Below are positions 1 through 64,000 of a stretch of 64,000 nt of DNA, piece after piece. Within the stretch, counting starts at the first letter, position 1. Every line of letters starts with the position of its first letter. The notes below the pieces were generated by a model that worked only from the letters and a program-made list of their open reading frames with translations, was not told where the DNA came from and searched no databases. This stretch comes from Williamsia soli. GTDB taxonomy: Bacteria; Actinomycetota; Actinomycetes; Mycobacteriales; Mycobacteriaceae. The stretch spans positions 186,001 to 250,000 of the forward strand of contig NZ_JAFRDR010000007.1 in assembly GCF_017377795.1 (NCBI RefSeq). The letters are read 5' to 3'. The position numbers were made by a program, and so were the translations under genes.

Positions 1-151
1 GATACCGCTCGTAGTGTGCGGGGGACAACGTTGCGACGAGGGTGGCCAGCTCCGGATCCCGGGCGCCCTCCACCCTTGGTGGTTGCCCGAGCAGCGACGG
101 GTCGATCCGCGCGGCACCCGATCGGCGACAGGTTGTCTCATGCTCGCTCAC
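1..151 (-). CDS. N-terminal fragment of an unknown protein, cut by window start
   Basis: The first 50 codons of a gene that runs off the left edge. The GTG start at 151 overlaps the TGA stop of the preceding 81-aa gene in a GTGA (4-nt overlap), which indicates translational coupling. Codon choice is GC-rich in third positions and the peptide (VSEHETTCRRSG then ARIDPSLLGQPP) reads like real protein, while the other frames do not. No domain is recognisable in this fragment. It is the third gene of a likely operon with the metalloprotease and the 81-aa protein. Confidence 0.5.
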   Translation of the reverse strand, partial: MSEHETTCRRSGAARIDPSLLGQPPRVEGARDPELATLVATLSPAHYERY

Positions 152-393
152 AGTCGTCGTATCTCGAGTCGGTCATCGGCCTGACGGACGACCTCCACGG
201 TTGTGCTGGCCCCGGGCGCCGCGCGGCTCGGGGTGTCGTCGCGACCCAGTCCGAGCTCGACGACGGTGCCGTCGGGATCGAGCTCGAGTCCGCGACGCCC
301 CCGGGCCGGTGGAAAGCCGAAGCCGTCGGGTCGGTAGACCGCGACGTCGTCGTGGTCTTCCTCGAAGGAGTGCCACCAGGTCTGGGCGGGCAT
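148..393 (-). CDS. Conserved 81-aa hypothetical protein
   Basis: Small protein beginning MPAQTWWHSFEED and carrying the stretch FPPARGRRGLELDPDG. From memory this W-HS-x-EED / FPPARGR pattern recurs in small actinobacterial proteins of unknown function. The ATG at 393 is preceded by GAGG about 8 nt upstream and lies 5 nt after the stop of the metalloprotease gene. Its own stop overlaps the next start. The tight coupling downstream of a protease suggests a partner role (inhibitor, chaperone or substrate), but that is inference only. No signal peptide or membrane segment is visible. Confidence 0.6.
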   Translation of the reverse strand: MPAQTWWHSFEEDHDDVAVYRPDGFGFPPARGRRGLELDPDGTVVELGLGRDDTPSRAAPGASTTVEVVRQADDRLEIRRL

Positions 394-398
394 GTCAG

Positions 399-1343
399 CT
401 ACCTCGATGCGGTCGGCGTGGGCGCCCGCAGTGAAGACCGGGCAGTCTCGAGGCAGGTGCGCATCCGGCTGACCTGCCCAGCAGTGAACATGACCATCGT
501 GTCGTCGTCGACATAGTCCATATAGTCCATGAACAGATCGCCCGAGGGACCGTTGTCGCAGCTGACCTTCGGAAAGGTTGGCTTGCCGGTGTTCTCCGAA
601 CCCTGATTGGGGGTGTCGGACACCTCGTCGGTGCCGCCGCAGCCGCTGCCGTCGTCGCCCCAGATGTGGAACAAGTTGAGGTAGTGCCCGACCTCGTGGG
701 TGGCGGTGCGACCGAGGTTGAACGGATCCGTTGCCGTTCCGGTGGTCCCGAATGCGGTGTGGGTGATCACCACGCCGTCGGTGTCCTTCGGGCCGCCGGG
801 GAACTGCGCGTAGCCCAGGAGCCCGCCGCGGAGCTGGCCCACCCACATGTTCAGGTAGCGGTCGGCGGGCCAGGCGTCGGTACCGCCGCTGTCGCTGTAT
901 TTGATCGCGTTGTCGGTGCCGAAGGAACTCTGGGACGTCGAGGTGCGGGTGATCCCCGACGTCGGCTCGCCGTCTGGGTCGACGCTCGCCAAGACGAACT
1001 CGATCCTGGCGTCGCCGACGAGTTCGGAGAACACCTCGGGCACGGTCGCCAGGTCTGCGTTGGTCGCCCGGTAGTCGTGGTTGAGAACCTCGATCTGGCT
1101 GACCACCTGGTCATCAGAGATGTTCTCGGCGGCGGTCCTTGCCACGACGTGCACGACCACCGGGATCTGGACGATCTCGTCGGTGGACCGTTCCAATCGC
1201 TGAAAATCGATGGTGGTGTTCTCCAGCGCGGCCCTGGTGCGGCGGTAATCGGCTGATTCGGTCAGCAACCGGCGATGTTCTGCCATCGCCCCGCAGGTGC
1301 GACGGGTCGGGGGCTCGATGTTCGTCATGTGCGTCAGACGCAC
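399..1343 (-). CDS. M43-like (pappalysin/cytophagalysin) zinc metalloprotease
   Basis: 314-aa protein with the extended metzincin zinc motif HEVGHYLNLFH at residues 216-226 and a Met-turn region MDYMDY near 272-277, as in peptidase family M43. The segment IPVVVHVV followed by a helix and RIEFVLAS is typical of the M43 catalytic fold. Most M43 enzymes are secreted, but no signal peptide is seen here: the N-terminus is hydrophilic. The start is uncertain between GTG at 1343 and ATG at 1328, with no clear Shine-Dalgarno for either. It is the first gene of a three-gene unit (81-aa protein, then a truncated gene). Family assignment is confident; substrate and location are unknown. Confidence 0.8.
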   Translation of the reverse strand: MRLTHMTNIEPPTRRTCGAMAEHRRLLTESADYRRTRAALENTTIDFQRLERSTDEIVQIPVVVHVVARTAAENISDDQVVSQIEVLNHDYRATNADLATVPEVFSELVGDARIEFVLASVDPDGEPTSGITRTSTSQSSFGTDNAIKYSDSGGTDAWPADRYLNMWVGQLRGGLLGYAQFPGGPKDTDGVVITHTAFGTTGTATDPFNLGRTATHEVGHYLNLFHIWGDDGSGCGGTDEVSDTPNQGSENTGKPTFPKVSCDNGPSGDLFMDYMDYVDDDTMVMFTAGQVSRMRTCLETARSSLRAPTPTASR

Positions 1344-1514
1344 CGGAAGCGATCTCGGTTCCCCACCACCCCGATCTTGGTGGGTTCTGGCGGACCCGAC
1401 CTGGGGCTTTGGTCACCACCACCCACCAATTCGGGAACGGTGTCGATTCGATAGAACGTCGATCGTCATCACTGTGCAAGCGACAATGAACACAGAAACT
1501 CGAAGGAGCACATC

Positions 1515-1883
1515 ATGCGCTACTCACTACTGCTGAACAACGTCGAACCGGCCGAGGGCGAGATTCCAGCGGAGGCGATCGAAGAGATGCAGGAGGCCTT
1601 CGGTGTCTACGGCAGGGCGCTCGAGTCGGCGGGCGTCCTCGTCGCCGGCGAGATCCTGCAACCGGTGGCCGCGAGCACCACGGTCACCTTGCGGAACGGA
1701 AGCGTGCAGGTGCAGGACGGACCGTTCGCCGACACCAAGGAAGCGTTGGCCGGGGTCTTCGTGATCGATGTCCCCGACCTCGACGCGGCGCTGGCGTGGG
1801 CCGAGAAGTGCCCGGGCGCGCAGTACGGCGTGATCGAGGTACGTCCGGTCGCCATCTCGCTGATCGACGGCGCCTGGCGTTGA
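1515..1883 (+). CDS. YCII/DGPF-domain protein
   Basis: 122-aa YCII-related (DGPF) protein. It begins MRYSLLLNN and contains the namesake DGPFADTKE at about residues 69-77. DGPF proteins are small ferredoxin-fold proteins of unclear enzymatic role, repeatedly encoded beside ECF42 sigma factors and controlled by them in Streptomyces. AGGAG lies 7 nt before the ATG. The next gene, an ECF42-type sigma factor, starts 4 nt after this stop, so the two form one transcription unit. The function is probably linked to the sigma factor and is not independently known. Confidence 0.85.
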   Translation: MRYSLLLNNVEPAEGEIPAEAIEEMQEAFGVYGRALESAGVLVAGEILQPVAASTTVTLRNGSVQVQDGPFADTKEALAGVFVIDVPDLDAALAWAEKCPGAQYGVIEVRPVAISLIDGAWR

Positions 1884-1887
1884 GCCG

Positions 1888-3110
1888 ATGACCGATACCG
1901 ATGCGACGGTGTGGGCCGCGCAGGCTGCCCGCACCTCGTACGGGCGGTTGCTGGCGTTGCTCGCGGCGGCCGACGGTGACGTGCCCGCCGCGGAGGACGC
2001 GCTCTCGGATGCGTTCGAGCGGGCGCTCACGCGGTGGCCGGTTGACGGGATACCGGACAATCCGACGGCTGGATCCTGACCGTGGCCCGGAACCGGCAGC
2101 GGGATCGTTGGAAGTCGGCGTCGCATCGGACGTCGGTGGAGATCGATCCCGGCCGCGACTGCGGCGCACACCTCGATGCCATCGACCCCGACGCGATACC
2201 GGACCGGCGCCTCGCTTTGATGCTCGTGTGCGCGCATCCCGCGATCAACCCGGCAGTGCATACCCCGCTGATGCTGAACACCGTGCTCGGTTTCACCGCC
2301 GAACAGATCGGACGTGCATTCGCGATTCCGTCGAAAACTCTTGCCGCCCGTCTGGTCCGGGCAAAACGCCGGATCAAGGATGCTCGGATCCCGTTCCGGA
2401 TACCCGACCGTGACGTCCTGCCCGGCCGGATGCCCGCCGTCCTCGAAGCCGTCTACGGAGCCCATGCCATCGACTGGCACAGCAGTGGCGCCGAGGTCCG
2501 CGAGTCGCTGACGACCGAGTCTTCTTACTTGGCCCAGACGCTGGTGGACGTGGCTCCGGGTGACGCCGAGGCGCTCGGACTCGCCGCGCTGATCTGTTTG
2601 TCGAACGCGCGTCTGCCCGCCAGGTTCGACACCGTGGGCAATCTCGTTCCGCTGCCGGAGCAGGATGTCGCGCTGTGGGACGGTGCCTTGATCGACCGCG
2701 GTATCGAGCTCCTGCGGGCCGCCCATCCGCTGGGTGATCTCGGTCGATTCCAGCTCGAGGCCGCCATGCAGGCCGTGCACATCGCACGCCGGGACACGGG
2801 GGCCACCGACTGGCCGACGCTGCGGGAGCTGCACCAGACGCTCGACGCGGTGGCGCCGAGCCTGGGTGGGACCGTCGCGTCGGCCGTGGTGACCGCGGAG
2901 ATCGACGGGCCGGCGGCAGGGCTTGCACTACTCGACGCCATCAGCGACGAGACGACGCACTTCCAGCCGGCATGGAGTGCCCGGGCACACTTGCTGGACC
3001 GGCTCGGCAGACGCGAGGACGCGATCGCGGCGTTCGACAAAGCGATCTCCCTGACCACCGACCCCGCCGAACGCCGGCATCTGGCCAGGCGGCGGGAGGG
3101 TTCGACCTAG
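1888..3110 (+). pseudogene. ECF42-type sigma factor with C-terminal TPR extension, frameshifted
   Basis: The first frame (1888-2079) encodes the sigma2 region and stops after IPDNPTAGS. The second frame resumes immediately with GWILTVARNRQRD, the usual continuation of region 2, then sigma4 (LGFTAEQIGRAFAIPSKTLAARL) and a long TPR-like C-terminus (SARAHLLDRLGRREDAIAAF). Adding one base near 2066 (for example ACC for AC) restores P-T-G-W-I-L-T and one reading frame of about 407 codons. This is either a true inactivating deletion, a sequencing error, or less likely recoding. The long C-terminal domain and the DGPF neighbour are ECF42 hallmarks. The stop overlaps the convergent oxidoreductase stop in a shared CTAG. 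Confidence 0.8.
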
Positions 3111-4327
3111 GCCACCACCTCGCCGGTCCTGACCGGACAACGGGTGTGCGTGTAGATCGTGGGCATACAGAGGTTGCAGTGCGTGCACTTCGACACTGTC
3201 GTCGGATCGGCCTCGATTCGCAGCGGCAGGTCTGGTTCGCGGAGCAGGGCCCGGCCCATCGCCATGAAATCGAAGCCCTCGGCCAGCGCGAGGTCCATCG
3301 AAGCCCGATCGGTGACGCCGCCGAGCAGTATCAATGGCATCGACACGGCGGCCCGCAGTTGCCGGGACAGGGGCAGCAGGTAGGCGGGGTGGTAGTCGTA
3401 CTCCTTGAGGAAGAAGGGCGCGACGGCCTTCAGTCCCCATTTCATGGCACCACGGAACGCGTCGGCGAACTCCTTGCGGGGAGCGTCGCCGTGGAACAGG
3501 TACATCGGGTTCAGCAATGAACTGCCCGCGGTCGGCTCGATGGCGTCGAGATAGCCGTCGGACTCGAAGAGCCTCCCGACCTCGCAGGCCTCGTCGACAC
3601 CGAAGCTCCCCGGGAATCCGTCGTACATGCTCAGTTTTGCCCAGACAGCGATGTCGGGGCCGACCTCGTCGCGGACGGCCTGGGTGATCTCGCGGCAGAA
3701 GCGTGCGCGATTGATCAGCGAACCGCCGTACGCGTCGTGGCGGCGATTGAGCAGTGGGCTCAAGAAGCAGCTCGCGAGATAGTTGTGGCCGAAATGGATC
3801 TCGAGCCCGTCGAACCCGCTGTCCACGGCGATCCGGGCGGCCCGCCGGAACTTTGCGAGGATCACCGCGATGTCGTCGGTGTCGACCTTCTTGCACAGCG
3901 CCATACCCATCGGGGCGGGGATACGCGACGGGGCGAGCGCCCTGGCCTGATTGGAGATCGAGTTGGCGACCGGCCCGGCGTGGCCGAGCTGTGCCGCCGC
4001 CAGGGCGCCTTCGGAGTGGATGGCGTCGGTGAGTTCGATCAGACCGGGTATCGCCTCGGGTCGCATCCAGATCTGATGGCGGTCGGTGCGTCCTTCCGGG
4101 GAGATCGCGCAGTAGGCGACGGTGCACATCGCGACCCCACCGGCGGCGACCTCCCGGTGGAACTCGATGAGTTGCGGGGTGACCAGCGCGTCGGGTGTGG
4201 CCCCTTCGAAGGTCGCGCACTTGATGAGCCGATTGCGTAGACGCAACGGACCGAGGTCGGCTGGAGCAAAGGGTGTGGGCTGCACCTTCGCGACGGTATC
4301 GCTGATCGGCACGCCAAACAAGAACAT
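3107..4327 (-). CDS. NADH:flavin oxidoreductase, old-yellow-enzyme type with Fe-S motif
   Basis: 406-aa FMN-binding TIM-barrel of the OYE / 2,4-dienoyl-CoA reductase class. It starts near PFAPADLGPLRLRNRLIK, carries the substrate-site segment GLEIHFGHNYLASCFLSP, and has the phosphate-binding end MPLILLGGVTDRAS. The C-terminus has C381-x2-C384-x2-C387 then C397, the 4Fe-4S ligand pattern of dienoyl-CoA reductases, but the protein ends there and lacks the FAD and NAD(P)H domains of full-length members. It would therefore need an external electron donor. The substrate is unknown. The ATG at 4327 sits in the palindrome AGAACATGTTCT (4321-4332). Confidence 0.8.
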   Translation of the reverse strand: MFLFGVPISDTVAKVQPTPFAPADLGPLRLRNRLIKCATFEGATPDALVTPQLIEFHREVAAGGVAMCTVAYCAISPEGRTDRHQIWMRPEAIPGLIELTDAIHSEGALAAAQLGHAGPVANSISNQARALAPSRIPAPMGMALCKKVDTDDIAVILAKFRRAARIAVDSGFDGLEIHFGHNYLASCFLSPLLNRRHDAYGGSLINRARFCREITQAVRDEVGPDIAVWAKLSMYDGFPGSFGVDEACEVGRLFESDGYLDAIEPTAGSSLLNPMYLFHGDAPRKEFADAFRGAMKWGLKAVAPFFLKEYDYHPAYLLPLSRQLRAAVSMPLILLGGVTDRASMDLALAEGFDFMAMGRALLREPDLPLRIEADPTTVSKCTHCNLCMPTIYTHTRCPVRTGEVVA

Positions 4328-4755
4328 GTTCTAGTTCGGCACCGTAAGGGTTCAATCCGGACGCGGTTGGGTACCGAATACCAGAGGAGTGCACATCCAG
4401 ACACGAATGTGTGCTCCGAAGACACGGAGCGGTCGGGGACTGCGACGTTAGGGGCGTTCACATGAATGCACGGATACATCCGAGTCCTCGCCATCTGGGG
4501 CTGTGCGAACCCGAGAACAGCCCGGCCTTCGACGGACTCCCTGCCGACCCCGACGCCGCCGAATACCGGGACAGCGGATCGAACAGCGCGGTGTCGATGG
4601 CGCGGCCCGACCGATGGCTGTGGATTCCTGCGGGCTGAAGTAGACGTCGCCGGGGGTGACCGTCTTTCGGTCCGCGTGTTCGCCTGCAGCGATCTGAGCC
4701 CCGACAAGGGGGTATCCGTCAGCGCACCGAACTGCTGCGACGTAGGGTGGACGTC
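4328..4755. other. Intergenic region between divergent oxidoreductase and lpd
   Basis: About 430 bases without a convincing gene. A 58-codon open frame at 4462-4638 has weak codon bias and no ribosome site, so I do not call it. The only clear element is the lpd -10 hexamer at 4743-4748. The palindrome overlapping the oxidoreductase start (4321-4332) could be an operator. Confidence 0.5.
4743..4748 (+). promoter_or_regulatory. -10 element of lpd (leaderless)
   Basis: TAGGGT, 7 nt before the GTG at 4756. This matches the actinobacterial leaderless arrangement (TANNNT then 6-7 nt then the start codon) and argues against the in-frame GTG at 4747, which lies inside the hexamer. No good -35 is visible. 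Confidence 0.55.
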
Positions 4756-6141
4756 GTGGCTGAACACTTTGACACAGTTGTCCTTGGCGGAGGTCCGGGA
4801 GGTTACGTCGCCGCGATCCGGTCGGCGCAACTCGGAGCTAAAACCGCAGTAATCGAAGAGAAGTACTGGGGTGGTGTATGCCTGAACGTGGGCTGCATCC
4901 CGTCCAAGGCGTTGTTGCGCAACGCCGAACTCGCGCACATCTTCAATCATCAGGCGAAGACCTTCGGCATCTCGGGGGACGTGAGCTTTGATTTCGGCGC
5001 GGCGTTCGACCGCAGCCGAAAGGTCTCGGACCAGATCGTCAAAGGTGTGCACTTCCTGATGCGCAAGAACAAGATCACCGAGATCGATGGCTACGGCGTG
5101 TTCAAGGACGCCAAGACCATCGAGGTCGGCGACCGGGAGATCACGTTCGACAACGTCATCATCGACACCGGATCCACGGTGAAGTCGCTGCCCGGCGTCA
5201 AGCTGTCGGAGAACGTCGTCGACTACGAAACGCAGATCCTCACCCGTGAACTCCCCGGTTCGATCGTCATCGTCGGTGCCGGCGCCATCGGCATGGAGTT
5301 CGGCTACGTGCTCGCCAACTACGGCGTCGACGTCACGATCGTCGAGTTCCTGGACCGCGTGCTGCCCAACGAGGACAAGGATTCCTCGAAGGAGCTGGCC
5401 AAGCAGTACAAGAAGCTCGGCATCAAGTTGCTCACCTCCACCAAGGTCCAGTCGGTCGACGACCAGGGCTCGCAGGTCGTCGTCAAGTACAAAGACGCCA
5501 AGGACCAAGAGGGTGAGCTCACCGTCGACAAGGTGCTCATGTCGGTCGGATTCGCACCCCGGGTCGAGGGCTTCGGTCTGGACAAGACCGGCGTCGAACT
5601 CACCGATCGCGGCGCCATCGCCATCGACGAGTTCATGCGCACCAACGTCGAGGGCATCTACGCGATCGGCGATGTGACCGCGAAGCTGCAGCTCGCTCAC
5701 GTGGCCGAGGCGCAGGGTGTCGTGGCGGCAGAGACGATCGCCGGCGTCGAGACCATGCCGCTCGGCGACTACCGGATGATGCCGCGCGCCACGTTCTGTC
5801 AGCCGCAGGTCGCTTCGTTCGGACTCACCGAGGATCAGGCCAAGGACGAGGGCTACGACGTGAAGGTCACCACCTTCCCGTTCACCGCCAACGGCAAGGC
5901 CCAGGGTCTCGGCGAGCCCGCCGGCTTCGTCAAGCTCATCACCGACAAGAAGCACGATGAACTGATCGGCGGACATCTGGTGGGCGACAACGTCTCCGAG
6001 ATGCTTCCCGAGCTGACACTGGCCCAGAAGTGGGACCTCACGGCCAACGAACTGGCCCGCAATGTCCACACCCATCCGACCCTGTCCGAGGCGATGCAGG
6101 AGACCTTCCACGGCGCCATCGGGCACATGATCAATCTCTAG
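4756..6141 (+). CDS. lpd: Dihydrolipoyl dehydrogenase (LpdC type)
   Basis: 461-aa FAD flavoprotein, the E3 subunit of pyruvate and 2-oxoglutarate dehydrogenase complexes; in mycobacteria it also serves the peroxynitrite/peroxide-reducing Lpd-DlaT-AhpD-AhpC chain. FAD-binding GGGPGG is followed by the redox disulfide in GGVCLNVGC (C42 and C47). The NAD domain is [10 protein letters not shown], and the C-terminal dimer domain has HTHPTLSE with the catalytic pair H440/E445. Sequence is close to M. tuberculosis LpdC throughout. The GTG at 4756 is preferred because it lies 7 nt after a -10 hexamer. A perfect hairpin follows the stop. Confidence 0.95.
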
Positions 6142-6159
6142 AGTTTCAGTGACAGGCGT

Positions 6160-6187
6160 GGGGCCCGGCGATACTTCGCCGGGCCCC
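6160..6187 (+). terminator. Rho-independent-like hairpin after lpd
   Basis: Perfect 11-bp GC stem (GGGGCCCGGCG and its complement) with a 6-nt loop, 19 nt after the lpd stop. No T-tract follows, which is common for actinobacterial terminators. It overlaps the most upstream possible starts of the next gene. Confidence 0.7.
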
Positions 6188-6202
6188 GCGCCCGTCTCCA
6201 GG

Positions 6203-7057
6203 TTGTGGACTCCGCCCTGGCCCTTGGACATTCGGGCGACGATAGGCCTGCACCGCCGCGGCAGCGGCGACCCCGCGATGAAATACGCGCCGAACGGCTC
6301 GATCTGGCGGGCGATCCATACCCCGGACGGCCCGGGGACGTTGGCGGTGTCGCGGTCGGGGGAAGCAGTACTCGGACGCGCGTGGGGTCCGGGCAGACAG
6401 TGGCTGCTCGATCAGCTGCCGCTGATGCTGGGCAGTGAAGACAATCCAGACGACTTCGTCGCTCATGACGAGGTCGTCGGCAAACTCGCGCATCTGGGAC
6501 AGGGTTTGCGGATCGGCCGTACCGATCGGGTGTGGGAGGCGTTGGTTGCGGCCGTGCTGGAACAGAAGGTCACCGGCCGGGAGGCCTGGCGGGCCTGGCG
6601 GTATATCGTCAACAAGTACGGCGAACCCGCGCCGGGGTCGCCGAGTATGAAAGTCCCTCCGCCCCGGGAGGTCTGGCGCGAGATACCCCAGTGGGAATGG
6701 CATGCCAGCGGTGCTGAGCCGCCACGGCGTCGCACCATCGTCCATGCTGCGGGTTACGACGTCGAACGCAAGGTGGACCGCCTGGAGTTGTTGCGGGGGA
6801 TCGGACCGTGGACGGCCGCGGAAGTTCGCTGTCGCGCGGTGGGCGACGCGGACGCCGTCCCGGTGGGGGACTTCCACGTCCCGTCCATGGTCGGGCGGGC
6901 GCTCATCGGTCAGCGCATCGACGATGACCGGATGCTCGAATTGCTCGAACCTTATGCCGGACATCGCTTTCGAGTCATTCGATTGATCATGCTGTACATG
7001 AAGATGCCCGCCCGCCGGGCCCCACGCATGCCCACCCGGGACTACCGCAACATCTGA
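6203..7057 (+). CDS. AlkA-like DNA-3-methyladenine glycosylase (HhH-GPD family)
   Basis: Base-excision repair glycosylase of the HhH-GPD superfamily. The helix-hairpin-helix is LLRGIGPWTAAEV and the catalytic aspartate is in VPVGDFHVPS, as in AlkA. An upstream helical segment (ALVAAVLEQKVTGREAWRAWR) carries the conserved Q-K-V. The frame is open back to GTG at 6149, but that would place the lpd terminator hairpin inside the coding region. Homologues, from memory, begin near LWTPPWPLD, so the TTG at 6203 is chosen with low confidence in the exact start. The natural substrate among alkylated bases is not determinable. Confidence 0.75.
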   Translation: MWTPPWPLDIRATIGLHRRGSGDPAMKYAPNGSIWRAIHTPDGPGTLAVSRSGEAVLGRAWGPGRQWLLDQLPLMLGSEDNPDDFVAHDEVVGKLAHLGQGLRIGRTDRVWEALVAAVLEQKVTGREAWRAWRYIVNKYGEPAPGSPSMKVPPPREVWREIPQWEWHASGAEPPRRRTIVHAAGYDVERKVDRLELLRGIGPWTAAEVRCRAVGDADAVPVGDFHVPSMVGRALIGQRIDDDRMLELLEPYAGHRFRVIRLIMLYMKMPARRAPRMPTRDYRNI

Positions 7058-7181
7058 CCCGAGATGCCGCCCACCGTGCCAAAAATGCCGCCCAAGATGG
7101 TCGGATTGGCACGGTCGGCGGATAGCATGCCGCTTCTATTGAATCCCGGACCTGCTCGCCGAGTGTTCATTTCGGCAGGAA

Positions 7182-8228
7182 ATGACTGTGACGATCACAT
7201 ACGATTCAGCGGTGACGACTGAGGTGACAGAGACCAGGTACCGCACCGGCAAGCCGGGGTACGTCCGGGAGTGGGACGGACACGCGTGGATCGGTGAGCC
7301 GATCCCCGATCGATGCGTCGCGCGCCTGCCCAAACGTGGTGTCAGGAACTGGCACACGCACAGCTGGATGCTCTTCGTACTCATTGGTTGGGTCATAGGC
7401 GTCGTCCTTGCGCTCCTCGCATTCACCGGCGATGAACCTCTCACCTGGCTGCTCGCGATTGCCGGGTTCTTCGCCGCGGGTGGGACGCTCGTGGCGGCGG
7501 CACGTATCGCGTGGGCCCGCCTCGACCTTGCGGACGTGGTGAATCTGCGTCGAATCCTGCCGCTCGGGCTGCTTTCCGGTGCCGTGGCCCTCGGCCTGGC
7601 GTTCGGCATCGAAAAACTGCAGATGCAGATTCCCGGCCCGGTCGGCAGCCATGTCGGTTCGCTCTTCGGCGCAGGACCGATCGAGGAGACTGCCAAACTG
7701 CTGGTGCCGGTTCTGCTGTTCTTCTTCCTGGGCGGGGACGTGCGGGATCCACGGACCGGATTCGCGCTGGTGTTCATCTCAGGTCTGGTGTTCGGCATCG
7801 TGGAGGGTGCCGAGTACGTCGCCGGTGCAACCCATCTGGCTCACGATCATCAGATGCACCAGCATCTGAGCGCCGAGGACACCGAACGTTACGGCGCTCT
7901 TGCGATGGTGTTCGTCCGGTCGTTCATCGAACTGATGCATCCGTTCACCGTGGCGGCCGTGGCCGCGGTCGCGTGGCTCTCGGCGTGGCGTGGCAAGGAG
8001 TTCTTCAGCCGCCCAGCCATCGTCACATTCATCCTCGCGATCGTCTATCACAGCTTCAATGACGGGGTCCTCGGTGGCATCGTCACCGAGCATCAGCAAC
8101 TGTTGGGCGCGGCGCTGTCCTTCCCGTTGTTGTGGCTGTGGTTCTACTTCATGTACCTGCCGCGGGCGCGCCAACTCGCGCCGCCGGCCGTGGTCACCGG
8201 CAACCCGAGGCGCTGGCGTCCGGAGTAG
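7182..8228 (+). CDS. PrsW-family intramembrane metalloprotease
   Basis: 348-aa polytopic membrane protein. PrsW motifs are visible: PIEETAKLLVP (EExxK), FGIVEGAEYV, HPFTVAAVAA and VYHSFNDG, placed in consecutive hydrophobic helices. PrsW-type proteases cleave anti-sigma factors or other membrane proteins in some bacteria; no anti-sigma gene is adjacent here. The N-terminal 50 residues are soluble and contain W-DGHAWIGEP. AGGAA is very close to the ATG at 7182 and better spaced for the GTG at 7188, so the true start may be two codons later. Substrate unknown. Confidence 0.8.
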   Translation: MTVTITYDSAVTTEVTETRYRTGKPGYVREWDGHAWIGEPIPDRCVARLPKRGVRNWHTHSWMLFVLIGWVIGVVLALLAFTGDEPLTWLLAIAGFFAAGGTLVAAARIAWARLDLADVVNLRRILPLGLLSGAVALGLAFGIEKLQMQIPGPVGSHVGSLFGAGPIEETAKLLVPVLLFFFLGGDVRDPRTGFALVFISGLVFGIVEGAEYVAGATHLAHDHQMHQHLSAEDTERYGALAMVFVRSFIELMHPFTVAAVAAVAWLSAWRGKEFFSRPAIVTFILAIVYHSFNDGVLGGIVTEHQQLLGAALSFPLLWLWFYFMYLPRARQLAPPAVVTGNPRRWRPE

Positions 8229-8275
8229 CACCCGCGGATTCGAGACCTGTCGGCGGTACAGGGCACCATGGGGTC

Positions 8276-10372
8276 ATGACGACCACCGCAACCCGTGAAC
8301 AGGCGCAAGAGATCCTCGAGCAGCTGGCGGGGCCCGAGGCCGAGCTGCGCGATGACCAGTGGACCGCGATCGAGGCGCTGGTGGTGCAGCGTCGCAGGGC
8401 GTTGGTCGTACAGCGCACGGGCTGGGGAAAATCGGCGGTGTATTTCATCGCGGCCAAACTGTTGCGGGCCGAGGGTCGCGGCGCGACGGTCATCGTGTCG
8501 CCGCTCCTCGCGCTGATGCGCAACCAGGTGGCGTCGGCGGAGCGGGCGGGGGTCAAGGCCGCGACGATCAACTCCGGAAACGTCACCGAGTGGGACGACA
8601 TCCACCGGCGCGTCGCCGAGGGCGATCTCGACGTGTTGCTGGTCAGCCCCGAGCGCCTCAACAACCCCGATTTTCGCGACAACGTCCTGCCGGCGCTGGC
8701 GGCGGACGCCGGCCTGGTCGTGGTCGACGAAGCCCACTGTGTCTCGGACTGGGGCCATGACTTCCGTCCTGACTACCGGCGGATCCGCACCTTGGTTGCA
8801 GAACTGGGTACCGATGTACCGGTTCTCGCGACCACCGCCACCGCGAACGACCGGGTGGTCGACGATGTCGCGGCCCAGCTCGGAGTGGGTGGCGGCGACA
8901 CACTGGTGCTGCGCGGCGGACTCGACCGAGAGTCGCTGCATCTGTCGGTGGTGAAGGTGCCCACCTCGGCCGAACGGGTGGCATGGCTTGCTGCACATAT
9001 TGACTCGATCGAGGGCTCGGGAATCATCTACACCCTCACCGTGGCTGCGGCCCGCGACGTCGCCACGCTGCTCACCGACCTGGGCCATAAAGTGGCCGCT
9101 TACACCGGTGCGACCGATTCCGCGGAGCGCGAGCAGCTCGAATCCGACCTACTCGCCAACGACGTCAAGGCACTGGTCGCGACATCGGCTCTGGGCATGG
9201 GATTCGACAAGCCCGACCTCGGGTTCGTCATACACCTCGGTGCCCCGTCGTCGCCGATCGCCTACTACCAGCAGGTCGGCCGCGCCGGCCGCTCCACCGC
9301 GAGTGCCGAGGTGATCCTCCTGCCGGGCAGCGAGGATCAGGAGATCTGGCGGTACTTCGCGTCGGTGGCTTTCCCTTCGGAGACATTGGTGCGCAGGGTG
9401 ATCGACGTTCTCGACACCGAACGTCCGCAATCCACCCCGGCTCTCGAGCCGCTCGTCGATCTGGGTCGCTCGCGTCTGGAGATGGTGCTCAAGGTCCTCG
9501 ATGTCGACGGCGCGGTCCGACGCGTCAAGGGCGGTTGGTTGGGTACCGGTCAGCCATGGGAGTACGACGAGGCGCGCTACGAGAAACTTGAGCAGGCCCG
9601 CCGCCGCGAGCAGCAGGCCATGCTCGACTACCAATCGACCACCGACTGCCGCATGTCGTTCCTGCGGGCCCAGCTCGACGACCCCGACTTGGAGCCGAAC
9701 AGCAAGTGCGGTCGCTGCGACAACTGTGCGGGCCAACGCTATTCGGCCGACGTCGACGGCCGCTCACTTGATGCCGCGCGTGATCAGCTGCAGCGACCCG
9801 GTGTCGAACTGGCACCGCGCAAGCAATGGCCGACCGGCATGAAGAAGCTCGGTGTGGAGCTGACCGGAAAGATCGGCGATGGCCCCTCGATGGGCCGCGT
9901 GATCGGACGACTCAGTGATCTGGGCTGGGGCACCCGCCTACGACGGCTGCTCGACGAACCCGATGCCCCGGCGTCCGATGAGGTGATCAAAGCGGCCGTC
10001 GCGGTCCTGGCGGCCTGGCCCTGGCAGACGCGACCCACGGCGATCATGGGCCTGGACTCCGACACGCACCCGCTTCTGATCGGATCCGTGGTCGACAAGC
10101 TGTCGCAGCTCGGGCGCCTGACGAATCTGGGAATCCTGGGCTACGCGCCCGATCGCCGGCCGGTGACCGCTGCCAACTCGGCCTATCGGGTCGCCGCGCT
10201 GGAGGGTTCGTGGGTCGATCCGGATCCGTCGATCATCGCAGACCTCGCCGGCCCGATCCTGCTGATCGACGATCTTTCCGACACCGGCTGGACCCTGACG
10301 ATGGCGGCGCGGCACCTGCGTCGCGCCGGTGTCGACGAGGTGCTCCCGTTCGCGCTCGCGAGCACCAACTAG
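8276..10372 (+). CDS. RecQ-family ATP-dependent DNA helicase with C-terminal PRTase-like domain
   Basis: 698 aa. The SF2 helicase core has Walker A QRTGWGKSAVYF (K52), DEAH at 151-154 followed by CVSDWGHDFRPDY, and motif VI QQVGRAGR. A RecQ-type zinc site uses C458, C478, C481 and C484. The last ~120 residues hold LLIDDLSDTGWT (about 662-673), the PRPP-binding signature of type I phosphoribosyltransferases, in place of an HRDC domain. It probably unwinds recombination or repair intermediates; the role of the PRTase-like tail is unknown. The ATG at 8276 follows CACCAT by 6 nt, a possible leaderless start. The gene converges on the amidase with a 10-nt gap. Confidence 0.85.
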   Translation: MTTTATREQAQEILEQLAGPEAELRDDQWTAIEALVVQRRRALVVQRTGWGKSAVYFIAAKLLRAEGRGATVIVSPLLALMRNQVASAERAGVKAATINSGNVTEWDDIHRRVAEGDLDVLLVSPERLNNPDFRDNVLPALAADAGLVVVDEAHCVSDWGHDFRPDYRRIRTLVAELGTDVPVLATTATANDRVVDDVAAQLGVGGGDTLVLRGGLDRESLHLSVVKVPTSAERVAWLAAHIDSIEGSGIIYTLTVAAARDVATLLTDLGHKVAAYTGATDSAEREQLESDLLANDVKALVATSALGMGFDKPDLGFVIHLGAPSSPIAYYQQVGRAGRSTASAEVILLPGSEDQEIWRYFASVAFPSETLVRRVIDVLDTERPQSTPALEPLVDLGRSRLEMVLKVLDVDGAVRRVKGGWLGTGQPWEYDEARYEKLEQARRREQQAMLDYQSTTDCRMSFLRAQLDDPDLEPNSKCGRCDNCAGQRYSADVDGRSLDAARDQLQRPGVELAPRKQWPTGMKKLGVELTGKIGDGPSMGRVIGRLSDLGWGTRLRRLLDEPDAPASDEVIKAAVAVLAAWPWQTRPTAIMGLDSDTHPLLIGSVVDKLSQLGRLTNLGILGYAPDRRPVTAANSAYRVAALEGSWVDPDPSIIADLAGPILLIDDLSDTGWTLTMAARHLRRAGVDEVLPFALASTN

Positions 10373-10382
10373 CCGCCTTTGT

Positions 10383-11816
10383 TCAAGCGGGCCCGGTCGC
10401 GTGCTGATCCTGGATCCGCGCGAAGGGTTGCGCCGCTTCGAGTTCGAACGCCAGTTCCAGCAGGGTGCGCTCATCACCGTGGGCGGCGGAGAAGTGGACG
10501 CCGATCGGAAGCCCGTTGGTGGCGCGCCCCAGCGGTAGGGAGATCGCCGGTCCGCCGGCGGCGTTGTTCAGTGGGGTGAAGCTGACGTAGTTGACGAGGC
10601 GGGGGAACATCACGTCGAAGCCGGCTGCCGGAGAAAGGAATCCGAGCTCTGGGGTGGTGTGACCCAACACGGGGGACAATACGACGTCGAGGTTCTCGAA
10701 CGCTTCGCGGTACCGGGTCTCGCTGCGTTTGAGCCCGCGGATGGACACGGGCGTGAGCCAGGGCTTCCGGATGAAGTTGCGGGCCAATCCTTTCGTCAGG
10801 GCATCGGTCTTGGATCGGTCGAACCGATCCCCAGTGACCACCTTCCCGAAATATTGGGTGGAGAACGCCATCAGCGCCCAGTAGTGGACGAAGTCGCGGA
10901 CGAAGGTGTGGTCGGTCGGGACTGCGAACTCGACGACGTCGTGGCCCAGCGACGTCAGCAGTTCGGCAGTGTGTAAGACAGCGGCGGCGGTGTCGGCGTC
11001 CGTGGGATCGCCGGCGATCGAGTCGGTGATCAACCCGATCTTCAGGCGCCGGGTCGATGGGCCGGCGACGTCTCCGATCGGCTTCAGCTTTCTGGCCGGA
11101 CGGAATTTCTCAAGTGCGGCGACGAACGCCGCGGTGTCCCGAACAGTCCGGGTCACCGCGCCGTTGGACACGATGTCGACGGGCATCTGCTTGCCCTGCA
11201 GTGATTGGACCTCGCGCCCTCGCGTCAGTTTCAGCCCGACCAGGCCACATGCGGCGGCAGGGATGCGGATCGAGCCGCCGCCGTCGTTGGCATGGGCGAT
11301 GGGTACGACGCCTGCCGCCACTAGAGCCGCGGAACCGCCTGACGACGCACCGCTCGAGTAACCGGTGTGCCACGGGTTTCGCGTCGGGGGCAGGGATTGG
11401 TATTCAGTCGTCGCGTTGAAGCCGAACTCGGGCAACGTCGTCTTGCCGAGCATCGTCATCCCGGTGGACAGGTATTGCTCGGCGAATGGCTCCGTCTTAC
11501 TTTTCGCCTTGGGCTGCACTGCCTGTGATCCGTGGCCGGTCGGGAGGCCGTCGAGATCGGTGTTGTCCTTGATGAATGTCGGTACGCCGGAAAAGACGCC
11601 TTTCGCCGGCGAGTTCGCGGCCTGGAGCGCCCGATCGAAGTCCCGCAGTGCGAGCGCGTTGAGCGCGGGATTGACCAGTTCGGCGCGGGCGATCGCGGCC
11701 TCTGCCGCCTCCCTGGCACCGATCTCGCCAGACGCGATCGCGGCGGCGACGCCGGTGGCGTCGAGGTCTCCCAGTGCATCGTCGCCAAAGGCGTGAACAT
11801 GTGTGCGCTCAGTCAT
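10383..11816 (-). CDS. Amidase (amidase-signature family)
   Basis: 477-aa amidase-signature hydrolase. The Ser-cisSer-Lys triad is visible as K83 (FIKDN), S158 (GASSGGSAALVAAG) and S182 (DGGGSIRIPAAACG). Such enzymes hydrolyse diverse aliphatic or aromatic amides; the substrate cannot be told. The ATG at 11816 lies 7 nt after the -10 TACCGT (complement of 11824-11829). It is divergent from a FadR-type GntR regulator whose probable operator overlaps the -35 of both genes, so the amidase is likely controlled by that regulator. A longer in-frame extension to 11882 would run through the promoter and operator and is rejected. Confidence 0.88.
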   Translation of the reverse strand: MTERTHVHAFGDDALGDLDATGVAAAIASGEIGAREAAEAAIARAELVNPALNALALRDFDRALQAANSPAKGVFSGVPTFIKDNTDLDGLPTGHGSQAVQPKAKSKTEPFAEQYLSTGMTMLGKTTLPEFGFNATTEYQSLPPTRNPWHTGYSSGASSGGSAALVAAGVVPIAHANDGGGSIRIPAAACGLVGLKLTRGREVQSLQGKQMPVDIVSNGAVTRTVRDTAAFVAALEKFRPARKLKPIGDVAGPSTRRLKIGLITDSIAGDPTDADTAAAVLHTAELLTSLGHDVVEFAVPTDHTFVRDFVHYWALMAFSTQYFGKVVTGDRFDRSKTDALTKGLARNFIRKPWLTPVSIRGLKRSETRYREAFENLDVVLSPVLGHTTPELGFLSPAAGFDVMFPRLVNYVSFTPLNNAAGGPAISLPLGRATNGLPIGVHFSAAHGDERTLLELAFELEAAQPFARIQDQHATGPA

Positions 11817-11851
11817 GGCTGACACGGTAACGCAGACCTCGATTTCACTGA

Positions 11852-11870
11852 CAAGTGGTAAGACCACTTG
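11852..11870. promoter_or_regulatory. Perfect FadR/GntR-type operator between amidase and gntR genes
   Basis: CAAGTGGT-AAG-ACCACTTG: 8-bp perfect arms around a 3-nt centre, containing the FadR-subfamily core TGGT-N3-ACCA. It overlaps the gntR -35 (TTGACC, 11868-11873, 17 nt from -10 TACCGT at 11891-11896) and the likely amidase -35 (TTGTCA on the minus strand, 11849-11854). One bound dimer could block both divergent promoters. Confidence 0.8.
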
Positions 11871-11902
11871 ACCTATGACCACCCTGCTTCTACCGTGGCA
11901 GC

Positions 11903-12664
11903 ATGGCTTTCCAACCGATCGAGCACCGCAGCGTTCCCGAGGATGTCTTCGAGCAGATCGTCGAAGGAGTGCTGAGCGGCGAGCTTCCTGCAGGTCAGAA
12001 CCTCCCCAGCGAGCGCGAGCTCGCCCGGGTACTGGGTGTTTCGCGTCCGGCGGTGCGCGAGGCGATGAAGCGGGTGGCCGCGGCCGGACTGGTCACCATC
12101 CGGCAGGGCGGTGGCACGACAGTTCGAGACGTCCGCCGCTTCGGCGGCCTCGACCTACTCCCGAAGTTGCTCATCCGCGGCGGTGAACTCGACGTCGCTG
12201 TCGCACGGTCGGTGGTCGAGGCTCGGGCCCATATCGGTCCCAAAGTCGCAGAACTTGCGGCGCTGCGCGCCGGTGAGGACCAGATTGTCGTCGCTCGGGC
12301 GGCGGCAGCACAACTGGTCGAACTCACCGACCCCATCGCGCAGCAGCGGGCTGCGCTCGACTTCTGGGACGCCATCGTCGACGGCGCCGACTCGATCGCC
12401 TTCCGCCTGATGTACAACACGATGCGTTCCGCGTACGAGCCCGCGTTGCCCGCCCTGGCGGCCGCGTTGTCCGGTGAGGTCGGCAATGCCGAGGGTTATC
12501 GGCGGATCGTCGACGCGATCGCAGGTCGCAACCCGGGTGCAGCCGCGCACGCGGCGGCAATCTTGCTCGAGCCCGGGACCACGGCGTTGCTGTCTGCCTT
12601 CGGAGAGATGGAAAAGCTTCTGCAGGAAGCACTGGCGGAGACGGAGGAAGACAATGACGACTGA
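11903..12664 (+). CDS. FadR-subfamily GntR transcriptional regulator
   Basis: 253 aa. The N-terminal winged helix (about residues 14-75) contains LPSERELARVLGVSRPAVREAMK, the GntR signature. The C-terminal all-helical FCD-type ligand domain includes VEARAHIGPKVAELAAL. The ATG at 11903 is 6 nt after TACCGT, so the mRNA is probably leaderless. The operator just upstream overlaps its own -35, predicting autorepression and co-repression of the divergent amidase. It overlaps the following fatty-acid hydroxylase gene by 11 nt, so that gene is in the same unit and probably the same regulon. The ligand is unknown. Confidence 0.9.
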   Translation: MAFQPIEHRSVPEDVFEQIVEGVLSGELPAGQNLPSERELARVLGVSRPAVREAMKRVAAAGLVTIRQGGGTTVRDVRRFGGLDLLPKLLIRGGELDVAVARSVVEARAHIGPKVAELAALRAGEDQIVVARAAAAQLVELTDPIAQQRAALDFWDAIVDGADSIAFRLMYNTMRSAYEPALPALAAALSGEVGNAEGYRRIVDAIAGRNPGAAAHAAAILLEPGTTALLSAFGEMEKLLQEALAETEEDNDD

Positions 12665-13352
12665 TCGAGATGCTCGCGCGCACCTTCGAGCCGATGAGCG
12701 CACGCTGCGCAAGCAGCGGCGGACGGTGACACTCGGTTCCGCCTTTCGGGAGTTCGTGCGGCACCCCACGCCGTGGATGATCGTGACATTTCTTGCCGCG
12801 TCGGCGGCCGCCAGGGTGACTGTCGGAGACTGGGTGTGGACCGACATCCTCGTTCCGGTAGCGATGATCCTGTCATTCCCTGTGGCGGAGTGGCTGATCC
12901 ACGTGTTCATCCTGCACTGGCGTCCGAGGGTTCTCGGCCGGATCACCGTTGATTCGTTGCTCTCGCGCAAGCATCGCGAACACCACTCCGACCCCCGCAA
13001 CATTCCGCTGATCTTCATCCCATGGCAGGTGCTCTGCGGTGTCCTACCCCTCGCTCTGGTCCTGGGACTGTTCGCTTTCGGCCGGGTGGGTCTCGGGCTG
13101 ACCTTCATGGTGACGCTCGGTGTGCTGGGCATGATCTACGAGTGGACCCACTATCTGATCCACACCGACTACAAGCCGAAAAGCAAGCTGTACAAGGCGA
13201 CCTGGCGCCACCACAGGTTCCACCACTACAAGAACGAGCACTACTGGTTCACGGTCACGACCTCGGGTACCGCGGACCGTGTGCTGCGGACGAACCCCGA
13301 CCCCGAGAGTGTCGAGAAATCGCCGACCGCGAAGAACTTGCACGCCCTCTGA
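12654..13352 (+). CDS. Fatty acid hydroxylase / sterol desaturase family membrane protein
   Basis: 232 aa with several hydrophobic helices and the di-iron histidine clusters HREHHSDP, EWTHYLIHTDY and HHRFHHYKNEHYW, typical of the fatty acid hydroxylase superfamily (sterol desaturase, carotenoid hydroxylase). It would oxidise a lipid in the cytoplasmic membrane using O2; the substrate is unknown. The ATG lies inside the end of the GntR gene with GGAGG well placed upstream, so expression is coupled to the regulator. A hairpin (13352-13374) follows. Confidence 0.85.
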   Translation: MTTDRDARAHLRADERTLRKQRRTVTLGSAFREFVRHPTPWMIVTFLAASAAARVTVGDWVWTDILVPVAMILSFPVAEWLIHVFILHWRPRVLGRITVDSLLSRKHREHHSDPRNIPLIFIPWQVLCGVLPLALVLGLFAFGRVGLGLTFMVTLGVLGMIYEWTHYLIHTDYKPKSKLYKATWRHHRFHHYKNEHYWFTVTTSGTADRVLRTNPDPESVEKSPTAKNLHAL

Positions 13353-13374
13353 CCCGCATCGTCTTGGTGCGGGT
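13352..13374. terminator. Hairpin between convergent genes
   Basis: ACCCGCA and TGCGGGT arms (7 bp, 9-nt loop) at the end of the hydroxylase gene, 5 nt before the end of the convergent methyltransferase gene. Probably a bidirectional terminator. Confidence 0.55.
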
Positions 13375-13378
13375 GAGA

Positions 13379-14125
13379 TCAGGGCTTGCGAGCCGTCACG
13401 TACTGCGCCTGCCCGGTGATGGTCTGTTCCACGTCGACGAGGCCGGCCGCGCGAAGCCGGTCTGTCACCTCATCTCGCCCGAACAGCCGATAGCCGCTGC
13501 GGGCGGCGACCCTGTTCACCGCACGTGCGGACGTCAGCCGGGTTCGAAGGGACGTGAAGATGGCGACCTCGCCGCCTGGCGCGACCACCCGCGCGAGTTC
13601 ATCGATGACCTCCTGCGGATCGGAGATGAGATACAGCGCCGCCAGGCAGCAGACGGTGTCGATCGAACCATCCGGAAACGGCAGCCGGTGGGCGTCGCCC
13701 CGCACATAGGCCACCCTCTCGCCGCTGTTGTCGGCGACCGCCCTGGTGACCATCGGTACCGAGAAGTCGAGGCCGATGCAAACACCGTTTCCGGTCAGTC
13801 GCTCGGACAGACGCCGGGTGTAATTGCCCGGGCCGCATGCCACATCGAGGATCGTACGATCTCCGGGCCGGCCGAGGTGGGTGACCAACCTGCGGTCGAA
13901 CTTCGCAGCCGAGGTGCCGCCCAGGCTGTACAGACGGGTGAAGATCGGCCGCCAGGCGCGTTCGTAGACCGCGGCGAACAGTGGGTTCTGCATGACCCAC
14001 AACGTGCTGCTCGGTGCCGTCTCCGGTGGTCCGAGCAGGTCGAGATAACCCCGGCTCTCATCGACGGGGCCACTGAGCCGGCCGGGGTCGAGCAACTCGC
14101 GAGCGCGCTCCAGTGCGTTACTCAA
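13379..14125 (-). CDS. Class I SAM-dependent methyltransferase
   Basis: 248 aa. Motif I is ILDVACGPGNYTRRL, the post-I acidic segment is CIGLDFSVPM, and motif II is DGSIDTVCCLAALYLI, all consistent with small-molecule methyltransferases of the Methyltransf_11 type. An N-terminal ~90-residue extension precedes the Rossmann core. Its first four bases overlap the stop of the upstream AhpD-like gene (ATGA), so the two are co-translated. The substrate is unknown. Confidence 0.8.
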   Translation of the reverse strand: MSNALERARELLDPGRLSGPVDESRGYLDLLGPPETAPSSTLWVMQNPLFAAVYERAWRPIFTRLYSLGGTSAAKFDRRLVTHLGRPGDRTILDVACGPGNYTRRLSERLTGNGVCIGLDFSVPMVTRAVADNSGERVAYVRGDAHRLPFPDGSIDTVCCLAALYLISDPQEVIDELARVVAPGGEVAIFTSLRTRLTSARAVNRVAARSGYRLFGRDEVTDRLRAAGLVDVEQTITGQAQYVTARKP

Positions 14126-14652
14126 AAGTCCCGTTCGATCCGCAGGGTCCCGATGGTGGTTGCCAGCGAATCATATTGTCCGACAAGCAGAACAAACTCG
14201 ATCAACTCGCGTTCGTCGAGGTGCTCGGCCAGCTCTTTCCACGCCAGGTCGCTGAGATCCTTGGTACCGACCAACTCGTCGACGCCGCGCAGCAGAACCT
14301 CGTCGAGCCCGGTCCACCCTGCCTCGGGGCCCTGCAGGATCCTCGAGAACTCCGCCTCGTCGATACCTGCACGCCGGCCCAGTCGCTTGTGGTGGTCGAG
14401 CTCGTACTCGCACGCGCGGAGATGGGCGGTCCGAATGATGATCAACTCGGTCGAGTGCCGAGACAGCTTGCCGAAAGGCATCATTCGGCTCGAGTAGTGC
14501 AACCAGCCGTGAAACAGACCCTTCGCCCGACCGAGGGTGGAAAAGATGTGCGCGTCGGACACCCCGATCACACGCGCCGCCCCCTTGCTGAACACCCAGT
14601 TGAAGGGCCCTAGTTGGCGGAACGTACCCGGCGCAATTCGTGGTGAACTCAC
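14122..14652 (-). CDS. Carboxymuconolactone decarboxylase / AhpD-like protein
   Basis: 176-aa all-helical AhpD-superfamily protein. The core ELIIIRTAHLRACEYELDHH resembles the CMD domain, but only one cysteine occurs where peroxidatic AhpD proteins have CxxC, so classical AhpD disulfide chemistry is unlikely; E and H residues remain. The GTG at 14652 is chosen because it lies 7 nt after TAGGTT (complement of 14660-14665). A GTG at 14673 would extend it seven codons through that hexamer. First gene of a two-gene unit with the methyltransferase. Confidence 0.78.
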   Translation of the reverse strand: MSSPRIAPGTFRQLGPFNWVFSKGAARVIGVSDAHIFSTLGRAKGLFHGWLHYSSRMMPFGKLSRHSTELIIIRTAHLRACEYELDHHKRLGRRAGIDEAEFSRILQGPEAGWTGLDEVLLRGVDELVGTKDLSDLAWKELAEHLDERELIEFVLLVGQYDSLATTIGTLRIERDF

Positions 14653-14775
14653 GTCTGCCAACCTAGCGGACACGGCGCCCCGCGACGACTGATCGCAAAC
14701 CTTTTGCCCGCACTGTCGCGGTGTTAGTGTTCGGCCAGCCAGAACGACCCACTGATCCCTGGACTGGAGTAGCCC

Positions 14776-16239
14776 GTGCGGCGAATACTGATGGTGTTGG
14801 TGGCCGGGCTTTTTGCCCTGCTGAGCCTGGCCGCCTGCGGCGGTGGCGACGATGCCACCGGATACGAGAAGGTGGAGAAGTCAGGTGTCCTGAGGGTCGG
14901 CACCGAGGGCACCTACGCTCCGTTCAGCTACCACGACTCGGCAACAAACGAATTGGTCGGATACGACATCGACGTGGCCAAGGCGGTCGCCGACGAGCTC
15001 AACCTCGAGGTCGAGTTCGTCGAGACCCCCTTCGACTCCATCTTCGCCGCGCTCGAGGCCGACCGCTTCGACATCGTCGCCAATCAGGTCACGATCACCG
15101 ACGAGCGTAAGGCGAAATACGACCTGTCACAGCCGTACGCCATCGGCGAAGGCGTCATCGTCACCAGGGCCGACGACAACTCGATCACCTCGCTGGCGGA
15201 CCTCAAAGGCAAGACGACCGCCCAGTCGTCGACCAGCAACTGGGCTCAAGTCGCCGCGGATGCCGGTGCCAACGTGGAGGCGGTCGAGGGGTTCACCCAG
15301 GCGATCAAGCTGCTCAACCAGGGCCGGGTCCAGGCCACCGTCAACGACAGCCTGTCCGTGTTGGCCTATCAGGCCACCACCGGCGATACGAGCATCAAGA
15401 TCGCCGCGAACATCGGTGAACGAAGCGAGCAGGCGTTCGCGGCGCGCAAGGACAGCGGCCTGATGGACAAGATCAACGGCGCGCTGGACGTCCTGAAAGC
15501 GGATGGAACGCTGGAGAGGATTTCGCAGCAGTACCTGAATGCGAACGCGGCCGGTACGTCGGAGCCCAGGACGGCACCGAGCACGTGGGACCTCATCCTG
15601 GACAACCTCTGGCCGATGCTCAAGGCGACGTTGACGGTCACGCTCCCGTTGACAGCGATCAGCTTCTTCTTCGGCCTGATCATCGCCCTGGGCGTGGCGC
15701 TGGCGCGGATGTCGAGAAATCGGGCTTTGTCCGCGGTGGCACGGTTCTACATCTCTGTCATCCGTGGCACCCCGCTTCTGGTGCAGTTGTTCATCATCTT
15801 CTACGCGTTGCCCGAGTTGAACATTCTGATCAATCCGTTCCCGGCCGCGGCAATAGCTTTCAGCCTGAACGTCGGTGGCTATGCCGCCGAGATCATCAGG
15901 TCGGCGATCAGCAGTGTCCCCAAGGGGCAGTGGGAGGCGGCCGAGACGATCGGGATGAACTACGCGACCGCGCTGCGCCGGATCATCTTGCCGCAAGCCC
16001 TGCGCACCGCGGTGCCGCCACTGTCCAACACCTTGATCTCGCTGGTGAAGGACACTTCGTTGGCATCGACGATTCTGGTCACCGAACTGCTGCGCACCGC
16101 ACAGATAGCAGCGGCACCGACGTTCGAATTCTTCGCGCTCTACGGCACCGCCGCGGTGTACTACTGGATTGTGTGCCTGATTCTGTCCTCGTTCCAGGGC
16201 CGTCTCGAAGTCCGACTGGATAGGTTTGTTGCGAAATGA
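14776..16239 (+). CDS. Fused substrate-binding lipoprotein and permease of a polar amino-acid ABC transporter
   Basis: 487 aa. A lipoprotein signal (LLSLAAC, C21) is followed by a family 3 solute-binding domain ([14 protein letters not shown] to about residue 262), then a membrane permease domain with HisMQ-type helices and the ATPase-contact loop [24 protein letters not shown]. Domain order SBP-permease in one chain is known for some glutamine/glutamate importers in Gram-positives. GGAG lies 6-7 nt before the GTG. It overlaps the ATPase gene by ATGA. The likely substrate is a polar amino acid, with specificity not resolved. Confidence 0.88.
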
Positions 16240-17039
16240 CCGATATCCCCGCATCCCTGAGCAAATCCGCGCCCGCCCCGGCGGCCCCTGATCTGGTCAC
16301 GGTCGCAGGCCTGCAGAAGTCGTTCGGCGCCAACCACGTGCTGCGCGGCATCGATTTCACCGTGCCGTCCGGTTCGGTCACCACCATCATCGGTCCGTCC
16401 GGTTCGGGTAAGACGACGATCCTGCGATCGCTGAACGCGCTCGACGTTCCGGACGATGGCGAGATCACGATCGGCGACGTCACCGTCGACTTCTCCCAGC
16501 GCCCGGTCCCGCGGCCCCTCCTCAAGCGATATCAGGCGCAGAGCGGCATGGTCTTCCAGGGGCACAACCTGTTCCCACACAAGACGGTGATCGAGAACGT
16601 GCTCGAAGGCCCGCTCATCGTACAGAAACGCAACCGCGACGAACTTGTCGCCGAAGCCGAGGTGCTGCTCCGTCAGGTGGGCCTGGAGGAGAAACGGGAT
16701 CAGTATCCACACCAACTGTCCGGTGGGCAGCAGCAGCGCGTGGGTATCGCACGGGCACTCGCGCTCAAGCCGCTACTGATGCTGTTCGACGAACCGACAT
16801 CTGCCCTCGACCCCGAACTGGTCGGCGAGGTGCTCGAGGTCATGAAAGACCTTGCCACGCAGGGCTGGACGATGGTCGTGGTGACCCACGAGATCCGCTT
16901 CGCGCAGAAGGTGGCCGATCAGGTGCTGTTCGCCGACGGTGGCGTCGTCCTGGAGAGGGGCACACCGGCCGAGGTCATCGGTGACCCGAAACATGCTCGG
17001 ACCAAGCAGTTCCTGCGGCGGATCCTCGATCCGGTCTAG
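16236..17039 (+). CDS. ABC transporter ATP-binding protein, polar amino-acid type
   Basis: 267-aa GlnQ/HisP-type ATPase. Walker A is GPSGSGKTT, the Q-loop is [12 protein letters not shown], the signature is [15 protein letters not shown], Walker B is [13 protein letters not shown] and the H-loop is VVTHE. The ATG overlaps the stop of the fused binding-protein/permease gene by 4 nt, which gives a complete two-gene importer. The N-terminal 20 residues are a Pro/Ala-rich leader not typical of the family. A short hairpin (17052-17065) lies just after the stop. Confidence 0.92.
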
Positions 17040-17118
17040 TCAGCCCCACAAGTGCGAGGACGCACCACCTGTACCCGGTGTGTCTGTGCGGAGGCGGCGC
17101 GTTTGCGAGGTCGACGCG

Positions 17119-18528
17119 TCACTGCACCAGGTAGGGCGACACCGTGCTCCGGTGTTCGTCGATGTCGAGTTTGGCGCCCAGGGCCGGGAACGCGCGCTGG
17201 GGACAGTTGACCCGTTCGCAGACCCGGCAACCGGCACCGATCAGGGTGACGTTTGCCTGCGGACCGATCTCGAGTCCGTCGGAGTAGACCAGTCGCGCGG
17301 CGTGGCGTTGTTCGCAACCCAGCCCGATCGCGAAGGTCTTGCCGGGCTGGCCATACCGCGCGGCGCGGCGCTCGACGGTCCTCGCCACCCACAGGTAGTT
17401 CCGTCCGTCGGGCATCTGCGCGATCTGGGTCTGGATCTTGCCCGGAGACCCGAAGGTCTCGTACACATTCCAGAGCGGGCAGGTGCCGCCGCTGTTGGAA
17501 AAGTGGAAACCGGTGGCGGACTGACGCTTCGACATGTTTCCCGCCCGGTCGACCCGGACGAAGGTGAACGGAACGCCGCGCAGATTGGGGCGCTGGAGCG
17601 TCGACAACCGGTGGCACACCGTCTCATACGAGACCGCGTAGAAAGCGGACAGACGTTCGATGTCGTAGCGGTAATCCTCTGCAGCGCCGTGGAATTGGGC
17701 ATAGGGGAGGACAGCGGCGGCAGCGTAGTAGTTGGCCATACCGAGCAATGCCAGTGCCCGCGCCTCGTCGGTGGTGAAATTGCCTTCGTCGGCCATCTGC
17801 TTCATCAGGTCGCCGCATTCGAGGTAGCCCAATTCGGCGGCGAGTTTGAACACCCGCTGTCCTTGGGAGAGGTGACCGGAGATCTCCAGGCGCCGGGTCT
17901 CCGGGTCGAAGCGGTGCAGCACCGTGTCGCCGAGGTCGACCCGTCGCACGATCTGGACGCCGTGCACGGTCTGGAGCCGGTCGGCGATCTCGCTGCGGAC
18001 GTCACCGGAGTGCATACGCATCCGCGTGGTGAGCTCCTCGGCTGCGGTATCGAGTTCGTGCAGGTAGTTGTGGCGCTGGTAGAAGTAGTCGCGCACCTCC
18101 TCGTGGGGGGCCGAGATCGATCCGCGCATGCTGCCGTCGCCGCGCTCGTCGGTCGCGGCCGCCAGTTGATCGGTGGCGATCCGATATCGGCGGTGCAGGT
18201 TGACCATCGCCTTGGCGAGTTCGGGATGACTGGCGACGAGATCGCTGATCTCTTGCGCGTCAGCGGTGGCATCGACGTCCTCGTCCATGACCACCTCACG
18301 CATCTCGGCGATCAGGCGTGCGTTGTCCTGGGAATCGAAGAACGTGGTGTCCACACCGAACACCTCGCTGATCTTGAGCAGAACCGGCGCGGACAGCGGG
18401 CGGGCGTCGTGCTCGATCTGGTTCAGATACGACGGCGAGATCTCCAGGGACTGGGCCAGCGCCACCTGCGACATACCGCGCTCTGAGCGCAGCTGGCGAA
18501 GGCGCCCGCCGACGTAGGTCTTGGACAT
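17119..18528 (-). CDS. ramB: RamB-family regulator of acetate/glyoxylate metabolism
   Basis: 469 aa with an N-terminal XRE helix-turn-helix (LRQLRSERGMSQVALAQSL, about residues 10-60), a central IrrE/ImmA-like domain whose HExxH site is degenerate (FKLAAELGYLE), and a C-terminal short-chain fatty-acyl regulator domain with Cys-rich GCRVCERVNCPQRAF. This is the RamB architecture; RamB controls isocitrate lyase and acetate genes in Corynebacterium and M. tuberculosis. The ATG lies 6 nt after TACCCT (complement of 18535-18540). It is divergent from a lipoprotein gene and one gene away from aceA, the expected target. Confidence 0.9.
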   Translation of the reverse strand: MSKTYVGGRLRQLRSERGMSQVALAQSLEISPSYLNQIEHDARPLSAPVLLKISEVFGVDTTFFDSQDNARLIAEMREVVMDEDVDATADAQEISDLVASHPELAKAMVNLHRRYRIATDQLAAATDERGDGSMRGSISAPHEEVRDYFYQRHNYLHELDTAAEELTTRMRMHSGDVRSEIADRLQTVHGVQIVRRVDLGDTVLHRFDPETRRLEISGHLSQGQRVFKLAAELGYLECGDLMKQMADEGNFTTDEARALALLGMANYYAAAAVLPYAQFHGAAEDYRYDIERLSAFYAVSYETVCHRLSTLQRPNLRGVPFTFVRVDRAGNMSKRQSATGFHFSNSGGTCPLWNVYETFGSPGKIQTQIAQMPDGRNYLWVARTVERRAARYGQPGKTFAIGLGCEQRHAARLVYSDGLEIGPQANVTLIGAGCRVCERVNCPQRAFPALGAKLDIDEHRSTVSPYLVQ

Positions 18529-18534
18529 TCCTCC

Positions 18535-18564
18535 AGGGTAGGCGGATTGGGCGGTGTCTACGCT
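18535..18564. promoter_or_regulatory. Divergent leaderless promoters of ramB and the lipoprotein gene
   Basis: Minus-strand -10 TACCCT (complement of 18535-18540) is 6 nt from the ramB ATG; plus-strand -10 TACGCT (18559-18564) is 6 nt from the lipoprotein ATG at 18571. Only 42 nt separate the two start codons, so each -35 must lie close to or beyond the opposing -10. Confidence 0.5.
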
Positions 18565-18570
18565 GTGGGG

Positions 18571-19287
18571 ATGCTGCGCGAGCGGGTGGGTGTCCCGGTG
18601 ATCATCTTGGCGACCTGTGGCCTGCTGACCAGCGCGTGTGGGGGCGACGCCGATCCGGCGCCGCCGTCGTCGTCGCAGTCGGGAGAGTTCACACCCGCGA
18701 GTGCCCTGTTGCCTGCCCGCGAGTTTCCTGCCGGTTATCAGCGAGCAGAACTCGGTGTCGTCGACCTGCGAGACCAGAATGCGGCTGCCCTGGCGGCGGC
18801 GTCCACCGCGCAGTTCGATCCGCCCCAGTGCCGCCCGACCGCGGACTCGACGCTGAACGAGCAGCTCGATCCCTCGAACGCCGCGGTGACGGCATGGCAG
18901 TCGTCGACGGGCAACAGCATCATCGAGCTGGTCACGACCGTACCGCGAGACATCGACGCCGATATCCGAGCCAATACGGGTGAGTGCGCCCGGGTGACGA
19001 TCACGGTCACGACCGGCAGCACAGCCGGCGCCCGCGTGGTCACCGACAACCAGCGCCTCACCCCGCCGCCGCTGCCGACGTCCCTGTCATTGCTGGTCAA
19101 GTCGGTTGCCACGACCACCTACCCCGGCGGCAAGACCGCGGTGGCCCAGACGCTGGCCGGCTATGCGGTGGTCGACGGGGTCACCGTCCAGCTGGTGGCG
19201 GTCTCGACCCGAGATGGCATGACGGACGCGAAGTTCGCAGAGTTGTTCACTCGCGCAGTGACGCAGGTTGCCGGGGCGGTCGGTTAG
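18571..19287 (+). CDS. Putative lipoprotein of unknown function
   Basis: 238 aa. A hydrophobic signal ends in GLLTSACGGD, a plausible though imperfect lipobox, followed by a Pro/Ser-rich tether (PAPPSSSQSG). The mature part resembles mycobacterial/Gordonia sensor-like or LpqN-like extracellular domains (two alpha-beta halves, TTYPGGKTAVAQTLAGYAVV), but no family can be named safely. The ATG at 18571 follows TACGCT by 6 nt. Earlier in-frame starts (18547) would include the promoter. Divergent from ramB and upstream of the aceA regulatory region. Confidence 0.7.
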   Translation: MLRERVGVPVIILATCGLLTSACGGDADPAPPSSSQSGEFTPASALLPAREFPAGYQRAELGVVDLRDQNAAALAAASTAQFDPPQCRPTADSTLNEQLDPSNAAVTAWQSSTGNSIIELVTTVPRDIDADIRANTGECARVTITVTTGSTAGARVVTDNQRLTPPPLPTSLSLLVKSVATTTYPGGKTAVAQTLAGYAVVDGVTVQLVAVSTRDGMTDAKFAELFTRAVTQVAGAVG

Positions 19288-19442
19288 CGACGCCGCCGTC
19301 CGTTCGGATGGCTCGAGGGCCACCCGCCGGATCTAGCGGATGTGATCGTGGCCACACGAAACGTCGGATCCGCCGAACTCGTCCGCTGATGGTGGCCCCG
19401 CAAGAAGCCAGAACAGCCCCTGTGGGCCGGTCGACAAACATG

Positions 19443-19458
19443 CAGTACGCGCGTACTT
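19443..19458. promoter_or_regulatory. AcnR-like palindromic site upstream of aceA
   Basis: CAGTACGCGCGTACTT contains the perfect palindrome AGTACGCGCGTACT and fits 15 of 16 positions of the corynebacterial AcnR motif CAGNACNNNCGTACTG as I recall it. AcnR represses aconitase; a site at isocitrate lyase would extend the regulon. Binding is inference. Confidence 0.4.
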
Positions 19459-19505
19459 TTTGCGTACTCGTCGGTAAGAAGTTCGGGGCCGTTTTACAGG
19501 CCAAT

Positions 19506-19523
19506 CTTTGCAAACTTCGCAAC
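19506..19523. promoter_or_regulatory. Candidate RamB binding repeat upstream of aceA
   Basis: CTTTGCAAACTTCGCAAC is a tandem pair of CTTYGCAAM. The reverse strand reads GAAGTTTGCAAAG, close to the AAAGTTTGCAAA core reported for RamB sites. The ramB gene is encoded about 1 kb away. Confidence 0.45.
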
Positions 19524-19720
19524 AGGACTATCAAAACTGGCCCGAATTCACACCCGCGACGTGTGGACCTGCGGGTTTGTGTGTGGCACTCTCGGTACAG
19601 GCACCGCCTAGCCGGAGTGAAGAAATTGCTAATTCGCACCGAAATGGCTCGGCCCCGCTTCAGAACCTCGGAAGCAGGGCGGCCACACAGCACAGGCTCA
19701 ACGAATATGGAGCGCTATAT

Positions 19721-21016
19721 ATGAGCACCGTCGGAAAACCACGTACCGCAGCCGAGATCCAGCAGGATTGGGACACCAACCCCCGCTGGAAGGGCATCAC
19801 CCGCGACTACAGCGCAGAGTCGGTCGCCAACCTGCAGGGCAGCGTTGTCGAGGAGCAGACCCTCGCCCGCCGCGGCGCAGAAATCCTCTGGGAGGGCGTC
19901 ACCGCAGGAGACGGCAGCTACATCAACGCACTCGGCGCCCTCACCGGTAACCAGGCCGTGCAGCAGGTCCGCGCCGGACTGAAGGCCGTGTACCTCTCCG
20001 GCTGGCAGGTCGCCGGCGACGCGAACCTCTCGGGTCACACCTACCCGGACCAGTCGCTGTACCCCGCGAACTCGGTTCCGTCGGTGGTCCGTCGCATCAA
20101 CAACGCGCTCCTGCGCGCCGACGAGATCGCCCGCGTCGAGGGTGACGACACCGTCGACAACTGGGTTGTGCCGATCGTGGCCGACGGCGAAGCCGGCTTC
20201 GGTGGCGCCCTGAACGTCTACGAACTGCAGAAGGCGATGATCGCAGCCGGTGCCGCAGGCACCCACTGGGAAGATCAGCTCGCCTCGGAGAAGAAGTGCG
20301 GCCACCTCGGTGGCAAGGTGCTCATCCCCACCCAGCAGCACATCCGCACCCTGAGCTCGGCTCGCCTGGCTGCCGACGTCGCAAATGTGCCGACCGTCGT
20401 CATCGCCCGTACCGACGCCGAGGCCGCCACCCTGATCACCTCCGACGTCGACGACCGTGACAAGAAGTTCGTCACCGGTGAGCGCACCGCAGAGGGCTAC
20501 TACCACGTCAAGAACGGCATCGAGCCGTGCATCGAGCGCGCCAAGTCCTACGCGCCGTACGCCGACATGATCTGGATGGAGACCGGTACCCCCGACCTCG
20601 AGCTCGCCCGCAAGTTCGCCGAGTCCGTCAAGAGCGAGTTCCCGGACCAGCTGCTGTCGTACAACTGCAGCCCGTCGTTCAACTGGAGCAAGCACCTCGA
20701 CGACTCCACCATCGCGAAGTTCCAGAACGAGCTCGGCGCAATGGGATTCACCTTCCAGTTCATCACCCTGGCCGGATTCCACTCGCTCAACTACGGCATG
20801 TTCGACCTCGCCTACGGCTACGCCCGCGAGCAGATGACGGCATTCGTCGACCTGCAGAACCGCGAGTTCAAGGCAGCCGACGAGCGTGGCTTCACCGCCG
20901 TCAAGCACCAGCGTGAGGTCGGCGCAGGTTACTTCGACAACATCGCCACCACGGTCGACCCGACCAGCAGCACGACTGCACTGGCCGGCAGCACCGAAGA
21001 GGGCCAATTCCACTGA
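19721..21016 (+). CDS. aceA: Isocitrate lyase
   Basis: 431-aa ICL1-type isocitrate lyase, which cleaves isocitrate to glyoxylate and succinate in the glyoxylate shunt and in mycobacteria also acts in the methylcitrate cycle. The catalytic loop is [10 protein letters not shown] with C193; the metal/substrate segments [11 protein letters not shown] and [13 protein letters not shown] are intact. Length and sequence match short mycobacterial Icl1. The ATG at 19721 has GGAG 8 nt upstream. RamB- and AcnR-like sites lie upstream, and fadB2 follows, as in M. tuberculosis. Tandem hairpin repeats follow the stop. Confidence 0.97.
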
Positions 21017-21017
21017 G

Positions 21018-21136
21018 CCGCCACCCCGGGACTCTAACGAACTAGTCAGGCGGCTCGCGACTACCGTTGCGGGCTAACCCGCCACTCCGGGACTTAAGCG
21101 AACCAGTCAGGCGGTCCGCAGCCACCGCTGCGGGCC
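21018..21136 (+). repeat. Two tandem 58-bp imperfect repeats with hairpins after aceA
   Basis: Copy 1 at 21018-21075 and copy 2 at 21079-21136 (period 61) share CCGCCAC-CCGGGACT, GTCAGGCGG and a 3' stem-loop. The copy 2 stem CCGCAGC-cacc-GCTGCGG is perfect and is followed by a GGTTTTT tract at 21142-21150; copy 1 has the weaker CGCGAC-tacc-GTTGCG. The last copy looks like the aceA terminator, and the duplication makes a double terminator or attenuator before fadB2. Confidence 0.7.
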
Positions 21137-21253
21137 GTCTGCTGGTTTTTCGGTGAGCTTTGGGCGTACCCCACAAGGGTTACCCTCTTCTCACCCTTGG
21201 TGCTGGTTCCTCTTTGTTCAAAGATGTTGTGCTCGTTGTTTTAGGAGCTTGTT

Positions 21254-22147
21254 GTGAGCGAGAAGATTTCACGGGTCGGCATAATCGGTGCCGGTCAGAT
21301 GGGCGCAGGCATCGCCGAAGTCTGTGCCCGGGCGCACGCCGACGTGTTGGTGTACGAGACGACCCGTGAGTTGGCAGCCGCTGGACGGTCCCGCATCCTG
21401 CGCTCCCTCGATCGCGGTGTGAGTAGCGGAAAACTCACCGAACGTGAGCGGGAACAGGCATCGTGGCGGCTGCGCTTCACCTCCGATCTGGGCGATTTCG
21501 CTGACCGGCAGATGGTGTGTGAGGCGGTGGTCGAAGACGAGGCCGTCAAGACCGAGATCTTCAAAGAACTCGACAAGGTGGTCACGGACCCCAATGCCGT
21601 GCTCGCTTCCAACACGTCTTCGATCCCGATCATGAAGCTGGGCATGGCAACTGCCAATGCTCATCGGGTGGTCGGGATGCACTTCTTCAACCCGGTGCCG
21701 GTGTTGCCCCTCGTCGAACTGGTCACCACGCTGATGACCTCGGACGACGTCACCACGCGCGCCGAGGCCTTCGCCCGCGACATTCTCGGCAAGCAGGTCG
21801 TCCGATCCTCTGATCGCTCCGGATTTGTGGTCAACGCCTTGTTGGTGCCGTACCTGCTCTCGGCGATCCGCATGGTGGAGAGCGGTTTTGCCACGGTCGA
21901 AGACATCGACAAGGCGATGGTGCTCGGTTGCGCGCACCCCATGGGCCCGCTCAAGCTCAGCGACCTCGTCGGTCTCGACACAGTGAAGGCGATCGCCGAC
22001 AAGATGTACGAAGAGTTCAAGGAACCGCTCTACTCTCCTCCGCCGATACTGCTGCGCATGGTCGAGGCAGGTCGGCTGGGCAAGAAGGCCGGACACGGTT
22101 TTTACGTGTACGCGGACAGCCCGGCGAAGACCGGCGCGGGTAGATAA
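21254..22147 (+). CDS. fadB2: 3-hydroxybutyryl-CoA dehydrogenase
   Basis: 297 aa. The N-terminal NAD-binding fold is VGIIGAGQMGAGIAEV; the catalytic His lies in VVGMHFFNPVPVLPLVE, with Ser in SNTSSIPI and Asn in VVNALLVPYLLSA; the C-terminal dimer domain ends GRLGKKAGHGFYVY. It interconverts 3-hydroxybutyryl-CoA and acetoacetyl-CoA. Position after isocitrate lyase matches M. tuberculosis Rv0468 (fadB2). AGGAG lies 7 nt before the GTG. The MetE-like gene begins 13 nt after its stop, so the two may be co-transcribed. Confidence 0.93.
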   Translation: MSEKISRVGIIGAGQMGAGIAEVCARAHADVLVYETTRELAAAGRSRILRSLDRGVSSGKLTEREREQASWRLRFTSDLGDFADRQMVCEAVVEDEAVKTEIFKELDKVVTDPNAVLASNTSSIPIMKLGMATANAHRVVGMHFFNPVPVLPLVELVTTLMTSDDVTTRAEAFARDILGKQVVRSSDRSGFVVNALLVPYLLSAIRMVESGFATVEDIDKAMVLGCAHPMGPLKLSDLVGLDTVKAIADKMYEEFKEPLYSPPPILLRMVEAGRLGKKAGHGFYVYADSPAKTGAGR

Positions 22148-22160
22148 CCCGGGCGAGACC

Positions 22161-24464
22161 ATGACCGGCCCGCAGGAGAAGATCGAATACGGGTCCTCGA
22201 TCCTGGGGTATCCGCGCATAGGCGCTCGGCGCGAACTCAAACGCGCGCTCGAAAAGTACTGGCATCTCGGTGGTTCGGTCGAAGAGCTGATCACCGTCGG
22301 GCGGCACCTGCAGGACGACATGTGGCAGGAACTCGCCGCGACCGGACTCGAACAGGTGCCGGGCAACACCTTCTCGTTCTACGATCACGTGCTCGACAAC
22401 GCGCTGCTGTTCGGTGCTGTACCGAGGCGATATGCGGCGCTCGAGGCCGAACTCCACCCGTTGGACTTCTACTTCACGTTGGCTCGCGGCAAACCCGATT
22501 TTCCGCCCCTGGAGTTGGTGAAGTTCTTCGGCACCAACTATCACTACCGGCAGCCCGAGATCGACCCGGACACCACCTTCTCACTGCACGCCGAATCATT
22601 GCTGGCCGAGCACGCCAGGGCCAAGCATCAGGGCATCGAGTTGCGGCCGGTGGTCCTCGGCCCGATCTCACTGCTGCTGCTGTCAGCGCCGGCACCTGAT
22701 GCGCCCGAAGGTTTCTCGCCGATCGACAAGATCCACGAGCTGATCGCCGCCTATCTGCAACTGTTCAAGGAACTCGCTGCCCAGGGTGCCACATGCGTCC
22801 AACTCGACGAACCGGCCTTCACCAGCGACCGGACCGACGAGGAACTGGCGCTGCTCGGGACCGTCTATGACTCGCTGGCCGCCGTCAGTCAGCGACCGCG
22901 TCTACTCGTCACCGGCCAGTACGGTGATCTCGGTGCGGCGCTTCCGATTCTGGCCGCAACGAGAATCGAAGCGATCGGTCTTGACCTGGTGTCCGAGCCG
23001 ATCAGCGCGGTGGGTCTGGCGAAAATTCCTGGACTCGATCGCAAGCGTCTGTACGCGGGTGTCATCAACGGACGCAACGTGTGGAAGGCCGACAAGGCGC
23101 GCACGCTCGACTACCTGCTCGCCATCAAGGCCGTCATCCCCGATGTGGTGGTGTCGACGTCCTGCAGCCTGCTCCACGTACCGGTGGACCTGCTGGTCGA
23201 ATACGATATCCCCGGCGACGTCGCCGACAGGCTCGCATTCGCCAAGCAAAAGGTCGGCGAGGTCGTGGCCCTTGCAAAAGCCGTCACCCATGGGGCTCCC
23301 GAACGGTGGTCGGATCGTCCGAAGTCGGTGCACTTCACGTTGAAGCATGATGTGCGTCAACGTGTTTCCGCGATCCGACCGGATCAGCGTGAGCGGCCAC
23401 CGTACGAGGTCAGGCGCAAGGCGCAGCGGCAGGCTTTGAGACTTCCGCCGGTCCCGACCTGCACCCTGGGGTCATTCCCGCAGACCGCGGAGATCCGCCA
23501 GGCCCGGTACGAGTACGGTCAAGGCCGGTTGACCTGGGACGAGTACCGGCAACTGCTGCTCGACGAGATCAAGCGGGTGATCGACCTACAGAACGACATC
23601 GGACTCGACGTCCTGGTGCACGGTGAGATCGAGCGCAATGACATGATCGAGTACTTCGCCGAGCTGATGGAAGGGTACGTCACAACGCATTTCGGCTGGG
23701 TCCAGGTGTACGGATCGCGGTGCGTGCGGCCCCCGATCCTGTACGGCGACGTCAAGCGCACAGGTCCGATGACCGTCGAGTGGATCACTTACGCGCAGTC
23801 GTTGACCGACAAACCGGTGAAGGGCATCCTGACCGGCCCGGTGACCATGTTGGCGAGATCCTTCGTCCGACAGGATCAGCCGCTGCATGAGACAGCCGAA
23901 CAATTGGCATTGGCGGTGCGCGATGAGGTCGCCGATCTGGAGAAGGCAGGCATCAGGATCATCCAGGTCGATGAGCCGGCCATCCGGGAACTGCTGCCAT
24001 TGCGCGAACGGGGCCGGGTCGGGTACCTCGACTGGGCGGTCAACGCATTCAAGCTCGCCGTCGGAGGGGCCAAGGCCCAGACGCAGATTCATACCCACAT
24101 CGGGTACTCGAGCATCGCGTCGGTGGTCGCGGCGTTCGACGCCCTCGATGCCGACGTGACGTCGGTCGTGGCGACCCGCTCCATCGGCTGGGTCCTCGAT
24201 CAGATCGCGAGTTCGGGAACAGCGATCAGGCGTGACGTCGGGCCGGGGGCATATGAGAGTCGTAGTGCGGCGATTCCTGACATCGACGAGATCGATGCGC
24301 GCATCCAGCGTGCCGCCGCCGCGATCGATTCGGATCGGCTGTGGGTCAACCCAGATGGCGGCCTCAAGACCAGGCACTATTGGCAGCTCGAACCGTCGCT
24401 ACGCAACATGGTCGCCGCCGCGCGGCGGCAGCGGCGTCGTCTCGATACCCACCCGCTCAGCTGA
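22161..24464 (+). CDS. MetE-family paralogue lacking zinc and catalytic residues
   Basis: 767 aa, the usual length of cobalamin-independent methionine synthase, with both barrels recognisable (ILGYPRIGARRELKRALE; TCTLGSFPQT; VLVHGEIERNDMIEYF; YGSRCVRPPI). Zinc ligands are lost. Only His646 of HTHIGYS remains; the Cys of HxC is Gly648, the Glu ligand is Val670, and the Cys of VNPDCG is Gly733. The catalytic His of the YDIHS motif is Arg701, and the folate-contacting Trp is Arg566. The fold and the VDEPA segment are kept, so this is probably not a decaying pseudogene but a non-synthase paralogue with an unknown role. It follows fadB2 by 13 nt. No riboswitch precedes it. Confidence 0.85.
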   Translation: MTGPQEKIEYGSSILGYPRIGARRELKRALEKYWHLGGSVEELITVGRHLQDDMWQELAATGLEQVPGNTFSFYDHVLDNALLFGAVPRRYAALEAELHPLDFYFTLARGKPDFPPLELVKFFGTNYHYRQPEIDPDTTFSLHAESLLAEHARAKHQGIELRPVVLGPISLLLLSAPAPDAPEGFSPIDKIHELIAAYLQLFKELAAQGATCVQLDEPAFTSDRTDEELALLGTVYDSLAAVSQRPRLLVTGQYGDLGAALPILAATRIEAIGLDLVSEPISAVGLAKIPGLDRKRLYAGVINGRNVWKADKARTLDYLLAIKAVIPDVVVSTSCSLLHVPVDLLVEYDIPGDVADRLAFAKQKVGEVVALAKAVTHGAPERWSDRPKSVHFTLKHDVRQRVSAIRPDQRERPPYEVRRKAQRQALRLPPVPTCTLGSFPQTAEIRQARYEYGQGRLTWDEYRQLLLDEIKRVIDLQNDIGLDVLVHGEIERNDMIEYFAELMEGYVTTHFGWVQVYGSRCVRPPILYGDVKRTGPMTVEWITYAQSLTDKPVKGILTGPVTMLARSFVRQDQPLHETAEQLALAVRDEVADLEKAGIRIIQVDEPAIRELLPLRERGRVGYLDWAVNAFKLAVGGAKAQTQIHTHIGYSSIASVVAAFDALDADVTSVVATRSIGWVLDQIASSGTAIRRDVGPGAYESRSAAIPDIDEIDARIQRAAAAIDSDRLWVNPDGGLKTRHYWQLEPSLRNMVAAARRQRRRLDTHPLS

Positions 24465-24466
24465 AT

Positions 24467-24526
24467 CGCGCCACCTGCGTGCGTACGCGACAGGTGCAAC
24501 AGGCGCGTATGCATCTAGGTGGCGCG
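24467..24526. terminator. Long-loop inverted repeat between convergent genes
   Basis: CGCGCCACCT at 24467-24476 and AGGTGGCGCG at 24517-24526 are perfect 10-bp arms around 40 nt. They lie between the ends of the MetE-like gene and the monooxygenase-like gene, as expected for a bidirectional terminator. Confidence 0.5.
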
Positions 24527-24542
24527 TATTCGGGATCACCCG

Positions 24543-24866
24543 TCAGTCGATGGTGATCTCACCCATCGCCGACCAGTCGTCGGCGTCGATGGTGTGACTG
24601 ATGATGCGCGGCGTCGACACCAGCGCCTGTGGCATTTCTTCCTGCGTCGCCTTCTTGAAGTGGTCGCTGTTGACGTGCGGGCCTGCCGCATCGTCTTCGA
24701 AGGCCTCGACCAGGACGAACTCGTTGGGGTCGTCGACACTGCGTGACCAGTCGAACCACTTGTTGCCCGGTTCGGCGCGTGTCGCCTGCGTGAAGGGATC
24801 GACGAGATCCAACCATCGATCGGCCCACTCGGGCTTCACCTGGAACTTGACCACGATGAAAATCAC
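24543..24866 (-). CDS. Putative quinol monooxygenase (ABM domain)
   Basis: 107-aa antibiotic biosynthesis monooxygenase (ABM) fold: IFIVVKFQVKPEWADRWLDL, then WFDWSRSVDDPNEFVLVEAF, then HVNSDHFKKAT, matching YgiN/LsrG-like small dimeric proteins. Some act on quinols or signal metabolites; the substrate is unknown. The GTG at 24866 has GGAG 7 nt upstream. An in-frame GTG at 24905 would add a basic, non-conserved leader and is not preferred. Confidence 0.78.
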   Translation of the reverse strand: MIFIVVKFQVKPEWADRWLDLVDPFTQATRAEPGNKWFDWSRSVDDPNEFVLVEAFEDDAAGPHVNSDHFKKATQEEMPQALVSTPRIISHTIDADDWSAMGEITID

Positions 24867-25052
24867 TTCGCTTCTCCATTCTTGTCGTCGCCACTGCACG
24901 CTCACCTGAAATCGTAGTTGCGTGGGCGAACGAGCCTCCGGGCATTGAGGCCAAGAGGGGACTGCCGTCGCAAGATGAGACGGCCGGAGCAGTACAGACG
25001 AATGCCCCCACCGTGTTCGGCAGGGGCATCCGGTGGACAGGTCCGACCAGCG

Positions 25053-25775
25053 TCAGCTGGGCAGTCCCGGGATCAGATTGGCGAGACCGAAGCCACCCAG
25101 TGACCCAAAGGCGCCACCGTCGTCTTCGGCGGCACCGACGGCCTTGAAGTTCGTGGTGCAGCCGTTGAACTGCACATTGTCGATGTTGGCCTTGGTGCCC
25201 TCGGGCCCTTCGACCGAGATGCCGTAGTGGTTGACCTGAGTGTCTGCGCCCGCCGCCTCAGCCAAATCGTCGAGGGTGCCCTTCTCCCCTCGGTCGTATC
25301 CTTCGAGATTGCGGGTTGCCCACCATTGATCGGAGGTAGAGGCGTCTTGGGTGCCGTCACCTGACCACACGAAGGTGGCGAAACCATCCGCGCTCGCGTT
25401 CGCGCCGATGGTGTTAGCGCCGGTGACGCGAACCTGCCAGTTGGCTGGACCGTTGCTTTGGAACTTCAGCGGTCCCGCGACCTCAGAGAGCTTCAGGTCA
25501 CTGACTTCGTGGTAGGAAGCTGCGCGGTTTCTGGGTGCGACGGTGGTGAGTTCGAGCGAACCGTCGCCGTCGACGACCTGAGTCGCAACGTGCTTGCCGG
25601 CCTGATCCGCCTCGTCGCTGAAGGGGTTGCCCCAGCCGTTGGGCTGGTTCAGCGTAGAGATCTGCGCGCAATCCTCCGCCGACAAGGGCGCAGCGGACGC
25701 GACCGCGGGGAAGAACAGAGCTGCTGCGCTGACTGCGGCTACGGCGGTGGTGGTACGGAGAATGGTGCGGTTCAT
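25053..25775 (-). CDS. Secreted protein of unknown function
   Basis: 240 aa with a clear Sec signal peptide (residues 1-28, hydrophobic core AVAAVSAAALFFPAV, cleavage near ASA-AP). The mature domain (LELTTVAPRNRAASYHEV; FVWSGDGTQ) looks like an extracellular beta-rich fold and has two cysteines, early (EDCAQ) and late (NGCTT), that could form a disulfide. No enzyme motif is visible. GGAGG lies upstream of the ATG with a long spacer. The low-GC intergenic region behind it suggests its own regulated promoter. Confidence 0.75.
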   Translation of the reverse strand: MNRTILRTTTAVAAVSAAALFFPAVASAAPLSAEDCAQISTLNQPNGWGNPFSDEADQAGKHVATQVVDGDGSLELTTVAPRNRAASYHEVSDLKLSEVAGPLKFQSNGPANWQVRVTGANTIGANASADGFATFVWSGDGTQDASTSDQWWATRNLEGYDRGEKGTLDDLAEAAGADTQVNHYGISVEGPEGTKANIDNVQFNGCTTNFKAVGAAEDDGGAFGSLGGFGLANLIPGLPS

Positions 25776-26123
25776 GCGAAGATCGACCTCCAGTAATAGA
25801 CCTGCTGTTGGTGCTGAAGACGTCAACGTAACAAACGTCAGTCGCCTGAATGCAAATCCTCGGCAATATCAGGGAAATATGCATCTGAACGATTTACCTA
25901 GAACGTAACTCAACTTTTATTGCATTCGTTAATTAATTGCGAGTTCACTTTCTGTCATTGAACTCTGACAACGTTTGCATGAACTCAACGAAACGAAAAT
26001 GGCTGCATTGCAAGGTTTACCCCGCCAGAATCTGCTCCAGTTCCAGTAATCCGCTCCGGTTCGGAGTGCGTTGGAACCGGAGCGGATTACTGAAAGTGGA
26101 GCAGATTCCGGATCGAGTCTCTT
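25776..26123. other. AT-rich intergenic region with long inverted repeat
   Basis: 348 bases without a gene. 25826-26027 is strikingly AT-rich for this genome (for example GTTAATTAATTGC near 25928), the sort of stretch bound by Lsr2-type xenogeneic silencers. It presumably carries the promoter of the secreted-protein gene. The right end holds the 35-bp inverted repeat. Confidence 0.5.
26028..26108. repeat. 35-bp near-perfect inverted repeat
   Basis: Arms at 26028-26062 and 26074-26108 pair over 35 bp with only two mismatches around an 11-nt loop. Each arm contains CAGTAATCCGCTCCGGTTC. It begins 15 nt after the stop of the SDR gene (minus strand). It is far longer than the other hairpins here and could be a terminator, an RNA structure or a small mobile (MITE-like) insertion. 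Confidence 0.75.
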
Positions 26124-26963
26124 TCAGGACGGCGGGAACAGGGGTCCGCCCCCGAAGGGCTCGCGATGGGATTTCGGTAGTCCGCCGTCATTGTTGGTCA
26201 GTCCGTAGGAAGCGCCGAGTTCGGCGGTGACGAGACTGTGTCCGTTGTTCTCCAACAGCGACGGATCGCGCCACAGGCGATCGATGACGCGGCCGACGAA
26301 TTGTGGGTGCTCGGCCTCGTCGAGCCGGAATCCGGCGAACTCCTCGATACCGAGCGAGAGCAGCAGCTCTGTCTGAATGAGCCCGAGCCACAATGAGATC
26401 GCGGCGACTCCGGTGCCTTCGAGTTCGTGCGCCATGTCGAATGCCATCTTGTCGAGTGCAGCCTTGCTCATGCCGTACAGCACCGAGTGCAGGTGTCCGC
26501 GGGTTCCGAACGACGAGATGTTGACCATCAAACCGGAACCCTGGGGCACCATGATCTTGGCGGCTTCGACGCATGCGACGTAGTGCGCGCGGACGCCGAC
26601 CGTGATGAGGGTGTCCCAGTCGGATACGGGTCGCTCCCAGAATTTGTCGCTGAACCCGCCGAAGCCCTTGGGGGCGGCCCAAACGTTGTTGACCAGTAGG
26701 TCGAGGCGACCCTGCTCGGCGTGGATCTGCCTGAACAGCCCGGCGACGGCGCCGTCGTCGGCGTGATCGAGACTCACCCCGACCGCGGACCCGCCGGCGT
26801 CCTCGATCTCCGAGATGGTCTGCCCCAGTGGGTCATCGGGGCCGATGCCGCCGCGTGCGGTGACGTACACCGTCCAGCCTGTCGCGCCCAGAGCGGTGGC
26901 CACACCTTTGCCGACACCGCGGCTCGCCCCGGTGACCAGTGCCACTGGCCCTGTTTCGCTCAC
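26124..26963 (-). CDS. Short-chain dehydrogenase/reductase
   Basis: 279-aa classical-type SDR. NAD(P)-binding TGASRGVGKGVA near the N-terminus, LLVNNVWAAP, and the catalytic YGMSKAALDK with Ser in ISSFGTRG. Basic residues after the glycine motif are few, so cofactor preference is unclear. The GTG at 26963 is chosen as the first start next to the conserved fold; a TTG at 26975 is possible. No Shine-Dalgarno is evident, and AATAGT about 11 nt upstream could give a very short leader. Substrate unknown. A long inverted repeat follows the stop. Confidence 0.85.
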   Translation of the reverse strand: MSETGPVALVTGASRGVGKGVATALGATGWTVYVTARGGIGPDDPLGQTISEIEDAGGSAVGVSLDHADDGAVAGLFRQIHAEQGRLDLLVNNVWAAPKGFGGFSDKFWERPVSDWDTLITVGVRAHYVACVEAAKIMVPQGSGLMVNISSFGTRGHLHSVLYGMSKAALDKMAFDMAHELEGTGVAAISLWLGLIQTELLLSLGIEEFAGFRLDEAEHPQFVGRVIDRLWRDPSLLENNGHSLVTAELGASYGLTNNDGGLPKSHREPFGGGPLFPPS

Positions 26964-27036
26964 TTGTGTCCGCAACTATTACCCATGGCGCCAATCTATC
27001 GGCTGGATATCCGGGCGTGATGCGGATTCGGGCGTC

Positions 27037-27870
27037 TCAGTCGGTCCGTCGTGTCGACTCGGGTGTTTGCGGCATCGGATGATCTTGCGCGTTGAAGTAC
27101 TCCGCGGACCCGCCGGCGGCCGCGATGCCCGAGATCGACGACCAGACCATCATCGTCAGGTAGTCGATCAGTTCGTCCTTACCCAGGCGCTGTTCGACCA
27201 TCCACCAGTGCACCGCGAGCTGGATTGCACCGACGAGGCTGTACGCCCAGGTCTCGACCCCGGCCGTCTGTGAACCCTGCTCGACCATCCGGTTGATCAT
27301 CACGAACGTGAGCATCTGAGCGACGAGCTTCTGGGAATCCGCGAGCACCTGGGTGCCCGATCCGCCGGCCATGACAAACGAATAGATGTGGGGTTCGTCG
27401 GCCACGGTCTGGACGTAGACGGAGATCACCATGCGTGTCAGTTCGAACTCGCCGACGTCTTCGTTGATCGCGCTTCCCAGTCGCGGCACGAGCACCGTCT
27501 CGAGGAAGCGCATCATCGCGGCGGTGGTCAGGTCGCTCTTGTCGCTGAAATAGCGGTAGAGGACGGTTTTGGACACGCCGATCTCCGACGCGATCTCGTC
27601 CATGCCCGCGTCGGCGCCGAGGGCCCGCACGGCCGCGAGGGTGCCGTCGACGAGTTCGGTACGCCGGGCCTCCTTGTGGCCTTCCCAGCGCCGCTTACGT
27701 CCGTCGGTCTTGACGTCGTCGGCGCCGACCTGGTTACGGATGGCCTGCGGGAGTGACACCCCCTTGCTCGCGGCGGTGGCGGCGGCGGCCACCGCGGCGC
27801 GGGCGGCGGCGGCCGGGTTGGGGCGTGGGGACATCGTGGGGGAGTCATTTCTGGTCGTAGCGCCGGTCAT
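27037..27870 (-). CDS. TetR-family transcriptional regulator
   Basis: 277 aa. The HTH is GMDEIASEIGVSKTVLYRYFSDKSDL (about residues 108-133), preceded by an unusually long N-terminal extension rich in Ala (PAAAARAAVAAAATAA). The C-terminal ligand domain is all-helical. Position upstream of and divergent from the DUF445 gene matches M. tuberculosis Rv0472c. The ATG at 27870 is preferred over an upstream in-frame start at 27993, which would overlap the divergent DUF445 gene. Its ligand and targets are unknown; the divergent membrane protein is the obvious candidate target. Confidence 0.85.
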   Translation of the reverse strand: MTGATTRNDSPTMSPRPNPAAAARAAVAAAATAASKGVSLPQAIRNQVGADDVKTDGRKRRWEGHKEARRTELVDGTLAAVRALGADAGMDEIASEIGVSKTVLYRYFSDKSDLTTAAMMRFLETVLVPRLGSAINEDVGEFELTRMVISVYVQTVADEPHIYSFVMAGGSGTQVLADSQKLVAQMLTFVMINRMVEQGSQTAGVETWAYSLVGAIQLAVHWWMVEQRLGKDELIDYLTMMVWSSISGIAAAGGSAEYFNAQDHPMPQTPESTRRTD

Positions 27871-27980
27871 GGTCGAACTTGGTTCCACCTTATGTTCCCT
27901 CGCACTCGGGTAGGGCATCGAGAGGCGGGTCACCACCGGGCTCGCGGTTTCCGCGCCCCGCTTTGGGTAACACTGGATGG

Positions 27981-29366
27981 ATGCAACCGACACAAGCTCC
28001 GCGGCCGACGGCCGGTCCGGACGCGGACCGATCGCCGAGGGAGCTACCCGCCGGTCGGCATGCCGCGAAGGAAACGAACCCCGCCCCGAAGCGGAACATC
28101 GCCGGGCTCAGCGACGCAGACAGTGAACGCAAGGCCGCCCTGCGGCGGATGAAGCTTGTCGCGACCGGGCTCCTGATGCTCGCGGCGGTCATCTATCTGT
28201 GCTGCCGCTGGCTCGAGGATCGCGACGGCGAGAACGTCGCCGCCTGGGTCGGGTACGTGCGCGCCGCGTCGGAGGCGGGCATGGTCGGTGCGCTTGCCGA
28301 CTGGTTTGCCGTCACTGCGCTGTTCAAGCACCCGATGGGCATTCCGATCCCGCACACCGCGCTGATCCGAAAGAAGAAGGACCAGATCGGCGATCAGCTG
28401 GGTGGCTTCATCGAAGAGAACTTCATGACGCCGGACGTCATCGAGGAGAAGGTCGCGCAACTGGCGTTGCCGACCCGGGTCTCCAGTTGGTTGGCCGACC
28501 CCAAGAACGCGCCCCGCGTGGGGGCAGAGGCTGCCCGCGGTATCGCGTTCGCGGCGGAGATGCTCGACGACGAGGACATCGAGAAGCTGATCACCGCGGC
28601 CATGCGCTGGGCAGCCGAACCCGAGTGGGGGCCGCCGGCGGGCCGGGTGCTCGAACAACTGATCTCGGAGAACCGGCTGGAGCCCGTCATCCAGCTGCTG
28701 TGCGACAGGGCCCACGACTTCGCTCTGGGCAGCCAAGATCTGATCGACCGCGTGATCGACAAGGACGGTCCTGCGTGGGCTCCGAAGTTCGTGAACAGCC
28801 TCGTCGGAGATCGGCTCTATCGCGAGATCGTCGAATTCTCGTTCAAGGTCAAGACCGATCCGAACCATCAGGTCCGCCAGGCGATGACCGGGGTGATGGT
28901 GCAACTGGCCCACGACCTGCAAAACGACCCGGATACGATCGCGCGCCTCGAGGCGATCAAATCCGAGCTGCTCGAACGTGACGAGGTCACCGGGGCCGCG
29001 TCGACCGCGTGGAATGCGGGCAAGGCGTTGATCGAGCAGCTCTTGGCCGACCCGAACGGGACGCTCCGCGCGACGCTGACGGACTCGATCATCCAGATCG
29101 CCGAGCGTATTCGCGACGACGAGGTGCTCAAGAACAAGATGAACATCTGGATGGTCCGGGTGGCCAGGCACATCTCGGAGAATTATTCGCAGGAGATCAT
29201 CTCGGTGATCACCGAGACCGTGCGCGGGTGGGACGCCGAGGACACGAGCAACAAGATCGAACTGCAGGTCGGGCGCGATCTGCAATTCATCCGCATCAAC
29301 GGCACGGTGGTCGGTTCGCTGGCCGGTTTGGCGATCTACACCGTCTCTGTACTGCTCTTTCACTAA
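27981..29366 (+). CDS. DUF445 family membrane protein
   Basis: 461 aa. A soluble N-terminal tail (about 55 residues) is followed by a transmembrane helix (LVATGLLMLAAVIYLCCRW), the DUF445 segment GMVGALADWFAVTALFKHP, a long helical domain predicted to extend from the membrane, and a C-terminal hydrophobic helix (VVGSLAGLAIYTVSVLLF). The family (Rv0473, E. coli YjiN) has no firmly known function. The ATG lies 6 nt after AACACT, a plausible leaderless -10. Divergent from the TetR gene; followed after about 100 nt by the XRE regulator and hbhA as in mycobacteria. Confidence 0.85.
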   Translation: MQPTQAPRPTAGPDADRSPRELPAGRHAAKETNPAPKRNIAGLSDADSERKAALRRMKLVATGLLMLAAVIYLCCRWLEDRDGENVAAWVGYVRAASEAGMVGALADWFAVTALFKHPMGIPIPHTALIRKKKDQIGDQLGGFIEENFMTPDVIEEKVAQLALPTRVSSWLADPKNAPRVGAEAARGIAFAAEMLDDEDIEKLITAAMRWAAEPEWGPPAGRVLEQLISENRLEPVIQLLCDRAHDFALGSQDLIDRVIDKDGPAWAPKFVNSLVGDRLYREIVEFSFKVKTDPNHQVRQAMTGVMVQLAHDLQNDPDTIARLEAIKSELLERDEVTGAASTAWNAGKALIEQLLADPNGTLRATLTDSIIQIAERIRDDEVLKNKMNIWMVRVARHISENYSQEIISVITETVRGWDAEDTSNKIELQVGRDLQFIRINGTVVGSLAGLAIYTVSVLLFH

Positions 29367-29472
29367 AGGACACCGTGATGTTTGTGGCCTTCATCACGAA
29401 TTAGCTCAAGTGCTTGCAATTGCTAGCACGGGTCGGCACTATGGCATTCGAGGCTTGAAGGAGTTGCCCGAG

Positions 29473-29976
29473 ATGGTTCCAACGCCAGCTGATCCCGATG
29501 ACGAGCCGGTGACGGCTGTAGTCGCGAACGCGGCACAGGACATCGCCCAGGACATCAGTGCCAACGTCGCCACTGCTGCCCAGGACATAGGTAGCTTCAT
29601 CAGATCGCAGCGGATGGGCGCCGAGGTGTCGCTACGCCAGCTTGCTGAGCGTGCGGGCGTCAGTAATCCGTACCTCAGCCAAATTGAACGAGGGTTGCGC
29701 AAGCCTTCAGCCGATGTGTTGGCCCAGATCGCCAAGGGTCTGCGTGTGTCGGCCGAGGTGCTGTACGTACGGGCCGGGATTCTCGAAGAGAGGCCCGCGA
29801 GTCCGGTGCGCGACGCGCTGACGGCAGACACCGTCATCAGCGAACGCCAGAAACAAGTGTTGCTCGAGATCTACGAGTCCTTTTGTAAAGAGAACCGGGC
29901 TGTGGTCGAAAGCCACACGGACACAACACAATCGAACCCACGTGAATACCTGGAGGAAACCAATGACCAAGTCTGA
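29473..29976 (+). CDS. XRE-family regulator upstream of hbhA
   Basis: 167 aa. A helical N-terminus is followed by an XRE helix-turn-helix (VSLRQLAERAGVSNPYLSQIERGLRKPS, about 53-80), and a helical C-terminus ends in a polar tail. Orthologous position to M. tuberculosis Rv0474. AAGGAG lies 9 nt before the ATG at 29473; an earlier in-frame start (29410) is not supported by a ribosome site. It overlaps hbhA by 14 nt, so the regulator and adhesin are translationally coupled. Autoregulation or hbhA control is an inference. Confidence 0.85.
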   Translation: MVPTPADPDDEPVTAVVANAAQDIAQDISANVATAAQDIGSFIRSQRMGAEVSLRQLAERAGVSNPYLSQIERGLRKPSADVLAQIAKGLRVSAEVLYVRAGILEERPASPVRDALTADTVISERQKQVLLEIYESFCKENRAVVESHTDTTQSNPREYLEETNDQV

Positions 29977-30712
29977 TCGCAATCTCGCCAACCCCATCTA
30001 CGCCGCCGTCGGCGCCGGCGACCTCGCTTTCAAGCAGGTCAACGAAGTGATTGCTCAGCTGCGTGAGCGCACCGAGACCGCCACCGAGCAGGCCCAGGCC
30101 CGCTTCGAAGAGACCCGCACCACCGCGCAGACCCGGATCGAAGAGACTCGCGAGCGCATTTCTGCTCTGCCCGAAGAGGTTCCGTCGAACATCGACGAGC
30201 TGCGCGCGAAGTTCACCTCCGAGGAGCTGCGCAAGGTCGCCGAGGCCTACATCGAGGTCGCGACCAACATCTACAACTCGCTCGCAGAGCGTGGCGAAGA
30301 GACCGTCGAACGGCTGCGCACCACTCCGGCCGTGGGCGAACAGCTCAGCCGTGCAGAGAAGGCCTACAACGACGCTGTCGATCTGACCGAGGACACCCTC
30401 GGCACCATCTCGTCGCAGACCCGGGCGGTCGGCCAGCGCGCTGCCAAGCTCGCGGGCATCGCCCAGGACAAGATCGAGGACGCGACCGACGAGGCCACCG
30501 ACGCGATCAACGGAACCGCGGGCAAGGTCGAGAGCAAGGCGCGCTCGTCGAAGGATTCGCCTGCCAAGAAGATCGCCCAGGCCACAGCGCCGGCCAAGAA
30601 GGCACCGGCGAAGGCCACCCCGGCGACGCCGGCTGCGAAGGCTCCGGCTGCCAAGGCTCCGGCCAAGAAGGCTCCCGCGAAGAAGGCCCCGGCCAAGAAG
30701 GCCACCAGCTAG
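29963..30712 (+). CDS. hbhA: Heparin-binding haemagglutinin-like protein
   Basis: 249 aa. A long coiled-coil region (LAFKQVNEVIAQLRERTETATEQ onward) is followed by a Lys/Ala/Pro-rich C-terminus made of repeated AKKAP units, the HbhA architecture. In M. tuberculosis HbhA is a surface adhesin binding sulfated glycans and also associates with lipid bodies; in a presumably environmental relative the role may be surface or lipid-inclusion related. The lysine repeats sit in imperfect 12-18-nt DNA repeats (30590-30708) that could vary in number. GGAGG precedes the ATG, which lies inside the end of the XRE gene. Confidence 0.9.
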   Translation: MTKSDRNLANPIYAAVGAGDLAFKQVNEVIAQLRERTETATEQAQARFEETRTTAQTRIEETRERISALPEEVPSNIDELRAKFTSEELRKVAEAYIEVATNIYNSLAERGEETVERLRTTPAVGEQLSRAEKAYNDAVDLTEDTLGTISSQTRAVGQRAAKLAGIAQDKIEDATDEATDAINGTAGKVESKARSSKDSPAKKIAQATAPAKKAPAKATPATPAAKAPAAKAPAKKAPAKKAPAKKATS

Positions 30713-30797
30713 TCGCCCAACTCCAGCCACCGGCTCCGCCGCTGCGAACCCGTCACTCGCCTGTCGCCACACGCGAACCGGACAGTAGGCTGCACCC

Positions 30798-31109
30798 GTG
30801 AATGTTCTCTCATTCTTGGGGTACGCCCAAAGTCTTGTTCTGCTGCTGCTGACAGTTGTCGCCGGGATCGCGGCGGCGGTGTCGTTGGTGCACGCCGCCC
30901 TGCAGCGTCCGGACGCCTTCCCGGCGGTCGACCGCCAGACGAAGGTGATCTGGGTGTCCATCCTCACGGCCGCGACCCTGTTCATCTGGTTGTTCGGGGC
31001 CATCGGCATCCTGGGCATCGTCGGCGTGGTCGCCACGATCGTCTACATCGTGGACGTGCGGCCACGGGTCGACTCGATCCAGAACAAGACCTGGTTTCGC
31101 AAGCACTGA
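30798..31109 (+). CDS. DUF2516 family small membrane protein
   Basis: 103 aa with two or three transmembrane helices (LVLLLLTVVAGIAAAVSLV; WVSILTAATLFIWLFGAIG; a third ending VYIVDVRPRV), matching DUF2516 proteins such as Rv0476, encoded after hbhA. Function unknown. The GTG at 30798 lies exactly 6 nt after TAGGCT (30786-30791), so the mRNA is probably leaderless and separate from hbhA. Confidence 0.85.
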   Translation: MNVLSFLGYAQSLVLLLLTVVAGIAAAVSLVHAALQRPDAFPAVDRQTKVIWVSILTAATLFIWLFGAIGILGIVGVVATIVYIVDVRPRVDSIQNKTWFRKH

Positions 31110-31202
31110 CGACCGCCGTCGCTGGCGGTGAATAGTGCGTTTACGCAGCGTTGCCACCCTTCCGTCGATCAAACGCTCGGCGAGCAGACCTAGAATGAGC
31201 GC

Positions 31203-31967
31203 ATGGCTGAATACCGGATCAACGAACTCGCGGATGTTTCCGGCGTCAGCGTCCGCAACATCAGGGTCTACCAGGACCGCGGTCTGCTTCCGCCACCCAA
31301 GATCAAGGGCCGTACCGGCTGGTACTCCGCGGAACACCTGAGCCGGCTCAAGATGATCTCGCAGATGCTCGAGCGGGGCTACACCTTCGCGACGATCAGT
31401 GAATTGCTGATGGCAGCGCGATACGGCCTCAAGGTCGAGCACGTGCTGGAGGCCGAGCCGAAACGCGGCAGCCGATGGAAAAACCTCAGGCGGATGGCGA
31501 CCATCACCATCACAGAGCTGCGCAAGGGGCTCGGTGCCACGGACAACAACATCGCCCTCGGGCAACGGCTGGGACTGCTGGTGAAGGAGGGCGCGGGTTA
31601 CGCCGTTACCAACCCGGAGGTACTCGCCGGCGCCGAGGTCCTGGTGAAGGCCGGTATCGACCTCGACGTCCTGCTCAATCGTTGGGAACGGGTCCAGGAC
31701 GACCTTCAAGACATCGCGGCCAGCTTCGTCTCGATCGTCACCGACAAGTATCTCGTCGAGGGCGCGCCGTTCGAGATGGAGGAGAGCGAGGTGATCCGCC
31801 TCGCGGAACTGGTGCAGACCGTACGGCCGATGGCTCACGACATCGTCGAGGTCGCTTTCAGCAAGGCGATGGACACCGAGATCTCGCGCGCCCTTGATCG
31901 CGGAGCGGAGTTGATGATGGCTGCTGAAGACGAAAAATCGAGCAAGACAACGGGTTCCGGCCCGTAA
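31203..31967 (+). CDS. MerR-family transcriptional regulator
   Basis: 254 aa. The N-terminal MerR winged helix is YRINELADVSGVSVRNIRVYQDRGLLPPP, followed by the dimer helix and a long C-terminal domain without a metal-binding cysteine pattern, so a small-molecule or protein effector is more likely than a metal. The ATG at 31203 is 6 nt after TAGAAT (31191-31196), a strong leaderless promoter. Two alpha/beta hydrolase genes follow on the same strand after 23 nt and may be its targets. This gene is not part of the mycobacterial synteny block. Confidence 0.88.
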   Translation: MAEYRINELADVSGVSVRNIRVYQDRGLLPPPKIKGRTGWYSAEHLSRLKMISQMLERGYTFATISELLMAARYGLKVEHVLEAEPKRGSRWKNLRRMATITITELRKGLGATDNNIALGQRLGLLVKEGAGYAVTNPEVLAGAEVLVKAGIDLDVLLNRWERVQDDLQDIAASFVSIVTDKYLVEGAPFEMEESEVIRLAELVQTVRPMAHDIVEVAFSKAMDTEISRALDRGAELMMAAEDEKSSKTTGSGP

Positions 31968-31990
31968 AATCAGGTGGGGAAGTGTAATCG

Positions 31991-33040
31991 ATGAACAAGA
32001 AGAGGGTCGCGGTCGGTGGGGCCGCTGTAGGTGCAGGCGTGGTCGCCGCGGGTGCGGCGATCACCGGGACGTTCTTGGGGTCGATCCTGCGGGCAGCTCT
32101 GCTGGCCCCGGATCCTGTTGCAGATCAGCCTGATCCGCTGCTCGAGACGCCCTTACAGACGCCGGAACATCTCGACGTCCGTGCTGCAGACGGCACCGCA
32201 CTCAACGTGGTGGCCTATGGTCCGCCGGACGGCGAACTGATGGTACTGGTGCACGGGTGGACCTGCAGCACGCATTACTGGTATCCGCAGATCAACGCGT
32301 TCGGAGACCGGTACCGCGTCATCGCGTATGACCAGCGCGGTCACGGCGATTCCCCGCGCGGCAAGACCAAGTTGAGTGTCGAACTCCTCGGTCAAGATCT
32401 TCAATCGGTGTTGACCTCGGTGGTACCGAAGGGTCGTCGAGCACTGGTTGCCGGGCACAGCATGGGTGGGATGACGATCTTGTCCTGGGCCAAGCAGTTC
32501 CCGGAGGCGGTGCCCGAGGTCGCCCGTGCTGTGGTGCTGACGTCCACCTGCTCCGATCACCTCCTGCCGAACCTCGGTCTCATCCCACTCGACCTACCCA
32601 CGGTGCTCTCTCCGATGGAGTACTTCACCGGGCGGCTCGTCGCCGGGGCGACGGTGCATCTGCCACGAACCAAGATGTCGCGCAAGGTGACCCAGTACAT
32701 TGCCCTCAACACCACCTCGCGACGCTCGCACGTCGACTTCGTCGACGAGATGGTGGCTGCGTGTCCGGGACGCTCCCGTGGCAAGTGGGGTAATGCGATG
32801 GTCGATCTCGACGTCACCGAGGGTCTCGACGCACTGGTCGTCCCGACCGTGGTGGTCGTCGGCGCCGACGACAAGCTCACCCCGAAGGTCCATGCCGAGG
32901 CGATGGCGGCGGTACTTCGCGGACGCGGGCACCTCGAGGATCTCGTGGTGTGGCCCGGTATCGGCCATATGAGCAGCATCGAGAACGCGGAGGGCTACAA
33001 CACTCTCCTCACAGACCTGCTGGACCGAACCGCCGGCTGA
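31991..33040 (+). CDS. Alpha/beta hydrolase, membrane-anchored
   Basis: 349 aa. An N-terminal glycine/alanine-rich hydrophobic segment (VGGAAVGAGVVAAGAAITG) probably anchors or exports it. The hydrolase fold has the oxyanion segment LVHGWTCS, the nucleophile elbow AGHSMGGMT, and the catalytic His in PGIGHMSS, with an acid in VGADDKLTP. Substrate unknown; lipid or ester hydrolysis at the membrane is a guess. Its stop overlaps the ATG of a paralogous hydrolase by one base (TGATG). The two share IAYDQRGHG / IVYDQRGHG and HYWYPQIN / KYWYPQIN, pointing to a tandem duplication. Confidence 0.85.
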   Translation: MNKKRVAVGGAAVGAGVVAAGAAITGTFLGSILRAALLAPDPVADQPDPLLETPLQTPEHLDVRAADGTALNVVAYGPPDGELMVLVHGWTCSTHYWYPQINAFGDRYRVIAYDQRGHGDSPRGKTKLSVELLGQDLQSVLTSVVPKGRRALVAGHSMGGMTILSWAKQFPEAVPEVARAVVLTSTCSDHLLPNLGLIPLDLPTVLSPMEYFTGRLVAGATVHLPRTKMSRKVTQYIALNTTSRRSHVDFVDEMVAACPGRSRGKWGNAMVDLDVTEGLDALVVPTVVVVGADDKLTPKVHAEAMAAVLRGRGHLEDLVVWPGIGHMSSIENAEGYNTLLTDLLDRTAG

Positions 33041-33966
33041 TGACAGGCGGTCAGGCGCTGCTGCGGGCCCCGGATGCACCTGTTGATCGCCTGTTCGTGG
33101 ACCGGTCCGACGGTGCATCCATCGCGGTCAGCAGCTATGGACCTGTCGACGCCGACGTGGTGGTTCTCGTCCACGGCTTCGCCGTCAACGCCAAGTACTG
33201 GTACCCGCAGATCAACGGCCTGGCCGACAACCATCGCGTCATCGTCTACGACCAGCGGGGACACGGGCGCTCCACCCTGGGCGCTGGCCTGACGACGAAC
33301 GACCATCTGGGGCAGGACCTCGAAGCGGTCCTCGCCGCCACCCTCGCTGATGGCGAGAAGGCCGTGATCGTCGGCCACAGCATGGGCGGCATGACAGTGA
33401 TGAGCTGGGCCACCCAGTTTCCGGACAGCGCCGAGCGGTACGCCACCGCGATCATGCTGGCCGGCACTGCGGCCACCGCGCCGGTGTCGAAGGCCCCGAT
33501 CCGGCTGGCCCACCCCGCGACGATACTGCGCCGGGTCGAATACGAGACGGCCTGGCTGGGCTTCAACGCCATTCACCGACCCGGTGGCGACCTCATGATG
33601 CGGACCGGTCTGTCGTTGGCACGCACCCTCTTTCCGGGGATCAGCCGTCAACAGTTGAAGCTGCTCGATTCGATCCTGCGGGAAACCAGTTGGCGGACAA
33701 GAGAAAAGCTCGGCCGAGCTCTCGAGGACCTGGACGTGAGCGCGGGTCTGCAGAACATGCCGGTCCCCGTTGCGGTCGTGGTGGGGAGCCGCGACCGACT
33801 CACCCCGCCGCGGCTCGCCGAACCCGTCGCCCTCGGACTGCGTGCTGCAGGATCACTCGAACGTCACGAAATCTGGCGAGGCGCAACTCATCTGCTCAAT
33901 TGGGAGCAGCCGCATCGTTTCAACAACATCGTCAGGTCGTTGCGGTCTGCGCACCTGCCTCGTTGA
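33040..33966 (+). CDS. Alpha/beta hydrolase, paralogue of the preceding gene
   Basis: 308 aa. Nucleophile elbow GHSMGGMTVMSW, oxyanion LVHGFAVN, acid VGSRDRLTPP and catalytic His in WRGATHLLNWE. It lacks the membrane segment of its upstream paralogue, so the pair may split between membrane and cytoplasm. The ATG overlaps the upstream TGA by one base, so it is coupled. It ends 8 nt from the end of the convergent deoC gene. Substrate unknown. Confidence 0.85.
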   Translation: MTGGQALLRAPDAPVDRLFVDRSDGASIAVSSYGPVDADVVVLVHGFAVNAKYWYPQINGLADNHRVIVYDQRGHGRSTLGAGLTTNDHLGQDLEAVLAATLADGEKAVIVGHSMGGMTVMSWATQFPDSAERYATAIMLAGTAATAPVSKAPIRLAHPATILRRVEYETAWLGFNAIHRPGGDLMMRTGLSLARTLFPGISRQQLKLLDSILRETSWRTREKLGRALEDLDVSAGLQNMPVPVAVVVGSRDRLTPPRLAEPVALGLRAAGSLERHEIWRGATHLLNWEQPHRFNNIVRSLRSAHLPR

Positions 33967-33973
33967 CCGGTGT

Positions 33974-34675
33974 TCAGGCCTGCGGGAAACCCTCCAGCAC
34001 AGCGCGCGATCCGGAAAGTCCGAGTCGCGTCGCGCCTGCTGCGATCAACTCCGCTGCGAACTCGGCGGTACGAATTCCGCCGCTGGCCTTGACCCCGACC
34101 GTCGTGGGCACCGCTGCGGCCATCAGGGTCACGGCCTCGACGCTGGCACCACCAGCGGGATGAAAGCCGGTGGAGGTCTTGACAAACGAGGCGCCTGCTC
34201 TGACCGCGACCTTGCAGACGTCGGTGACGGTCTGCGGCCCGGCCAGGGCCAGCAGGGCCGCCGACTCGATGATGACCTTGAGCGTGACGTCGTTCCCGAT
34301 CGCCTGGCGAACGGTGAGAACGTCGGCGAACACCTCGTCGAACTTTCCGTCCACCGCGGCGCCGACATCGATGACCATGTCGATCTCCTGTGCTCCGGAA
34401 TCGACCGCGAGTTTGGCTTCCGACGCCTTGATCAACGAATGGTGCTTTCCGGACGGGAAGCCGGCCACCACACAGCTGAGCTGAGCGCCGGTGTCGATCG
34501 GCAGCATCGACGGCGACAGGCAGACCGCGAGTACTCCGAGCTCGGCAGCCTCTGCGGCGGTGGCCTCGGCGTCGGCGCGGGTCGCCTCGGGTTTGAGCAG
34601 GGTGTGATCGACCAGGGCGGCGACCACTGAACGGGTCAGGTGCAGGCCGCTGTGGCCGGGCGCGGTGTCGGACAT
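33974..34675 (-). CDS. deoC: Deoxyribose-phosphate aldolase
   Basis: 233-aa class I aldolase that cleaves 2-deoxyribose-5-phosphate to glyceraldehyde-3-phosphate and acetaldehyde in deoxynucleoside catabolism. The Schiff-base lysine is K166 in FVKTSTGF and the second lysine is K196 in [21 protein letters not shown] is the conserved N-terminal strand. Position matches M. tuberculosis Rv0478. The ATG at 34675 is 6 nt after CAAGCT on the minus strand (complement of 34682-34687), a possible leaderless -10. Only 27 nt separate it from the divergent purU start. Confidence 0.93.
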
Positions 34676-34702
34676 GATCCGAGCTTGGCACACTGTTTGG
34701 TT

Positions 34703-35590
34703 GTGACCACACTCTCGCCGGCAAATGGCGCCGACCACCGGTACGTGCTGACCCTCGGATGCCCCGACACGACCGGCATTGTCGCAAAGATCTCGAGTTT
34801 CCTCGCAGACATCGGGGGCTGGATCGTGGAAGCCGCCTACCACTCGGATCCTGACACCGGTTGGTTCTTCACGCGCCAGGCCGTGCGTGCGGATTCGGTG
34901 TCCGTCACCGTCGACCAACTGCGCGAGCGCTTCGCCGCCGAGGTGGTGGCCGGACTGGGGTCGGAAACCGAGTGGCGAGTGAGTGATTCGGCGGTTCCGA
35001 AGAAAACCGTCCTGCTGGTGAGCAAGGAGGGGCACTGCCTCGGGGATCTTTTGGGCCGCTCGTACCGGGGAGAGCTACCAGCGGAAATCAACGCCGTCAT
35101 CGGCAATCACCGCGATCTCGAGGACTTCAGCACTCGGATGGGCGTCCCGTTCCACCACATTCCGTTCGGCACCGACAAGGCCGGAGCATTCGAGGAACTG
35201 CGCGAACTGGTGGACTCTCACAACCCGGACGCGGTGGTGCTGGCGCGGTTCATGCAAATCGTTCCCGAGGACCTGTGTGAGCACTGGGCGGGTAAAGCCA
35301 TCAACATCCATCACAGCTTCCTGCCGTCATTCATCGGAGCGCGGCCCTATCACCAGGCGTTCAAGCGGGGCGTGAAGCTCATCGGCGCCACCTGCCACTA
35401 CGTCACCGGTGAGCTCGACGCCGGGCCGATCATCGAGCAGGACGTCATCCGCGTCGACCACTCGGACACGGTTGCCGACATGGTGCGGCAAGGACGAGAC
35501 ATCGAGAAGCTCGTCCTGGCCCGGGGCTTGCGCTGGCACCTGGAAGACCGGGTGTTGGTGCACGGTCGCAAGACCGTCGTCTTCAGCTGA
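34703..35590 (+). CDS. purU: Formyltetrahydrofolate deformylase
   Basis: 295 aa. An N-terminal ACT domain ([22 protein letters not shown], about residues 12-85) is followed by a formyltransferase-fold catalytic domain with the Asn/His pair in [11 protein letters not shown] and the Asp in [12 protein letters not shown]. PurU hydrolyses 10-formyl-THF to formate and THF, balancing one-carbon units for purine synthesis. The GTG at 34703 is 6 nt after CACTGT (34691-34696). Divergent from deoC with a 27-nt gap. A hairpin at 35648-35675 follows. Confidence 0.93.
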
Positions 35591-35647
35591 GCCGGCTACA
35601 GCCGCGCGGGGGTGCTCCAGCGAATCGCCCACCCACCCGAATTCGCA

Positions 35648-35675
35648 CCGCCCACTCGCAATAACGGGTGGGCGG
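35648..35675. terminator. Bidirectional terminator between purU and DUF2993 gene
   Basis: CCGCCCAC (35648-35655) and GTGGGCGG (35668-35675) form an 8-bp stem with a 12-nt loop, followed by CGCAAAAACG. It sits midway between two convergent genes. Confidence 0.6.
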
Positions 35676-35700
35676 CGCAAAAACGGGTGGAGCAGTGCGG

Positions 35701-36885
35701 TCAGACGACGCTGCAGGTTTCGGCGTTCGAGTCCGAGGCGCCGACATTTTCTTGGGTCAACGCGATGTCGTTGCCGGAGAACGCGAACTCGACACCCTTG
35801 TCTGAGACGCTCAGCTTGTCGAAGTTGACGTCGTCGAACAACGGCGGGAACATTCCGGCGCTGACCTGGTCGACCAGGGTCTGGGCCCACGAGTTGGGGA
35901 TCCCGAGGGTCAGCGCACTGGCTTTGACCACCTCGAACGTCAGCTTGCCGTTCTGCGTGACCGGCTTGAGTTCGGTCTCGGCCGGGATCGGGATGCCGAG
36001 CAATGAGAAGCTGGCCTTGAGGGTGACCGTGCCCGCGGCGGCGTTGCCGGTGACCGACTCGACGGTCATCCCGCCACCCATCGAACCGAGGAGCCCGCTG
36101 AGTCCGCCACCCTGATCCGGAGTGGGTGTGGTCGGCTGCGCGGTGGTGTCCTGCTGGCTCAGTTCCATGATCCGGCCGAACGGGACGTATCCCTCGCCCT
36201 GGAGCCCACCGATGGTCGTGGTGTTGTCACCGGTGGTGATGTCGTCGCCCCTGGCGTGCAGCTTCATGTCGGAGTCACCCTCGTCGCTGGTGTCGACCTG
36301 CACGTAGGGGATCTTGCCGGACACCCACTGGAACAGCATGGGCTGTTTGCTGAGCGACACCGAGGTCGATGCGCCGGTGAGCTCACCGAACGACTGCTCC
36401 ATGCAGTCCTTCGCCTTGCTCCGCAGATACAGCTCGCTGCCGACGCCGGAGATCACCAGCAACAGCACGATGCTGAGGGCGACCACTCCCGCGATCAAAC
36501 CCTTCCGCCGTTTCGGGCGTTGCGGCGAGACCCCGCCACCGTCAGGGCCGGGACCGTTCGGCGGTGGCCCGTCAGATGGGGGACCTGAGTAGGGCGCAAA
36601 GCCATCTCGGTGCAGCTCTTCTGAGGGCACGTCGAGTTGCGCCGTGTCGTGGCGCTCCTGCGTGTAGGCCTGCGGCACCGAGCCGGGTGGGACCGGTGCG
36701 AACTGGTCCGTGGATGGACTGGGGTCACCCGCCTGATTCTCGGGCATCCCGGGAACCGGCGCATCCGGAGGGGGTGGGTCGGCAGGGGCCGCCGGCCTGG
36801 TCAGATCGGTGCCCTCGGCGGGACCGGTAGTTGATTCAGGCGGCCCCCCGGCCGGGTTGGATTCGGCATCTTCGCGGTTGTTCAT
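35701..36885 (-). CDS. DUF2993 (LmeA-like) membrane-anchored protein
   Basis: About 394 aa. A cytoplasmic Pro-rich N-terminus (about 125 residues) is followed by one transmembrane helix (GLIAGVVALSIVLLLVISGVG) and an extracytoplasmic DUF2993 domain (YLRSKAKDCMEQSFG; PMLFQWVSGKIPYVQVDTSD; LTLGIPNSWAQTLVDQV). DUF2993 includes LmeA, a periplasmic factor in lipomannan elongation in mycobacteria, so a cell-envelope lipid role is plausible but unproven for this distinct, proline-tailed form. ATG at 36885 is preferred over the adjoining GTG at 36888. No clear ribosome site. Confidence 0.8.
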   Translation of the reverse strand: MNNREDAESNPAGGPPESTTGPAEGTDLTRPAAPADPPPPDAPVPGMPENQAGDPSPSTDQFAPVPPGSVPQAYTQERHDTAQLDVPSEELHRDGFAPYSGPPSDGPPPNGPGPDGGGVSPQRPKRRKGLIAGVVALSIVLLLVISGVGSELYLRSKAKDCMEQSFGELTGASTSVSLSKQPMLFQWVSGKIPYVQVDTSDEGDSDMKLHARGDDITTGDNTTTIGGLQGEGYVPFGRIMELSQQDTTAQPTTPTPDQGGGLSGLLGSMGGGMTVESVTGNAAAGTVTLKASFSLLGIPIPAETELKPVTQNGKLTFEVVKASALTLGIPNSWAQTLVDQVSAGMFPPLFDDVNFDKLSVSDKGVEFAFSGNDIALTQENVGASDSNAETCSVV

Positions 36886-36931
36886 CACCGTCGATGATGC
36901 CCGGTAGGACGTCGCAGATGGTAAGAGTTGG

Positions 36932-37762
36932 CTAAGTATCGGAGTCGGCGCAGGTCATCGCCGCGGAATTCACGTCCCGCCGGTTGGACAACACCGCAAT
37001 TGACGCCCGGGCCCGCTCGACCTCACCGAAGTCCAGGTCGAGAATCGCTAGCTCCGGTTGGTCCCCCAACTCGGTGTGCACCGCGCCGAAAGGTCCGGCC
37101 AGGATGGAATGTCCGATACCGGTGGGGGCGGACGATCCGGCCACCTCGGGGTCGCTCGGGACGGCCTGCCCGACCGCTGCGACGTAACACCCGCTGTCGA
37201 GGGCTCGTGCGGCGGCGAGCGTCCGCCATTGCTCGAGTTTGCCCGGACCCGACCCCCACGACGTCGGGACGACGATGAGGGTGGCGCCGCCGTCGGCGAG
37301 CGCAGTGAACAGCGTCGGAAACCGGATGTCGTAACAGGTGGCGGTGCCGACCGTGACGTCGCCGACCCGAAACGAGTGCGCCCGATCGCCCGCCTGCACC
37401 GTGCGAGACTCCTCGAACCCGAACGCGTCGTAGAGATGGATCTTGTCGTAACCGGAGACCGCGCCGTCGGGGCCGGCGATCACGAGAGTGTTCCGCACCC
37501 GTCCACCGTCGCCGGGGGTGAACATCCCGGCGACCACCGACACCGCATTGTCGGCGGCGATCTGCGAGACCGCCTGCGCCCACGGTCCATCGAGCGGCTG
37601 CGCGATCGGCCCGAGCTTCACCCCGAACCGGCACATGGTCGCCTCGGGGAAGATCACCAGGTCGGTACCTGCGGCGGCCGCAGCCGACGTCTGCTCGGAG
37701 ACCAGGGCGAGGTTCTCGTCCGGATCGGTGCCGCTGCTGATCTGGGCCAAGGCGATACGCAT
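36932..37762 (-). CDS. Carbon-nitrogen hydrolase (nitrilase superfamily, Nit-like)
   Basis: 276 aa with the complete Glu-Lys-Cys triad: E in VIFPEATMCRFG, K in YDKIHLYDAFGFEES, C in GTATCYDIRFP. The YDKIHLYD pattern is of the NIT1/Nit2 branch (deaminated glutathione / omega-amidase type) rather than true nitrilases. Same position as M. tuberculosis Rv0480c. The ATG is 6 nt after TAGGGT (complement of 37769-37774), indicating a leaderless transcript independent of upstream genes. Substrate is inferred only at family level. Confidence 0.9.
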   Translation of the reverse strand: MRIALAQISSGTDPDENLALVSEQTSAAAAAGTDLVIFPEATMCRFGVKLGPIAQPLDGPWAQAVSQIAADNAVSVVAGMFTPGDGGRVRNTLVIAGPDGAVSGYDKIHLYDAFGFEESRTVQAGDRAHSFRVGDVTVGTATCYDIRFPTLFTALADGGATLIVVPTSWGSGPGKLEQWRTLAAARALDSGCYVAAVGQAVPSDPEVAGSSAPTGIGHSILAGPFGAVHTELGDQPELAILDLDFGEVERARASIAVLSNRRDVNSAAMTCADSDT

Positions 37763-37813
37763 ACGACCACCCTACGACCGCTCGACGTCGGCAAGGGCAC
37801 GGCCGGCGGGGGA

Positions 37814-38653
37814 TCAGGAGGTCGGGGCGACCTGTTCCCACGGGACGGTCAGGACGTTGTCGCGGTGTCGGCGTCTGTCGGGTAGTGGACGGATGCCATT
37901 GTCAGGCAGCAACTCCAGTGTCCGAAGCCACCGCTGGCGCGGACCGAACGGCGCCAACGGGGCCGCGATGTCCCAGCAGCGATCCAGGGTGCGGAGCAAG
38001 TGATGTACGGGTTCGCCGGGGACGTTGCGGTGGATCAGCGCCTTCGGCAGGCGCTCGGCCAGGTCCGACGGCCGCCGACTGTGCAGCGGGTCCCAGGCGA
38101 GCGTGAACGTCAGCGGCCGGTGTTCGTCCAGCAGGATCCAGCAGCAGCGACGGCCGAGTTCGTCGCAGGTGCCCTCGACGATGAACCCACCGGGTGCCAG
38201 CTGTCGTTGCATCCGCGACCATGCGGCCGGCACCTGGGATTCGTCGTATTGACGCAAGACGTTGAACGCACGGACGAGGTGAGGTCGCAGACCCGCCAGC
38301 TCGAAGCCACCCACCGCGAAGCGGACTCCCGCTTGCGGAGGCACCACGCGGGCGGGGTCGATCTCGAGGCCGACCAACCGGACGGCAGGCACCGTGGCCC
38401 GCAGGCGGGCCGCCAATTCGATGGCGGTGTCGGGACGGGCGCCGTATCCGAGGTCGACTGCCAGCGGCGTCGCGGCGTCGGACAGCACTGCCACGATCTC
38501 GCTGTGGTGGGTGATCCAGCGGTCTACTCGCCGAAGTCGGTTGATACCGGTGGTGCCCCGCGTGATCGCTCCGTCGGGACGGCCAGCGCTGCCGGCGCGG
38601 ACAGGCCCGTCAGAGGTTGGCGTCGATCCACCCTGAGGTGAATTCCGCCTCAC
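37814..38653 (-). CDS. SAM-dependent methyltransferase-like protein
   Basis: 279 aa. A Rossmann motif I-like segment (PLAVDLGYGARPDTAIELA) and a downstream acidic strand (RLVGLEIDPARVV) indicate a class I methyltransferase fold. The C-terminal half (TFTLAWDPLHSRRPSDLAERLPKALIH) is unfamiliar. The start is uncertain: the GTG at 38653 overlaps the upstream DUF2505 gene by 44 nt, and no internal start is convincing. It is probably the second gene of that unit. Substrate unknown. Confidence 0.7.
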   Translation of the reverse strand: MRRNSPQGGSTPTSDGPVRAGSAGRPDGAITRGTTGINRLRRVDRWITHHSEIVAVLSDAATPLAVDLGYGARPDTAIELAARLRATVPAVRLVGLEIDPARVVPPQAGVRFAVGGFELAGLRPHLVRAFNVLRQYDESQVPAAWSRMQRQLAPGGFIVEGTCDELGRRCCWILLDEHRPLTFTLAWDPLHSRRPSDLAERLPKALIHRNVPGEPVHHLLRTLDRCWDIAAPLAPFGPRQRWLRTLELLPDNGIRPLPDRRRHRDNVLTVPWEQVAPTS

Positions 38654-39119
38654 CGCGGAACAGGTCGACCAGGTTCACCAGCATCATCTGTTCGAGTTTC
38701 CCGTTGATGAACGGGATGAAGACCTTGACCTCGGTGGTGCGGCGGATGGTGCAGCCGGTGTCGGTCGGGAAGAGTTCCTGCGTCCCGGTCAGACTGCCGG
38801 GGCCCGCGGGGATCGACGCGGTGTACGTGCCCTTCGTGTTCTCCGGATCGAACGGCCCGAGAGCCTCGTTGCGGGTGATGACCATGTCCTTCGACATCAC
38901 CGTCTGAGCGATCGCCGGGAGCTCGGTGCGTGGTAGCACCTGCTTGAGGACGACGTCGATACCGTTGGCGTCCACCGTGTAGGTCTCGATCTCCGACTGC
39001 GGCGTCAGCTTCCGGAACTCTTCCATCTGCGCGTCCCAGAACTCTCGCATCGACAGCGCTTGATAGACCTTCTCGGCGGGATGGTGGTAACGGGCTGAGT
39101 AGGACAGACGGCGTGCCAT
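38610..39119 (-). CDS. DUF2505 (SRPBCC-like) protein 1
   Basis: 169 aa beginning MARRLSYSARYHHPAEKVYQAL, with IRRTTEVKVFIPFINGKLEQMM near the end, the DUF2505 pattern, a START/SRPBCC-type hydrophobic-ligand fold. A second DUF2505 gene lies just upstream (39174-39674). The shared IPF(I)-GK(L/I)E motif marks them as paralogues. The ATG is 7 nt after TAGGCT (complement of 39127-39132), so each copy has its own leaderless promoter. Ligand unknown. Overlaps the downstream methyltransferase-like gene. Confidence 0.82.
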   Translation of the reverse strand: MARRLSYSARYHHPAEKVYQALSMREFWDAQMEEFRKLTPQSEIETYTVDANGIDVVLKQVLPRTELPAIAQTVMSKDMVITRNEALGPFDPENTKGTYTASIPAGPGSLTGTQELFPTDTGCTIRRTTEVKVFIPFINGKLEQMMLVNLVDLFRGEAEFTSGWIDANL

Positions 39120-39173
39120 GGGGCAAAGCCTAACGTGCCAGGACCGCTCGCCCCGGAGGCACCTGGTGTCTGT

Positions 39174-39674
39174 TCACTGCTGTCCGATCCAGGTGAGCGT
39201 GTAGTCGCGCTCGGCGTCGATGAGCGCCTGCACTTCTTTCGCGATCTGCTTCTCGATCTTTCCGCCGATGAAAGGAATCGACACCTCCACCGAACCGTCG
39301 AAGATCACCTGCGCCCCGGTAGCGGTGGAAACGAGGGTCTGCGTGCCGTTGACCTTCGCGGGGGCGCCGGTGACGACCGCGGAAAAAGTGCCGTCGCTGA
39401 CCTCGCCTCCGCTCACCGACCACACCACCGTGCGGGCGATCTCGAGGTCACCTTTGCGGATCTTGGTGACCACCGACGGCAGATTCTTCTCGGGGATGCG
39501 CTGCTGCAGGACGACCCGGATCTCGTCGTCGGTCGCGGTGAACGACTCGAGTTCGGAGACGTCGGCCGCGACATTCGCGACCAGATCGTGCCAATACTGC
39601 TCTGAGGTCACCGCCGCGGTGAACTGAGCCGGGGGACAGGAAAAGTCGAGGGAATGCCGAAGCTTGGTCGCCAT
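39174..39674 (-). CDS. DUF2505 (SRPBCC-like) protein 2
   Basis: 166 aa (MATKLRHSLDFSCPPAQFTAAV; VEVSIPFIGGKIEKQI), paralogue of the neighbouring DUF2505 gene. The ATG at 39674 is 6 nt after TAGCCT on the minus strand (complement of 39681-39686), which shares its TA with the murB -10 on the other strand. Function unknown; proximity to murB in mycobacteria-like synteny hints at an envelope connection, but this is weak. Confidence 0.82.
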   Translation of the reverse strand: MATKLRHSLDFSCPPAQFTAAVTSEQYWHDLVANVAADVSELESFTATDDEIRVVLQQRIPEKNLPSVVTKIRKGDLEIARTVVWSVSGGEVSDGTFSAVVTGAPAKVNGTQTLVSTATGAQVIFDGSVEVSIPFIGGKIEKQIAKEVQALIDAERDYTLTWIGQQ

Positions 39675-39680
39675 GGATGC

Positions 39681-39690
39681 AGGCTACCGT
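39681..39690. promoter_or_regulatory. Overlapping divergent -10 elements of murB and DUF2505 gene
   Basis: AGGCTACCGT. Plus-strand TACCGT (39685-39690) is 6 nt from the murB GTG at 39697; minus-strand TAGCCT (complement of 39681-39686) is 6 nt from the DUF2505 ATG at 39674. The two hexamers share the central TA, a symmetric bidirectional promoter. Confidence 0.65.
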
Positions 39691-39696
39691 TGCCGG

Positions 39697-40752
39697 GTGG
39701 TCACATATGACAACTCCCTGCCGCTGTCGCAGATCACCACCTTGCGGGTGGGTGGTCCCGCCAAGAACTTCGTCCGCTGCACCGACGCCGAGTCGCTGAT
39801 CCAGACCGTCGGTGACCTGGATGCGGCCGGGACGCCGGTGCTGCTGGTCGGGGGCGGATCGAACCTCGTGATCAGCGACGACGGGTTTGACGGCACGGTG
39901 GTGCAGATCGCGAACACCGAGACCGATTGGCGATCGGACCACGTCACCGCCGGGGCCGGGGTGAACTGGGACGACTTGGTCGCGGAGAGTATCGAGCGGG
40001 GGTTCGGTGGACTCGAGTGCCTGTCCGGCATCCCCGGCGCGGCGGGCGCGACCCCGGTGCAGAATGTGGGGGCGTACGGCGTCGAGGTCGGATCGTTGTT
40101 GCGGTCCGTGCAGATCTTCGATCGCCGTTCCGGTGGCCTGAACTGGGTGGACGTCGGCGATCTGGAACTCGGTTACCGCACGAGCCGGCTCAAGCGGCGC
40201 AACGACGAACTGGTGGTCCAGGTGTCGTTCCGGCTGCACGAGGACGGTCTGAGCGAGCCGATCACGTACCGGGAGCTTGCCGGGGCGCTGAACGTGGCCG
40301 AGGGGAAGCGGGCACCGGCCGCGGAGGTGCGGGCGGCGGTGCTGGGGCTGCGTTCGGGCAAGGGAATGGTGCTCGACCCCGATGACCACGACACATGGAG
40401 CGTCGGCTCCTTCTTCACCAATCCGATTGTGCCTCAGGAACATCTTCCGACGGTGTTGACCAGGATCGTCGAGGAGCTCGGAGCCGAGGCGACGGTTCCC
40501 CAGTTCCCGGCCGATCTGGGCGTCAAGTTGTCGGCCGGCTGGTTGATCGAGCGCGCTGGTTTTGCCAGGGGATTTCCCGATTCTGGTGCACCGGCGCGCC
40601 TGTCGACGAAGCATTCTCTGGCGATCACCAACAGGGGTGAGGCTCGTGCGGAGGACATCGTCGAGCTCGCGAAGCGGGTTCGTGACGGAGTTCACGAACG
40701 TTTCGGGCTGTGGTTGGAACCCGAACCTGTGCTGGTGGGATGCACCCTCTGA
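39697..40752 (+). CDS. murB: UDP-N-acetylenolpyruvoylglucosamine reductase
   Basis: 351-aa FAD-dependent MurB, which reduces UDP-GlcNAc-enolpyruvate to UDP-MurNAc in peptidoglycan precursor synthesis. FAD-binding LLVGGGSNLVISDDGF, GLECLSGIPGAAGATPVQNVGAYG, and the catalytic-Ser region SVGSFFTNP followed by KLSAGWLIE are intact. The GTG at 39697 is chosen because it lies 6 nt after TACCGT; in-frame TTG 39664 and ATG 39673 would overlap the divergent gene start. Essential gene; the Ldt gene follows, as in M. tuberculosis Rv0482-Rv0483. Confidence 0.95.
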   Translation: MVTYDNSLPLSQITTLRVGGPAKNFVRCTDAESLIQTVGDLDAAGTPVLLVGGGSNLVISDDGFDGTVVQIANTETDWRSDHVTAGAGVNWDDLVAESIERGFGGLECLSGIPGAAGATPVQNVGAYGVEVGSLLRSVQIFDRRSGGLNWVDVGDLELGYRTSRLKRRNDELVVQVSFRLHEDGLSEPITYRELAGALNVAEGKRAPAAEVRAAVLGLRSGKGMVLDPDDHDTWSVGSFFTNPIVPQEHLPTVLTRIVEELGAEATVPQFPADLGVKLSAGWLIERAGFARGFPDSGAPARLSTKHSLAITNRGEARAEDIVELAKRVRDGVHERFGLWLEPEPVLVGCTL

Positions 40753-40830
40753 CGCTGCTGCGCTGGTGGCGGGCCCCGCGGCAGGCTTCGTGGGGGATTA
40801 GGAATCAGAGCTACAGGTAATGTTTCGTGC

Positions 40831-42144
40831 ATGAGTGAATACCGTGACGGCCTCATGCTGTCCAGGCGATCGGCCCTCACGGCTCTCGCCGTCGGTGCGG
40901 CCGGAGTGACCGCAGCAGCCTGCAGCAGTGACAACAAGTCCGGTGACGCGGCCCAGGAGAGCAAGGCACCCTCGGACCCCGATGCCACCGTGACCTACAG
41001 CCCGCCGCTCGACACGACCGACGCCTCACCGATCGCCGAGGTGTCGGTCAAGGTCACCGACGGCGTGCTGAACCCAGATGTGAAGTTGACCAACGCCAAC
41101 GGTCGTGTCGTGACCGGTGCGATGTCGGAGGACCGTAAGACGTTCACCGTCACCGAGCCGCTCGGCTACGGCGGCCAGTACACATGGTCGGGCTCTGCGA
41201 CGGGCAACGATCGTCGTGCGGTCCCGCTTGCAGGCACCTTCGCCACCGTGACCCCGGAGAACCAGATCGGACTCGTGGTCAACCTCGCCGACGGCCAAGA
41301 AGTCGGTGTCGCGACCCCGCTCATCCTGACCTTCGACGAGGTCGTCAGCGACAAGAAGGCCGTCGAGCAGGCCCTGAAGGTCACCACGACGCCCGAGACC
41401 GAGGGCAGCTGGGCATGGCTCGGGGAAGACGGCGGATCGCGCGTCCACTGGCGGACCAAGGAGTACTACCAGCCCGGCACCAAGGTCTCGATGGTCGCGA
41501 AACTCTACGGACTCGACCACGGCGACGGTTACTACGGAGAGGCCGACGTCACCAGCGACTTCGTCATCGGCCGCAACCAGGTCGTGCTCGCGGACGCCGA
41601 CTCCCACCAGATCGTGGTGCAGAACGACGGCAACACCCTGATGACCCTGCCGTGCAGTTACGGCGAGGGCGACCTCGACCGCAACGTCACACGGTCGGGC
41701 ATCCACGTCGTCAGCGAGAAGCACGAAGACTTCTACATGAGCAATCCCGCGGCCGGGTACTTCAACGTCCGCGAGCGCTACGCCGTGCGCATCTCCAACA
41801 ACGGCGAGTTCATCCACGCGAACCCGGATACCGTTGGCGTTCAGGGCTCGTCGAACGTCACCAACGGCTGCATCAACCTCTCGCTCGAGAACGCGTCGCA
41901 GTATTTCGCCACCGCGATGTACGGAGATCCGGTGGAGGTCACCAACACTCGCATCCCGCTGTCGGAGGCCGACGGCGACATCTATGACTGGATCTACGAC
42001 TGGGAGACGTGGAAGTCGATGTCGGCGCTGGCCGGCGAGCCTGATGTGAAGTCGGCCCCGGCGACACCGAAGGACGCTCCGGATGTCTCGGGCATCCCGA
42101 CGACGCCGCAGAACTCGGGGTCGCGGCAGACTCCGGTCGGCTGA
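40831..42144 (+). CDS. L,D-transpeptidase lipoprotein (LprQ/LdtMt5-like)
   Basis: 437 aa. A twin-arginine-like signal (LSRRSALTALAVGAAG) ends in a lipobox TAAAC, followed by a Ser/Asp-rich linker, two Ig-like domains (VSVKVTDGVLNPDVKL; LILTFDEVVSDKKAVEQAL) and a YkuD domain. The catalytic motif reads TNGCINLS, with Asn where most Ldts have His (SHGC), a variation I associate with the LdtMt5 class. The upstream His is in GEFIHANPD. A Pro-rich C-terminal tail follows. It forms 3-3 cross-links or anchors proteins to peptidoglycan. The ATG is 7 nt after TAATGT (40818-40823). Position matches Rv0483. Confidence 0.92.
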   Translation: MSEYRDGLMLSRRSALTALAVGAAGVTAAACSSDNKSGDAAQESKAPSDPDATVTYSPPLDTTDASPIAEVSVKVTDGVLNPDVKLTNANGRVVTGAMSEDRKTFTVTEPLGYGGQYTWSGSATGNDRRAVPLAGTFATVTPENQIGLVVNLADGQEVGVATPLILTFDEVVSDKKAVEQALKVTTTPETEGSWAWLGEDGGSRVHWRTKEYYQPGTKVSMVAKLYGLDHGDGYYGEADVTSDFVIGRNQVVLADADSHQIVVQNDGNTLMTLPCSYGEGDLDRNVTRSGIHVVSEKHEDFYMSNPAAGYFNVRERYAVRISNNGEFIHANPDTVGVQGSSNVTNGCINLSLENASQYFATAMYGDPVEVTNTRIPLSEADGDIYDWIYDWETWKSMSALAGEPDVKSAPATPKDAPDVSGIPTTPQNSGSRQTPVG

Positions 42145-42162
42145 GGCGACACGCTTCACCAC

Positions 42163-42225
42163 ATTCGGCCCCGTATCGAGTGAGCGAGGGATATCTTCCC
42201 TCGGACACCCGCTACGGGGCCGAAT
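42163..42225. terminator. Nested hairpin terminator between ldt and DUF6777-like gene
   Basis: Perfect 13-bp outer arms (ATTCGGCCCCGTA at 42163-42175; complement at 42213-42225) enclose a second hairpin CGAGGG-atatctt-CCCTCG (42185-42203). It lies between convergent genes and is probably a bidirectional terminator. Confidence 0.7.
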
Positions 42226-42265
42226 TCGGTGCTGTCTCGCCGCGAGCGGCGCCGACCTCAGACGA

Positions 42266-43882
42266 TCAAGGAACTGCAGGCGCCGACGTATCGGACGTGG
42301 GAGCAGTTGTCTCCGTTGTCGTCTCGGTGGCAGTTGTCGCCGTCTCGGTCGGGGCCGTCTCCGTGGCAGGAGCTGGGGCAGGAGCGGGCGCTTGCACCGT
42401 CGGCGTCGGGATGAGGGTCCACGTGGCCGAGAGCACGGTCACCCGCTCGACGCCGGCGCTGCTGGTCAGCGGAACCGTCCAGACGCCCACCGGGTCCGTG
42501 GCCGAGGTGACCGAACCCGTCTGCAGGTAGCTACTGGACACCGTGCGGGCAATGCCGTCGGTGCAGATGAGTTCGGCCGTCGGCGCGGTCACGTCGGGCA
42601 CCGAACAGCTCACCTGCGTTCCCTCCACGGTGAATGTCAGACTCGAGATGATGTCTCCAGTGCCGGTGAACACGGTCGGTGTCGGTGCGGCGCTGGTCGG
42701 GGCTGCAGGCGCAGCCGGGGCCGGTGGTGCCTGTGCAGCGCTGCTTTCTCCCGGCGCAGCGGGGACGCTCGGGTCGACCGGGGCTTGAGCACTCGCGCCG
42801 ACACTCGGCGAACCCTCCTGCGGGGCAGCGGATTCAGCTGCCGCCACGGACGACGATTCGGAGTCCGTCGCTTCAGCGGCCTGGCGCAGGACATTCTCGG
42901 CAGGCTGCCCGTCGGCCTGGACACCGTTCGCGGTCTGCACCTCGGGGTCTGGACTGACGAACGGGGTGTTCAACGACGCGGGTGTCGGCAGGGTGCCCCG
43001 CAGTGGCGGTAGCCCGGCCAGGTTCAGGATCCCGCCGACCGTGCGTAGCACCGGTTGCAGTGTGTTCAGGTCGAGAAGGGTCAGCGAGGCGGGCGCTGGA
43101 GCCGGATTCGGCGCGGCCACAACGGTTGTCGTGTTGTTGATGATCGTCGTGTGCTCATTGTGGTAGTTCACGTAGACGACCTGGCGAGGTGCGTAGTAGT
43201 CCCAGGGGGAGCCCACAGTGCGGTACCCGGACAGCGGGGTGCCCGCTGGCGGTGACAGCGGGTTGCCGCAGGCGCATCGCACCCGTGGTATGCCGTAGCT
43301 GTCGACGAGCACAGCGGTACCGGCCTGCAGCACCGACTGGAAGGGCGTGGCGACACCGTTCTCGTAGCTGTAGTTGGTGACCCAGGTGTCGTGGGTGAGC
43401 ACGACGGGCGTCAGAGTGTCGAGGTAGTACGGAATCTGGTCGACGCCTATTCCGAACACGCTCGCCCACGCCGCGGCCTTGCCCGGGTTGCCGGCCAGGA
43501 AATTGGCCAACGCTGCGGTGTCGCAGCTGGCTTCGCCGGTTCCGCCGTACAGGCCGGCAGTCGTGCCTTCGACGGCCTGGACGCCACGCGCGGTGACCGG
43601 ACCCTGGGGTGCCAGGTTGCGCGTATTGGCGTCGAGGGGGCGGTTGCTCACGGCAACCGACGGCGCGAAGGGATCGAGACCGTTGCTGTCCACCGCTTCC
43701 AAGACGAGTTCCGGCGCCGGCGACGCCTTCACCTTGCTCGAACCGGAGGACAGGTACACCGCACCGATCCCGAGGAGGGTCACCAGTAGTGCGGCAACCA
43801 CCGCGAGCACGATGATGATCTGCTTGCGGTCGTTCGGTGGACTGGTGACAGGACCAGCGGGCGCGCCATAGGGGTAGTTCAC
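42266..43882 (-). CDS. Membrane-anchored DUF6777-like protein
   Basis: 538 aa. A short cytoplasmic N-terminus and one transmembrane helix (IIIVLAVVAALLVTLLGIGAVYL) are followed by an extracellular domain with LYGGTGEASCDTAALANFL, VLTHDTWVTNYSYENG and VRCACGNPLSPP, a pattern I associate with actinobacterial DUF6777. A long Ala/Pro/Thr/Ser-rich low-complexity region follows, and a second small beta domain (FTVEGTQVSCSVPDV). The end is Thr-rich, suggesting wall spanning or glycosylation. The GTG at 43882 has GGAG 7 nt upstream. Function unknown. Confidence 0.75.
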   Translation of the reverse strand: MNYPYGAPAGPVTSPPNDRKQIIIVLAVVAALLVTLLGIGAVYLSSGSSKVKASPAPELVLEAVDSNGLDPFAPSVAVSNRPLDANTRNLAPQGPVTARGVQAVEGTTAGLYGGTGEASCDTAALANFLAGNPGKAAAWASVFGIGVDQIPYYLDTLTPVVLTHDTWVTNYSYENGVATPFQSVLQAGTAVLVDSYGIPRVRCACGNPLSPPAGTPLSGYRTVGSPWDYYAPRQVVYVNYHNEHTTIINNTTTVVAAPNPAPAPASLTLLDLNTLQPVLRTVGGILNLAGLPPLRGTLPTPASLNTPFVSPDPEVQTANGVQADGQPAENVLRQAAEATDSESSSVAAAESAAPQEGSPSVGASAQAPVDPSVPAAPGESSAAQAPPAPAAPAAPTSAAPTPTVFTGTGDIISSLTFTVEGTQVSCSVPDVTAPTAELICTDGIARTVSSSYLQTGSVTSATDPVGVWTVPLTSSAGVERVTVLSATWTLIPTPTVQAPAPAPAPATETAPTETATTATETTTETTAPTSDTSAPAVP

Positions 43883-44059
43883 TCGACATCTCCAAGTCCG
43901 GTGTGGGCGCTGGTCCACATGCTGGCGAACCGGACTTCCCAATGGTGGATTATGTCTGGTTCTCGGCCGGCGTGGGTGAGTCGTTACAGCTGATCGCGAG
44001 GTTCATCTGATCGTACGAGGGAACCCACCCGGCTCGAGCATCTCCGGTGCCCCGGCCCG

Positions 44060-44827
44060 TCAGCCGGTTTTGATGTTCCGGCGGGCCGAGGCCTGGTCGC
44101 GCGGCATCAGCAGGATGGTGTCGAGGTTGACGTGCGGTGGCCTGCTCGCGACGAAGCCGATGACCTCGGCGACGTCGTCGGCGGTCAGCGGGGTCAACCC
44201 CTCGTACACCTTGTCGGCCTTCTCCGAGTCGCCCTCGAACCGTACGAGCGAGAACTCGGTTTCGACCATTCCCGGCTGGATCTCGGTCAGGCGCACCGGC
44301 TTACCCAGCAGCTCGGGACGCAACGTCCGGTGCAGCACGGCCTGGGCGTGTTTGGCCGTCGTATAACCGGCTCCGTTGTCGTAGGCCTCGATCGCGGCGA
44401 TCGAACTGATGGTGACGATCAGGCCGTCGCCGGAGTCGATGAGCTTGGGTAGTAGAGCTTTGGTGATGCGCAAGGTGCCGATGACGTTGGTTTCCCACAT
44501 CCACCGCCAGTCGTTGAGGTCGGCGTCGGCGACCGTTGCCAGTCCTTTCGCACCTCCGGCGTTGTTCACCAGCACGTCGACCGCAGGGATCTGCTCGACG
44601 AACGCGTCCACGGACTGCTCGTCGGTGACGTCGAGGACGATGGCCGTTCCGTCGATCTCGGCTGCCAGCTTCTCGATCCGGTCGACCCGCCGTGCGCCGA
44701 TGATCACGTGATATCCCTGCGCTGCAAGCACCCTCGCGGTGGCGGCGCCGATTCCCGAACTCGCTCCCGTTACTACGGCGACCTTGCGATCACCAGATTT
44801 GGACGCGTCGGTGGTTGCAACTGTCAT
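44060..44827 (-). CDS. Short-chain dehydrogenase/reductase (Rv0484c-like)
   Basis: 255-aa classical SDR: VVTGASSGIGAATARVLA, DVLVNNAGGAKG, catalytic Ser in ISSIAA and YTTAKHAQA (Y-x3-K). GARRVDR after the nucleotide-binding fold favours NADP(H). Homologues in this synteny block are annotated only as oxidoreductases. The ATG at 44827 is 7 nt after TAGGAT (complement of 44835-44840); an ATG three codons earlier lies in that hexamer. Divergent from the ROK gene with a 43-nt gap. Confidence 0.9.
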   Translation of the reverse strand: MTVATTDASKSGDRKVAVVTGASSGIGAATARVLAAQGYHVIIGARRVDRIEKLAAEIDGTAIVLDVTDEQSVDAFVEQIPAVDVLVNNAGGAKGLATVADADLNDWRWMWETNVIGTLRITKALLPKLIDSGDGLIVTISSIAAIEAYDNGAGYTTAKHAQAVLHRTLRPELLGKPVRLTEIQPGMVETEFSLVRFEGDSEKADKVYEGLTPLTADDVAEVIGFVASRPPHVNLDTILLMPRDQASARRNIKTG

Positions 44828-44870
44828 GGGTTCCATCCTAGAGCCGCCCCGACCGGTAGGTTTTGACCCC

Positions 44871-46028
44871 ATGGGAGCGCGCGCGGTGGTCGGACGGGAA
44901 GGAAACTCCCCTCTCACGCACTCCACGCCCTCGATCAGGACCGTCTCGTTCGAGCGCGGCGACGGGGCTGCCGCTGCCGTCTTGCGAGCGGTGCGTACCC
45001 AGGGGCCGGTGACGCGCGACCTGTTGCCGCAGGCCACCGGGCTGTCGGCGGCGACGGTGAACCGCCAGCTCCAGGCCCTCGATCGACTCGGTCTCGTCCG
45101 TGAACGCCCCGACCTCATCGCCCCCGGAGCGATCGGGCGTCCGAAGATTCCGCTGATGCTGGATCGAGATCGATTCTGTGTGATCGCAATCCACATCGGC
45201 GCCAGATCCACCCTGCTGATGGTCGCGGATCTCGGAGGCAGACCGCTGCAGACCGCTGCCATGTCGACCCCGTCGGGTCCCGCCGGCCCCGCGCTCGCCC
45301 TCATCGCCCGGCGCGCGGCCCTCGTCGCGGATTCGTTCACCCAGCGCACCGCGCTCTGGGCCGGGGCCGCGGTGGGCGGACAGGTGTATCCGGACGGCAG
45401 CGTCGACCACGCGCAGCTCGATTGGTGCCGCGCGCCGGTCGGTCAGGCTCTCGAGGATGAACTCGGGTTGCCGGTCTCGGTCAGTCCGCACGTGCAGGCG
45501 ATGGCGGCCGCGGAACTGTTGCTCGCCGGCGATCCGAACACCTCCGGCGTCGACCTGCTGTTCTATGTCAGGGAGACGGTCGGGTTGGCGACCACCATCG
45601 ACGGCCGGGTGCGCGATCGGCCAGGGAACATCGGGCATCTGCCCGTGTCGGCGCCGCTGCTGACGGGTGCGCTGCAGTCGACGCTGCAGGATGTCGTCGG
45701 CCGGAAGGTGTTCGACGATGCGGTGGCCGCAGGCGCGGACGCCGGGGAGTTGCTCGACGAGCGGGCGCGGGTCCTGGGCGAGATGGTGGCGTTGGTGCGG
45801 GACCTGATCAACCCTGATCGGGTTGTTCTTGCGGGCCAGGTGTTCGCCGAGCACCCGCACGGGCTGGCGCCGGTGCAGTCGGCGTTCGACGGGGCGAGTT
45901 CGTTGCCGACCATCGAACTGTCGCCACCACGATTCGGCGCCCGGGTACAGGAGGGCGCTGCGGTGGTGGTATCACTCGGCGCGCTCTACGCTGATCCCAT
46001 CGGTGCCTTGCAGAACCACACAGACTGA
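44871..46028 (+). CDS. ROK-family (NagC/XylR-like) transcriptional regulator
   Basis: 385 aa. The N-terminal winged helix is VTRDLLPQATGLSAATVNRQLQALDRLGLV (about 48-80), followed by a ROK fold (IAIHIGARSTLLMVADLGG; GAAVGGQV). The usual ROK zinc-binding cysteine cluster (CxCGxxGC) and sugar-kinase catalytic motif are absent, so it is a regulator, not a kinase. It corresponds to M. tuberculosis Rv0485. TAGGTT lies 8 nt before the ATG at 44871. Divergent from the SDR, its most likely target. Confidence 0.88.
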   Translation: MGARAVVGREGNSPLTHSTPSIRTVSFERGDGAAAAVLRAVRTQGPVTRDLLPQATGLSAATVNRQLQALDRLGLVRERPDLIAPGAIGRPKIPLMLDRDRFCVIAIHIGARSTLLMVADLGGRPLQTAAMSTPSGPAGPALALIARRAALVADSFTQRTALWAGAAVGGQVYPDGSVDHAQLDWCRAPVGQALEDELGLPVSVSPHVQAMAAAELLLAGDPNTSGVDLLFYVRETVGLATTIDGRVRDRPGNIGHLPVSAPLLTGALQSTLQDVVGRKVFDDAVAAGADAGELLDERARVLGEMVALVRDLINPDRVVLAGQVFAEHPHGLAPVQSAFDGASSLPTIELSPPRFGARVQEGAAVVVSLGALYADPIGALQNHTD

Positions 46029-46065
46029 CTCGGCAGCTCATCTCGGAAGGATTGGTCGCCCAACA

Positions 46066-46893
46066 ATGTCGGTCGAGTTCGCTCAGAGTGCCCAGCGTGA
46101 CGTGTCGGTCTATCTCGATGTGGCGGTCAACGCGGCGACGGAGATCGAGCTGCAGATCGCGGTGGCAAAGCTCCCCGGTATCGACCTGTACGAAGAGTTG
46201 TCGATCACGTTGAACGGCAACACAATTGTTCCGGAAGAGATCGTCACCGCCAGCGGCAGCCGCATCCACTGGCTGCACGCCGAGCCCGGGAATCTGTATG
46301 TCACCTACAACGCCAACGTCTACACCCCGGCCGATCCGGTCGAGGTGGTGCAGTTCGATCGCTCGCTCTACCTGCGGCCGAGCCGGTATGCCGAGGCCGA
46401 CAAGTTCTTCGGGTTCGCCGCCGGTGAGTTCGACACCACGGCGAGCCCCGGCGACCAGCTCATTGCGGTCACCGACTTTGTGCGACAACGACTTTCCTAC
46501 ATCTTTGGTGCCAGCGACCCGATTGACGGCGCAGTCGACACGTTGTTGTCGGGGGCCGGTGTCTGCCGTGATTTCGCTCATCTCGTCGTCGCGCTGTTGC
46601 GCGGATTGGGGATACCCGCCCGTCTCGTCGCCGTATACGCGCCGGGCCTGTTCCCGATGGACTTCCACGCCGTGGCCGAGGCGATGATCGACGATCGCTG
46701 GGTTGTGGTCGACGCCACCGGGCTCGCGCCCCGTCAGTCGTTGGTGCGCATCGCCACCGGTCGCGACGCCGCAGATACCGCGTTCCTCGACAATCACGGC
46801 GGCGACGTCATCTTGAACAGCTATCAGGTCAGCGCCGTCGTAGCGGGCTACCTGCCCATCGATGACCCGAGTCAACAGGTTCAGCTCCGCTGA
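46066..46893 (+). CDS. Transglutaminase-like domain protein
   Basis: 275 aa. An N-terminal beta domain is followed by the transglutaminase-like cysteine-protease core: Cys in GAGVCRDFAHLVVALLRGLG, His in FPMDFHAVAEAMI and Asp in WVVVDATGLAP. Such proteins act as proteases or peptide ligases; many actinobacterial copies are cytoplasmic and uncharacterised. No signal peptide is seen. GGAAGG is present but 15 nt before the ATG. It lies 37 nt after the ROK gene and may be in its unit. It ends 4 nt from the end of the convergent unknown gene. Confidence 0.85.
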   Translation: MSVEFAQSAQRDVSVYLDVAVNAATEIELQIAVAKLPGIDLYEELSITLNGNTIVPEEIVTASGSRIHWLHAEPGNLYVTYNANVYTPADPVEVVQFDRSLYLRPSRYAEADKFFGFAAGEFDTTASPGDQLIAVTDFVRQRLSYIFGASDPIDGAVDTLLSGAGVCRDFAHLVVALLRGLGIPARLVAVYAPGLFPMDFHAVAEAMIDDRWVVVDATGLAPRQSLVRIATGRDAADTAFLDNHGGDVILNSYQVSAVVAGYLPIDDPSQQVQLR

Positions 46894-46897
46894 CGCC

Positions 46898-47410
46898 TCA
46901 GAGCTTCCCGAATGCCACGCCGCGGTAGGTCCAACCGGCGGCGGCGACGGCTTCTTGGATCGGCTTCTTCAGTTCGCCGCTGTTGAAGCGATAGTTGTAG
47001 ACCTGACCGAACTCGAGTTGCTCGGTGAACGCGTAGGCGGTGCCGAATTGAACCGATGTCTTCTGGCCGCGGAATCCGGACGCCGCAGCGTGCAGCGACG
47101 GGACTCCTGCGCGCCACTCGACCTCCCACTCCTGATCGACGGCCCGGACCTCGCTGCGCTCTGGATCGAGCTGCAGGAGCACCCGAAAGGTCTTGCTCAG
47201 ACCGGCTTTCGCGAAGATCTCATACCAGCGGGCATCGACGATGCGCCATTCTGCGATGAGGTCGACGCCGTCGCCGCGGCCATCACGGATCACAAATGGC
47301 GCGGTCGGACGATTGATCGCCAGGATGGAGTCGTACACCTCACCAGGGGCGCGGACGGGGGTGTCATCTGGCGGTCGTTTCGTGCCTGTGAAGACGTCGA
47401 ACATCCCCAT
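46898..47410 (-). CDS. Conserved hypothetical protein (170 aa)
   Basis: Not recognised. It begins MGMFDVFTGTKRPPDDTPV, has alternating strand-like segments (VDLIAEWRIVDARWYEIF; LLQLDPERSEVRAVDQEWEVEW) and ends KPIQEAVAAAGWTYRGVAFGKL; predominantly alpha/beta, soluble, no signal peptide. AGGAG lies 6 nt before the ATG at 47410. Start MGMFDV resembles small proteins encoded near stress or ribosome-associated genes elsewhere, but I cannot assign a function. Convergent with the transglutaminase-like gene. Confidence 0.72.
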   Translation of the reverse strand: MGMFDVFTGTKRPPDDTPVRAPGEVYDSILAINRPTAPFVIRDGRGDGVDLIAEWRIVDARWYEIFAKAGLSKTFRVLLQLDPERSEVRAVDQEWEVEWRAGVPSLHAAASGFRGQKTSVQFGTAYAFTEQLEFGQVYNYRFNSGELKKPIQEAVAAAGWTYRGVAFGKL

Positions 47411-47504
47411 GGGTATCTCCTTGCGTGGCGGGGCGGGTGGCTCATGAGATCACTGTGCCGCGCCGTGCTTGGGATTCGCTTGGAGAGTGCTTGGTCTGGT
47501 GTGC

Positions 47505-50063
47505 TCAGCCGTTCAACAGACGCGCACATCGGAGCAGGCCGATGTGGCTGTAGGCCTGCGGGTGATTGCCCAGGGCCCGTTCGGCGACCGGATCGTACTC
47601 CTCTGACAGCAATCCGGTCGGCCCGGTGGCTTTCACCATCTGATCGAACAGGGCCTCGGCGTCGCCGCGACGATCGATCAACAGGTAGGACTCGATGAGC
47701 CAGGCCGCGCAGAGGTGGAAGCCGCCCTCGCCGCCGGGCAACCCGTCGTCGTGGTGGTAACGGTAGACCGTTGAACCGCTGCGCAATTCGGCCTCGGTGG
47801 CGTTGACCGTGGCGGTGAAGCGGGGGTCGGACGGGTCGATCAGTCCGGCCAGCCCGATGTGCAGGGTCGCAGCGTCGAGATCCACCCCCTCATAAGCTGC
47901 GGTGTAGGAGTTGGCCTTGTCGTTCCAGCCCTGCTTGAGGACCTGCCGCGCGATGGTGTCGCGCAGGACAGACCAGCCCAATTCGGTCTCGCGGTCGAAC
48001 TCGGCACCGAGCTTGAGCGCGCGATCTACCGTCATCCAGCACATCACCTTGGAGTACACGTGATGCCGTGGGTTACCGCGGATCTCCCAGATGCCGTGGT
48101 CGGGCTCGGTCCAGCGGCGTTCGACGGCGTAGACCATGTCGCGCACCAGGTCCCAGTCCGCATCTGACAGTGGCGTCGGATCACCTGCCGCCTTGCGTGC
48201 ATGCGAGAGCGTCGAGATGAGGTCGACGATCGGCCCGAACACGTCGAGCTGAACCTGCTGATTGGCGGCGTTGCCGACGCGCACCGGCCGGGAGCCCGCG
48301 TATCCGGGCAGGGAGTCGATCACGGCCTCAGGCGGAAGGCCGGTGCCGGCAAGGGTGTAGAGCGGGTGCAGCCATTCGGGTCCACTGAGCGTGCCCAGCA
48401 CCTGATGGAGCCAGCTCAGGTAGCCTTCGGCCTCGCTGTAGGAACCGACCGAGACCAGCGCCGACGCGGTCAATGCGGCATCGCGCAACCAGCAGTAGCG
48501 GTAGTCCCAGTTGCGGACGCCGCCGATCTCCTCGGGCAGCGACGTCGTCGCGGCGGCCATGATCGATCCCGTGTCGGCGTGCACGAGACCGCGCAGCGTC
48601 AACGCCGACCGTTTCATCAGGTCGCGTTTGATACCGGGTAGATCCAGCGTCTTCGCCCAGTCACTCCAGTAGGCCTCGGCCTCGGCGCGACGTTCGTGTT
48701 CCGGTGGCTGATGGATGTCGAGATCCTCGGTGCCGCACCGCAGCTCGAGAATGATCTCACCGGCCGATGGATCGACGGTTGCGGTGGCGGTCTGGTGATG
48801 GCGGTCGCTCTCGATCTCCCAGGTGATGCCAGGGGCCCGCAGCACCAGCGGTTCGTTGGAGCCGTAGATCCGCAGTCCGTCGTCGAAGGTCTCGATGCGG
48901 ACGGCAGCCTGCCCGAACTCCGGACGAGGCGCGAAGCGGATCTTCGCCGCCACCTCACCGCGGATGACGCGGGTCAGATCGGTGCGGCCCACCGGGACGT
49001 CGTGCGGTAGGTAGTCGGTGACCTCGAGTCCGGCCCAGCGGGTGCGGACGGTCATCGTGCTGTCGATGTATCGCTGGCTCAACGGCAGCGGGGTGGCCTT
49101 GCCCTCCTCGACCAGTGGGCCGATCGCGAACTCGCCGGCCTCGTCGGTACCGAGCAGACTGCCGAACAGTGCAGCGGAGTCGGGTTCGGGATGGCACATC
49201 CAGCAGACCTTGGCGTCGGGGGTGACCAACGCGACAGTGCGCGGGGAGGCGAGCATCGTCAGCCGCTCGATCGGGACCGCAGCGCCACCGCGCAGCCAAT
49301 TGCGGCGTTCTTCGACCAGGAACGCGAGTGCGGTGGCGACCTGCTCGGTGTCGTCGACCCGGTAGGTCGCCAGGGTGTCGCCCTCGCCGACCTTGACGCC
49401 GAAATCGGGTCCGTGCAGTCGGCGGAACGCTTTTTCGTCGGTGACATCGTCGCCGAAGAAGATCGCGGCGCTGGCACCGGCCTCATGGCGCAGGATGTCG
49501 AGCGCCTGCCCTTTGTCGGTGACGATGACGGCGAGTTCGATGACCGATTTGCCTTCGGTGACCTGCACACCTTCCCAGGTGGCCGGCCCGATCCGGACGC
49601 GGTGCAGCGCGGCGTCGCCGTCGGTGGTCGACGCGTTCCGGAAGTGCAGCACGGTGCTCGCCGGCTTGGTCTCGACCATCACGTTTTCGTAGTCGGCGGC
49701 GATTGCGCGCAGTTCCACGACCAGGGTCTCGAGCAGTTCGGTGGCGGCCGGGGTGATCTCGTGGACGAACCCGACGTCGAACTCACTGCCGTGGCTGCCC
49801 ACCAGGTGCACTTCGGCGGGCAGTCGGGACAGGGTGGCGAGGTCGCGCAACGCGCGGCCGGAGATGACGGCCGCGGTGGTGGAATCGAGTTCGGCGAGGG
49901 CGCGCATCGCCCGCACAGAATCGCCGTTGGGCCGGGCGTCTTCCGGGCGGGACACGATGGGCGCCATGCAGCCGTCGTAGTCCGAGGCGACCAACAGCCT
50001 GGGCATACGTGCGATTGCTTTGAGGGCGCGCCGCAGTTCCGGGACGAGGTCTTGTGCACTCAC
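47505..50063 (-). CDS. Trehalose-6-phosphate phosphatase fused to GH15 glucoamylase/trehalase
   Basis: 852 aa with two enzymes in one chain. Residues ~20-255: HAD-type OtsB with D28/D30 in SDYDGCMAP and FFGDDVTDEKAF. Residues ~260-850: GH15 with GGVRNWDYRYCWLRDAAL, GIWEIRGNPRHHVYSK and the catalytic glutamate segment LLSEEYDP. The first domain makes trehalose from trehalose-6-phosphate; mycobacterial relatives of the second are trehalases, so the fusion could hydrolyse its own product or act on another glucan. OtsB-GH15 fusions occur in related actinobacteria. The GTG is 6 nt after TAGACT (complement of 50070-50075). OtsA lies upstream. Confidence 0.9.
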   Translation of the reverse strand: MSAQDLVPELRRALKAIARMPRLLVASDYDGCMAPIVSRPEDARPNGDSVRAMRALAELDSTTAAVISGRALRDLATLSRLPAEVHLVGSHGSEFDVGFVHEITPAATELLETLVVELRAIAADYENVMVETKPASTVLHFRNASTTDGDAALHRVRIGPATWEGVQVTEGKSVIELAVIVTDKGQALDILRHEAGASAAIFFGDDVTDEKAFRRLHGPDFGVKVGEGDTLATYRVDDTEQVATALAFLVEERRNWLRGGAAVPIERLTMLASPRTVALVTPDAKVCWMCHPEPDSAALFGSLLGTDEAGEFAIGPLVEEGKATPLPLSQRYIDSTMTVRTRWAGLEVTDYLPHDVPVGRTDLTRVIRGEVAAKIRFAPRPEFGQAAVRIETFDDGLRIYGSNEPLVLRAPGITWEIESDRHHQTATATVDPSAGEIILELRCGTEDLDIHQPPEHERRAEAEAYWSDWAKTLDLPGIKRDLMKRSALTLRGLVHADTGSIMAAATTSLPEEIGGVRNWDYRYCWLRDAALTASALVSVGSYSEAEGYLSWLHQVLGTLSGPEWLHPLYTLAGTGLPPEAVIDSLPGYAGSRPVRVGNAANQQVQLDVFGPIVDLISTLSHARKAAGDPTPLSDADWDLVRDMVYAVERRWTEPDHGIWEIRGNPRHHVYSKVMCWMTVDRALKLGAEFDRETELGWSVLRDTIARQVLKQGWNDKANSYTAAYEGVDLDAATLHIGLAGLIDPSDPRFTATVNATEAELRSGSTVYRYHHDDGLPGGEGGFHLCAAWLIESYLLIDRRGDAEALFDQMVKATGPTGLLSEEYDPVAERALGNHPQAYSHIGLLRCARLLNG

Positions 50064-50188
50064 TACGCGAGTCTAAGACCGCCCACCCCAGCGGCGTCCA
50101 ATCAGCGCCGCCCGGGGGGACGAATTGACGTGTTCGTCACAGTTGCTCGAGCAGATCTGGTGGATCTGCGATCGCCCGGGCCGCCGAC

Positions 50189-51670
50189 TCAGATGACGTC
50201 GAGGCTGCGATTGCCGCTGGGCATGGTGTCGGTGTCTGCGCCGAGCGCTCCGAGAAAACTCTTCGCCCAGCGTTGCACGTCGTGCGTGAGCACCTGCCGC
50301 CGCAACGCGCGCATCCGCCGCTTGCCCTCTTCCGGATCTTGCTCGAGGGCAGCCAGGATGGCTTCTTTGACGCCATCGGTGTCATAGGGGTTCGCCTGGA
50401 AGGCCTGACGCAATTCAGCTGCGGCGCCGGTGAACTCGCTCAGCACCAGCGCACCGCCGAGATCGCTGCGACAGGCGACGTACTCCTTGGCGACCAGATT
50501 CATCCCGTCGCGCAGGGGCGTGACCAACATGACGTCCGCCGCGACGTAGAACGAGACGAGTTCGTCGCGGGGCACACCATGGTGCAGGTACTGGACGACC
50601 GGATGCCCGACCCGCCCGAAGTTGCCGTTGATGTTGCCCACGAGTTGCTCGATGTCTCCGCGCATCTTGATGTAGCTCTCGACGCGTTCGCGGCTCGGGG
50701 TCGCGAGCTGGATCATCGTGATCTCGTCGGGATTGATCCGGCCCTCTTCGAGGAGTTCGGAGAGGGCGTTCAGGCGGACGTCGATGCCCTTGGTGTAGTC
50801 GAGGCGGTCGACACCGAGCAGGATCTTCTTCGGGTTGCCGAGTTCTGCGCGCATGTCCGTCGCGCGCCTACGGATCTCCCTGGACTTCGCCCGGTTGTCG
50901 AGTTCGCCGGAGTCGATGGAGATGGGGAACGCGCCGACGCGGACGGTGCGGAACCCGACCTGCACGACACCGAACTTCGCGCGGACCCCGACCTGTCCTT
51001 TGGATGTGGCCTGGCCCGCGAGCCGCCGCGCGAGGTACAGGAAGTTCTGCGCGCCGCCGGGCAGGTGAAATCCGATGAGGTCGGCTCCGAGGAGGCCTTC
51101 GATGATCTCGGTGCGCCAGGGCATCTGCATGAAGAGTTCGACCGGCGGGAACGGTATGTGCAGGAAGAAGCCGATCTTCAGGTCTGGCCGCAGCATCCGG
51201 AGCATCTTGGGGACGAGCTGGAGCTGGTAATCCTGAATCCACACCACGGCGCCTTCGGCGGCGGCCTCCGATGCGGCTTCGGCGAAGCGGCGGTTGATCG
51301 CGACGTAGCTGTTCCACCAGGAACGGTTGTACTCGGGCTTGACGATCACGTCGTGATAGAGCGGCCACAGGGTCGCGTTCGAGAAGCCCTCGTAATAGTC
51401 CGCGATCTCCTGGGTGGACAACGACACCGCGAAGAGCTGTATGTCGTCGACTTCGGGATGCTCAGCGGCGTCGGGGACGCCTGACCATCCGACCCAGGCG
51501 CCGGTCTGCGATCGCAGCACCGGTTCGAGTGCGGTGACCAGGCCTCCGGGGCTGCGCTTCCAGCGAACAGAGCCGTCGGGGAGGGTCTCCTTGTCGACGG
51601 GGAGTCGGTTGGCGACGACGACGAAGTCGGCGCGGTTGTCTGACTTTTTCTTCGTTCGCGAGGGCGCCAC
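50189..51670 (-). CDS. otsA: Trehalose-6-phosphate synthase
   Basis: 493-aa GT20 retaining glycosyltransferase joining UDP- or ADP-glucose to glucose-6-phosphate. [11 protein letters not shown], the WVGWSG loop, [24 protein letters not shown] and [16 protein letters not shown] are all present. Trehalose is both an osmoprotectant and the carrier of mycolates in this order. The GTG at 51670 lies 3 nt after the stop of a 56-aa gene, so the two are one unit. Followed on the same strand by the OtsB-GH15 gene with its own promoter. Confidence 0.95.
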
Positions 51671-51673
51671 GAA

Positions 51674-51844
51674 TCAGGCTTCGTCCGGCGCGATACCCAG
51701 CATCGAGAACAACATGCGGCATTCGTCGGCGTCGACGGCGTACGCGGCGACGACGCGACGAGCCGACGTAGCGGTCTCGTCAGCCACGGGTTCCAGGTCT
51801 TCGTCGTCAGTGATGTCAGTTTTGTCGCTGGTCTTGGCAGGCAT
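51674..51844 (-). CDS. Small 56-aa protein encoded just upstream of otsA
   Basis: Short gene: MPAKTSDKTDITDDEDLEPV, then an amphipathic C-terminal helix ending DADECRMLFSMLGIAPDEA. The N-terminal half is acidic and probably disordered. The ATG at 51844 lies 7 nt after TATCAT on the minus strand, the best -10 hexamer in the window; an in-frame ATG at 51853 overlaps it. The stop is 3 nt from the otsA GTG, implying co-transcription and probable coupling. It could be a small regulator or partner of OtsA. Not recognised as a known family. Confidence 0.65.
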   Translation of the reverse strand: MPAKTSDKTDITDDEDLEPVADETATSARRVVAAYAVDADECRMLFSMLGIAPDEA

Positions 51845-51869
51845 GGCGAACATGATACCTGCGCCGAGG

Positions 51870-53381
51870 TCACCCCTCGGAAAGACCGGGGCGCAGGTCC
51901 ATCTCGCGGAACGGCTCGGTCACAGCGTCGGGATCGCCTTCGGGATCGGTCGTCATGCGACCGGGCCGGATGGCCGAGCGGGCGGTGAACAGAGCTCTGG
52001 TCGGACGGGTCGAGATACGCGGACGTCGCAGCGTACGGGCGATGAACTCACCGAGGGTCACCCCGGCGGCCAGGGAGCAGCCGACACCGATCGCCGATCC
52101 GATCGCGGTCAGGCCCTCGATCGTCTGCTGACTGAGGAGTCCGTAGAGGCCGCGATAGATCGCCAGACCGGGCAGAAGCGGTGTGATCCCTGCGACGGCC
52201 ACGACCAGCGGCGGCGTCAGCGCGCGGCGGGCGAGTAGACCACCGACGAGGCCGACCATCGCGGCGGCGATGCCTGCGGAGATGACGGGTCCGACGGTGA
52301 AGTGGTTGGCCACGGAGACGATCGCCGCACCCATCGCGCCGCCGAAGAAGGCGGTCGGGAGCGCTCGGGTCTCGGCGTAACTCGCCAGCGCGAACGCGGC
52401 GGCGGCCAGACCGCCGGCGATCACCCGGGCCGGTGTGGTCGCGAGATCGAACGACGTCGTCGAGGTGATGGTGGGCAGGAAGATGCCGGTGGCCTCCATC
52501 AACGTGATGGCGATACCGACACCACTGATGATGCCGCCGGTCATGATCAGTAGCTCGAAGAACCGCGCGCACCCGGTGATGGGTGCTCCGGTGATGGCGT
52601 CCTGCACCGAGCCGACCAACGAGAGCCCGGACAGCAGCACCACGACACCGGCGGCGATGACCTGGGACGGCATCAGGTCGAGCCCGAGGGATTCCTGGTT
52701 CTGATAGACCACCGCAGCCGGGATGACGGCGATGAAACCGCCCGTCATCTGCTGGAAGAACAGTGGGGTACCGATTTTGTTGAGCAGGCGGTTGGTGCGG
52801 TCGATCACCGCGGTTGTGAGAAACGCGACGACCGCGACGAGCCAGCCACCACCGAGCAACACCGAGAGCGCGGCGGCCATCGACGACCACGCCAGTGTCG
52901 CGACCCAGCGGCGGTACGGGTGGGGTGCGGCGATGATGGCGTCGATCACCTGATGGCCTTCATCGGGGTCGATGGCCAGGTTGCGGATCTTGCGCACAAG
53001 GCGGTCCACCGCGGCGAGCCGGGTGAAGTCGAGCGAGCGGTAGTGGACGGATTTCATCGCGGTGACCGGCGGCATCGCGCCGCCGCGGGTGGCACTGACC
53101 CAGATCGTGTTGTAGGTGACGTCCACCTCACAGTTCTCGACGCCGTAGATGCTCGCCACGAATCTGACCTGTGTCTGCGTGTCGATGGCACCGGTTCCGG
53201 AGTCGAGAAGAACCGCCCCGACCTTGATCGCGAGGTCGAGGACCTCGGTGACTGCCGCGTCGTTGGTGAGGTCGACGGGCTGCCTTGGCGACACCGCCGG
53301 CTCGAACGGCTCGATCGTGTCGATCGTCGCTCGGCGACTGCCGGCGAGGCGCTTACCGAGACTCGCGATATACTCGCGCAC
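51870..53381 (-). CDS. Threonine/serine exporter, ThrE family
   Basis: 503 aa. The N-terminal soluble ThrE domain (VTEVLDLAIKVGAVLLDSGTG; NCEVDVTYNTIWVS) is followed by about ten hydrophobic helices in two groups, as in single-chain Corynebacterium ThrE. It exports threonine and serine using the proton motive force. The GTG at 53381 is 8 nt from the 5' end of the divergent tRNA-Thr gene, and its Shine-Dalgarno AAGGAGG is the complement of the tRNA acceptor end. An internal start is possible if the promoter cannot lie inside the tRNA gene. Confidence 0.9.
   Translation of the reverse strand: MREYIASLGKRLAGSRRATIDTIEPFEPAVSPRQPVDLTNDAAVTEVLDLAIKVGAVLLDSGTGAIDTQTQVRFVASIYGVENCEVDVTYNTIWVSATRGGAMPPVTAMKSVHYRSLDFTRLAAVDRLVRKIRNLAIDPDEGHQVIDAIIAAPHPYRRWVATLAWSSMAAALSVLLGGGWLVAVVAFLTTAVIDRTNRLLNKIGTPLFFQQMTGGFIAVIPAAVVYQNQESLGLDLMPSQVIAAGVVVLLSGLSLVGSVQDAITGAPITGCARFFELLIMTGGIISGVGIAITLMEATGIFLPTITSTTSFDLATTPARVIAGGLAAAAFALASYAETRALPTAFFGGAMGAAIVSVANHFTVGPVISAGIAAAMVGLVGGLLARRALTPPLVVAVAGITPLLPGLAIYRGLYGLLSQQTIEGLTAIGSAIGVGCSLAAGVTLGEFIARTLRRPRISTRPTRALFTARSAIRPGRMTTDPEGDPDAVTEPFREMDLRPGLSEG
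53369..53374 (+). promoter_or_regulatory. -10 element of tRNA-Thr gene
   Basis: TATACT, ending 14 nt before the mature tRNA 5' end, within the first codons of the divergent exporter gene. The -35 is not clear. Confidence 0.45.
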
Positions 53382-53388
53382 GCAGTTT

Positions 53389-53460
53389 GCCTCCTTAGCT
53401 CAGTGGTAGAGCACTCGCCTTGTAAGCGAGCGGTCGTCAGTTCAATCCTGACAGGGGGCT
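53389..53460 (+). tRNA. tRNA-Thr (anticodon TGT)
   Basis: A 72-nt cloverleaf without encoded CCA. Acceptor GCCTCCT pairs with AGGGGGC; D-arm is GCTC-AGTGGTA-GAGC; the anticodon stem CTCGC/GCGAG encloses CTTGTAA with anticodon TGT; the T-arm is GTCAG-TTCAATC-CTGAC. The discriminator is T. It reads ACA codons, which are rare in this GC-rich genome. It lies head-to-head with the threonine/serine exporter gene. Confidence 0.95.
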
Positions 53461-53622
53461 CCGAGATTTCGACCGTCCGCAGATGCACCCCGTGTGCAGC
53501 GTAGGAGTCATTGTTGGGGGTTTCAACGTGCCTCCCGACACGCCTGAGTTCACCGCCGATTGCTAGGTTGACCGGTGCGGTCGCCGGTCGGCGCCGCACC
53601 CCGCTCCTCGGAGGTCTCTCGC

Positions 53623-54861
53623 GTGAAATCGCCGGTCCCTGATTACCTGCGTGAGGTCCTCGACGGCCTCGTCGACGACCGTGACGGTGCAGTCGCCGAT
53701 TACATACCGGATCTCGCGAACGCGAACCCCGACGTCTTCGGTGTCGCGATGACGACGGTGGACGGCCGGACCCACGCGGCGGGCGACGACGAGGTGGAGT
53801 TCTCCATCCAGTCCATCTCGAAACCGTTCGCCTACGCCGCAGCACTCACCGACCGCGGCTTCGACACCGTGCTGAACACCGTCGGCGTCGAACCGTCGGG
53901 GGAGGCGTTCAACGAGTTGTCCCTCGAGGGCGATTCGTGTCGGCCGAAGAACCCGATGATCAACGCAGGCGCCATCGCGACCCATTTCCTGCTGCTGAAG
54001 TCTGGTGCGAGTGTGACGGACCGCGTCGATCGCGCCCTGGAGTTCTTCTCCGAGCTGGCCGATCGCACGCTGTCGATCGACGAGTCGGTGTGCCGCTCCG
54101 AACTCGACACCGCCGACCGTAATCTCTCGATCGCCCACATGCTCCGCAACTACGGCGTCATCGACGTCGACGCCCATGACGTGGTCGAGGGGTACACCAG
54201 GCAGTGCTCCATCAAGGTGACCGTCCGGGACCTCGCGGTCATGGGCGCGACCCTGGCCAACGCCGGGGTCCACCCGGTGACCGGACGCCGGGTGGTGGCC
54301 ACCGATGTGGCCCGCCAGACGCTGGCGGTGATGACCGGCTGCGGTATGTACGACGCCGCGGGCCACTGGCTCACCACGGTCGGTATCCCGGCGAAAAGTG
54401 GTGTGGCAGGTGGTCTTCTGGGGGCTCTGCCCGGCCAACTCGGTATCGGGGTCGTCTCCCCGCGGCTCGACGCGCACGGCAACAGCGTGCGCGGGGTGAA
54501 AATGTTTCAGCGGATGTCGGCTGACATGGGCATGCATCTGATGGACGCCGAACCCTACGGATCCACCGTGCTGCGCAGTGTCCGCCGCGATTCCGACGAG
54601 CTCGTGTTCGAACTGCAGGGCGTCGTCCAGTTCACCGGCGCCGAGACAGTGCTCGATGCCTTGGAGCTCGACGAATCAGACGCGAATACAGTTGTTTTCG
54701 ACCTGAACCGGGTCGACCGGCTCAGCGATGTCGGCAGGCGGATGGTGCTGGAGGGTATGCGCCGCGTCCGCCTCGACGGCCGCGAGGTGGTTCTCATCGA
54801 CCGCGACGGTGTTTTGCCCGATGCGGACCTCGGCGACGGGACCTATCCACAGACCCGGTGA
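53623..54861 (+). CDS. glsA: Glutaminase with C-terminal STAS domain
   Basis: 412 aa. The N-terminal serine-dependent glutaminase (about 1-300) has the S64-x-x-K67 motif in FSIQSISKPF, plus KNPMINAGAI and GVAGGLLGALPGQ. It hydrolyses glutamine to glutamate and ammonia. A C-terminal STAS-like domain (FELQGVVQFTGAETVLDAL; TVVFDLNRVDRLSDVGRR) is a regulatory add-on found in some actinobacterial GlsA proteins. The GTG at 53623 has GGAGG 9 nt upstream; an upstream GTG (53575) lacks one. Confidence 0.92.
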   Translation: MKSPVPDYLREVLDGLVDDRDGAVADYIPDLANANPDVFGVAMTTVDGRTHAAGDDEVEFSIQSISKPFAYAAALTDRGFDTVLNTVGVEPSGEAFNELSLEGDSCRPKNPMINAGAIATHFLLLKSGASVTDRVDRALEFFSELADRTLSIDESVCRSELDTADRNLSIAHMLRNYGVIDVDAHDVVEGYTRQCSIKVTVRDLAVMGATLANAGVHPVTGRRVVATDVARQTLAVMTGCGMYDAAGHWLTTVGIPAKSGVAGGLLGALPGQLGIGVVSPRLDAHGNSVRGVKMFQRMSADMGMHLMDAEPYGSTVLRSVRRDSDELVFELQGVVQFTGAETVLDALELDESDANTVVFDLNRVDRLSDVGRRMVLEGMRRVRLDGREVVLIDRDGVLPDADLGDGTYPQTR

Positions 54862-54879
54862 GGGCCGGGTGTGCGTCGA

Positions 54880-55371
54880 TCAGGTCGCGGTCGGAAAAAC
54901 CCTCTGCGACATGACCGGGGCGAACCAGAGCCGCGACATGTCCATCGAGTCGGTCCGTTTGGCGTCGGTCGGTACGAGGCCGTGGTCCACACCGCCGGGT
55001 GACCAGTGGTCGTGAAGGTCCTCTGCGGCGAAGATGAACGGCAGCCAGTCGGTCATCTCGTCAGCCCGGGTGAATCCGCCTGCGATCGCCCACTCGACGT
55101 TCTCGGTGCTGTAGGTGAAGAAGTGGTCGCCGTAGGTGGGGCTCACACCGTCGCCGATGAGCGCGGTCAGCACGAACCACTCCGTTGCCTCGAGCACTTC
55201 CGGGGTGGCCAGGTGCTGGGCCAGGGCGTAGTGGCTGTCGATGGAGGCCACCGCGAGTTTTTCGTCGTAGTAGACCTCTGAGTGGCTGATCTCGGGTCCC
55301 GTCCCGACGCGGGCGTGATCGGGCATGCCGAGAACGAAGTACGCGCTGCGCGGTGTCACTGCGGGTCCCAT
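54880..55371 (-). CDS. Conserved hypothetical protein (163 aa)
   Basis: Not recognised. Begins MGPAVTPRSAYFVLGMPDHA, contains SHSEVYYDEKLAVASIDSHYALAQHL, TYSTENVEWAIAGGFTRADEM and ends SRLWFAPVMSQRVFP. Soluble, moderately acidic, no signal peptide. ATG 55371 is preferred because it lies 6 nt after CACAAT, a plausible -10; GTG 55386 is in frame. Convergent with glsA with an 18-nt gap. Confidence 0.68.
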   Translation of the reverse strand: MGPAVTPRSAYFVLGMPDHARVGTGPEISHSEVYYDEKLAVASIDSHYALAQHLATPEVLEATEWFVLTALIGDGVSPTYGDHFFTYSTENVEWAIAGGFTRADEMTDWLPFIFAAEDLHDHWSPGGVDHGLVPTDAKRTDSMDMSRLWFAPVMSQRVFPTAT

Positions 55372-55458
55372 GGACGCATTGTGCACCCGAAGTGGTCTGC
55401 GCGTCGGCGGGCCGCGCGGGTCGTCGGCGGGGAGATCGCGGAACGATACGATGACGCC

Positions 55459-55845
55459 ATGTCATCTGTGCAGATCAATGGGGATCAGGGCGGCCACACG
55501 CGGAGCGCTACAGTCCCGCCGGGAACGCTCATCTTCACCGCGGGAGCCGCGCCGATCGACGCCGACGGGCAGACGGTCTACCCGGGTGACGTGAGCAGAC
55601 AGGCCGCTCAGTGCATGGCCAATCTGTCCGCAGCCGTCGAAGAGGCCGGGGCGTCGCTCGACGATGTCGTGAAGGTGACGGTGTTCGTCGCCGAGAATCT
55701 CCAGGCAGATCTGAGCGTCGCGTGGGACGTGGTGACCGAGGCGTTCGGTGCGCACAAACCGGCAGGGTCACTGCTCGGTGTGACGGTGCTGGCCTATGAC
55801 GATCAGCTCGTGGAGATCGAGGCCGTGGCGGTCGTTCCCGCCTGA
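55459..55845 (+). CDS. RidA/YjgF/Rid family protein
   Basis: 128 aa of the YjgF/YER057c/UK114 fold (GTLIFTAGAAPIDADG; QAAQCMANLSAAVEEAGASLDDVVKVTVFV). True RidA enzymes keep an Arg in the IPR(S/V)... or RVEIEA segment for 2-aminoacrylate binding; here the end reads LVEIEAVAVVPA with no such Arg, so it may belong to another Rid subfamily. The ATG at 55459 is 6 nt after TACGAT (55447-55452). The next gene starts inside its stop (TGATG). Confidence 0.85.
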   Translation: MSSVQINGDQGGHTRSATVPPGTLIFTAGAAPIDADGQTVYPGDVSRQAAQCMANLSAAVEEAGASLDDVVKVTVFVAENLQADLSVAWDVVTEAFGAHKPAGSLLGVTVLAYDDQLVEIEAVAVVPA

Positions 55846-57026
55846 TGGGCCGCCTGGCGATCAGTACCGAGCAGCGGCGCGCGCGTTTGCTGCGCCGTCA
55901 TGGATTGGTCCCCGAGACGTATGCCCAGACGGCTGAGGGGGTCGCCGACGCGGTCGTCGGCCTGCACGCCACCACCGCCTCGACGGTGTACCTGTCGACC
56001 TGGGCCCGGATGGGATCGTTCGACATCCCCGAGCTCGATCGCGCGCTCTATGTCGACCGCACTCTCGTCAAGCAACTCGCGATGCGTCGCACCCTCTTCG
56101 TCTTCGGCAGGCCTGCCCTCGCCGACGCCGTCAGCGCGGTGGGTACGAGGGTGGCCGCCAGTGAACGCACCAACATGCTGCGCGATCTGCGGCGCAGTGA
56201 CGACTTCCCCGATCCGGAAGGCTGGATCGAGACCGCGCGCGAGGCCGTCACCGGGGCTCTGACCGGCGGCAGGACCGCGTCGTCGACAGAGCTGCGCAAG
56301 GAACTGCCCGCCCTGGAGGGCGTCATCCGGCACGGTGAGGGCAAAGCCTGGTCGGGCGTCGCGGGGATGGGTCCGCGGGTCCTCAGTCACATGTGCGCCG
56401 GCGGGACCATCGTGCGGGGTCCCAACGACGGGAACTGGCTGCGGTCGCGGCCCAAGTGGTCGTCGATGACCGATTGGCTCGGTGAGCCGCTCCGGATCGA
56501 CGATCCCGAGACCGGACACAGAAACCTGATCCGCCGGTACCTGCAGCGGTTCGGTCCTGCCACCGAAACCGATGTGGTGTGGTGGCTCGGGTCAACGAAA
56601 ACAGCTGTGCGCACCGCCCTTTCGCAGCTCGAAGTGGTCGAGGTGGATCTCGAGGGTGGTCAGCTCGGGTACGTGCTGCCCGACGATCTCGAGCCGGTCG
56701 ATGCGGTGGAACCGGCAGCGCTGGTACTTCCGGAACTGGATCCGACAGTGATGGGCTGGAAGCAGCGCGACTGGTACCTGGGGTCGCACGCTCCGCACCT
56801 GTTCGACAGAAACGGTAACGGTGGGCAGACACTCTGGTGGGACGGACGCATCGTCGGTGGCTGGTATCAGCGGGCCGACGGCTCCATCGGGACGCACTTG
56901 CTGGAGAAGGTGAACCGGGCGGCCACGAAGGCGGTGAAGGTTCGTGCGGAGGAATTGTCGGCGTGGCTGGGAGATCATCGGCCGAAACCCGGGTATCCGG
57001 CGCCGTTCCTCAAAGACTTCACTTAG
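55845..57026 (+). CDS. Winged-helix DNA-binding domain protein (HTH_42/AlkZ-like)
   Basis: 393 aa of the family containing the DNA-crosslink glycosylase AlkZ (YcaQ). It begins RRARLLRRHGL with GVADAVVGLHATTASTVYLS, and has later winged-helix segments (RYLQRFGPATETDVVWWLG; VLPELDPTVMGW). The Q-x-D/Q catalytic motif of AlkZ is not evident, so repair activity is uncertain; many actinobacterial members are uncharacterised. The start overlaps the RidA stop by one base. Ends just before the PhoP box. Confidence 0.75.
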   Translation: MGRLAISTEQRRARLLRRHGLVPETYAQTAEGVADAVVGLHATTASTVYLSTWARMGSFDIPELDRALYVDRTLVKQLAMRRTLFVFGRPALADAVSAVGTRVAASERTNMLRDLRRSDDFPDPEGWIETAREAVTGALTGGRTASSTELRKELPALEGVIRHGEGKAWSGVAGMGPRVLSHMCAGGTIVRGPNDGNWLRSRPKWSSMTDWLGEPLRIDDPETGHRNLIRRYLQRFGPATETDVVWWLGSTKTAVRTALSQLEVVEVDLEGGQLGYVLPDDLEPVDAVEPAALVLPELDPTVMGWKQRDWYLGSHAPHLFDRNGNGGQTLWWDGRIVGGWYQRADGSIGTHLLEKVNRAATKAVKVRAEELSAWLGDHRPKPGYPAPFLKDFT

Positions 57027-57033
57027 TTCAGGT

Positions 57034-57051
57034 TCACAGGAACCTCCCAGC
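57034..57051 (+). promoter_or_regulatory. PhoP-box-like direct repeat upstream of phoP
   Basis: TCACAGG-AACC-TCCCAGC: two 7-bp repeats with 4-bp spacing, each one base from the PhoP consensus TCACAGC-N4-TCACAGC. It lies 45 nt before the phoP start and just after the preceding gene's stop. This arrangement suggests autoregulation, as described for mycobacterial phoP. Confidence 0.6.
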
Positions 57052-57095
57052 TTGTCGGCAGAATGTGGAGAAGTAGGTCAGGCAAGGTGGGTGGC

Positions 57096-57794
57096 ATGAG
57101 TGATCAGGGTGCCCGCGTGCTGGTTGTCGACGACGAACCGAACATCCGCGAATTGTTGTCGGTGTCGCTGAAGTTCCAGGGCTTCGAGATCCAGACCGCT
57201 GCCGACGGGCCCGCAGCGCTTGATCGCGCACGCACCTTCCGGCCCGACGCGCTCATCCTCGACGTGATGATGCCGGGTATGGACGGGTTCGGGCTCCTGC
57301 GCCGACTGCGTGCAGACGGCGTCGAGGCGCCCGCACTGTTTCTCACCGCCCGGGATTCGTTGGAAGACAAGGTGACCGGCCTGACCATCGGCGGCGATGA
57401 CTACGTCACGAAGCCGTTCAGCCTGGAAGAAGTCGTTGCACGACTGCGGGTGCTGTTGCGACGCGGTGGTTATGGTGACAAGCCGGAGCAGAGCCCACGG
57501 ATCTCGTTTGCCGACATCGAACTCGACGACGACACCCATGAGGTCTGGAAGGACGGCGAACTGGTGTCGCTGTCGCCCACAGAATTCACGCTCCTGCGTT
57601 ACTTCATGATCAACGCGGGCACGGTGCTGTCGAAGCCGAGGATCCTCGACCACGTGTGGAACTACGACTTCGGCGGTGAGGTCAATGTCGTCGAGTCGTA
57701 CGTATCCTACCTGCGGCGCAAGGTCGACACCGGAGACAAACGCCTCATCCACACCCTGCGCGGTGTCGGCTACGTGATGCGCGAGCCCCGATGA
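57096..57794 (+). CDS. phoP: Response regulator PhoP
   Basis: 232-aa OmpR/PhoB-type regulator. The receiver has VLVVDDEPNIRELLSVSLKF, phospho-acceptor D56 in LILDVMMPG, FLTARDS and YVTKPFSLEEVVA. The C-terminal winged helix ends VVESYVSYLRRKVD and HTLRGVGYVMR. Near-identical to M. tuberculosis PhoP over the receiver. PhoP controls envelope lipids, pH and hypoxia responses in mycobacteria. The ATG at 57096 follows a weak AAGGTGG. Overlaps phoR by 4 nt. Confidence 0.95.
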   Translation: MSDQGARVLVVDDEPNIRELLSVSLKFQGFEIQTAADGPAALDRARTFRPDALILDVMMPGMDGFGLLRRLRADGVEAPALFLTARDSLEDKVTGLTIGGDDYVTKPFSLEEVVARLRVLLRRGGYGDKPEQSPRISFADIELDDDTHEVWKDGELVSLSPTEFTLLRYFMINAGTVLSKPRILDHVWNYDFGGEVNVVESYVSYLRRKVDTGDKRLIHTLRGVGYVMREPR

Positions 57795-59251
57795 CCCAGC
57801 TTGCCGCGCCGACGCCCACATCGCCTCGGCGCGGTGTGCCACTGCGGTTTTCGCTGGTGGCCCTGACCCTCGTCCTCGTGATTCTGGGCCTGCTGGTGTC
57901 AGGGGTTGCCGTCACCTCTGCGATGAAGAACAACCTGATGGACCGCACCGACAAGTCGCTGCGAGAGGCATCGGAGAGCTTCGCACGACCGCGGGATCTG
58001 CCGCCTCAAGACATCGGATCCCCGGATGATCAGAACGGTCGTCCGCCGTCGCCGTTCTTCGTGCAGATTCACCGTGCCGACGGCACCGTCATGACGATCA
58101 ACGACGTCGGAGGCGAGCCGGACCTGCGCGACCTCAGTGGTGCGGGCAGCGATCCGGTCACCGTGAACTCGGCGGATGGCGGTGAACCGAGCTGGCGGGT
58201 CATCGAGACGACCTCGCCGTTCGGCACATCGGTCGTCGCGGTGAAACTGACCGACGTCGACGACACCGTCACCCGGCTGATCTGGCTACAGGTCGGTATC
58301 GGTGCCGGAGTGATCCTGTTGGTCGGTGCGCTGGGATATCTGTTGGTACGCACCAGCTTACGGCCGCTGCAGCGGGTCGAGAACACCGCGCAGGAGATCG
58401 CGGCGGGGAATCTCGACCAGCGAGTTCCGCCTGCCGCGGCCAACACCGAGGTCGGCCATCTCGCGGCGTCGCTCAACACGATGTTGCACCAGATCCAGGG
58501 GGCGTTCGCCGCCACCGCCGCATCCGAAGAGCAGGCCCGCCGTTCCGAGGACAACATGCGCCGCTTCGTCGCCGACGCCAGCCACGAACTCCGGACCCCG
58601 CTGACCTCGATCAAGGGCTTCTCCGAGCTCTACCGCCAAGGCGCGATGACCGACGCGAACCAGGTGATGTCGCGAATCGAGACCGAAGCCGGCCGCATGG
58701 GACTGCTGGTCGAGGATCTGCTGATGCTGGCCCGACTCGACGCCCGAAGACCCCTCGAACTGGCGCCGGTCGACCTGCTCGCGCTGGCATCCGAGGTGGC
58801 GCACGGCGCCAAGGCCGCAGCGCCCGAGCGGACCGTGACGATCGATGTCTTCGACGGCCCGGGCATCCCCGAGGTGATGGGCGATGCCGGCCGTCTCGCC
58901 CAGGTGCTGAGCAACCTGATTGGCAACGCCATCCGGCACACCCCCGACGACGCCACGATCACGGTCCGGATCGGCACGGTCGATTCGGATGCGGTGATGT
59001 CGGTGACCGACACCGGCCCGGGACTGAGCGAACAGGACAGGGCCCGGGTGTTCGAACGGTTCTACCGCGCAGACGCATCGCGGCAACGCACAGAAAGTTC
59101 AGCTGGAAGCGGACTCGGGCTGTCGATCGTCGCGGCACTGGTTGCAGCTCACGGCGGCACGGTCGGGGTCGATTCCGAACCTGGCCAAGGTGCGACCTTC
59201 TGGGTGCGGCTACCGCGTGAGGCGGGTCCGCAAGATCAGGTCAGTCGCTGA
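57791..59251 (+). CDS. phoR: Sensor histidine kinase PhoR
   Basis: 486 aa. Two transmembrane helices (LVALTLVLVILGLLVSGVAV; VGIGAGVILLVGALGYLLV) flank a periplasmic sensor of about 120 residues. HAMP follows, then the H-box DASHELRTPLTSIKG with H265, and the N, G1, F and G2 boxes (NLIGNAIRHTP; DTGPGLS; RVFERFYRAD; GSGLGLSIVAAL). Translationally coupled to phoP (ATGA). Ends overlapping the convergent HIT gene by 11 nt. Confidence 0.95.
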   Translation: MTQLAAPTPTSPRRGVPLRFSLVALTLVLVILGLLVSGVAVTSAMKNNLMDRTDKSLREASESFARPRDLPPQDIGSPDDQNGRPPSPFFVQIHRADGTVMTINDVGGEPDLRDLSGAGSDPVTVNSADGGEPSWRVIETTSPFGTSVVAVKLTDVDDTVTRLIWLQVGIGAGVILLVGALGYLLVRTSLRPLQRVENTAQEIAAGNLDQRVPPAAANTEVGHLAASLNTMLHQIQGAFAATAASEEQARRSEDNMRRFVADASHELRTPLTSIKGFSELYRQGAMTDANQVMSRIETEAGRMGLLVEDLLMLARLDARRPLELAPVDLLALASEVAHGAKAAAPERTVTIDVFDGPGIPEVMGDAGRLAQVLSNLIGNAIRHTPDDATITVRIGTVDSDAVMSVTDTGPGLSEQDRARVFERFYRADASRQRTESSAGSGLGLSIVAALVAAHGGTVGVDSEPGQGATFWVRLPREAGPQDQVSR

Positions 59252-59666
59252 CGTACTGCTCGTGGCCCTGCTCGCGTAGCTTCGTGCGGATCTTGTCGGC
59301 GACCGCATCAAGCGCCGCCGGATCGGGATCCTGATCCGCGGTCGCCAGGTCGAAGGTCTCGATCTGCCACGCCGGGAACACGTGAACATGCAGGTGAGGT
59401 ACTTCGAGTCCCGCGATCAGCAAACCCATCCGCGGTGCGTCGAACGCGCTCTTCACAGCCTGACCGACGGTCTGCGCGACGGTGTTGATCTTCGCGAACA
59501 ACGCGGGTTCGACGCTCTCCCAGTGATCGATCTCCTGGCGCGGCACCACGAGCAGGTGCCCATCGGTGACCGGATTGATCGTCAGGAACGAGACGACGTC
59601 GTCGTCCTTCCACACAAACCGTCCGGGGATGTCTCCGTTGATTATCTTTGAGAAAACAGATGCCAT
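59241..59666 (-). CDS. HIT-family protein (Rv0759c-like)
   Basis: 141 aa of the histidine triad nucleotide-binding family: FSKIINGDIPGRFVW, INPVTDGHLLVVPR and the His triad in VPHLHVHVFP. Members hydrolyse nucleotidyl phosphoramidates or adenylates; the physiological substrate is unknown. Gene order phoP-phoR-HIT matches M. tuberculosis. The ATG at 59666 is 7 nt after TATGAT (complement of 59674-59679). Confidence 0.92.
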   Translation of the reverse strand: MASVFSKIINGDIPGRFVWKDDDVVSFLTINPVTDGHLLVVPRQEIDHWESVEPALFAKINTVAQTVGQAVKSAFDAPRMGLLIAGLEVPHLHVHVFPAWQIETFDLATADQDPDPAALDAVADKIRTKLREQGHEQYVSD

Positions 59667-59795
59667 AAGGCGAATCATACGGGTCAGCCTGGAAAACTAT
59701 ACCTCATGGCACTCTGAAACGAACATCCGATCTCCACCGAGACGAGTGTATCTGCCAGCGCAGCCAGTGTGATGAGAGATTGAGAACTCGAAGGT

Positions 59796-59811
59796 AACCT
59801 CATAACCTCAT
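59796..59811 (+). repeat. Tandem AACCTCAT repeat in promoter of NACHT gene
   Basis: Two adjacent 8-bp copies at 59796-59803 and 59804-59811, with a third ACCTCAT at 59701-59707. They precede a possible -10 CATAGT (59809-59814) and the GGGAGGG ribosome site of the NLR-like gene. Possibly a regulator binding site. Confidence 0.4.
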
Positions 59812-59832
59812 AGTTGTCGGGAGGGAACGCAT

Positions 59833-62800
59833 ATGGAGCCAATCGCACTGGCGTTGGGGTCAACAGCGACTAAGTGGGTCTTTCGAATGTGGATGAAGGA
59901 TGAACTTCTCGCTGACTTATCAGGCGACCTTGTCGATGTCGTTCGCGGCCGAATCGGAGACGTGATGGAGGGTCGACGTGCTAGCAGGCAATTTGAACAA
60001 CTCGCCGAACTTATGGCCCAACGACTTCAGCCCTTCATCGATAGCGAGTTCCAGAGCGCAGATCGTGGTGAACGAAGTGCCGCCGCGATAGCGGTCGATA
60101 AAACTCTCGAAATTAGTCTATTGGCCAATCTCGATCCAATTAGTGTCGATCTGGATGCGACTCTTCTCGAACAAGTAATCCGTTCTAACCACCCACGTGG
60201 TGCGAGCGAGGCCCTGCTCGGAGATAGTGGAACAGCGCTTTACGATCTTTTGCTCACGGAGTGCTGCAGTTACATAGTCGCCGCCTGGGGGCGGCTGCCC
60301 GACTTTGGCTCAAGGGCTGCTCGAGAAATGCTGGCGCGTAGCACGCGTCTTCTTGAGATCGGTGAGGCAGTGTTGGACCGGTTGCCGAAGACCCTCCCAG
60401 ACTCCTGGGGTCGGGGGTCTGTTGACGAAATATTCGCCAGTAGATACTTAAAAGCTGTGGTTCAGAAGAATGACAAACTCCAGATCTATGGGGTTCGCGA
60501 CAGCGACTATCAGGCTGCGTATTCATTGTCGGTTGCCTATATTAGTCTGTCAGCGACCATGCCCATGAAACCTAGCCAGAGTAGAATGGCAAGCAAGGCT
60601 GTATCAGGGCCAAATCCTGATGATGATTCGAGTCAACAGCGCGATTCCTCCCGTCACGACGAGGACGGCTTGCGTGTCGAGTCGGCCTTAACGGGCCACC
60701 CTCGATTAATCTTAGGTGGAAACGCAGGATCCGGCAAGACGACTCTCCTTCAATGGATCGCAGTAACGGCCAGTCAAAGTCGATTCAGCGACGAACTCGC
60801 CGGCTGGAATTCAAGCATTCCATTCCTCTTGCCGTTACGGCGGTTCGCCTTGGGGGAGCTTCCGAGGCCCGAAGAATTCGTGGGAGTAAATCATTCACCC
60901 CTTGCAGGAGTGATGCCAGAAGGATGGGTGCATCGGGTCTTGGCAGACGGCCGAGCATTAATACTAATCGATGGTCTCGACGAATTGCCTGAGAGCCAGC
61001 GCTCGAAGGCGCGTGTATGGCTGCTCGATCTAATTGACGCATATCCGGGGTCTCGATACATTGTGACTTCGAGACCGCTTGCGATCTCGCGCGACTGGGC
61101 GGCAGTTAAAGATTTCAAGTATTCTGAGCTTTTGTCGATGCAGCGAGTGGATATACGGGCGTTCGTCTCTCATTGGCATGCGGCCGCTGCGGGTTCTGTT
61201 GATTCGGACGAGGAGAAAGCTCTCGTGCGTATCGCCGAAAATAAAATGCTCGCTGCTGTGGACGATATTCAAATGGTGCGCACCCTTTGTACCTCACCAC
61301 TGCTATGTGCGCTAATTTGCGCCATTCATCGGCAGAATGTGAACAAACTGCCGGAGAATCGAATGGATCTCTACGACACTGCTCTGCAAATGTTGGTTAA
61401 CAATCGCGACGAAGAACGAGACATCAAGGTCCAAAGCATTTCGACACTGAGTTACATGGAGAAAAGGGCTCTGCTTTCAGACTTCGCTCTCTGGCTACAC
61501 GAAAATGGTGCTGCGGACGCGGAGCTGGAACTCTACCGGCACCGGGTGGCAGGAAAGACCCGACAACTCGCGCGGCAGTCCGAACTGGAAGGTGGGCAGG
61601 TTGCGGACCTGATGCTCGCGCGAAGTGGGGTATTGAGAAGTCCGGTAGAGGGGCGCGTTGACTTCGTGCACCGGACCTTTCTCGAGTACTTGGCTGCTGC
61701 TGAGCTGGTGGATGACGAGGCCCTTGGAAAGATCGTCGAACACGCTCATCTTGACCATTGGCGTGAAGTAGTAATCATGTCGGCGGGCCACTTCAGTTCT
61801 AAGAAGCGTGAGGAACTGTTGAACAATCTTGTGCAGCGAGGGAAGCGGGAGCCGATCCACCGTCACCGCCTGTTCCTGCTCGCCGTGGCATGCCTGGAGA
61901 CCTCCGCGGTCTTAAGCGAAAAGGTCCAAGAGCTGCTGGGCACTTGCTTGGACGAAGTTGTGCCTCCGGCCAACATGACCGATGCTGCCTCTGTGGCGTC
62001 AGCTGGCGCCCTCGCAGTTCCGAGGTTAAAGATTGAAAATGGTCGAGCGACGACGGTAGCCGCATGCATACGGGCGTTGTCGCTCATCGGCACAGACGAT
62101 GCACTTGAGGTGCTGAAGACCTACCGCAGGGATAGACGAGTGACTGTCACCCGACAGTTGATCCGCGCTTGGGGTCAGTTCAACAGTGAGACATACGCGC
62201 GGGAAGTACTTGCCGACTCGACTCTCGATAGAGGCTTTATTAGGTTGACTGACCCAGATACCGTGCAATTTTTGTCTAGTATGCAGCACGCCAAGGCCGT
62301 TATGTTGGACTTTCCAGGTAAGTTTGACGACCTCGCGTCGATACCTGCCTCTGATGCCGCGTGGGGTCTTGATGTGTCTTGGGCTACGAAGTTGGATGAC
62401 TTGGTCGATATCAAAAAGTTCCCGAATCTCGCAAGATTGTGGATGTCAAACTCGTCAGTTCGCTCCTTGTCCGGGCTCTCGGCTTGCGAGAAACTGGAGA
62501 TCCTGTATCTCAGTCAATGTTCGGCGCTGTCCAATATTGACGACCTCGCTGATTTTGAACGCTTCGAGCTTATAAATTTGTACAACACCGCAATCCGCGA
62601 TCTGGGGCCCCTTGGGGGAGTTGAAGTTAAGTCGTTAACGGTAGGCGGCCCTCACCTCGAGCACGTCGGCGCAGACCTAAAGGTTCAGGAGCTATCGTTG
62701 ACTGTTAGTCCCAAGCTTGTTGACTTGACTAGGCTATCTGGTGTCGCTGACATGCGCACTCTTAGGATCGTAGTTCTTGGTGACAATGACGATAGCGGCG

Positions 62801-63150
62801 AATTATCTCTAGGCCTGCCGACAGGTCTTGAACGCCTGTCGATTTCGTCTTACATTTCCGCGGGTCGATCGGTCCGATTGTCGGGTGGCGATAATGTTGA
62901 GTCTTTATTCATATCGGCTCCAGTAAAATCTCTACCCGTAATGCCGAAACTGAGAACGCTCGCCCTGTCGACTTCCGGTAATCCATCCTGGCCGGATCTG
63001 AGCGCAACTGATTGGGGCCTATTTCCAGAACTTGTACGCGTCGATATCGCGGGGCCAGGGGCCAGTTCTTGCGTCATTCCAGGATTCTCGCGAAAGGAGG
63101 ACCTGAGGTTTTCGGAGTTCAGCGCTTCGTTTACTCGGACTGAAGCTTAG
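59833..63150 (+). CDS. Bacterial NLR-like protein: NNH1-NACHT-LRR NTPase
   Basis: 1105 aa. Residues ~1-200: a helical domain (GDLVDVVRGRIGDVMEGRR; ALYDLLLTECCSYIVAAWG) matching NACHT N-terminal helical domain 1. ~290-450: NACHT STAND NTPase with Walker A GGNAGSGKTT (K302), Walker B ILIDGLDE (D380, D383, E384) and VTSRP sensor. ~600-625: VDFVHRTFLEYLAA winged-helix signature. ~640-820: helical repeats. ~825-1095: leucine-rich repeats (LARLWMSNSSVRSLSGLSAC). Bacterial NACHT proteins are anti-phage immune receptors; LRRs would sense, NNH1 or oligomerisation would act. GC is lower than the neighbours and TTA codons occur, so it was probably acquired. No partner gene. Confidence 0.88.
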   Translation: MEPIALALGSTATKWVFRMWMKDELLADLSGDLVDVVRGRIGDVMEGRRASRQFEQLAELMAQRLQPFIDSEFQSADRGERSAAAIAVDKTLEISLLANLDPISVDLDATLLEQVIRSNHPRGASEALLGDSGTALYDLLLTECCSYIVAAWGRLPDFGSRAAREMLARSTRLLEIGEAVLDRLPKTLPDSWGRGSVDEIFASRYLKAVVQKNDKLQIYGVRDSDYQAAYSLSVAYISLSATMPMKPSQSRMASKAVSGPNPDDDSSQQRDSSRHDEDGLRVESALTGHPRLILGGNAGSGKTTLLQWIAVTASQSRFSDELAGWNSSIPFLLPLRRFALGELPRPEEFVGVNHSPLAGVMPEGWVHRVLADGRALILIDGLDELPESQRSKARVWLLDLIDAYPGSRYIVTSRPLAISRDWAAVKDFKYSELLSMQRVDIRAFVSHWHAAAAGSVDSDEEKALVRIAENKMLAAVDDIQMVRTLCTSPLLCALICAIHRQNVNKLPENRMDLYDTALQMLVNNRDEERDIKVQSISTLSYMEKRALLSDFALWLHENGAADAELELYRHRVAGKTRQLARQSELEGGQVADLMLARSGVLRSPVEGRVDFVHRTFLEYLAAAELVDDEALGKIVEHAHLDHWREVVIMSAGHFSSKKREELLNNLVQRGKREPIHRHRLFLLAVACLETSAVLSEKVQELLGTCLDEVVPPANMTDAASVASAGALAVPRLKIENGRATTVAACIRALSLIGTDDALEVLKTYRRDRRVTVTRQLIRAWGQFNSETYAREVLADSTLDRGFIRLTDPDTVQFLSSMQHAKAVMLDFPGKFDDLASIPASDAAWGLDVSWATKLDDLVDIKKFPNLARLWMSNSSVRSLSGLSACEKLEILYLSQCSALSNIDDLADFERFELINLYNTAIRDLGPLGGVEVKSLTVGGPHLEHVGADLKVQELSLTVSPKLVDLTRLSGVADMRTLRIVVLGDNDDSGELSLGLPTGLERLSISSYISAGRSVRLSGGDNVESLFISAPVKSLPVMPKLRTLALSTSGNPSWPDLSATDWGLFPELVRVDIAGPGASSCVIPGFSRKEDLRFSEFSASFTRTEA

Positions 63151-63326
63151 GTGATACTGACGATTCGCGAATCAAGCCATTGGTAACTGGTCGGGCGGTC
63201 GAAGTGATTCTTTGATGTGTGGAATAAGTATGTTGAGTAAAGCTGGTGCCCGACTTATTTGGATTCACAGCTTCTTGACAGCCTCGTCGGAGGTGGGTGG
63301 CAGGCGCTGATTCAAGAGTGAGTGCC

Positions 63327-64000
63327 ATGACAGCAGACACTCTCGACGATGCCCCGGCCGAGGCCCCGGCCATCATCATCGACGACACCCCCGCAGCGCC
63401 GGTGCTAGACATCGTCGTCCCGGTATTCAACGAGGAACTCGATCTCGCGCGATGCGTACGGCAACTCGCCGACTTCGTCGCTTCCTCGATGCCCTACTCG
63501 GCGCGGATCACCATCGCCGACAACGCCAGTACCGACACCACGCTTCAACTCGCCTGCACTCTCGCGGCGTCGATAGGCGAGGGTACCCGCGTCCGGGTTG
63601 CGCACCTCGACGCCAAAGGCCGCGGCCGGGCACTGAAGGCGATCTGGCAGCACAGCGACGCCCAGGTGGTCGCCTACATGGATGTCGATCTGTCGACCGA
63701 CCTCAACGCGTTGCTACCCCTGGTTGCGCCGCTGGTGTCCGGACACTCCGATCTCGCCATCGGGACGCGCCTGACGCGGTCGTCGCGGGTGGTGCGCGGT
63801 CCCAAACGCGAACTCATCTCGCGGGGCTACAACCTGATGCTGCGCACCGCCATGGGCGCGAGCTTCTCCGACGCCCAATGCGGTTTCAAAGCCATCCGCG
63901 CCGACGTCGCACGGCGTCTGCTGCCGATGGTCGACGACACCGGATGGTTCTTCGACACCGAGATGCTCGTCCTCGCGCAGCGGGCCGGCCTGCGGATCGC
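63327..64000 (+). CDS. Family 2 glycosyltransferase, cut by window end
   Basis: First 224 codons of a GT-A fold transferase of the dolichyl/polyprenyl-phosphate sugar synthase type. An acidic N-terminal tail (DTLDDAPAEAPAIIIDD) is followed by DIVVPVFNEELDLARCV, the DXD-like MDVDLSTD, and QCGFKAIRA, with ELISRGYNLMLRTAMG. It probably transfers a sugar from a nucleotide donor to polyprenyl phosphate. ATG 63327 is chosen; an in-frame GTG at 63318 is possible. Returns to the high-GC codon usage of the core genome. Confidence 0.88.
   Translation, partial: MTADTLDDAPAEAPAIIIDDTPAAPVLDIVVPVFNEELDLARCVRQLADFVASSMPYSARITIADNASTDTTLQLACTLAASIGEGTRVRVAHLDAKGRGRALKAIWQHSDAQVVAYMDVDLSTDLNALLPLVAPLVSGHSDLAIGTRLTRSSRVVRGPKRELISRGYNLMLRTAMGASFSDAQCGFKAIRADVARRLLPMVDDTGWFFDTEMLVLAQRAGLRI

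Follow-up and report, generated by a model that had tools for sequence, protein, structure and literature searches.

A solitary, horizontally acquired NNH1-NACHT-LRR gene in Williamsia soli, a candidate single-gene bacterial NLR

Introduction

Bacterial NACHT (bNACHT) proteins are described as having a C-terminal sensor, a central NACHT module and an N-terminal effector, and they block DNA and RNA phages (excerpts of PMC12169576). Bacterial open reading frames (ORFs) that combine NACHT modules with leucine-rich repeats (LRRs) are regarded as bona fide bacterial NLRs (PMC12169576, in part, citing Kibby et al. 2023). An ORF of this kind is present in Williamsia soli, in the 64-kb stretch of DNA analysed here, which is called the window. 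It raises the questions of how the gene reached its place in the chromosome and what its protein does there. We consider it fairly probable that the locus is a horizontally acquired single gene for a self-contained bacterial NLR, whose LRRs would sense, whose NACHT domain would oligomerise, and whose NNH1 domain would provide the output that disables a phage-infected cell.

Domain architecture and conserved motifs

The ORF at 59833-63150, on the forward strand like its domains and motifs, starts with ATG and is intact over 1105 codons, encoding 1105 aa. A Shine-Dalgarno-like GGAGGG (59820..59825) is located 7 nt 5' of the ATG. The original prediction, made from the letters of the window, described an NNH1-like N-terminus, a NACHT domain and LRRs, and a Pfam search returned all three above their cut-offs and well beyond chance. 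NNH1 (PF22733), an N-terminal helical domain at aa 5-181 (59845..60375), scores 112.6 bits against a cut-off of 27 (E 3e-32) and matches positions 1-176 of the 177 in the profile, which places the protein in this family. The NACHT NTPase at aa 292-451 (60706..61185) scores 85.1 bits against 26.7 (E 6.4e-24) and, with intact Walker A and Walker B motifs, identifies a bacterial NACHT protein. LRR_4 at aa 864-906 scores 35.1 bits against 27 (E 1e-8), so that the protein also fits the strict definition of an NLR. A conserved helical linker (aa 641-805, 61753..62247) separates the NACHT module from the LRRs. It is weakly HEAT-like, the HEAT_2 match (E 0.0054, 17.4 bits) being below the cut-off of 27.7.

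The predicted motifs are all present, and the residue numbers given for K302 and D383 are correct. Walker A is GGNAGSGKTT (aa 295-304, 60715..60744) and Walker B is IDGLDE (aa 379-384, 60967..60984). The third motif, FVHRTFLEYLAA (aa 611-622, 61663..61698), is presumably part of a winged helix. The window's protein was aligned with 24 of 30 relatives. All 25 proteins contain NNH1 and NACHT, and 13 of them contain LRR_4. Invariant in 25/25 are G296, A298, G299, G301, K302 and T304 in Walker A, D380, G381, D383 and E384 in Walker B, T412 and R414, and D610, F611, H613, F616, E618 and L620 in and next to the third motif. This invariance suggests a working NTPase switch.

The leucine-rich repeats as a likely sensor

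The LRR region (aa about 806-1075, 62248..63057) is the likely sensor, and its strongest support is at aa 864-906. Single-protein profiles support LRRs mainly at about 864-945, and the 25-member family profile matches internalin-type and other bacterial LRR structures across most of the C-terminal region. A looser motif count gave 14 matches versus 9.5 in shuffles, with 341/5000 shuffles as high, and is above the shuffles. A strict LxxLx(hydrophobic) count at aa 801-1090 gave four versus a shuffle mean of 2.05; four was reached in 716/5000 shuffles, which is not above chance. Ten motif starts hand-picked from the 14 matches (866, 888, 911, 932, 951, 974, 999, 1022, 1040 and 1067) would fit about ten LRR units. 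The LRR region that had been predicted is present, as LRR_4 and the internalin-like family profile indicate, but the figure of "about ten" repeats depends on a pattern count whose strict form does not exceed shuffles, and the repeat number is uncertain.

The LRRs diverge faster than the core. The NTPase of the window's protein averages 46% identity to the 24 relatives; the two regions that follow average 36% each, NNH1 averages 29% and the LRRs average 18%. Among five hand-chosen closer pairs, identity is 35-70% for the LRRs and 65-88% for the NTPase. Such a pattern would be expected of a sensor under changing selection, although weakly constrained drift would look alike. The linker at aa 241-284 diverges as much as the LRRs (mean identity of 16% to the 24 relatives), so divergence alone is no marker of a sensor.

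Acquisition of the gene

Alignments to all eight sampled congeners stop at 59666 and restart at 63265 or later, up to 63311. Together with a drop in GC, the ends of alignable sequence define an acquired segment of about 3.6 kb (59667..63264), in which there is no other ORF longer than 123 aa. The NNH1-NACHT-LRR protein was found at E 1e-20 in one of nine sampled genomes of the genus, its own. Both flanks are present in 9/9: the two-component/HIT flank is 76-90% identical in the other eight genomes, and the glycosyltransferase flank 79-94%. The starts of the HIT and glycosyltransferase genes are about 3670 bp apart here and 103-426 bp apart in the eight other congeners. The gene had been proposed to lie in an insertion. 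The empty site in 8/8 congeners confirms this, and the universal vertical presence that would speak against it is not seen. The locus is a single-gene horizontal acquisition, since a single gain is a more parsimonious explanation than eight separate losses. The flanking genes are of the predicted two-component, HIT and glycosyltransferase types. However, the name phoPR is too specific, as no NCBIfam cut-off was reached by the two flanking two-component genes in the best 25 of 88 and the best 25 of 82 matches.

The gene also has the lower GC and the TTA codons that were predicted. Its GC is 0.541 and it contains 12 TTA codons, versus a GC of 0.62-0.70 in 500-base windows from 50000 to 59499. 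Whether the transfer was recent, as had been proposed, is another matter. The absence from 8/8 congeners speaks for it, but low GC is no clock and was rejected as a sign of recency because the closest relatives found are just as AT-rich although the DNA around them is richer in GC. The top three relatives in the BLAST list (37, 34 and 34% identity) have genes of 52.5-55.0% GC, whereas the rest of their loci has 66.5-68.6%, and GC is below 58% in 9 of the 31 proteins' genes examined. A high AT content is a trait of some lineages of this gene family, wherever they land.

Insertion by a recognisable mobile element was rejected, because neither a mobile gene nor a convincing repeat is present at the segment ends. 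Repeat searches gave short matches of 12-15 nt in two copies, and the sole tRNA detected in the window lies at 53389-53462. No Rfam family reached the gathering score, and promoter and terminator scans were near chance (3 vs 2.3 and 4 vs 3.0, respectively).

Distribution and relatives

The host genome (6.07 Mb) has one NNH1 match in a Pfam search, and it also encodes a second, distant NACHT protein. NNH1 is found in 1/301 genomes of the family sample, which is its own genome, in 36/397 genomes of the order sample (about one in eleven) and in 9/396 genomes of the phylum sample, its own included in both. At E 1e-60 or better, the full protein is matched in 32/397 order genomes, again including its own, and the best-scoring other match has 40% identity. 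The NNH1-NACHT(-LRR) proteins of Actinomycetota (PF22733) have the same domain order and are 28-35% identical over the alignment. The expectation of something undescribed was not borne out: NNH1 is in Pfam and occurs across the order sample, and NACHT-LRR proteins have been published as bacterial NLRs (PMC12169576, in part). The architecture is known in bacteria and is not unique, and the window's protein is an ordinary example of it.

Unlike the lone copy in the window, tandem NNH1-NACHT genes are carried by two genomes of another family (f18/g107). One has three such genes in a row, with LRRs detected in none. In the other, an NNH1-NACHT gene with weak LRR matches precedes one that lacks them, so such pairs may also occur elsewhere. 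Distant relatives occur in 55 plasmid records at E 1e-10, but in none does the match reach 80% coverage of the protein. Phage records gave no match at E 1e-5, and viral contigs gave one distant match, at 22% identity and to the NACHT region only.

In the tree, the window's protein groups with three proteins of family f15, one of f16 and one of f14, with a support of 87/93, which falls below the tool's mark for well-supported groups, and on a terminal branch of 1.67. Since the branch is long and the group support modest, the tree names no donor. The long branch would also suit a passing acquisition that has no function, but it may only reflect missing close relatives. The reading frame is intact and the invariant family motif residues are kept, and we regard a non-functional gene as very improbable.

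Genomic neighbourhood of the relatives

When neighbouring ORFs of 30 relatives, out of 32 loci examined, were clustered, no neighbour family occurred in more than four loci. The commonest Pfam family near relatives was AhpC-TSA, in four, with 99 of 119 neighbour genes scanned; Ham1p_like also occurs among these neighbours. In 7/37 loci, from six genera of f14, the genes occupy a common site in the chromosome, with rdgB on one side and a gene for an AhpC/TSA peroxiredoxin on the other, so the recurrence of AhpC-TSA reflects a common insertion site next to housekeeping genes. A conserved downstream partner in three of these loci (L103, L109 and L111) was considered and rejected: the mutually similar ORFs are shadows lying antisense to rdgB, as we take the gene opposite them in L103 and L111 to be from its sequence. 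In 9/30 loci, a same-strand ORF was predicted within 30 bp; these ORFs do not form one family, and at least two are shadows. The ORF calling was crude and, where the DNA is GC-rich, picked up shadow ORFs, so that a small partner gene may have escaped notice. PADLOC at E 1e-8 or better matched two models, with one gene each, among 99 neighbours.

In the sampled actinobacteria, NNH1-NACHT genes are accessory genes that mostly stand alone, outside known defence islands. The window's gene is likewise solitary, as originally described, with recognisable NLR anatomy and no partner gene found. Standing alone favours a self-sufficient protein. At the same time, with no known defence islands around the relatives, guilt by association gives defence no support. 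The protein could instead be a STAND regulator of development or lysis, with which the missing cluster of defence genes would agree. In actinomycetes, TTA codons can link translation to development, and the 12 TTA codons of this gene also fit such a role. However, a sporadic presence in the family sample and fast LRR divergence are more in keeping with an accessory sensor than with a core regulator, which makes a regulator of this kind distinctly unlikely.

Comparison with known defence systems and NLRs

The protein is not a known defence system by library, because its PADLOC and NCBIfam matches are weak or partial. PADLOC gave three weak partial matches to the window's protein (best E 0.0018), and the best for the 25 family members were PDC-S60 (6 members, E 8e-9) and mad8 (7 members, E 1.1e-7). 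EruA (NF058535, 22 bits) and Avs2, or AVAST type 2 (NF041813, 9 bits), were rejected; each is a weak match to part of the NTPase region against a cut-off of 1000. In excerpts of a 2026 study, DS-8, a NACHT protein with a metallophosphatase domain, is reported to be defensive (PMC13092281). The window's protein scores 8.9 bits for DS-8, where the cut-off is 790.

The tripartite STAND architecture is common to the window's protein and to bNACHT proteins or bacterial NLRs, but the terminal domains differ. bNACHT25 and bNACHT32 have a PD-(D/E)XK nuclease and NCH1, and bNACHT02 and bNACHT12 have a short C-terminal domain, whereas NNH1 and LRRs are found here (excerpts of PMC12169576). The excerpts of that paper list no NNH1-LRR protein among those tested. 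The CARD-NLR systems and LypABC likewise combine an NLR-like ATPase with a helical bundle signalling domain in one system, but they are multi-gene systems with peptidase components, and the inserted segment has no such gene (PMC13236601, in part). A CARD-NLR system was rejected, as no peptidase or death-effector genes are adjacent and the flanks are two-component, HIT and glycosyltransferase genes.

Among the open-licence papers listed in literature searches, none showed a tested function for NNH1-NACHT proteins, and the one paper found to name NNH1 together with NACHT is unrelated. In a survey of the antiviral systems of Actinobacteria, the words NACHT, NLR and Avs are absent from the main text (PMC10482375, word search).

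NNH1 as the likely output domain

NNH1 is the likely output domain. The effector had been called hard to name, and we came to the same view: NNH1 has neither a catalytic signature nor a sequence relative of known structure. The 25 sequences contain no catalytic-looking invariant cluster in NNH1, and the best match among solved structures has E 0.052 over 38 positions, which is no sequence relative. In Pfam, the NNH1 region of the window's protein matches NNH1 alone; additional matches in four relatives are either weak or due to the beginning of NACHT. No HeLo, RPW8 or Rx coiled-coil Pfam family was found in the five NNH1 regions scanned, in a search in which HMMER filters discard most matches above 0.1.

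The missing catalytic cluster would be consistent with an adaptor. In such a case, NNH1 would act like a CARD or Death domain, through which the oligomer would recruit a distinct executioner whose gene lies at another chromosomal locus. The helical effector-associated domains of other bacterial conflict systems have been proposed to be adaptors, and extra copies of them are sometimes found elsewhere in the genome (excerpts of PMC7159879 and PMC8195603). NNH1, however, occurs once in the host genome by Pfam search, leaving no second NNH1 protein found for homotypic contact, and no partner recurs near the 30 relatives. An adaptor role is thus possible but rather doubtful.

A direct action of NNH1, perhaps at the membrane, is slightly preferred over the recruitment of a protein from another locus. 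Roughly the first 20 residues are hydrophobic and rich in glycine and alanine, followed in many relatives by arginine and lysine. Nine of 31 proteins were excluded in advance; for the other 22, the mean Kyte-Doolittle value of the best window in the N-terminal segment is 1.06 versus 0.42 in control draws, and 8% of the draws reach 1.06. The N-terminal window is the most hydrophobic of residues 1-288 in 7/22 proteins, and in the window's own protein 14 other windows are more hydrophobic. We judge from these values that the stretch falls short of a transmembrane helix.

Plant ZAR1 also carries LRRs in the same chain as its other domains. The ZAR1 resistosome and the fungal HeLo NLRs likewise join a helical N-terminus and an NTPase in one chain, and HeLo and plant RPW8 domains attack membranes via the extreme N-terminal helix (excerpts of PMC12881547). 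It is conceivable, if unlikely, that the window's protein is a one-gene bacterial "resistosome" in which LRR sensing would open a NACHT wheel and the first helix of NNH1 would enter the membrane, uniting sensor, switch and killer in one polypeptide. Such a protein would be built like ZAR1, but its NNH1 has no detected sequence relation to it.

Proposed mechanism

Phage defence is the best reading of the locus, by analogy with STAND and NLR biology. In the self-contained NLR that we favour, the LRR solenoid and the helical region behind NACHT would keep the ATPase closed at rest. A cue of infection, most likely a protein of the phage or a host protein that the phage perturbs, would be read by the fast-diverging LRRs. 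ATP exchange in NACHT would then lead to oligomerisation and to clustering of NNH1, as in related STAND proteins. The NNH1 output would disable the infected cell and stop the spread of the phage; both this outcome and the choice of phage as the target are modelled on known NLRs.

Significance

The gene is absent from the sampled close relatives of W. soli, and it encodes a protein whose build resembles that of immune receptors in plants and animals, a design known in bacteria. The system is compact, consisting of one gene, and a relative with an empty site has 90% flank identity, which makes it a convenient test bed for the function of the NNH domain. The same test bed serves the question of whether the LRRs of bacteria detect phage in the way that those of animals and plants detect pathogens.

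A recurrent chromosomal site

A direct search of 37 loci showed that the NNH1-NACHT gene is flanked by rdgB and an AhpC/TSA peroxiredoxin gene in seven of them (L103, L107, L109, L110, L111, L112, and L120; rdgB was recognized from its sequence in L103 and L111). At this common site, rph adjoins rdgB. The seven loci belong to a single family and six genera. The tree includes six of the seven genes, the seventh being left out, and splits these six between two separate groups (rows L042/L046 versus L048-L051). Since the genes are divided in this way, the site may have been used by NNH1-NACHT genes more than once.

The site that is empty in eight congeners of W. soli, between the two-component/HIT genes and the glycosyltransferase gene, is changeable, because the length of the intergenic interval differs among them (103-426 bp). 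Reading the empty site of the closest congener also shows a 30-base unit, GACACAGCTGGTGAGCCGAAGTGCAAACTC, repeated several times in near-identical form.

Tandem genes, an NNH7 neighbor and a second NACHT protein

Tandem NNH1-NACHT genes are found in two genomes of f18/g107 (L125 3782-12885 and L126 6626-12535). One of these genomes carries three NNH1-NACHT genes in a row, with no LRR detected in any of the three. The other genome has a gene whose LRR matches are weak and fall short of the Pfam cut-offs, followed by one with none, and this arrangement possibly represents a sensor and helper pair.

In one relative, a protein with an NNH7 domain (E 3.3e-71) is encoded within two genes of the NNH1-NACHT gene. 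It belongs to the 99 neighbor genes scanned with Pfam (alignment A2) and is distinct from L098:5107-8241.

The W. soli genome itself has a second NACHT gene, on the minus strand (L130 3554-7213, corresponding to G000:C18:30553-34212), whose product is a distant NACHT protein 1219 aa long. Its NACHT match scores 38.7 bits and lacks the first 49 of 167 profile positions, and neither NNH1 nor LRR was matched in this protein.
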